Shown: positions 1 through 21,428 of the stretch, one piece after another
Position numbering within the stretch: position 1 is the stretch's first letter
How the letters are laid out: each line of letters begins with the position of its first letter
Virus record (IMG/VR): IMGVR_UViG_3300042938_002446
Coordinates: 1-21,428 of that record
Source: a virus
DNA: 21,428 nt
Direction: 5' to 3' (one strand)
Notes under the pieces: generated by a model
What the model was told of the DNA's origin: nothing
What the model saw: only the letters and a program-made list of their open reading frames with translations
The model's database searches: none
Translations under genes and position numbers: made by a program

Positions 1-247
1 TGTGATCGAGAACGACCGAGGCTTTGCCGACGGTCGTGCCGCCGATGCTGTTGAAAACCGATGGATTGACCTCTGTGCTCGCTGTCGCTGATGCGATAGG
101 AACGTGGACGGTGTCTTTGGGTTTCTTCACGTCGGACGAGAAGTCGGACGCAAACAGGTTCAACGCGGTGAGGCGCTTGCTGAGGATTGTCTTTGTCTGT
201 GCGGCGATGGAGTCCGCAACCAGAGCGCTATCGAATGAATTTGCCAT
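1..247 (-). CDS. major capsid protein, N-terminal part (cut by window edge)
   Basis: Reading leftward from an ATG at 245-247, an open frame of 82 codons runs off the left edge. It begins MANSFDSALVADSIAAQTKT and continues with LTALNLFASDFSSDV, a KPKDTVHVP segment and a SVFNSIGGTTVGKASVVLDH end. This resembles the N-terminus of P22-coat-like major capsid proteins of siphoviruses, which form the HK97-fold shell. The position, directly after the portal and head protease, is where lambda-like phages carry the capsid gene. No Shine-Dalgarno motif is seen. The 50-base leader is A/C-rich (minus strand), a feature shared with a tail-fibre gene. The assignment rests on gene order and a recognisable N-terminus; the rest of the protein lies outside the window. 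Confidence 0.72.
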   Translation of the reverse strand, partial: MANSFDSALVADSIAAQTKTILSKRLTALNLFASDFSSDVKKPKDTVHVPIASATASTEVNPSVFNSIGGTTVGKASVVLDH

Positions 248-274
248 AATGGGTGATGTGGTTGTGTTTGGGTT

Positions 275-287
275 GTTTTGGTTGGGT
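275..287 (-). promoter_or_regulatory. A/C-rich leader motif upstream of the capsid gene
   Basis: On the minus strand the 13-mer ACCCAACCAAAAC lies 28 bases before the capsid ATG. The identical 13-mer occurs at 20601-20613 before a tail-fibre start. Neither gene has a purine-rich ribosome binding site, so the motif may be an unstructured translation-enhancing leader or part of a late promoter. Function is inferred. Confidence 0.35.
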
Positions 288-297
288 TCTCCTCGGC

Positions 298-780
298 TTA
301 TGCCTTGGAAATTGTCTTTTGGCGGGCTTGCCAGATGAGAGCTTTGTGTTTCTCAAAAAGGGCGGATGCGGCCTTGCGGTCGCCGGACTCTACGGCGGCG
401 AGATACTCAGCGACGGGGTCGAGGGCTTCCGGTGCGGCATTGGAAATGATGGGAACGACGCGGGCGGCGGAGAGGCCGAGGCTACGCTCGAGGCGGGCAA
501 GGTCTTGGCTGACGGTGTCGAACTTCGCTTTATAAGCGGAAGATTCGGCTAGGGCGCTGTCGAGCTTCGCGGAGAGTTCGTTGTATTTCGCAAGGATCGA
601 ATCGGCGATGTTTGCCTTGGCTTGTGGTTCGTCCACGACGATCTCCTCGGTGACCGGTTGCTCTGGCTCTACGGCTGGAGTTGGTTCGGAGGATTCGACC
701 TCGAGGATGGGCTCGGCGGCGATGGACTCGCTGACTACGGTTCCAGCTTCGGGAACTTCGATCTCTGCTTTTTGGCTCAT
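298..780 (-). CDS. possible nested scaffolding protein (in-frame internal start in the protease gene)
   Basis: An ATG at 778-780 (Met201 of the protease) lies exactly between the protease domain and the linker/coiled-coil part. It is preceded directly by AAAGGGC, a purine run very like the GGAGGGC in front of the portal start. Initiation here would yield a 160-residue protein containing the acidic linker, the coiled coil and the charged tail. In lambda the scaffold Nu3 is made from an internal start within gene C, so this would be the same design. Proof requires proteomics or mutational data; the purine run is closer to the ATG than is optimal. Confidence 0.33.
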   Translation of the reverse strand: MSQKAEIEVPEAGTVVSESIAAEPILEVESSEPTPAVEPEQPVTEEIVVDEPQAKANIADSILAKYNELSAKLDSALAESSAYKAKFDTVSQDLARLERSLGLSAARVVPIISNAAPEALDPVAEYLAAVESGDRKAASALFEKHKALIWQARQKTISKA

Positions 781-1380
781 GCCCTTTGCGAAGTTGTCAA
801 ATCTGGCGCGGAGATTTTCGGGGGTGGCTGTTGCAGCTGCTGCGACACCCTCCTCGATGGCGTCGGCAAATCCGAGGGCGACGGCATCCACGGCGTCGAG
901 CCATGTTTCTTTGTCCATCATGTCTTGAATCTCGGTTTCTCCGAGGCCTGTCTTGCGGACGTAGGCGTTGCGAAGATTGACCTTGAGCATGTCGAGGAGG
1001 TCGGCTTCTTTGCGGAGGTCTTCGCTGCCGCCCATGCTGACGGTCCAAGGATTATGGATCATCATGAGTGCGTTGTCGGCAATGAGAACGGGAGCGCCGG
1101 CCATGGCGATGACGGAGGCCATCGAGGCGGCGAGCGCGTCGATGTGAACGGTCACCCCTCCTTTGTGCCGGCGGAGAGCGTTGTAAATCGCGGTGCCTTC
1201 AACCACGGAACCCCCGGGCGAATTAATACGGAGGTGGATGTGTTGACCGGAGAGCTTGCCGATGTCTCCGAGGAATTGCTTTGAGCCTGCGCCAAAAGCA
1301 CCGATTTCGTCGTAAAGGGTGACCGTGGTTTCGTTGTCGCCGGATTTTTCCAGAGCATAAAATGTGGGGTTGGTTGTCAT
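298..1380 (-). CDS. ClpP-like (S14/S49-type) head maturation protease with C-terminal scaffold-like region
   Basis: A 360-residue protein that should process head proteins inside the prohead. Residues 1-180 form a ClpP-like fold: INSPGG at 52-57, the AASMAS nucleophile elbow with Ser86, MMIHNPW with His109, and a WLDAVDAVALGFAD segment at 160-173 expected to hold the acidic residue. Residues 205-255 are a Glu/Pro-rich linker. Residues 260-303 look like a coiled coil, and the tail is Ala/Lys-rich, as in scaffolding proteins. This matches the lambda gpC arrangement, in which protease and scaffold share a reading frame. The start overlaps the portal stop (ATGA), indicating translational coupling. 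A nested start at Met201 is listed separately. The family call is firm; the scaffold role of the C-terminus is inferred from order and composition. Confidence 0.88.
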   Translation of the reverse strand: MTTNPTFYALEKSGDNETTVTLYDEIGAFGAGSKQFLGDIGKLSGQHIHLRINSPGGSVVEGTAIYNALRRHKGGVTVHIDALAASMASVIAMAGAPVLIADNALMMIHNPWTVSMGGSEDLRKEADLLDMLKVNLRNAYVRKTGLGETEIQDMMDKETWLDAVDAVALGFADAIEEGVAAAATATPENLRARFDNFAKGMSQKAEIEVPEAGTVVSESIAAEPILEVESSEPTPAVEPEQPVTEEIVVDEPQAKANIADSILAKYNELSAKLDSALAESSAYKAKFDTVSQDLARLERSLGLSAARVVPIISNAAPEALDPVAEYLAAVESGDRKAASALFEKHKALIWQARQKTISKA

Positions 1381-2837
1381 TGTGTTGATTGGGTGGCTGC
1401 AAAGGTTGCTTGGTTGCGGAGGTTGCTTGGGAATACGGCGTTGAGATCAAGGCCGAGGGCGGCGCATTTCTGCTGGCGGCGTTGGAATGTCTGGATGATG
1501 TCGTCTTCCTCTGCTTCGGCATCGAGGCCGAGGATGTTGCAATAGCGCTCCCATGACATGAGGCCACGGTCGAGGAGGTCAGCGTAGAGGCGACCGTCGC
1601 GGCCATTGTCCACCGTGATCTTGCGAGGGGTGACCCATTCTACTCTCCACCAATCGTCGCCAGGGTAAGGGAGGCGACCGGCTTGGATCTCTTGCCAGAT
1701 CCAGAACTTCCAAGCGGGAAAACAGAACTGATCGATGACCATCTGCTGGATGCGCTCGAGGAAATTCTGTGCGACCTCTATGAATCCGCGCATTTCTGTG
1801 CCGGCCAATCCGGTCAAGAGCATGATGGCCTCGGGCGGGACTCCCACCGCTCGGGCGATGTCTTCGGAGTAGCTTCGCATGAGTGGCTCGAATGCGGCAC
1901 CGGGCGCTTCGTTTTTAAAAGATTGGATGGTCTCGCCGGGCTTGAGGCGAGGAATGAGAGTGCCGTTGTAAAGTGAGTCGGTGGTGATCTCGTCTCCGTC
2001 TTGGTTCGTGATCTTCGTTGCCCCGAGGCCGATCTTGACCGCTTCGTTGCTGGTGATGGTGAAGCCGATTTGAGATCCGGCCTTGTAAGCGCCTTTAACG
2101 TATCCGCGGGTTTCGGATTTATCCTGGGCGGGGATGATCGCGCTGTGAAACCATGAGACGCCACGGGGCTGGCCGACGCGGCGGACGTGGCGCATGTGCA
2201 TCATGTCGGCCACGGGCACGTCCACGAACTTCCCATTTGCCCGGTCGGTGATGACGCGGTAGGAAATGGGCGCTCCGAATTGATCGAGGAGCAGGCCATC
2301 ATAGGCGCGGTCGCTTGAGCTTGCGGTGCTGCCGACTTGCTCGCCACCGATGAATCGGAAGCGTGCGCCTCCGGTTGCGGTCGTTAGCTTTTGCGCGAAG
2401 AAGTCACCATCGAGGGCGACCTGACGAATGATGAGCGATTGGGAGGAGTAGAAGTTGACGGAATCGGACGCATCGAAGGCCCATGATTCTCCGCAGGCGC
2501 GATCTTCAAAATGACGCTCGGCGAGGCGGTTCCACTCTGTGTCAGCGGTGCGGGCCTTGGCAACGATGCCAGTTCCGATAGCGCGTTGAGCGATATGCTC
2601 CACGATGTAGGTGACCTCGGGCACATTATTGTAAAGCCAGCGGGCCTTGCGGATGAGTTGCTCGCGGGTGCGTGGGGTGAGTTCGCGCTTGGGGTCAACC
2701 GTATCGATGAGGATGAGGCCGCGTTGATGGGAGATATCCGCGGCCTCGAATGCTGACGCTTTGGGTGAGGGTTTGCGTCCGGAGCCTTCGCGTTTGCCGC
2801 CCCATCTTGATTTTTTGATTTCCTGCTTGGAGGCCAT
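1377..2837 (-). CDS. lambda-type portal protein
   Basis: A 486-residue portal subunit, which forms the dodecameric ring at one head vertex through which DNA is packaged. It shows lambda-gpB-family features: LTPRTREQLIRKARWLYNN, a long FRFIGGEQV segment, MMHMRHVRRVGQPRGVSWF, AYKAGSQIGF, LKPGETIQSF, and an IARAVGVPPEAIM helix followed by WKFWIWQEIQAG. Length is typical. A purine-rich GGAGGG sits only two bases before the ATG. Unusually, residues 12-23 (RWGGKREGSGRK) match the basic Gly/Lys/Arg motif normally found at the N-termini of small terminase subunits, suggesting DNA or terminase contact. It lies between the joining-position gene and the protease, as in lambda (A-W-B-C order). Confidence 0.92.
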   Translation of the reverse strand: MASKQEIKKSRWGGKREGSGRKPSPKASAFEAADISHQRGLILIDTVDPKRELTPRTREQLIRKARWLYNNVPEVTYIVEHIAQRAIGTGIVAKARTADTEWNRLAERHFEDRACGESWAFDASDSVNFYSSQSLIIRQVALDGDFFAQKLTTATGGARFRFIGGEQVGSTASSSDRAYDGLLLDQFGAPISYRVITDRANGKFVDVPVADMMHMRHVRRVGQPRGVSWFHSAIIPAQDKSETRGYVKGAYKAGSQIGFTITSNEAVKIGLGATKITNQDGDEITTDSLYNGTLIPRLKPGETIQSFKNEAPGAAFEPLMRSYSEDIARAVGVPPEAIMLLTGLAGTEMRGFIEVAQNFLERIQQMVIDQFCFPAWKFWIWQEIQAGRLPYPGDDWWRVEWVTPRKITVDNGRDGRLYADLLDRGLMSWERYCNILGLDAEAEEDDIIQTFQRRQQKCAALGLDLNAVFPSNLRNQATFAATQSTQ

Positions 2838-2853
2838 GCCCTCCGTGCGGATG

Positions 2854-3135
2854 TCAAATCATCGAAGTGAAACTTGAAAAGCTGGCAATGGTCCCAAGTG
2901 ATCGAGCTCCGTTGCCTTCGGAATAAATTTCCATGATGACGGCGAGGCGGTCTGTCTTGCTCAGTGAGCTCATTTGTGCCGAGGTGCCGGTGCCGTCTGT
3001 GGAAAGCGAGGTGATGATCGTCTCGTCAATCCCACTCTCGAGGGCGGAGGCCATTGCAAGTAACTCGGCTTTGGTTTTCGCCTGGGCTTTTAAGAGCGCC
3101 TTGTATCCAGCGCGTGCAATGTCTTTGTCGGTCAC
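2854..3135 (-). CDS. small head protein in the gpW (head-tail joining) position
   Basis: A 93-residue protein starting at a GTG (3133-3135) preceded by CGAGGAC. The N-terminal half is helical and Ala/Lys-rich (DIARAGYKALLKAQAKTKAE, then LLAMASALESGIDET). A Ser/Thr-rich middle follows, then a second helix SKTDRLAVIMEIYSEGNGA. No firm family motif is recognised. The place between large terminase and portal is where lambda has gpW, the small head-completion protein that stops DNA leakage and prepares tail joining. This protein is somewhat longer than the 68-residue lambda gpW. Functional call is therefore from gene order only. Confidence 0.55.
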   Translation of the reverse strand: MTDKDIARAGYKALLKAQAKTKAELLAMASALESGIDETIITSLSTDGTGTSAQMSSLSKTDRLAVIMEIYSEGNGARSLGTIASFSSFTSMI

Positions 3136-3269
3136 GTCCTCGGCGGGGTGTCAAAAAGAAGTCCCGTCCCCGGTGATCAAGCGGGTGAGCCTGTCGATTC
3201 AGGCGCTATTGGTGCGCGTGCTTAAAAGCAGAGGCGAAGCGGGAAGTGATTTTGCGAGGGAGTCAAAAA

Positions 3270-4973
3270 TCAGTTTTTTAAAACATGCCAAGCGATGTGG
3301 CAGAGTTTGAGTGCGTCCATGTAGTGATCTTGTGCGACGGATTTCCATATCAGCTCGGTCCCGCTGGCGGTCTTGCGCGGGACGAGACGCTGGCCTCCGA
3401 GGCCTCGGAAGAGTTCGTTCGTGGAATCCGCCGGCAGCTTTAGCGGCGGGTGCGCGTTGCGGATGCGGTCGCTGAATAGCTCGGTCTTGATGGCGTGGTC
3501 CACGTAGGTATAGAGGACAACGCCTGGGAAGTCGGGAAGAACGGTGCGGGAAATCTTCGTGCCGAATGTGGCACCGGACCCCTTGCTTGCGTGCCAGAAT
3601 CCGCCGGAGGCTTGGCAGGCGGTGTAAACTCGGAAGGTGGCGAAGCCGGAATCCATCAGCCCGCACTCGGGGGAGACCTCGGCACCGGATGGCGTGCGGT
3701 AGCTGCGGCGCGGTGAGTCTTCGAGGAGATCCTCGATGGCGAGGGTGGTTCCGTAGTCGAGGACGTAGGATGCGCCGACGGCATCGAATGCGACCGTGAC
3801 CCAGTGCTGTTTGTCCTGGCCAATGTCCGCGCAAGTGACGATATGCGAGGGCTCGATGGGGCATGTCCCGCGAAGGTAGTCTCCGCGCAGGGCGAGGATG
3901 TTGGTCTCGCCGATGCTGGTCTCGATTTGCTCCCACGGCATGGCCATGGTGGAGTTTGTAAAATCTTGGAGGCCGTTGATGGTTCCCTTGTCGCGCAGGA
4001 ACTTGATCGCAAGAGCGCCGAATGTGCAGGATCGCCAGGGAGCGTAAAGGCTGTTTAGGTGGAAGGATCGGAATCCACGCTGGGCGGCGGGGTTGGTGGA
4101 TTGCCATTTGCCCACGGCGAGCATTTCCATTTTTTGGCCGTCGTTGATTTTTGCGTTGCACCGTTGGCAGAGGTAATGCGCGGACTCCTCTACGCGGGCC
4201 ATGTTCCATTTCCCGTCTTCCTTGGCGGTGGCATCCCACTTCACTTGCTCCCAGAGGAGCTCGATGCGCTCGGAGCAATGCGGACAGGCGAGCATGAATT
4301 TTTCCTGCGTGCCTTTCAAAAACTCCTGCCAGATCGCGCCGTCGGGCGTAGTGGGTGTGGAGGTCTTGACTCTGAGCGCACCGACAAAGGACTTCGTGCG
4401 GTTCTCGGCTAGGAAAAGGGCGGAGGTTTCGGAGTCGGTTTCCCTGGCGAACTTGTCAACTTCATCCATCAAGAGGAGGCCGGCGGGACGGCTGGCAAGA
4501 TTCGCGGGGGAGTTCGACCCGACGAACACAAGCGAGCACCGCGAAAAATGCTGCTCGAGGTTTTTGAATTTGTGGCGGTCGCTGGGGATCTGATCTCGGA
4601 GGGTGGCGCTGTCTTCAAAGAGCGGGAGCCAGCGTGTCTCGGAAAAGGATCGGGCGAGGCCTTCGGTAGGCATGACCCAAACGACGGGCTGCGGCTTGTT
4701 GACGATCCGCCATGCCGTGCCAGCCTGCACCATCGTGGTCTTGCCGGTCTGCGTTCCGAATACGAGCACAAGGTCGGAGACATCCACATCGCCAAAGCAC
4801 TCAAGCGGTTCGCGTAGGTAGGGCGTCATGCGCGTGGAGAAGTTGCCAGGCATTTGGGTTTGCCGCTCCGATAGAACAACCTCATCCTCGCACCATTCGT
4901 TCACCGTCCGAATGTCGAGAGGGGCAAGGATGTTTTCGACGGCGGTAGCTACGCCTCGATCCGCTTTGGCCAT
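3270..4973 (-). CDS. terL: terminase large subunit, GpA family (packaging ATPase and nuclease)
   Basis: A 567-residue motor and nuclease that cuts concatemeric phage DNA and pumps it into the prohead. The N-terminal ATPase domain has VFGTQTGKTTM (Walker A, about 71-81) and GLLLMDEVDKFA (Walker B, 165-176). A Cys cluster, CPHC at 230-233 with CQRC at 269-272, is the zinc-ribbon typical of GpA-type enzymes. The C-terminal RNase H-like nuclease has acidic residues in TCADIGQDKQHW (Asp383), GLMDSGFAT (Asp440/441 region) and QDHYMDALKL (Asp553). The MPGNFSTRMTPYLREPL segment near 41-57 is a family hallmark. The gene overlaps the end of the small subunit by 25 bases. GpA-type enzymes normally package from cohesive (cos) ends. 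Confidence 0.95.
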   Translation of the reverse strand: MAKADRGVATAVENILAPLDIRTVNEWCEDEVVLSERQTQMPGNFSTRMTPYLREPLECFGDVDVSDLVLVFGTQTGKTTMVQAGTAWRIVNKPQPVVWVMPTEGLARSFSETRWLPLFEDSATLRDQIPSDRHKFKNLEQHFSRCSLVFVGSNSPANLASRPAGLLLMDEVDKFARETDSETSALFLAENRTKSFVGALRVKTSTPTTPDGAIWQEFLKGTQEKFMLACPHCSERIELLWEQVKWDATAKEDGKWNMARVEESAHYLCQRCNAKINDGQKMEMLAVGKWQSTNPAAQRGFRSFHLNSLYAPWRSCTFGALAIKFLRDKGTINGLQDFTNSTMAMPWEQIETSIGETNILALRGDYLRGTCPIEPSHIVTCADIGQDKQHWVTVAFDAVGASYVLDYGTTLAIEDLLEDSPRRSYRTPSGAEVSPECGLMDSGFATFRVYTACQASGGFWHASKGSGATFGTKISRTVLPDFPGVVLYTYVDHAIKTELFSDRIRNAHPPLKLPADSTNELFRGLGGQRLVPRKTASGTELIWKSVAQDHYMDALKLCHIAWHVLKN

Positions 4974-5620
4974 ACGTTCGCCCTCATTGTTTCAATTAGT
5001 CTTGAGCACCATTCTAAAAGTGTTCGCTCGATCTCCTTTTGCGGTTGGTTGACGAGGCGGGCGGCAAGTGTCTTTGGCATTACGTCTATCAACTGCCGGC
5101 CAGCACCAAGTGTACGCTGAAACATTTCGATAGCATTGTCCGAGTAGATCGTGATGCGCTCCGATTGTTGCCAGTCTGCAAAGTCTTTTTGCGCTTTAAC
5201 TCTGTTGTTTCTTGATGCGATATAAACGGCGTTTGCTTTTCGGTAATCTTCGATGCTGCCATTGTTGATCTCGATCTCCTTGCGCTTCTGGTGTGCGGCA
5301 TCCTCTGCTTGGATCGCTCTTTGCAACGATAGCTCTGGCGTGTTTGCGGACTCAATGGCGACTTGCTTGGCTTTCACCTTTGGCGTGGCTTCCGATTTTA
5401 GGGGTGACTCATAAGGCATCGCCTCCGGTGCGGGTGCCGGCACTCTCTTCGGCGCGGGCGGGGTCTCGCCTCGTTGGCCACGCTTGGCGCGGGGCGGGGC
5501 GTTGGTCTCCCTCCACGCCTGGGCGGCGTCCACCGAGTTGGTCGGCATCCCTTTCTTGACGAGGCGCGAGACCACCGACTTGTCGATTCCTAAAATGTTG
5601 CTTAGTTCCGTGACGCCCAC
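4949..5620 (-). CDS. terS: terminase small subunit (Nu1-like)
   Basis: A 223-residue DNA-recognition subunit that should bind the packaging site and recruit the large subunit. It starts at a GTG (5618-5620). Residues 3-25 form a winged-helix/HTH segment (VTELSNILGIDKSVVSRLVK) as in lambda Nu1. A basic Pro/Ala-rich linker with RAKRGQRG follows, then a long helical region (LQRAIQAEDAAHQKRKEIEI to QQSERITIY). A conserved-looking C-terminus (LLEWCSRLIETMRANVW) probably binds the large subunit. It is immediately downstream of a tandem 18-bp repeat, a plausible recognition site. Identification comes from the HTH, the length and its place before the large subunit. Confidence 0.85.
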   Translation of the reverse strand: MGVTELSNILGIDKSVVSRLVKKGMPTNSVDAAQAWRETNAPPRAKRGQRGETPPAPKRVPAPAPEAMPYESPLKSEATPKVKAKQVAIESANTPELSLQRAIQAEDAAHQKRKEIEINNGSIEDYRKANAVYIASRNNRVKAQKDFADWQQSERITIYSDNAIEMFQRTLGAGRQLIDVMPKTLAARLVNQPQKEIERTLLEWCSRLIETMRANVWPKRIEA

Positions 5621-5622
5621 GC

Positions 5623-5658
5623 CTATGCAACGCTGTCAAACTATGCAACACTCTCAAA
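5623..5658. repeat. tandem 18-bp direct repeat before the small terminase gene
   Basis: Two head-to-tail copies, CTATGCAACGCTGTCAAA (5623-5640) and CTATGCAACACTCTCAAA (5641-5658), match at 16 of 18 positions. They lie in the 102-base gap upstream of the small terminase start. Possible roles are terminase binding site (cosB-like) or operator; the sequence alone does not decide. Confidence 0.7.
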
Positions 5659-5722
5659 AACACCGAGGGTCCGCCCAAACTGCTAGAATCCACAGGCTTA
5701 AAAAGATTCCTTATAGCCCCCC

Positions 5723-6154
5723 TCATACCTTGGCGAGGAGTTCGCGGACGCGCTTGGCTTCGCGCTCCATTGGTTCGAGGAGTTCGAGGGCGCGGTTGAG
5801 CCGGTCCTTGTCCCATCCTTGGATCTCGTCGCTCATCTTCCTTTGCCATAGGATAAATGACTGAGACAAACCCTCGATGGTCACGATGGCCTTAGTCTTG
5901 TCGGCAGGGTTGAGGGCTGGCTTGGCCTCAGGTAGGGCGAGGCCGAGGTCTAGCTCGAGCTGCGCCTCGGTGTCGGCTGTGAACTCTATGCCCCATCGTG
6001 AGGTGCCGTAGTCGCGTGATTGCGTAAGCCACTTGGATGCGGCCTTCTTACATGTTAGGATGTCGCGGTGGATGTCGGTCCACTCTGCGGGTGTGAGAGT
6101 TGCGGGTAGGTTCAGCGCGTGGAGCGTGAACATGGTGGCGTCGATTAGTTGCAT
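5723..6154 (-). CDS. uncharacterised phage protein (143 aa)
   Basis: No family is recognised. The protein is soluble and mostly helical. The N-terminal part contains LTPAEWTDIHRDILTCKKAASKW, the middle SRWGIEFTADTEAQLELDL, and the C-terminus is strongly charged (DKDRLNRALELLEPMEREAK) and likely coiled coil. It starts inside the end of the preceding gene (10-base overlap) and is the last gene of the early block before the terminase genes. The following 102 bases hold the tandem repeat. Its place between regulatory or replication genes and packaging genes suggests an accessory or late-control role, but this is only positional. Confidence 0.7.
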   Translation of the reverse strand: MQLIDATMFTLHALNLPATLTPAEWTDIHRDILTCKKAASKWLTQSRDYGTSRWGIEFTADTEAQLELDLGLALPEAKPALNPADKTKAIVTIEGLSQSFILWQRKMSDEIQGWDKDRLNRALELLEPMEREAKRVRELLAKV

Positions 6155-6645
6155 TTTTTTGTTAGTTTAGTTGATGCTTTGTAGCGTTGTACTGCTGCGG
6201 CTTTTGCTGCGGTGAAAGGGTCGGTTGCCTTGGCCTTGAATGTTGCGCGGCTGGCTTGGCTCTTGCGGAACTTGGTGCATTCGAATGCGCTGTCCTTTCC
6301 GCTAAGGACATCGCGGACGCCTAGCGTGTAATGGCTGAGTAGCGCCCTCGTTACACCTAGCTCTCTTGCCACTTCTGCCTGGGATTTTGCACCGTTGAGT
6401 TGGTCTAGGCCGGAGGCAAATGCGATGGCGTGCGCCATGGCCGGAAGGTTCGAGGCTTTGAGTAACAATCCAATTACCCTGGCGAGGATGAGGGCTTGGC
6501 TCTTGCGGACCTCGGTATCGACGTGAGCCATGACAAGGCCGGCGGCCTTGAGTGGAATGCCCAGCTCATCGGCCAGGGTTTCTTGCGGCGTATCGATTTC
6601 GGCGGCCATGTCCGTGCAATAAGATCCGGGTGGTGGGTTGTTCAT
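6145..6645 (-). CDS. HTH-containing uncharacterised phage protein
   Basis: A 166-residue protein with an N-terminal acidic helical region, a central hydrophobic helix pair (ILARVIGLLLKASNLPAMAH) and a clear helix-turn-helix at about 99-120 (SQAEVARELGVTRALLSHYT). This is the AEVA-ELGV-R-x-LS type seen in sigma-like and Xre/terminase-like DNA-binding domains. The C-terminus is Lys/Ala-rich. It overlaps its upstream neighbour by ATGA. Position just ahead of the packaging genes would suit a late-gene activator, or a second DNA-recognition subunit. Which of these applies cannot be read from the sequence. Confidence 0.72.
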   Translation of the reverse strand: MNNPPPGSYCTDMAAEIDTPQETLADELGIPLKAAGLVMAHVDTEVRKSQALILARVIGLLLKASNLPAMAHAIAFASGLDQLNGAKSQAEVARELGVTRALLSHYTLGVRDVLSGKDSAFECTKFRKSQASRATFKAKATDPFTAAKAAAVQRYKASTKLTKKCN

Positions 6646-7022
6646 GGCGTTGATGAGGTTGCGGGCTTTTTCCTGTCGGTCAAATTGTTTTTGCGTGGCT
6701 TAAATGCTTCATTGATGATGGCTTGCGCGGGTAGTTTGATCGGCATTGCCTCGCAAAGTTTCGGAAAGAAGGTGGAGCGGAGGAAGTGCGCTGCGCTCGT
6801 AATGTTCATGTCCGCGTCGCGGGCGTTGCTGTATTGCGCGTAAACGCTCTCATTGCTCACATCGTCCACGGCTTGAAAAATCATCGCGTTGAGTAGTTTG
6901 CGGTAGAAGTGCAATAGCAGGCGCTCTTTCTCCTCGGGGGTCTGCTCTACCGGTTCAGCGGCGAGGTCTTGAGGTTGGGCGATTTCTTCCCACTTGCCGG
7001 GCTTGTATCGTTTCGTCCTCAT
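6642..7022 (-). CDS. uncharacterised phage protein (126 aa)
   Basis: No family recognised. Starts MRTKRYKPGKWEEIAQP, then an acidic stretch (AAEPVEQTPEEKERL), a helical core with FYRKLLNAMIFQAVDDVSN, AARDA-like spacing (YSNARDADMNITSAAHFL) and a basic Lys/Arg-rich tail. It overlaps both neighbours by ATGA, so it is co-translated with the RuvC-like resolvase upstream and the HTH protein downstream. Soluble, no signal peptide or membrane segment. Confidence 0.7.
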   Translation of the reverse strand: MRTKRYKPGKWEEIAQPQDLAAEPVEQTPEEKERLLLHFYRKLLNAMIFQAVDDVSNESVYAQYSNARDADMNITSAAHFLRSTFFPKLCEAMPIKLPAQAIINEAFKPRKNNLTDRKKPATSSTP

Positions 7023-7450
7023 TGGTGGGTGAGGCGGTTGAACTCGGCGATTAGGAGGGCGTCGGCTATGGCGTGCGTGACCTTGAGCTTTGGGAAAAGT
7101 TCCTGCGCTCGGCGCTTGGATACGTTCTTATTTCCCCCAGTTAGGCACCCTAGGGCTTTTTGCCACGCTTGAGGGCGGACATGGCGAAAAGGGATCGCAA
7201 GGGCTACAAGGGCCATTTCGAGGCCTCCGTATCCGTGGCCGAATGTGAATGCGCTCTTGACGCCCATTTGTGGGCTTGAGTGGACGAGCTCGAGGGCGGC
7301 GACGGGTTCGGCCATGCAAACGCTGTCACGCAGGAGGTCTAGGATGTCGCGGTCGGTCTCCGGCATCTTGTGTGCCCAGGCGGGTCCGGTGGTTGGGATA
7401 AAGGCGATGCCGCCGTTTTGTCCGGGGTCTATGCCGATGTAGAGTTTCAT
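7019..7450 (-). CDS. RuvC-like Holliday junction resolvase
   Basis: A 143-residue RNase H-fold nuclease expected to resolve branched DNA formed during recombination-dependent phage replication and before packaging. Motifs: YIGIDPGQNGGIAF with Asp8; AALELVHSSP with Glu54; the GVKSAFTFGHGYGGLEMAL helix; HVRPQAWQKALG; and THAIADALLIAEF with Asp130 and His126. These are the acidic triad/tetrad positions of RuvC, and the FTFGHGYG block is typical of phage RuvC-like enzymes. Length is slightly below the cellular protein. It is embedded by ATGA overlaps directly downstream of the helicase-linked genes, in line with a role in processing replication intermediates. Confidence 0.85.
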   Translation of the reverse strand: MKLYIGIDPGQNGGIAFIPTTGPAWAHKMPETDRDILDLLRDSVCMAEPVAALELVHSSPQMGVKSAFTFGHGYGGLEMALVALAIPFRHVRPQAWQKALGCLTGGNKNVSKRRAQELFPKLKVTHAIADALLIAEFNRLTHQ

Positions 7451-7737
7451 AAGGTTTTGTTTTTGATTCTGGTTAGTGATGCGGTGATGGATTTGCGGTG
7501 GGCTTGGGTGAGGGCGACAGGCTCGGCGTGCAGCCAGTTGTCATGCGGTGAGTGGCTGGCAATAATGAGGACGGCTCCACCCTGCCCTGCTGCTTCGAGG
7601 TAGGGTTGAATGGCGGCACGTTGCGCGTCGGTGAAACGGAATGGCCGGCCAAGCTCGAGCGGGTTGACTTCCGTGGTGTCGAGGCCGTGGGCGATCTGGA
7701 GCGACTGCCAGGCGTGAGGTATCGGGGCGCTTGTCAT
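7447..7737 (-). CDS. uncharacterised phage protein (96 aa)
   Basis: No family recognised. Contains PHAWQSLQIAHGLDTTEVNP, LELGRPFRFTDAQRAAIQPYL and QGGAVLIIASHSPHDNW, then a basic C-terminus (ALTQAHRKSITASLTRIKN). Soluble. It joins the helicase gene and the resolvase gene through ATGA overlaps on both sides, so it is probably made together with them; a replication accessory role is possible but only by context. Confidence 0.7.
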   Translation of the reverse strand: MTSAPIPHAWQSLQIAHGLDTTEVNPLELGRPFRFTDAQRAAIQPYLEAAGQGGAVLIIASHSPHDNWLHAEPVALTQAHRKSITASLTRIKNKTL

Positions 7738-8999
7738 TTCGTGCGCCCTTCAAATCGTGAGATGTCCCCGCGCATTTTCACAGGGGCGAAGACGTGGCGC
7801 TCTCCGTTGCGGTTTTTTATGACTCGGATGACCGGAGCGGCCTTGTCGGCATGGTCGATGTGGAGCACATAATCGGCATGGTGTCCAACGGCGCGGGACT
7901 CGCGGAGCTCGCCACCGTCATTCATTTGTGAGGCGGTAAAAACAACGATATTGTGCTTAAGGGCGAGGATTTTGAGGCGGCGGACGACTTCGCTCACTTG
8001 TTGCTCGCGAGTTTCGGCTTTCGATGAGTTGCCGACCGTGCAGAGTTGGATGTAGTCCACCACGATCCACTTCATGCCGGCCTTGGCTCCTTGGTGACAG
8101 GCGACCTCGATGTCATCGATGGTCGTGATCTGGTCGTGGACCGTGATCGGGAGTCGGGCGATGGTTCGGATGCCGATGGCCATTCCCTGCATTTGTTCCG
8201 CTGTGGGGTGGTCGTAAGCGCTCACGACGCGGTGGCCGGACTTGCACGCTGCCATGCGGGAGATGACTGAGCTGGCCGTCATTTCAAGGCTGAATATAAT
8301 GCCTGGCTGATGATCGATGGCTCCGTTTAGGGCGGCTTGCAGTAGGAAAATGCTCTTTCCTCCAGAGGTTTCGCTAGCGGCCACGGCCACGGTGCCAAGT
8401 TCAAACCCACCGTTGAGCAGATAATCGAGCTCTTGGATGTTTGATTTAATGCGTTCCGGCGGCGTGAGGCTTTCGAGTGACGTGATGAGGTTTTCGCATT
8501 GGCTCTTTATGGTAAGTGCCGAGTTGTCAATGTCATCGTCATCGGTGAGAGTGGCGGCGAGGTCGGATAGGTCCGCCGTCATGAGGCTGATGTCGGCCTT
8601 GGTCTCATGGAGTTTCTGCATGGCTCGGCGGTAGCGTCGGGCCTTGATGAGATCCTTGCGGAAGTCCAGAGCGCTCTCCCTGTCCGGTGCTGGGTAATGC
8701 TCTTTGATGATGAAAAGGGCAGAGGCGCCACCGATCTCCTCGAGCTTTCCGGTCTCCTCGAGCTTGGCTTGGATTGTGAAGAGGTTCACTTGTCGCCCGG
8801 CGGCGCGGGTTTCCTTGATCGCTTTGAGGATCGTGCGGTGGGCAGATTGGAGGAATAGGTCTTGATCCCACTTTGCCATGTCGAGGACGTCATCGGCTTG
8901 GAGGATGATCGAGATTGCGGATTGCTCGGCGGAGAGGTTTTGCGGAACGGTCTGCGTCTGGGTCGTGGCAGAGTAAAAATCGGATTTTCGGAGGTTCAT
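7734..8999 (-). CDS. dnaB: DnaB-type replicative helicase
   Basis: A 421-residue ring helicase that should unwind DNA at the phage fork. The N-terminal helical domain (about 20-130; QNLSAEQSAISIIL, LFLQSAHRTILKAI, GASALFIIKEH) is joined by a linker to a RecA-like ATPase. Walker A is the variant AASETSGGKSIF (207-218), where most DnaB proteins have GRPGMGKT. FSLEM at 236-240 carries the catalytic Glu, Walker B is WIVVDYIQL (311-319), TASQMND (355-361) is the SQL motif, and SRAVGHHADYVLHI is the arginine-finger/ADV region. Length is slightly below cellular DnaB (about 470). The start follows a G-poor leader (ACCACCAAAAAC) with no clear ribosome site. Repeats and palindromes lie just upstream. 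Confidence 0.92.
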   Translation of the reverse strand: MNLRKSDFYSATTQTQTVPQNLSAEQSAISIILQADDVLDMAKWDQDLFLQSAHRTILKAIKETRAAGRQVNLFTIQAKLEETGKLEEIGGASALFIIKEHYPAPDRESALDFRKDLIKARRYRRAMQKLHETKADISLMTADLSDLAATLTDDDDIDNSALTIKSQCENLITSLESLTPPERIKSNIQELDYLLNGGFELGTVAVAASETSGGKSIFLLQAALNGAIDHQPGIIFSLEMTASSVISRMAACKSGHRVVSAYDHPTAEQMQGMAIGIRTIARLPITVHDQITTIDDIEVACHQGAKAGMKWIVVDYIQLCTVGNSSKAETREQQVSEVVRRLKILALKHNIVVFTASQMNDGGELRESRAVGHHADYVLHIDHADKAAPVIRVIKNRNGERHVFAPVKMRGDISRFEGRTK

Positions 9000-9020
9000 G
9001 TTTTTGGTGGTTTCCGTCTG

Positions 9021-9050
9021 AGCTGCGCTGGCGTCAGCCAGAGCGCAGCT
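9021..9050. repeat. GC-rich hairpin upstream of the helicase gene
   Basis: AGCTGCGCT at 9021-9029 pairs with AGCGCAGCT at 9042-9050. An inner GGC/GCC pair extends the stem around a GTCA loop with a two-base bulge. No T run follows on either strand, so it is more likely a DNA or mRNA structure than an intrinsic terminator. Confidence 0.55.
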
Positions 9051-9058
9051 ATCTATTC

Positions 9059-9078
9059 GATAGAATAGATATTCTATC
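9059..9078. repeat. near-perfect palindrome in the putative origin region
   Basis: Arms GATAGAATA (9059-9067) and TATTCTATC (9070-9078) are exact inverse complements with a two-base centre. A second short inverted repeat (CTATTC/GAATAG) overlaps the left arm, and TATC tetranucleotides follow to about 9089. It is AT-rich within a GC-rich genome, and could be an unwinding element or a dimeric protein site. Confidence 0.6.
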
Positions 9079-9106
9079 TATCTATCTAGGGCGTGCTGGG
9101 TTTGCT

Positions 9107-9155
9107 TTAGGTTAGCGTTAGGTTCCATTTAGGTTAGGGTTAGGTTAGGGTTAGG
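9107..9155. repeat. TTAGG/TTAGGG iterated repeats (possible replication iterons)
   Basis: The segment 9129-9155 is a perfect alternation of TTAGG, TTAGGG, TTAGG, TTAGGG, TTAGG, an 11-bp unit repeated. Degenerate units (TTAGG at 9107 and 9118) precede it. It sits in the only non-coding gap between the initiator-like gene and the helicase, with two palindromic elements beside it. This arrangement fits an iteron-type origin. Binding protein and function are inferred. Confidence 0.6.
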
Positions 9156-9159
9156 TATT

Positions 9160-9525
9160 TTAGAGCTTTAAAGCGGCTGGCTTTTTCAACGCTTTAGGTG
9201 ACTCGCTTTTGGGCTTTCCGCCCTTTTTTCCGTTGGCGTAGCTGGTGAAGAGTTTCTTGTTTTGGTCCTCCCATTGATGGAGGATGAAGGTGTCCCCATC
9301 ACGCCTGGCGAATCCGCTTTCGATGAGCGCCGTTTCGAGGTGATCCGCGTCACCTTCCCAATCGGCTATCGCGGCCACGATCTCGGCTGGCTTCTCGATC
9401 CGTTCTGTGCGCCTAAATTGGCATTGCGCCCAGAGTTTGATGAGGGAAAAGACGCCGGCGTGGCCTGCCATCTTGAGCAGGATTTTCGTTTTGTAATGGT
9501 CTGGAAAATCGGGTGATAAGATCAT
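9160..9525 (-). CDS. replication-initiator-like protein (N-terminal winged-helix domain only)
   Basis: A 121-residue protein. MILSPDFPDHYKTKILLKMA, GVFSLIKLWAQCQ, KPAEIVAAIADWEGDADHLE, ALIESGFARRDGDTFILHQW and EDQNKKLFTSYANGKKGG follow the pattern of the N-terminal DNA-binding domain of phage replication initiators and replisome organisers (LxxLWxWxx...IAxxAxWxG...LVExGFL...LHDW). Those proteins usually continue with a second domain that loads the helicase. Here the chain ends shortly after a basic KGGKPKSESPKALKKPAALK tail. It is followed at once by the TTAGG repeats and then by the DnaB gene, so an origin-binding role is reasonable. ATGA overlap with its upstream neighbour. Confidence 0.7.
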   Translation of the reverse strand: MILSPDFPDHYKTKILLKMAGHAGVFSLIKLWAQCQFRRTERIEKPAEIVAAIADWEGDADHLETALIESGFARRDGDTFILHQWEDQNKKLFTSYANGKKGGKPKSESPKALKKPAALKL

Positions 9526-9719
9526 TTCTTCCTTTTGTTGTTTAAATGGTTCCGCTGGACGTAATCGCGGATGAGTTCGAGATCCGCCTCCGCCTGGGGT
9601 TGCTCATCGAGGGCGTAGGTGTGCCGGTAGGGAGGCAACGGCACGCCACGCTCGAGGCGCGGCCCTATCGGGCAATCGTTCGCGCAAATGCTCAGGCGGA
9701 GGGTGATGTCAGGTAGCAT
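9522..9719 (-). CDS. uncharacterised small phage protein (65 aa)
   Basis: Starts at ATG 9717-9719. The frame is open further upstream (to an ATG at 9788), but that would overlap the preceding gene by 50 bases, so the shorter form is preferred. The sequence has ITLRLSICANDCPIGPRLER, VPLPPYRHTYALDEQP and a charged tail (ELIRDYVQRNHLNNKRKK). Two Cys four residues apart (Cys12, Cys16) could bind metal but are not a recognised motif. It overlaps the initiator-like gene by ATGA. Confidence 0.6.
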   Translation of the reverse strand: MLPDITLRLSICANDCPIGPRLERGVPLPPYRHTYALDEQPQAEADLELIRDYVQRNHLNNKRKK

Positions 9720-9738
9720 GGGTGGGTCTAGATGACAT

Positions 9739-10233
9739 TTAACTAAGTTTGATCTTTTTGATTTCGTTGAATAATCCGTTAAACTCAAAGATTTCAGCGA
9801 GTTTTGAATATCTCACTTGGAATGCTGTCAGCTCGCTTTTTGCGTTTTCGATGACCTGTCTGGTTGCTTCTGTGTCATCCATGATATTTGATACCAACAT
9901 AAAGCTCCCTCGCTTTGCTCCGTCGATTGTGCCGTCTTCCTCGACGTGTTTAATAGGCCAGAACGCGCGGACCGTAAGCGTTTTCTGTTCTGATGTCGTG
10001 ACCTCCACCTTGATCCTGCGAATAAGATCGTAAGCTTGGGCTTCCCGCCACTTGAGAGCGGCTTCGGTGTCGTCCCACTCAAAGTATTTGTGTAAGCTGC
10101 TTTGTGGGTTAGCTGCTTCCGTTAGGAGCGTTCGCGGGTTGAGTCCTGCCGGACGATTCGCGATTGCCTCCAACTGTTTTTTGATCTCATCGTTTTTGGA
10201 TTCGATCTCGTTTTCTTGTTTGATCAGTTTCAT
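9739..10233 (-). CDS. conserved-type uncharacterised phage protein (164 aa)
   Basis: The stretch LNPRTLLTEAANPQSSLHKY, EWDDTEAALKWREAQAYDLI, then RRIKVEV recalls a family common in phage replication or recombination neighbourhoods (region ending FEWDD..AA..WR..QAR.LIR) whose function is unknown to me. The N-terminus is a short charged coiled coil (EIESKNDEIKKQLEAIANR), the C-terminus helical (ENAKSELTAFQVRYSKLAEI). Its start overlaps the end of the repeat-containing ORF by ATGA, which supports that ORF as a translated unit. Confidence 0.75.
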   Translation of the reverse strand: MKLIKQENEIESKNDEIKKQLEAIANRPAGLNPRTLLTEAANPQSSLHKYFEWDDTEAALKWREAQAYDLIRRIKVEVTTSEQKTLTVRAFWPIKHVEEDGTIDGAKRGSFMLVSNIMDDTEATRQVIENAKSELTAFQVRYSKLAEIFEFNGLFNEIKKIKLS

Positions 10234-10496
10234 TTTCTATTTTTGTTTGATGTTTGCGATCCACTTATACCCCGCTCTATCGCTGCGGTTTGTGCCTTGC
10301 CTGCCAAGCCGTGCCGCGCCTCGCCTTGCCATGCCTCGCCTGCCACGCCTCGCCCTGCCGCGCCACGCCTGGCCGTGCCGCGCCAGGCCTGCCTTGCCGT
10401 GCCTTGCCCCGCCTTGCCTCGCCTAGCCTGCGTAGGGTTGCAGTCGGATTCCACGGAATCCGCTGCGGGTTGTGTTGTCGCCGTGGCGAAATCCAT
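10230..10496 (-). CDS. putative low-complexity Arg/Gly/Ala protein encoded by a GGCNN repeat array
   Basis: An 88-codon frame begins one base after the stop of the upstream gene and ends with an ATGA overlap on the downstream start, filling the gap exactly. The first 24 residues (MDFATATTQPAADSVESDCN and on) and the last 20 (AIERGISGSQTSNKNRK) are ordinary sequence. The middle, about 26-68, is written by a GGCNN pentanucleotide array and reads as TARQAWRGTARRGAAGRGVA-type low complexity, strongly basic. No family is recognised. It may be a translated gene, or a repeat that has kept an open frame. The exact coupling at both ends is the main argument for translation. Confidence 0.42.
   Translation of the reverse strand: MDFATATTQPAADSVESDCNPTQARRGKAGQGTARQAWRGTARRGAAGRGVAGEAWQGEARHGLAGKAQTAAIERGISGSQTSNKNRK
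10294..10430. repeat. GGCNN pentanucleotide array
   Basis: About 137 bases read on the minus strand as successive GGCAA, GGCAC, GGCGA, GGCGC, GGCAT, GGCGT units with few breaks. The GGC anchor is kept while the two following bases vary. It is not a CRISPR (no long repeats, no spacers) nor a simple microsatellite. Confidence 0.85.
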
Positions 10497-10497
10497 A

Positions 10498-11124
10498 TTA
10501 TTCGGTGGCTAGTGTAAACGTGCCCCAGCCCATTCCGGCTGACATCTTGGAGTATGGGCGACCTTCTCCGATCCCGACTTGTTGCCCGACTCTCTGAAGC
10601 AGGTTGGCGACGTCGGTGGAGGTAAACTGGTCGTAATCATAGCTGATATTAATGTCAGCCGACCAAGGCCAGAATTTAGCACGCACTCGGATGTCGCAAA
10701 CCCCTGTAGCATTTCGAGCGTGCATAATGTGGGGTTCAGATACTCCGTTGATTTTAATCAGCGGGACGGCATCCACCTTGTCGAATCCATCGCCCTCAAC
10801 AAAAATCGAGAGCTTGGCTAGTGTCATCTTAAACCCTACCAATCGGCATGCATCAATTAGCCCGTTTCGGAATGCTCCGGCGGGAATGCCTTCCCATCCC
10901 TCACTGCTGACGTGCTTTGCCGCTAAAAAGTCAGCATCAAAGTCTCGGGCCTCCTTGGCTTTCTTCTTGTTGACTTGGCTTCCGAGCTTGTGCTTCTCAA
11001 TCATTGTGTTGATTGCTTTTTCACTAAAGCGGAGCTGGATATATGGTGCAGTGCCTTGGATCTTAAATCGTGCTTTTACGATATTTGGCGCTTTGATGGT
11101 TACATTTTCAGTTGTTGGTTTCAT
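10498..11124 (-). CDS. uncharacterised phage protein in the recombination gene block (208 aa)
   Basis: No firm family. The N-terminus is basic (TTENVTIKAPNIVKARFKIQ), followed by GTAPYIQLRFSEKAINTM, a KKKAKEARDFDADFLAA helix, EGWEGIPAGAFRNGLIDACR, then a beta-rich half ending with a Gly-rich KMSAGMGWGTFTLATE. The GIPAGAFRNGLIDACR block looks like the conserved core of a family widespread in phage and mobile elements. The leader contains AAAAACCAAAAAA, shared with the bet gene, and a GAGA run before the ATG. It sits after the exonuclease/SSB-tail genes, so a DNA-binding or recombination accessory role is possible. Confidence 0.72.
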   Translation of the reverse strand: MKPTTENVTIKAPNIVKARFKIQGTAPYIQLRFSEKAINTMIEKHKLGSQVNKKKAKEARDFDADFLAAKHVSSEGWEGIPAGAFRNGLIDACRLVGFKMTLAKLSIFVEGDGFDKVDAVPLIKINGVSEPHIMHARNATGVCDIRVRAKFWPWSADINISYDYDQFTSTDVANLLQRVGQQVGIGEGRPYSKMSAGMGWGTFTLATE

Positions 11125-11218
11125 TATTTCTCGTTTTTTGGTTTTTGCTTTAAAAATTCCGCGTTTTTTGGGATTGCGCGGCCCCCCTTGATCCCCTGCT
11201 TATTCAGCGAGGAAATGC

Positions 11219-11503
11219 TCAGAACGGGATTTCGTCGCCGTCTTCGTCGAGTTGTTTGGGTTGCGGTTTAGGTGCAGGCGCTTGGGCTTTTGGCTTGAGC
11301 GTCTTCCAGTTACCGACGATGGGTCCACGTTCGCCGGATTCGCGGGCGGCTTGTGGGATGTCTTGGACAACGAACCCATCGTTGCCGTATTGGTCGGTTC
11401 CGTCTCGGTTGTCCATGAAGGTGAGGCCGAGGTAGGTTCCCTTTTCTCCCTTGTGGAGGTGGGACTTATCGATTTTTGTGACGTTGATGTTGGCTTTAAT
11501 CAT
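11219..11503 (-). CDS. small protein with SSB-like acidic C-terminal tail
   Basis: A 94-residue protein from ATG 11501-11503, two bases after the exonuclease stop. The frame is open much further upstream, but that part lies inside the exonuclease gene, so the shorter form is chosen. It has a compact beta-looking domain (MIKANINVTKIDKSHLHKGE, TYLGLTFMDNRDGTDQYGND), a Lys/Pro/Ala linker (LKPKAQAPAPKPQPKQ) and an ending DEDGDEIPF. That acidic tail closing in IPF is the hallmark by which single-stranded DNA-binding proteins recruit partners. The body is shorter than a normal OB-fold SSB and I do not recognise it, so it may be an SSB analogue or a partner recruiter. It follows bet and exonuclease, as ssb genes commonly do. 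Confidence 0.72.
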   Translation of the reverse strand: MIKANINVTKIDKSHLHKGEKGTYLGLTFMDNRDGTDQYGNDGFVVQDIPQAARESGERGPIVGNWKTLKPKAQAPAPKPQPKQLDEDGDEIPF

Positions 11504-11505
11504 GA

Positions 11506-12315
11506 TTACTTCGCCCAGGCGGGCAGGCTGATGGTTTCGATTTCGGAGGAGTAGGCCGGCCAGTGACCGGAGGATTGGCAGGACTCGAGGAGATCGAGGT
11601 TGCGGAGGTTGCGCTCGCGGCCCATGGCAACGCTGGCAGGGTCGAGGCAATAAACGCCCACGGCGTAGGGTGCCGTTTTTTCCACCGCGATAAAAACGAA
11701 GTGGGTGGCTCCAAGTAAGTCGAGGTAGTGGGCGGCTTGTTGCGCGTAGCCGTATTGCGCGATGGTCTTGGAAAACGCTTCGGGGGAGGCGTCTTCGGTC
11801 GTCTTGATGTCTGCTATCGTGGTCGAGCCGTGGGAGTCGGTTGCCACAATATCCAGCCGGCCCTTGAGGAGGAGGCCTTCGGGGTTGCTGCGAGTAATGT
11901 GGCGGAAAACGCTCACCTCGCGCTTGGCGTCGGCTAGGATCGCTGCGGCGGCTGGGTGTGCTGCCACGGATGCGGCGGCACCGGCGAGGGCGACGTTTTG
12001 CTCCTCGGTGATAATCGGGAGCGTCTGCGCGTCTCGCCATGCTTTGCCTTCCTTAGAGACAAAGCTCATTCCCTCGGGCTTTACCGCGAAGCTGCCGCCG
12101 AGCTTGTGAGGCTCGAGGGCGGCGCGGTGGAGGAGCGTGCCAAATACCAGCGCGGGGGTGGGCTCGGGCCTCACCTCCGTGAGCTTGGCTAGGTAGTGCG
12201 CCGGGCTGCGGTTGATATTCTTGAGCGCGGAGATGTTGATCCCCGTGGCGGCGCGATATGTCTGCTCGTCGAGGTCAAAATAAACGCCCTCCTGTGAGTC
12301 GATAAAGGCGCTCAT
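11506..12315 (-). CDS. RecE-like PD-(D/E)XK exonuclease
   Basis: A 269-residue nuclease that should resect double-stranded ends to give single strands for the annealing protein. VYFDLDEQTYRAATGINISA, ALKNINRSPAHYLA and FGTLLHRAALEP (His63) match the RecE C-terminal nuclease/Cas4-like fold. Catalytic positions are GRLDIV (Asp155) and ADIKTT (Asp169, Lys171), followed by the QYGYAQQAAHYLDLL helix (Gln187, Tyr190). The sequence order H, D, D-x-K, Q-x-x-Y is that of RecE/AddB-type enzymes. It overlaps the bet gene by ATGA, forming an exonuclease-annealase pair as in Rac RecET and lambda Red. Confidence 0.88.
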   Translation of the reverse strand: MSAFIDSQEGVYFDLDEQTYRAATGINISALKNINRSPAHYLAKLTEVRPEPTPALVFGTLLHRAALEPHKLGGSFAVKPEGMSFVSKEGKAWRDAQTLPIITEEQNVALAGAAASVAAHPAAAAILADAKREVSVFRHITRSNPEGLLLKGRLDIVATDSHGSTTIADIKTTEDASPEAFSKTIAQYGYAQQAAHYLDLLGATHFVFIAVEKTAPYAVGVYCLDPASVAMGRERNLRNLDLLESCQSSGHWPAYSSEIETISLPAWAK

Positions 12316-13163
12316 TCGGCGACCTCCTCGGCGATGATGCTGTGGATCTCGGCGAGAGCCTTTTCAGCGGCCTCGTCCGAAAGCTCGGTGATGAGCTTGG
12401 CCTTACCGATCAGCGCCGGGGCGATGACCTTGAGTTGCTTGATGAATGCGCCCTCAAGCACGCCAGCGTCGGCAATAGCGGCTTGCAGTTGCTTCTGGGG
12501 CGTGTCGGGCGTGAATGCTGGCACGGCGTCCAGTAGGCGAGGATCTGGCAGCATGGGGATGTTGTCCTCGGGGTCGATCACGCGGGCCTTGAAAACAGGC
12601 TTCTCGTAGGTTGGCGCTTGCGCCTGGCGACCGCCAATGTCTCTGGCTTCGTCCTCGTCATGAATACCGGACACGCCAAAGGCGAGGCGGATGGATTGGA
12701 TAATCGCCTTGTTGCGAAGCATCCGGCGCGGCATTTGATTCCAAGGCTCGGTGCCACGCTTGCACTCCTCAAAATACTCAGTCACGCGGACAGGGTGCGA
12801 GCGGTCCTTGAGGTAGATGGTGCCGGTCGCGTGAGTCGGCGTCTTGCCGTCTCCATAGACCTCGACGTCCATTCCGTCAAAGTTCGGTTGGCGGTTGGCG
12901 ATCTTGATCCAACCGTCAACGCCCACCATGGGAGCGATACCACCGCCCTTTTTTGGGAAGGCGTAGAGCTCTTTGAGGAGCGGGTTGAGTTCGTAGGTGT
13001 TCGCCGTCACCACCAGGGCGAGGAGTTCGTCATCGGTCGCGCCTTTGAAGACGGTGTTTTTGAGGGTGCTGTGGAGTTTTGAAGGCTCCACATTGATGCG
13101 TCCGGCCATGACGGCCAGCGCGGAGGGTTTCACTTGCGGGATCACCGCTATTTCGTTACTCAT
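12312..13163 (-). CDS. bet: Red-beta (Bet) family single-strand annealing protein
   Basis: A 283-residue annealase. The core closely follows lambda Bet: NPLLKELYAFPKKGGGIAPM (60-79), VGVDGWIKIANRQPNFDGMD (80-99), YLKDRSHPVRVTEYFEEC, PWNQMPRRMLRNKAIIQSIR, and LAFGVSGIHDEDEARDI. The C-terminal part is Ala-rich and variable, as expected for the partner-interacting region. It anneals complementary single strands and pairs with the overlapping exonuclease gene. A Shine-Dalgarno-like AAGGAAAAA lies 11-12 bases before the ATG. The leader also contains AAAAACCAAAAAA, present again before the gene at 11124. Family call is firm. Confidence 0.94.
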   Translation of the reverse strand: MSNEIAVIPQVKPSALAVMAGRINVEPSKLHSTLKNTVFKGATDDELLALVVTANTYELNPLLKELYAFPKKGGGIAPMVGVDGWIKIANRQPNFDGMDVEVYGDGKTPTHATGTIYLKDRSHPVRVTEYFEECKRGTEPWNQMPRRMLRNKAIIQSIRLAFGVSGIHDEDEARDIGGRQAQAPTYEKPVFKARVIDPEDNIPMLPDPRLLDAVPAFTPDTPQKQLQAAIADAGVLEGAFIKQLKVIAPALIGKAKLITELSDEAAEKALAEIHSIIAEEVAE

Positions 13164-13199
13164 TTTTTGGTTTTTCCTTTTTTCGAGGGTTCAACTACC

Positions 13200-13229
13200 G
13201 GCCTCGTCGGATTGCAGTCCGGCGGGGCC
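13200..13229. other. imperfect hairpin between the small-protein genes and bet
   Basis: On the plus strand GGCC, CG and TCCG-type blocks fold back on CGGA, CG and GGCC with two mismatches (ten pairs in total, loop around 13211-13218). The plus-strand side is followed by ACTTTTTGTTTTG, the minus-strand side by no T run. It could slow or protect the leftward message, or terminate stray rightward transcription. Confidence 0.4.
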
Positions 13230-13252
13230 ACTTTTTGTTTTGGGTGGGAAAA

Positions 13253-13342
13253 TCAGTCTTGGTGCTCGTCGGACATGAGCCACGTGATGTAAGCTGCGAA
13301 CAAGAGCGCCGCGGAAAGGTAGGTGACGAGGGCCTCAGTCAA
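13253..13342 (-). CDS. tiny single-span membrane protein (29 aa, TTG start)
   Basis: Too short for ordinary gene calling. A TTG at 13340-13342, overlapping the end of the upstream gene by eight bases, opens a 29-residue frame. It consists of a short acidic start, one hydrophobic span (LVTYLSAALLFAAYITWLM) and a polar tail SDEHQD. No ATG is available and no clear ribosome site is seen, so start and existence are uncertain. It is the third small membrane-type protein in a row in this operon. Confidence 0.4.
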   Translation of the reverse strand: MTEALVTYLSAALLFAAYITWLMSDEHQD

Positions 13343-13499
13343 AATCGTCGTGGTTGGCCGAGTCGTTGTTGTCCTGGTCGAATTTCTTGCGGCGGGCTTG
13401 GCGTGCTCTTTCGCGCTCGCATTCGATCCCGAGGTGAAACGTGGTGTAGAGCGACATCATGATTAGGCAGGCCGATACGATTGCGGTGGTGTCGCTCAT
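13335..13499 (-). CDS. small membrane-anchored protein (54 aa)
   Basis: Start chosen at ATG 13497-13499, overlapping the upstream stop (ATGA). The frame is open further upstream, but that part belongs to the neighbouring gene. Residues 5-25 are hydrophobic (TAIVSACLIMMSLYTTFHLG), followed by a highly charged cytoplasmic-looking tail (ECERERARQARRKKFDQDN, then a run of Asn and Asp). Unknown function. Small single-span early proteins of this kind in temperate phages may act at the envelope, for example in superinfection exclusion; no direct support here. Confidence 0.6.
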   Translation of the reverse strand: MSDTTAIVSACLIMMSLYTTFHLGIECERERARQARRKKFDQDNNDSANHDDFD

Positions 13500-13708
13500 T
13501 GGGTCGCCCTCCGGTTGAGGAGTTGATAGAGCCCGTTGCGTTGGCGCTCGAGGCGCCGGCTGGTCTCGCGGAGCGGAATGCCGAATGTTGAGCCGGACGC
13601 TTTCACGGCGGCTTCGGTTTCTGGTGTCTCGGTGGTCCAATCGCACTCAGGGAGGGCTTCGGCCTTGTCGCGATTGGCAAGGATTGCGTCCCAGTCGGCG
13701 GCGCTCAT
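13496..13708 (-). CDS. uncharacterised small phage protein (70 aa)
   Basis: Start chosen at ATG 13706-13708, which overlaps the stop of the preceding gene (ATGA); a longer frame upstream is a shadow of that gene. The N-terminus is acidic (SAADWDAILANRDKAEALPE), followed by ETPETEAAVKASGSTFGIPL and a basic helix (RETSRRLERQRNGLYQLLNR). The second half may be a small DNA-binding helix, but no family is recognised. Confidence 0.58.
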   Translation of the reverse strand: MSAADWDAILANRDKAEALPECDWTTETPETEAAVKASGSTFGIPLRETSRRLERQRNGLYQLLNRRATQ

Positions 13709-13824
13709 CGTGCGATCCTCCGGGCAATGAGTGCCAGCGATAAGACCGGCACAGTGAGGGTGAGAAAATCCAGAAAATAGCCGAGCGAGCGGCAGACGGC
13801 GGCTGGGTCGTGGAGGTCGATCAT
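13705..13824 (-). CDS. tiny membrane protein (39 aa)
   Basis: An ATG at 13822-13824 overlaps the stop of the excisionase-like gene (ATGA), and its own stop overlaps the next start the same way. The frame encodes 39 residues: a polar start (MIDLHDPAAVCRS), one hydrophobic span (LGYFLDFLTLTVPVLSLALI) and a basic end ARRIAR. The positive end after the span suggests the N-terminus faces out. The precise coupling on both sides supports it as real despite its size. Function unknown. Confidence 0.55.
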   Translation of the reverse strand: MIDLHDPAAVCRSLGYFLDFLTLTVPVLSLALIARRIAR

Positions 13825-14009
13825 TTGGCCCTCCCGATTGCGCGGCTGAGGTCGTTTCCGTCGAGCTTGAGAGCCTTGGTGACTTCGGCTTCGTCAAACC
13901 TCCACCATCTTCCAACTTTAAATGCCGGGATGCGGCTTTTTCTAGCCCATTCCTCGATGGTGTATTTTGCCACTCCGAGGCGAGCGGCCATGGCGGTTGA
14001 GTCGATCAT
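13821..14009 (-). CDS. excisionase-like HTH (MerR/HTH_17 type) DNA-binding protein
   Basis: A 62-residue protein. The N-terminal STAMAARLGVAKYTIEEWAR, SRIPAFKVGRWWRFDEAEV pattern is the winged-helix fold of excisionases and related small DNA-binding proteins (helix-turn-helix, then FKVGRWWRF wing). In temperate phages such a protein bends DNA at the attachment site and steers integrase to excision, or acts as an early regulator. It lies two genes into the leftward operon opposite the integrase and overlaps the RHH gene by ATGA. Both xis and cro-like roles remain open. Confidence 0.72.
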   Translation of the reverse strand: MIDSTAMAARLGVAKYTIEEWARKSRIPAFKVGRWWRFDEAEVTKALKLDGNDLSRAIGRAK

Positions 14010-14188
14010 TTGGAGGCCCTCCGCTTCTCAGCATTGAATGCCGCACGCACCGCTTGAGAGACCAACCGCGAAAGGGGGATCCCCTCCATTGCAGATTTAG
14101 ACCTCAGATATTCCATGAGTTCCGTTGGGAGACTCACACTCGTTTTCATAAATGCACTTTGCATGGTCATACTCGTATTACTAGTCAT
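14006..14188 (-). CDS. ribbon-helix-helix regulator, first gene of the leftward operon
   Basis: The core MKTSVSLPTELMEYLRSKSA, MEGIPLSRLVSQAVRAAFNA fits the ribbon-helix-helix fold (beta strand KTSVSLP, then two helices; CopG/Arc/ParD type), which binds DNA as dimers. The annotated start gives 60 residues, but the first 13 (MTSNTSMTMQSAF) lie over the putative operator at 14169-14185. The true start may be the later ATG at 14147-14149, giving 47 residues. No ribosome site is clear at either. As the first gene on the leftward message, facing another RHH gene, it may act as one half of the lysogeny switch. Confidence 0.65.
   Translation of the reverse strand: MTSNTSMTMQSAFMKTSVSLPTELMEYLRSKSAMEGIPLSRLVSQAVRAAFNAEKRRASK
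14169..14185 (+). promoter_or_regulatory. putative operator, copy 1 (leftward operon start)
   Basis: ATACTCGTATTACTAGT lies across the beginning of the leftward RHH frame. It matches a second site at 14331-14348 except for one inserted G and one A/G change. ATAC/GTAT half-sites resemble RHH operators. GTATGAC is also present twice around this copy on the minus strand (18 bases apart), which could allow several dimers to bind. Confidence 0.5.
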
Positions 14189-14254
14189 ACCGCTACAGCA
14201 AGAAAAAGTTTAAAAAAAAATCAAATGGGGCATTTACCTACCGCAACTTTTATA

Positions 14255-14283
14255 TTGACACGCCGATGAATGCTATCTCTACG
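14255..14283 (+). promoter_or_regulatory. possible rightward promoter for the plus-strand RHH gene
   Basis: A perfect TTGACA occurs at 14255-14260 in an AT-rich stretch of an otherwise GC-rich genome. The matching -10 position (about 14278-14283, TCTACG at 17-base spacing) is poor, so this is a weak or activator-dependent candidate. It lies in the 165-base divergent gap (14189-14353) and would drive the plus-strand gene. Confidence 0.27.
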
Positions 14284-14330
14284 GACGAAAATACTTTTTA
14301 AGTTTCTAAAAAGAAAATTTGCTATTTGGA

Positions 14331-14348
14331 ATACTCGGTATTACTGGT
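14331..14348 (+). promoter_or_regulatory. putative operator, copy 2 (before the plus-strand RHH gene)
   Basis: ATACTCGGTATTACTGGT ends five bases before the ATG of the plus-strand RHH gene, over the place where its ribosome site would be. It matches copy 1 at 14169-14185, in the same orientation. Binding here would repress this gene itself, binding at copy 1 the leftward operon. Confidence 0.5.
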
Positions 14349-14353
14349 GTCTT

Positions 14354-14626
14354 ATGAAAGACAACGAAAATGTCTCCAAGTTCACCATATCCTTAGAAAA
14401 AGACCTCTTCGATTGGGTCGAAGAGCAGGTCATTGATATCAACAAAAAAGACCGCAGAGCCAAGAGCAGTCGGAGCGCCGTCATTGCGCACGCCGTGCAA
14501 GCCATGAAAGAGTCAGAGCAGGGAAAAGCCCAAACGGTTGTTGGTGCGGTGACCAGTCCAGCCTCCGAGAATTCCGCTTCTGGGCCATCAATTCGCAAGA
14601 AGAAGACCTTCCGGAAGGCTGGGTAG
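14354..14626 (+). CDS. ribbon-helix-helix regulator, candidate lysogeny repressor
   Basis: The only plus-strand gene in the window, 90 residues from ATG 14354. The frame is open from an ATG at 14270, but the extra residues (MLSLRTKILFKFLKRKF and on) fit no fold and span the putative operator. NVSKFTISLEKDLFDWVEEQ, then SSRSAVIAHAVQAMKESEQG is a CopG/Arc-type ribbon-helix-helix signature (strand, helix, SRSxVIxxA helix). A Ser/Ala-rich linker and a basic tail SIRKKKTFRKAG follow. It is divergent from the early leftward operon and convergent with the integrase. This is the position of a cI-type repressor, and no cI-like protein is present in the window. Role inferred from place and fold. Confidence 0.68.
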   Translation: MKDNENVSKFTISLEKDLFDWVEEQVIDINKKDRRAKSSRSAVIAHAVQAMKESEQGKAQTVVGAVTSPASENSASGPSIRKKKTFRKAG

Positions 14627-14654
14627 GCAATATAATTGACTTTACAACAAGCGA

Positions 14655-14697
14655 AGCCCCTTTGCGCCCAGAGACTTACCCAGACAAAGGCGGGGCT
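14655..14697. terminator. hairpin between convergent RHH and integrase genes
   Basis: AGCCCC and TTTG at 14655-14664 pair with CAAA (14685-14688) and GGGGCT (14692-14697), leaving a three-base bulge and a 20-base loop. It lies between two converging genes, where a bidirectional terminator is expected, but neither side has a proper T run. A 16-G tract follows directly. Confidence 0.35.
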
Positions 14698-14700
14698 GAT

Positions 14701-14716
14701 GGGGGGGGGGGGGGGG
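14701..14716 (+). repeat. poly-G tract (16 G)
   Basis: Sixteen consecutive G between the convergent ends of the RHH and integrase genes; no coding gene contains it. It may vary in length by slippage or form a G-rich structure, but homopolymers of this size are also prone to sequencing or assembly error. Confidence 0.9.
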
Positions 14717-14738
14717 TAACTTGCTTACTTTAATTACT

Positions 14739-15743
14739 TTACAAAGCCCAAAACGCTTTAGCTTCGCTTTGACGAACTCCCCTAGCATACTTTTCTTCGA
14801 CCATGCGCGGGGATGAATGGCCAAGGAAGTAAGCGGTCTTGCTGCTGTCCTGCCACATGGCACGGTGCATGGAGGCCGAGGTATGTCTCAGGCAGTTTTG
14901 CGGCCACTCGGCCCACCCCATTTGAGTGCATAGCTCAGTGCGGTCTCGCTTGATAAAGCCTTCCTCTAGGCAGTCCCATTTTTTCGGAAGGTGTCGAAGT
15001 AGCGCCGGCTGGATCGGGACGAATCTCGGGCGAGGCTTGGGGTCGGTGGATTTCCGAAATGGCACAAATATCTCTTCCGCTTCAATGTGCTTCGGCATAC
15101 ATCGTTCGATTTCCGAGACTCGCATTCCTCCGAACAAGCCAAGGACGAGCCAAGCCCGGAGGCGGTTGTTTTTTTCCGTAAGGGCGAGGAGGCGCTTAAT
15201 TTGCGGCATGGTCAAAAGGTGGTGCTCCGGCGCGGCCTTTGGCGAGTCGATCTTCAGCACAGGGTTGACCGCTGCGAGCTCGTAGCGCACAAGCCAGTTC
15301 CACACTAGGCGAAGATAAACGAAACCCTGTTGCGCCGTAGTCCCGCACCAACTTGGGCGAGACAGAAAAGACTCAATGTGGACCGGCTTGATGTCATTAA
15401 TACCCATCGTGCCGTATTTCTCCACAAAATGACCCCACCACCAATTAAGGAGTCGGGTATGGTTGCCCTCCTTGAGCTTCGGCATCCGCACCAGGGTAAA
15501 TTCCTTCCATGCCTTCTCAACTGAAAGCCCCGAGGATTCCTTGAAGGCGTCCGTGCCTCCGGTCTCTAATTTCTCGGCCAGCGCATCGCGGTGCAGGCGT
15601 GCCTCGAGGCGGGTATTAAAGAACGTGCGTTTCTCTTTGCCGTTGATTCGGGAAAAAACAACGTGGCGGGGTTGCCCACGCACCGTGGCCTCGCGGATGG
15701 TGATTACCGGCCTGTTGCGTCGTGTTGCGTCCGTTGCGTCCAT
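14739..15743 (-). CDS. int: tyrosine-recombinase phage integrase
   Basis: A 334-residue site-specific recombinase. The N-terminal part (about 10-65) looks like an arm-binding domain (RGQPRHVVFSRINGKEKRTF). Residues 73-170 form the SAM-like core-binding domain. The catalytic domain carries LGLFGGMRVSEIERC with Arg208, a basic beta-turn (FRKSTDPKPRPRFV) with a Lys, PQNCLRHTSASMHRA with Arg286, YFLGHSSPRMVEEKYARGV with His309 and the nucleophile Tyr319. The usual first His of the HxLRH motif is Asn283 here. The gene ends near the poly-G tract and starts 107 bases from the tRNA-derived attachment core, as typical for tRNA-targeting phages. Upstream GTTGCGTC triplicates overlap its first codons. 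Confidence 0.93.
   Translation of the reverse strand: MDATDATRRNRPVITIREATVRGQPRHVVFSRINGKEKRTFFNTRLEARLHRDALAEKLETGGTDAFKESSGLSVEKAWKEFTLVRMPKLKEGNHTRLLNWWWGHFVEKYGTMGINDIKPVHIESFLSRPSWCGTTAQQGFVYLRLVWNWLVRYELAAVNPVLKIDSPKAAPEHHLLTMPQIKRLLALTEKNNRLRAWLVLGLFGGMRVSEIERCMPKHIEAEEIFVPFRKSTDPKPRPRFVPIQPALLRHLPKKWDCLEEGFIKRDRTELCTQMGWAEWPQNCLRHTSASMHRAMWQDSSKTAYFLGHSSPRMVEEKYARGVRQSEAKAFWAL
15714..15740 (+). repeat. three GTTGCGTC repeats at the integrase start (possible arm-type sites)
   Basis: GTTGCGTC occurs at 15714-15721, 15724-15731 and 15733-15740, spaced 10 and 9 bases. This is about one helical turn. GTTGCG recurs at 15931-15936 and 15942-15947 on the other side of the attachment core in the same orientation. 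The copies also encode repeated Asp-Ala-Thr in the integrase N-terminus, so coding chance is an alternative. Confidence 0.4.
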
Positions 15744-15849
15744 AATGGCATTTTAAGCCATTTAGGGCAACTTTCAACAAGTTTCAAAGGCATTCAGAGA
15801 AAACCCGCACAGCCAATGCTGAAGCGGTTTGAGGGGCTGTAGAGAGGAG

Positions 15850-15894
15850 AGCCGACGACGAGACTCGAACTCGTGACCTATCGATTACGAATCG
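15850..15894 (-). other. attP core: 3' half of tRNA-Thr (anticodon CGU)
   Basis: On the minus strand, 45 bases form the 3' half of a tRNA. They are an anticodon loop TTCGTAA (15885-15891, anticodon CGU), the 3' strand of the anticodon stem, a five-base variable loop, a T-arm with perfect 5-bp stem ACGAG/CTCGT around TTCGAGT, and the acceptor strand CGTCGGC with T at the discriminator. The matching 5' half (acceptor GCCGACG, D-arm) is absent. Pairing stops at 15895, within the anticodon stem. The loop and acceptor match the known tRNA-Thr(CGU) type. The 3' end points to the integrase. Integration would restore a host tRNA-Thr. No CCA is encoded after the discriminator. Confidence 0.82.
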
Positions 15895-15930
15895 GAAAAT
15901 GGGTGCTGATTATTAGCAACTTACAAGAGC

Positions 15931-15947
15931 GTTGCGCGGGCGTTGCG
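15931..15947 (+). repeat. two GTTGCG repeats beyond the attachment core
   Basis: GTTGCG at 15931-15936 and 15942-15947, spaced 11 bases and in the same orientation as the three copies at the integrase start, in the non-coding space between the attachment core and the endolysin stop. Candidate arm-type integrase or excisionase sites. Confidence 0.35.
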
Positions 15948-15964
15948 TTTTTGGCTTTTTTTCC

Positions 15965-16444
15965 CTACGCCAAAACGTCAATTTTTTTGGATACTCGGGA
16001 GCGGAGGGTGGCGATCATGTCGCGCTCGGTCATGCCGGTTGCCCACTTCGGCCGGAGTTGGTAGTGCGGTGAGTCGTTGAATTTCCAACGGCCTCCCCAC
16101 TCGAATCCGAGGGATTCGCCGAGGGGTCCGAGCTCGCGATAGAATGCGTGGTCGCCGTGGTAGGTCTTGCCGTCTTTTGAAAATACGGCGACATCGAGGG
16201 CCAGCGAGTAGTTGTGCATGGAGGCCCCACCGGCGGCGTTACTGACCCTAGGGCCGGGCGTGGTGCGGCCTTTGGCGTAGAGGGCGTCCTGCTCGGCCCA
16301 TGTTCGGAGGCCACAGATGCACTTGACGTCGAGGCCGAGCGGGGCGGCGAGCTTTTTGGCCGCAAGGATAAAGGAGGCGGCGCGGGCGTAGATATCCGGG
16401 TGGAGGGTCGAGAGGTTGCGCTCGGATCTTTCGTCTAGGTTCAT
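15965..16444 (-). CDS. endolysin, M15 (VanY/L-Ala-D-Glu-type) peptidase
   Basis: A 159-residue peptidoglycan peptidase that should cleave peptide cross-bridges at lysis. Start chosen at ATG 16442-16444; the longer open frame lies in the preceding gene. The M15 signature is complete: ICGLRTWAEQDALYAKGRTT (44-61 region), SMHNYSLALDVAVF with His77 and Asp84, and NDSPHYQL with His127 as zinc ligands, plus GFEWGGRW, typical of T5-like and Listeria-phage endopeptidases. There is no signal peptide, so release depends on a holin. It is the last gene of the lysis cassette, five bases after the lipoprotein stop. Beyond its stop lie GTTGCG repeats and the attachment core. Confidence 0.92.
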   Translation of the reverse strand: MNLDERSERNLSTLHPDIYARAASFILAAKKLAAPLGLDVKCICGLRTWAEQDALYAKGRTTPGPRVSNAAGGASMHNYSLALDVAVFSKDGKTYHGDHAFYRELGPLGESLGFEWGGRWKFNDSPHYQLRPKWATGMTERDMIATLRSRVSKKIDVLA

Positions 16445-16448
16445 TTGA

Positions 16449-16697
16449 TCATTTGTCGCGGAGGAGTTTGGCTTCGCCGTATTTTGACCACGCGAATGCA
16501 TGGCTGGTTTCGCCTGGGGATTCGGGTGGCGTGTTGGGGATGTATTTTGCGGAGAGGGCAAGTTGAAGGTTTCCCAGCTCTCCGATGCGGTCCCCGAATG
16601 GCGGGATCGGCACGTTGACGCAGGAGGTCAGGAATGCCATGCCGAGGAATACGAAAGACAGGAGGACCATCAACAGCGCGATCCGGCGGGGTCTCAT
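16449..16697 (-). CDS. small lysis-cassette lipoprotein (outer-spanin-like)
   Basis: An 82-residue protein from ATG 16695-16697 (ATGA overlap with the upstream gene). A basic start (MRPRRIALL) precedes a hydrophobic signal (VLLSFVFLGMAF) and a lipobox LTSC with Cys26. This predicts a lipid-anchored protein, followed by a Pro-rich polar region (VNVPIPPFGDRIGELGNLQL). Between a small membrane protein and the endolysin it sits where outer-membrane spanins occur in Gram-negative phages. No inner spanin partner is recognised, so the role could instead be that of another phage lipoprotein. Confidence 0.65.
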   Translation of the reverse strand: MRPRRIALLMVLLSFVFLGMAFLTSCVNVPIPPFGDRIGELGNLQLALSAKYIPNTPPESPGETSHAFAWSKYGEAKLLRDK

Positions 16698-16867
16698 TTT
16701 CCTTTGCGGATCACGTTGATGAGGCCGACTAAACCGAGCCCGGTCGCCACGATTTGGTTCTGAAGCTCTGGCTCCATGTGGACGCCTGCCGCTGTGGCGA
16801 GCAGGATAAGCCCACGCCATGTTGAGCTCTGGGAAAGCGAATCGACGATTTTAAAAAGAAGGACCAT
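16694..16867 (-). CDS. small membrane protein of the lysis cassette (57 aa)
   Basis: Start chosen at ATG 16865-16867; the longer frame upstream is a shadow. Residues 15-30 (STWRGLILLATAAGVHM) and 38-53 (QIVATGLGLVGLINVI) are two hydrophobic segments, and the end is basic (RKGK). The pattern is holin or antiholin-like and close to proteins annotated as phage holin-associated. It overlaps the lipoprotein gene by ATGA and follows the other holin-like gene. Confidence 0.62.
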   Translation of the reverse strand: MVLLFKIVDSLSQSSTWRGLILLATAAGVHMEPELQNQIVATGLGLVGLINVIRKGK

Positions 16868-16901
16868 AATATTGAGGGTGGGTGTCAATTTTTGGCGGGT
16901 C

Positions 16902-17084
16902 TCATTTTCGGAGGTCGCGGACGACTTTGACGAGCGTGGCGAGGCCGACCGCGAGGCCGACCGTGACGCTGGCGAGGCGCATCCCCGCTTCCAGATGCGG
17001 AAGGAGGGAGTACGCCGCAGCGCCGAGGGAGGTGGCGCTGCCAATAAGGCCGGTGGCTGCGGTTTTGAGGTTCTCCATGCTCAT
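16902..17084 (-). CDS. holin-like membrane protein (60 aa)
   Basis: Start ATG at 17082-17084 shares one base with the stop of the fibre gene (TAATG). It has two hydrophobic segments (AATGLIGSATSLGAAAYSLL and LASVTVGLAVGLATLV), an Ala/Gly-rich character and a basic end KVVRDLRK. These are class II-holin features: short, two spans, charged C-terminus. It heads a cassette with a second membrane protein, lipoprotein and endolysin. It most likely makes the hole that releases the endolysin. Family not named. Confidence 0.68.
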   Translation of the reverse strand: MSMENLKTAATGLIGSATSLGAAAYSLLPHLEAGMRLASVTVGLAVGLATLVKVVRDLRK

Positions 17085-18196
17085 TAGCTGTTCGCCTGGG
17101 CGATGAGGTTGCCGACGATGGCCGTCGTGGCCACGTTTGCAAGGCGGTCCGTGTTGAGCAGATCCGTTTTGGCTTTGATGGCCGTGATGTCTGAGTTTGC
17201 AGGGGCTGTGTAGGCGCTGCCTGCGAGGCGTGTGCTTGTCGCTACGTCCACGCGAGCAAGCTCCACGGCGAGCTCGGTGCGTGTTGCCGAGGCGATGCTT
17301 GCCGCACTCGGCACGGATGGCGAGTTAGTGAGCGTCGTTACCGTTCCGCCGGTGATTTCTTTCGTGGCTGCGCTCCACACGGCGGTCGCGTTCGCGGCGG
17401 CTGTCGGTGCGGCTGTGGTCGGGATGCTGTCGATTTTGCCACCGACACGCTCGAGGTCGGCGCGGACTGCGGCGACGATGGAAACTTCGCTGAGGTTGGT
17501 GTTTCCGATTGCCCCAACGATGGCGTTGAGGACGGCTTGGCCGTCTGCTTCGTTGAGGAGGCTACCTTCGACGGCGGTTGCGATTTGTGCTGTTGTCGGC
17601 GCGGCGCTGTAGGCGCTGCTGGCGAGGCGTGTGCTGGTGGCGACATCCACTCGGGCGAGTTCGGTGGCCAGCTCCGTGCGGACCTGTGTGGCGATGGCGG
17701 CTGCGGTGGGGACGGTTGGCGCGTTGGTCAGTGTGGTGACGGTTGCCAGCGTGCCGCTTGGCGCGAGGCGGCTGGAGACGGTAGCATCGAGGTTGGCGAG
17801 CTTGGTGCTGTTGCTGTCCATCTCGGCGCGGATTGCTGCAACGGTTGGCGCTGCGCTTGGCGCGGTGTAACCCGAGGAAGCGAGGCGCGTGCTGGTCGCT
17901 GCGTCGAGGTTTTCCACTCCGGCGCGGCCTAGCACCCAAAGGCTGGGAATGTGCTGAGAGTCCACATTTGAGTCGGTGGTTTTGAAAATTGCGGCATACT
18001 CTCCTTCGGCGCTGTTGTTGGTCGAGAGCGTGTAGCTATACAGCCCGCCGCCGATGGCGGTGGCGCTGCCGCCGGTGACGATTTGGCTGCCGCTTGGGTT
18101 GTAAATATCAACTGTTACGGTTAAGCCTGTTGTGCCGGTTTTATTAGCTGTAAAAAAAGCGACGAATTTGACGGGGTTGGATACTTGTTCGATCAT
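17084..18196 (-). CDS. tail-fibre/appendage protein with internal duplications
   Basis: A 370-residue virion protein starting at ATG 18194-18196 (ATGA overlap; the longer frame upstream is shadow). Residues 1-95 form a beta-sandwich-like N-domain (GTTGLTVTVDIYNPSGSQIV, IGGGLYSYTLS, EGEYAAIFKT) that may attach to the tail. The rest is Ala/Thr-rich low complexity with LDAATSTRLASSGY-type blocks. A 49-residue unit at 152-200 (TLTNAPTVPTAAAIA ... RVDVATSTRLASSAYS) recurs almost unchanged at 285-333, an internal duplication. Such repeats are typical of trimeric fibre shafts. The family occurs as a repeat protein in other phages, but its receptor is unknown. Last fibre gene before the lysis cassette. 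Confidence 0.7.
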   Translation of the reverse strand: MIEQVSNPVKFVAFFTANKTGTTGLTVTVDIYNPSGSQIVTGGSATAIGGGLYSYTLSTNNSAEGEYAAIFKTTDSNVDSQHIPSLWVLGRAGVENLDAATSTRLASSGYTAPSAAPTVAAIRAEMDSNSTKLANLDATVSSRLAPSGTLATVTTLTNAPTVPTAAAIATQVRTELATELARVDVATSTRLASSAYSAAPTTAQIATAVEGSLLNEADGQAVLNAIVGAIGNTNLSEVSIVAAVRADLERVGGKIDSIPTTAAPTAAANATAVWSAATKEITGGTVTTLTNSPSVPSAASIASATRTELAVELARVDVATSTRLAGSAYTAPANSDITAIKAKTDLLNTDRLANVATTAIVGNLIAQANS

Positions 18197-18432
18197 GGTG
18201 TGACTTGTTGGTTGTATTCTTGTTCGGAGAGTTCTTCTGCGCCTGCGGCGATAAAGCGCGCGGTTATGGCTGGCATGGCGGCAATGAGGAGATTCCCACC
18301 AATGTCTTTGGGTGCGTCTTGAGCTGGGGTGAACCATGTCTCAGCCTCGTTAGAGGGATACCCAGATTCGAGATCCATCGCCGTTCGGATGGATTCATAG
18401 TTTGCCGCCGTGGTTTTAAAATATCTGTTCAT
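18193..18432 (-). CDS. uncharacterised tail-region protein (79 aa)
   Basis: Start ATG one base after the lectin-gene stop; its own stop overlaps the next start by ATGA. Sequence MNRYFKTTAANYESIRTAMD, PSNEAETWFTPAQDAPKDI, GGNLLIAAMPAITARFIAAG and an acidic end. No family is recognised. Its place between the lectin adhesin and the repeat fibre suggests a chaperone or connecting role, but only by neighbourhood. Confidence 0.6.
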   Translation of the reverse strand: MNRYFKTTAANYESIRTAMDLESGYPSNEAETWFTPAQDAPKDIGGNLLIAAMPAITARFIAAGAEELSEQEYNQQVTP

Positions 18433-18433
18433 T

Positions 18434-19246
18434 TTAATAGATGGCCCACTTTGCGTTGAGGTATGATTCCACGGATTGACGTTGAGCAGTTGTGAGCGCC
18501 GTGTTGTAGATGATGATTTCGGCGATATCTCCGGTTAGCCATTCACTTAGTCCAGGAATGGAGCCACCGATCCCAAACAATAAAGATGGAGTGTTTGGTG
18601 TCGTCCCAACAGTCTGAAAGCTAGGAGAGCGCGAGGCGCCTGTTCCATTTTTATACGCAGTTAATGAAGCCGCGTTATATTTAAAGTTTGCGCCAGCAAG
18701 GACCCACTCGTTTGTTACTAAAGTGCCTTGCTTTACAAATTGATATGAATCCGTATCAAGTCGCCTTCCCCCGCCCTCGATGGCATTTGTTATATAAATC
18801 GACGAACGTGCTGGACCTGCTGTCGTTCCGATGCTATTATGTATTACTGTTTGATAGTAACTTGCTGACAGTGTTTTGGTTGATCTGCAAACGGCAAATA
18901 GATTTAAGACTCCAATACTTTGAGATATCGCTGAGTTTGCTATACTTAAGATATCATTTGCACCATCAAATCGAATGACGTTTTTGGCATTTTTAATGCC
19001 TGTTTTAAGGGCAGGCCTAGCATTCGCCGTTCCTTGCGATATGTGTCTGCCGTTGCCCGATTTATCCTGCCAACGAGCGACCGTGGCTCCATCTGTGGAA
19101 ACTAAATTCCCGCCGGATGTGGCATCGTACAGCGTTGTGGCGTCTGCCGCATCCAGCCAAAGCTGGAGGCCTGAGATATTTGGCCATACAGGCTTTGTGC
19201 CGCCTAGATTGAGGACACCCATCTGACCGTAAAGAGGCGTAATCAT
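18434..19246 (-). CDS. LamG/concanavalin-type lectin adhesin (receptor-binding candidate)
   Basis: A 270-residue protein from ATG 19244-19246, chosen over an in-frame ATG at 19276 because it gives the ATGA overlap seen across the operon. The signature of LamG-like concanavalin domains is present: ISGLQLWLDAADATTLYDAT, VSTDGATVARWQDKSGNGRH, RFDGANDILSI, FAVCRSTKTL, then SEWLTGDIAEIIIYNTALTT and a Gly-rich loop. Such domains bind carbohydrate and are common at tips of phage fibres. Base composition is clearly AT-richer than the neighbours, pointing to recent acquisition. Receptor unknown. Confidence 0.82.
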   Translation of the reverse strand: MITPLYGQMGVLNLGGTKPVWPNISGLQLWLDAADATTLYDATSGGNLVSTDGATVARWQDKSGNGRHISQGTANARPALKTGIKNAKNVIRFDGANDILSIANSAISQSIGVLNLFAVCRSTKTLSASYYQTVIHNSIGTTAGPARSSIYITNAIEGGGRRLDTDSYQFVKQGTLVTNEWVLAGANFKYNAASLTAYKNGTGASRSPSFQTVGTTPNTPSLLFGIGGSIPGLSEWLTGDIAEIIIYNTALTTAQRQSVESYLNAKWAIY

Positions 19247-19608
19247 GCGAAAGTTAAGTTTTGCTTGTTTGACCACGCGCCGGTGGCGCTGGCTTCTGCG
19301 GTGACTTCGCCTGCGGCGTCGGTGGTGGTGCGGGCGACGTCCCAGAGGGCGCTGTCGTAGATGGACCCGCTGTTTGGGAAGTCGGCGTAGGCGAGCTTGC
19401 CGTAGAAAAGGTTTGAGCCGATGATGTCGAAGACTTCGACTTTATCGGGCACCGGACGAGTGCCGATGCGGAAGACATTGCCGCTTGCGTCTTTGCTGTA
19501 CAGGCAATGGTCGGCGAGGTTTTGGAGGATCTCTCCGACGCCGAGTTGGTCGCTGGTCGGTATACGACCGGCGATTGAGGATTTTTTGGGTATGATTTGT
19601 GTGGCCAT
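19243..19608 (-). CDS. tail-region protein with a module shared with the right-edge fibre gene (121 aa)
   Basis: Starts ATG 19606-19608, 78 bases after the upstream stop across a strong hairpin. The N-terminus contains AGRIPTSDQLGVGEILQNLA, then YSKDASGNVFRIGTRPVPDK. The last 40 residues (SALWDVARTTTDAAGEVTAE ... TGAWSNKQNLTFA) mirror the last 40 of the fibre gene at the right edge (TSWTVRRSTTDAAGRVLAVA ... TGSWLNRETLAY). The shared end is probably an oligomerisation or attachment module. Function of the N-terminal half is unknown. Confidence 0.68.
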   Translation of the reverse strand: MATQIIPKKSSIAGRIPTSDQLGVGEILQNLADHCLYSKDASGNVFRIGTRPVPDKVEVFDIIGSNLFYGKLAYADFPNSGSIYDSALWDVARTTTDAAGEVTAEASATGAWSNKQNLTFA

Positions 19609-19640
19609 GTGGCTTGTTTATTTCGCGGAGACCCCCGCGT

Positions 19641-19666
19641 GGCGAGGCGCTATGGAGCGCCCCGCC
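19641..19666. other. strong stem-loop between tail-fibre genes
   Basis: GGCG-A-GGCGCT pairs with AGCGCC-C-CGCC around an ATGG loop (ten pairs, one A/C mismatch). A smaller CGCGG/CCGCG hairpin lies at about 19625-19637. Located in the largest gap of the tail-fibre operon. No T run, so an mRNA structure affecting expression of the downstream gene is more likely than termination. Confidence 0.6.
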
Positions 19667-19686
19667 GGGGTTGGTTGGTTTAGGGA

Positions 19687-20580
19687 CTAGTAAGTTCCGC
19701 CATCTATGCTGGCCTCGAGGCTGTCCAGACGTGCGTCGAGTGCGTCGTCTGCACTGGCGCGGGCTGTTGCCTCGCTTGTGATGTTCGTCTGAAGGCTGGT
19801 ATCAGCGCTGGCGCGGGTTGTCGCTTCAGCGGTGATGTTGCTTTGCAGCGTTGTGTCAGCGCTGGAGCGTGTGCTTGCTTCGGCGGTGATGTTCGACTGA
19901 AGGGTCGTGTCGGCGGCTGCGCGTGCGGACTCTTCGGTGTTGATGTCTGCCTCTGCTGCTGTGACGCGGGTGGCGAGTGCTGTTGCGGCGGACTCCACGG
20001 TGTCGATGCGGCCACCGAGAGCTGTGTCTGCACTGGTGCGGCTCGAAACTTCGGAAGCGAGGGCTGCGTTGTTGCTCGAGACGTATCCAGCAAATGCGGA
20101 ATCGTTGGTCGTGTCGACCGAATTGATCAATGTGACGATCTCGGCGAAGCTATCCTTATCAGCCTGGGAAGCGGAGAGGATCGCGTCAACGCGATTTTTT
20201 TCCGTTGTGATCTTTCCATCGAGGGTTGTGTCAGCGGAGCTACGAGCGGAAGCTTCTGAGCTGATCGCTGCGGCGCGGTCTGTGATCTCAGTTGCGAGGT
20301 TCGCGGCGATGCCACTTTCAGCACTTTGTGCCCGTGAAATTTCCGAATTCAGCGAGGAGGTGAGAGTCGAGTCGCCTGAGCTGCGAAGCGCGGCTTCTGC
20401 TGCTACGGCGTCGGAAACGAAGGTCTTCTTTGCGAAGATGTGCTCGCCCGCTATTGGCAAAACGCCTTCAGCGGTTCCGATGAAAAAACTCTTGTTTGTG
20501 GAGTCGAAGGCGACTTCCCCGACTTGAAGAGAAACCGGACTACCGGAACCTCTTTTTACGCGAATGATTGGATTGGGCAT
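19687..20580 (-). CDS. coiled-coil tail-fibre protein with 18-residue repeats
   Basis: A 297-residue protein. Residues 1-45 (NPIIRVKRGSGSPVSLQVGE, SFFIGTAEGVLPI) are an N-terminal tail-attachment domain of a type common in phage fibre proteins. The remainder is Ala/Ser/Thr-rich coiled coil. Residues 223-294 are four consecutive 18-residue units (ADTTLQSNITAEASTRSS and relatives), with looser copies at about 105-125 and 180-200. Such repeats build trimeric shafts, and their number can change by recombination. The start follows an A/C-rich leader with a 13-mer shared with the capsid leader, and no ribosome site. It ends before the stem-loop. Confidence 0.8.
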   Translation of the reverse strand: MPNPIIRVKRGSGSPVSLQVGEVAFDSTNKSFFIGTAEGVLPIAGEHIFAKKTFVSDAVAAEAALRSSGDSTLTSSLNSEISRAQSAESGIAANLATEITDRAAAISSEASARSSADTTLDGKITTEKNRVDAILSASQADKDSFAEIVTLINSVDTTNDSAFAGYVSSNNAALASEVSSRTSADTALGGRIDTVESAATALATRVTAAEADINTEESARAAADTTLQSNITAEASTRSSADTTLQSNITAEATTRASADTSLQTNITSEATARASADDALDARLDSLEASIDGGTY

Positions 20581-20600
20581 GGCTAATTAGGGTGTTGTTG

Positions 20601-20613
20601 GTTTTGGTTGGGT
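20601..20613 (-). promoter_or_regulatory. A/C-rich leader motif upstream of the coiled-coil fibre gene
   Basis: The minus-strand 13-mer ACCCAACCAAAAC, identical to that at 275-287, ends 21 bases before the fibre ATG. See the capsid-leader entry; shared use before two SD-less virion genes suggests a role in expression. Confidence 0.35.
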
Positions 20614-20632
20614 GTTCGTGGTAGGGAGATTG

Positions 20633-20860
20633 TCAAAAACTGCCGCAATCGATGATCGGGATCATGAGGGCGTAACTGCTCGCGGAGGGCGACCAGCGGT
20701 AGGGCATGCCTTCGTCGAGGGCCATGTAGAGGCGGTCGGATTTGCCGGTGCTGGGAAAATTGGAGCGCGTGGGATATTCGACAACGATGCCTGGCAGAGT
20801 GAGGTCGAAGCTCGAGAGATCGAGTTGCTGGGTTAGGTTGCTCTCGGTGATCGTTGTCAT
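20633..20860 (-). CDS. small tail-region structural protein (75 aa)
   Basis: Start ATG at 20858-20860 shares one base with the upstream stop (TAATG); longer frames upstream are shadow. It has a polar N-terminus (TTITESNLTQQLDLSSFDL), then VVEYPTRSNFPSTGKSDRLY and MALDEGMPYRWSPSASSY. The SDRLYxAxDEGxxYRW pattern is found in small fibre-associated modules of many phages, where it displays a peptide-like surface. Likely part of the tail-fibre complex; exact role unknown. Confidence 0.65.
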   Translation of the reverse strand: MTTITESNLTQQLDLSSFDLTLPGIVVEYPTRSNFPSTGKSDRLYMALDEGMPYRWSPSASSYALMIPIIDCGSF

Positions 20861-21428
20861 TAGTAAGCGAGAGTCTCCCGGTTGAGCCACGATCCGGTGG
20901 CGGTGGCGACTGCGAGGACGCGCCCGGCGGCGTCGGTCGTGGAGCGGCGGACGGTCCACGATGTGGCGGTGTCGGGCAGGGCTGGTAAAGCGGGGCGGTT
21001 GGCATTGAGCAAGCGCCCGCTGTAGGTCGTGAGGCCGTCGGTGCTATTGGCAAATGCGAAGAGATAGAGGGTCGGGTCAATGGGCGGCTGGACGCTGCGG
21101 AGGCCGAGGGCGGTGGCGGCGATCTGGGTGCCGACTGCGGGAGCGGCGTCGAATGTGATCGTGCCGCTGGCTTCGCTCACCGTGTAGTCGGAGGTGGGGG
21201 TCTGGGTTACGCCATTGAGGGCGACGAGGACATGCTCGGGGTCGTTGCCTGCAAGGCCGTCGATAAGGAATGTGGTCGCGGTGCCGTCGCCGGTGCGGAC
21301 CGTGGTGTTGATGCTGAGGCCGGGGGCCGATGCGACGATGAAAGCGGATAGGCCGGTGATGTCCGTGGCGGGGTGCGTGTGGACGGCGTCGGCTTTGTTG
21401 GCCAGCTCGGCGGATACCCAGAGATCGT
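20860..21428 (-). CDS. tail-fibre protein, C-terminal part (cut by window edge)
   Basis: The frame is open from the right edge to a TAA at 20860-20862. An internal GTG at 21180 is not taken as the start because the upstream part has protein-like sequence: DLWVSAELANKADAVHTHPA, TDITGLSAFIVASAPGLS. The HTHPATDITGLSAF block is the H-x-H metal-binding/trimerising motif of phage fibres. It is followed by a beta domain (TTFLIDGLAGNDPEHVLVAL, NGVTQTPTSDYTV, AAPAVGTQIAATALGL) common in tail fibres. The last 40 residues match the C-terminus of the gene at 19243-19608. Confidence 0.75.
   Translation of the reverse strand, partial: DLWVSAELANKADAVHTHPATDITGLSAFIVASAPGLSINTTVRTGDGTATTFLIDGLAGNDPEHVLVALNGVTQTPTSDYTVSEASGTITFDAAPAVGTQIAATALGLRSVQPPIDPTLYLFAFANSTDGLTTYSGRLLNANRPALPALPDTATSWTVRRSTTDAAGRVLAVATATGSWLNRETLAY

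Follow-up and report, generated by a model that had tools for sequence, protein, structure and literature searches.

The window analysed here, the whole 21,428-bp viral record, is a 21.4-kb fragment in which half of a tRNA gene lies among phage genes. What is this half doing there, and which host does it point to? A sequence-only reading of the locus had taken it for the attachment site (attP) of an unintegrated genome that uses a host tRNA-Thr gene as its target. We conclude with high confidence that it is the attP of a temperate tailed phage whose lambda-class tyrosine integrase inserts the circular genome into the tRNA-Thr(CGU) gene of Chthoniobacterales.

A tRNA-Thr 3′ half next to an integrase gene

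The minus-strand sequence of positions 15850-15894 is CGATTCGTAATCGATAGGTCACGAGTTCGAGTCTCGTCGTCGGCT. This core contains three bases of the 5′ strand of the anticodon stem, the loop TTCGTAA, the 3′ strand of the stem and the variable region, followed by the T arm, the 3′ strand of the acceptor stem and the discriminator T, without CCA. It had been described as a clean tRNA-Thr(CGU) 3′ half and, indeed, it is identical at 45/45 positions to a segment of complete host tRNA-Thr(CGU) genes that reaches their 3′ end. The 5′ half is missing, as claimed: ARAGORN found no complete tRNA in the window. A chance match is ruled out by the exact 45-base identity to a tRNA and by the fact that all three genome matches are complete tRNA-Thr(CGU) genes. 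In the anticodon stem-loop (CGA-TTCGTAA-TCGAT), two of the five stem bases of the 5′ strand fall outside the identity with the host, so that the match begins inside this strand, where the break had been placed. Such a left edge is consistent with strand exchange of class A (anticodon-loop).

Phage genes lie on both sides of the core (Table 1), in the arrangement that the sequence-only reading had given. On the left are found the integrase, an excisionase-like gene, recombination genes, DnaB, the terminase, the portal and the ClpP-type protease, with the capsid gene running off the left end; on the right, the endolysin is followed by fibre genes that run off the right end. The gene adjacent to the core encodes a tyrosine integrase with its catalytic residues: R208, K231, R286, H309 and Y319 are invariant in 13 relatives, while N283 stands where the first H of HxxR is usual. 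Its profile also matches the solved structure of Gp33 (5vfz; 4.3e-07). The candidate excisionase, whose function is predicted from a score above the curated cut-off of its family, is 95-100% conserved in the relatives G003 and G005.

Table 1. Coordinates of the attachment site, of its surroundings and of other phage genes in the window.
Feature	Position	Strand	Remarks
attP common core	15850..15894	(-)	found unchanged within the complete tRNA-Thr(cgt) genes of L046, L047, L048
Putative arm-type site P1, ACGCAAC	15942..15948	(-)	54 bases before core
Putative arm-type site P2, GCGCAAC	15931..15937	(-)	43 bases before core
Putative arm-type site P′1, ACGCAAC	15733..15739	(-)	110 bases after core; inside first codons of int
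Putative arm-type site P′2, ACGCAAC	15724..15730	(-)	119 bases after core; within int
Putative arm-type site P′3, ACGCAAC	15714..15720	(-)	129 bases after core; within int, frame differs from P′1/P′2
Weak hairpin after core	15805..15827	(-)	z -1.4; counterpart strong, terminator-like in L017, L027
Predicted sigma-70-like int promoter, TTGAAA-16-TAAAAT	15750..15777	(-)	consensus scan, 1 found vs 0.2 expected
Tyrosine-recombinase integrase (int), 334 aa	14739..15743	(-)	reads away from core; PHROG phrog_1 integrase 2.2e-29
Candidate excisionase (directionality factor), 62 aa, helix-turn-helix	13821..14009	(-)	NCBIfam TIGR01764 'excise' 38.1 bits, cut-off 28.8
Endolysin (M15 peptidase)	15965..16561	(-)	other side of attP from int
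Terminase large subunit (GpA type)	3270..4973	(-)	35% to Akkermansia phage Moulinsart
Portal protein	1377..2837	(-)
ClpP-type head maturation protease	298..1380	(-)	gene where circular G003 was cut open

The target gene and the probable host

We scanned one genome per species, for 84,980 prokaryote species, for exact copies of the 45-base block. Only three contigs carry it, each inside a complete tRNA-Thr(CGU) gene. They belong to metagenome-assembled records titled Spartobacteria bacterium UBA5019, Spartobacteria bacterium ZE-3nov15-113 and, for the third, Chthoniobacter flavus. In their complete tRNA-Thr(cgt) genes the block is preceded by GCCGACGTAGCACAGTGGTAGTGCAAT, which together with the 45-base core makes up the full host tRNA. 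The search against bacterial genomes that had been suggested at the outset thus yielded the predicted target, and the direct route to the host that had been hoped for leads to Chthoniobacterales (Verrucomicrobiota).

When up to three mismatches were allowed, the block was found in 15 of 213 Chthoniobacterales genomes, within a complete tRNA-Thr gene in 14 of them and as a half only in the remaining one (G113); among 384 genomes drawn from across the class, none outside Chthoniobacterales had a match. The empty bacterial site (attB) is represented by complete tRNA-Thr genes in 13 genomes. The three genomes with the exact block encode no related integrase except for one weak fragment, on another contig, and their sites are therefore considered empty. 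The likely hosts of this phage, known from environmental DNA alone, are uncultured Chthoniobacterales bacteria. Independent support comes from the nearest named phage by both terminase and integrase, Moulinsart, which infects Akkermansia, a member of the same phylum. Among the titles and abstracts listed, we found no published phage of Chthoniobacter or Spartobacteria with a matching site.

Some further observations were made in the host genomes. The start of the core recurs in the UBA5019 locus (L046) as an inverted, exact copy of 27 bases (positions 3227-3253), at a distance of 1.3 kb from the complete tRNA-Thr gene; by eye, the ORF pair between them resembles a toxin-antitoxin pair of the DUF5615/DUF433 type. 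The tRNA-Thr 3′ half of G113 (L069, G113:C29:34-78), without its 5′ half, is located at a contig end and is probably the attR of a further element. Finally, distant integrases of the same family (27-36%) are found in Chthoniobacterales near tRNA genes for Arg, Ser, Leu and Asn (L052-L054, L057, L058, L061, L063).

A circular, probably unintegrated form

It had been proposed to look for circularity or terminal redundancy. The window itself has no terminal repeat, but the near-identical G003 (35,497 bp) closes as a circle. Indeed, its two ends share an exact 127-bp terminal repeat located inside the gene for the ClpP-type protease, and an exact repeat of such a length is the usual sign of circular assembly. 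The ends of G003 map co-linearly on the window, its proteins are mostly 91-99% identical to those of the window, and the circle carries attP inside. In G005, which also has attP inside, the ends close over 13 bases at almost the same point. Judged from these near-identical relatives, the circular genome measures about 35-36 kb. Circularity is seen directly in G003 and not in the window contig, which is likely a fragment of this circular, unintegrated form. Moreover, about 21 related contigs, most of them from different metagenomes, match the window to the left and to the right of the core (phage-core-phage).

The claim of an unintegrated attP therefore stands for the attP and for the circle of G003, while the state of the window itself is deduced from its relative. 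Indeed, where two prophages of a tandem array meet, the sequence is that of an attP, and the window, which has no terminal repeat, could derive from host-borne DNA with such a junction at the tRNA gene and phage on both sides. Arrays of this kind are documented, with 125 at tRNA genes in Islander (PMC4383910). We nonetheless find this origin improbable: G003 closes as a circle of one unit length, the host genomes searched showed no tandem array, and about 21 related phage-core-phage contigs stand against a single viral contig with attL, in a collection that favours viral contigs.

We give hardly any credence to an assembly artefact that would have joined two phage ends at a short tRNA-like repeat. 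An assembler might be misled by a 45-bp repeat that also occurs in host genomes, but about 21 independent contigs, mostly from different metagenomes, agree in the order on either side, and the circle of G003 contains the core junction too.

Integrated forms in relatives

A free circle that targets a tRNA gene should have integrated counterparts in which one end restores the tRNA and the other carries the displaced fragment. We found these in relatives only, as attL and attR in G123 and as an attL end in G017. In the Chthoniobacterales genome G123, contig C94 shows a complete tRNA-Thr(CGU) gene directly followed by a related integrase (54%) and more phage genes. On contig C4 the identical core lacks the 5′ half; it is bordered on one side by host genes (SMC-like and glycosyltransferase-like, named by eye), and a stretch of about 31.6 kb on the opposite side has many genes that match phages G014 and G015. 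Pairing the two contigs, we infer a single prophage of about 38 kb, with its attL on C94 and its attR on C4. A blastp search for synteny between the flanks of G123 and those of the empty sites gave no matches, so that integration in G123 is read from its own two junctions and from its phage genes. In the viral contig G017, whose integrase is 78% identical, the core is preceded at the contig end by TGGTAGTGCAAT, twelve bases of the host 5′ half, as would be expected of an attL. In G116, an integrase with 77% identity is cut off at the contig end.

Prophages with this integrase beside a tRNA-Thr gene, which the sequence-only reading had suggested looking for, were thus recovered as relatives at 54% (G123) and 78% (G017); no prophage with an integrase more than 90% identical to that of the window was found in any host genome searched. 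Counting the relatives, all predicted states were found at the sequence level: circular attP, empty attB and integrated attL/attR.

The core follows host tRNA alleles

Related integrases, at 55-96% identity, are encoded by 30 viral contigs, and in all 30 the tRNA-Thr(CGU) 3′ half lies ahead of the integrase gene. The core variants form alleles, most of which equal a host tRNA allele over 44 bases: that of the window is found in host genomes G021-G023, the GAATC allele in G109-G111, G114, G118 and G124, the CAAATCTC allele in G116 and the CAAATCCC allele in G115. Between phage-core alleles, T-stem pairs change on both sides, with 100% of the T-stem cells paired. The covariation score was reached by none of 500 shuffles, the rows being related to one another. 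Such covariation is in keeping with a core that has to restore a functional tRNA; we take it as support and not as proof.

These observations also bear on another reading, in which the phage once had a tRNA gene of its own and the 45 bases are what is left of it after decay, unrelated to integration. It is common for phages to carry tRNA genes, and the absence of the 5′ half would fit decay. However, the same half, with the same cut, lies at a near-fixed distance ahead of every related integrase, the core tracks host alleles and keeps its T-stem pairing, and integrated forms exist; the attL/attR pair of G123 directly contradicts a simple remnant. We consider this explanation extremely unlikely and retain that of an attP.

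A related int-attP cassette is also present beside quite different structural modules in G017 (L082, L083) and in G014 and G015 (L124-L128), which suggests that it is exchanged as a unit.

Putative arm-type repeats drift in concert on both sides of the core

Five of the 12 RCGCAAC copies in the window form a pattern around the core, two before and three after it. These putative arm-type sites are short (7 bp) and are defined purely by the conservation of their pattern. Their positions are fixed in nearly all of the closer relatives. In the more distant ones, GCGCAAC, TGCCAAC or TGGCAAC occurs on both sides of the core and the 11-bp spacing on the left is kept, which brings the versions of the sequence to at least four with ACGCAAC. 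Left and right sites of one genome have a mean distance of 0.27, compared with 1.62 between groups: across relatives, the direct repeats on both sides drift in concert. P′3 lies in another frame than P′1 and P′2 (CGA CGC AAC vs GAC GCA AC), which argues for selection on the DNA. The integrase would presumably bind these repeats with its N-terminus and, through the right-hand ones near the predicted promoter, may regulate its own gene.

It could go either way whether int-attP is a swappable module of otherwise different Chthoniobacterales phages, with an arm sequence that exists in at least four versions, in step on both sides, and with three sites inside the first codons of int. If so, a single stretch of DNA would be coding sequence, recombination site and operator at once.

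Proposed integration pathway and comparison with known systems

We can propose the following pathway. The integrase would recombine the phage circle (about 35-36 kb) with the host tRNA-Thr(CGU) gene, presumably with a crossover within the anticodon loop. The phage core would then replace the 3′ half of the host gene, leaving an intact tRNA beside int (attL), and the displaced 3′ half would mark the opposite end of the prophage (attR). To do so, the integrase would bridge the core with the two direct repeats before it and the three after it. As the last three overlap the start of int and adjoin its promoter, bound integrase may repress its own gene. Directionality would probably be set by the small excisionase-like protein whose gene lies just past int.

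In kind, the site is ordinary: it is a tRNA attP of the anticodon type, used by a lambda-class tyrosine integrase, and its mechanism is textbook. Among the 3,919 tRNA-gene islands of Islander, 2,083 are anticodon-centred, and its class A islands likewise show identity from the anticodon loop to the 3′ end, a displaced 3′ tRNA fragment and a tyrosine integrase (PMC4383910). There is no essential difference with these, except that here we deal with a phage group of an uncultured lineage. The organisation of the site is also close to that of cluster K mycobacteriophages: in Pixie, two plus three direct arm-type repeats surround a 47-bp core at tRNA-Lys, in CrimD (K1) a stem-loop terminator lies between core and arm sites, and arm-site sequences drift among closely related integrases of the cluster (PMC3203893). 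As in these phages, the core of the window reproduces a portion of a tRNA gene and lies 5′ of a tyrosine integrase gene; its putative arm-type repeats are divided two and three between the sides, as in Pixie. It differs by its tRNA (Thr-CGU), by the host phylum and the motif, and by the three right-hand repeats that overlap the start codon region of int; similarity between the integrases is at the level of the tyrosine-recombinase family only. Moulinsart (ON453896) shares the order terminase, small gene, portal and ClpP protease, a 35% terminase, a partial integrase match (28%) and a host in Verrucomicrobiota, but it is distant and its replication genes differ.

To our knowledge, little has been learned about the phages that infect Chthoniobacterales (Spartobacteria), and for most contigs of this kind no host has been assigned. 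The useful results here are the host assignment, the completed attP/attB/attL/attR set and the concerted drift of the arm sites. The attP block links a phage group to a defined set of uncultured bacteria, down to single tRNA alleles, and offers an easy way to test for lysogens. Moreover, the co-drifting arm sites form a natural data set on how the DNA-binding specificity of an integrase changes.

Other features of the window

A strong terminator after the core was considered and rejected for the window, where the hairpin is weak; it is strong in the relatives L017 and L027 (z = -5.6 and -5.7). The interval that separates the DnaB-helicase gene from its upstream neighbour holds, at 9099-9156, an 11-bp repeat (GGTTAGCGTTA) in about five copies, which look like the iterons of a replication origin. 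Imperfect GC-rich repeats with periods of 5, 10, 15 and 39 lie between two early genes at 10293-10431. Finally, the fibre-region ORFs at 19243-19608 and 20860-21426 have related C-terminal parts, with cross-matches of 40-62% in relatives, which suggests a duplicated fibre module.
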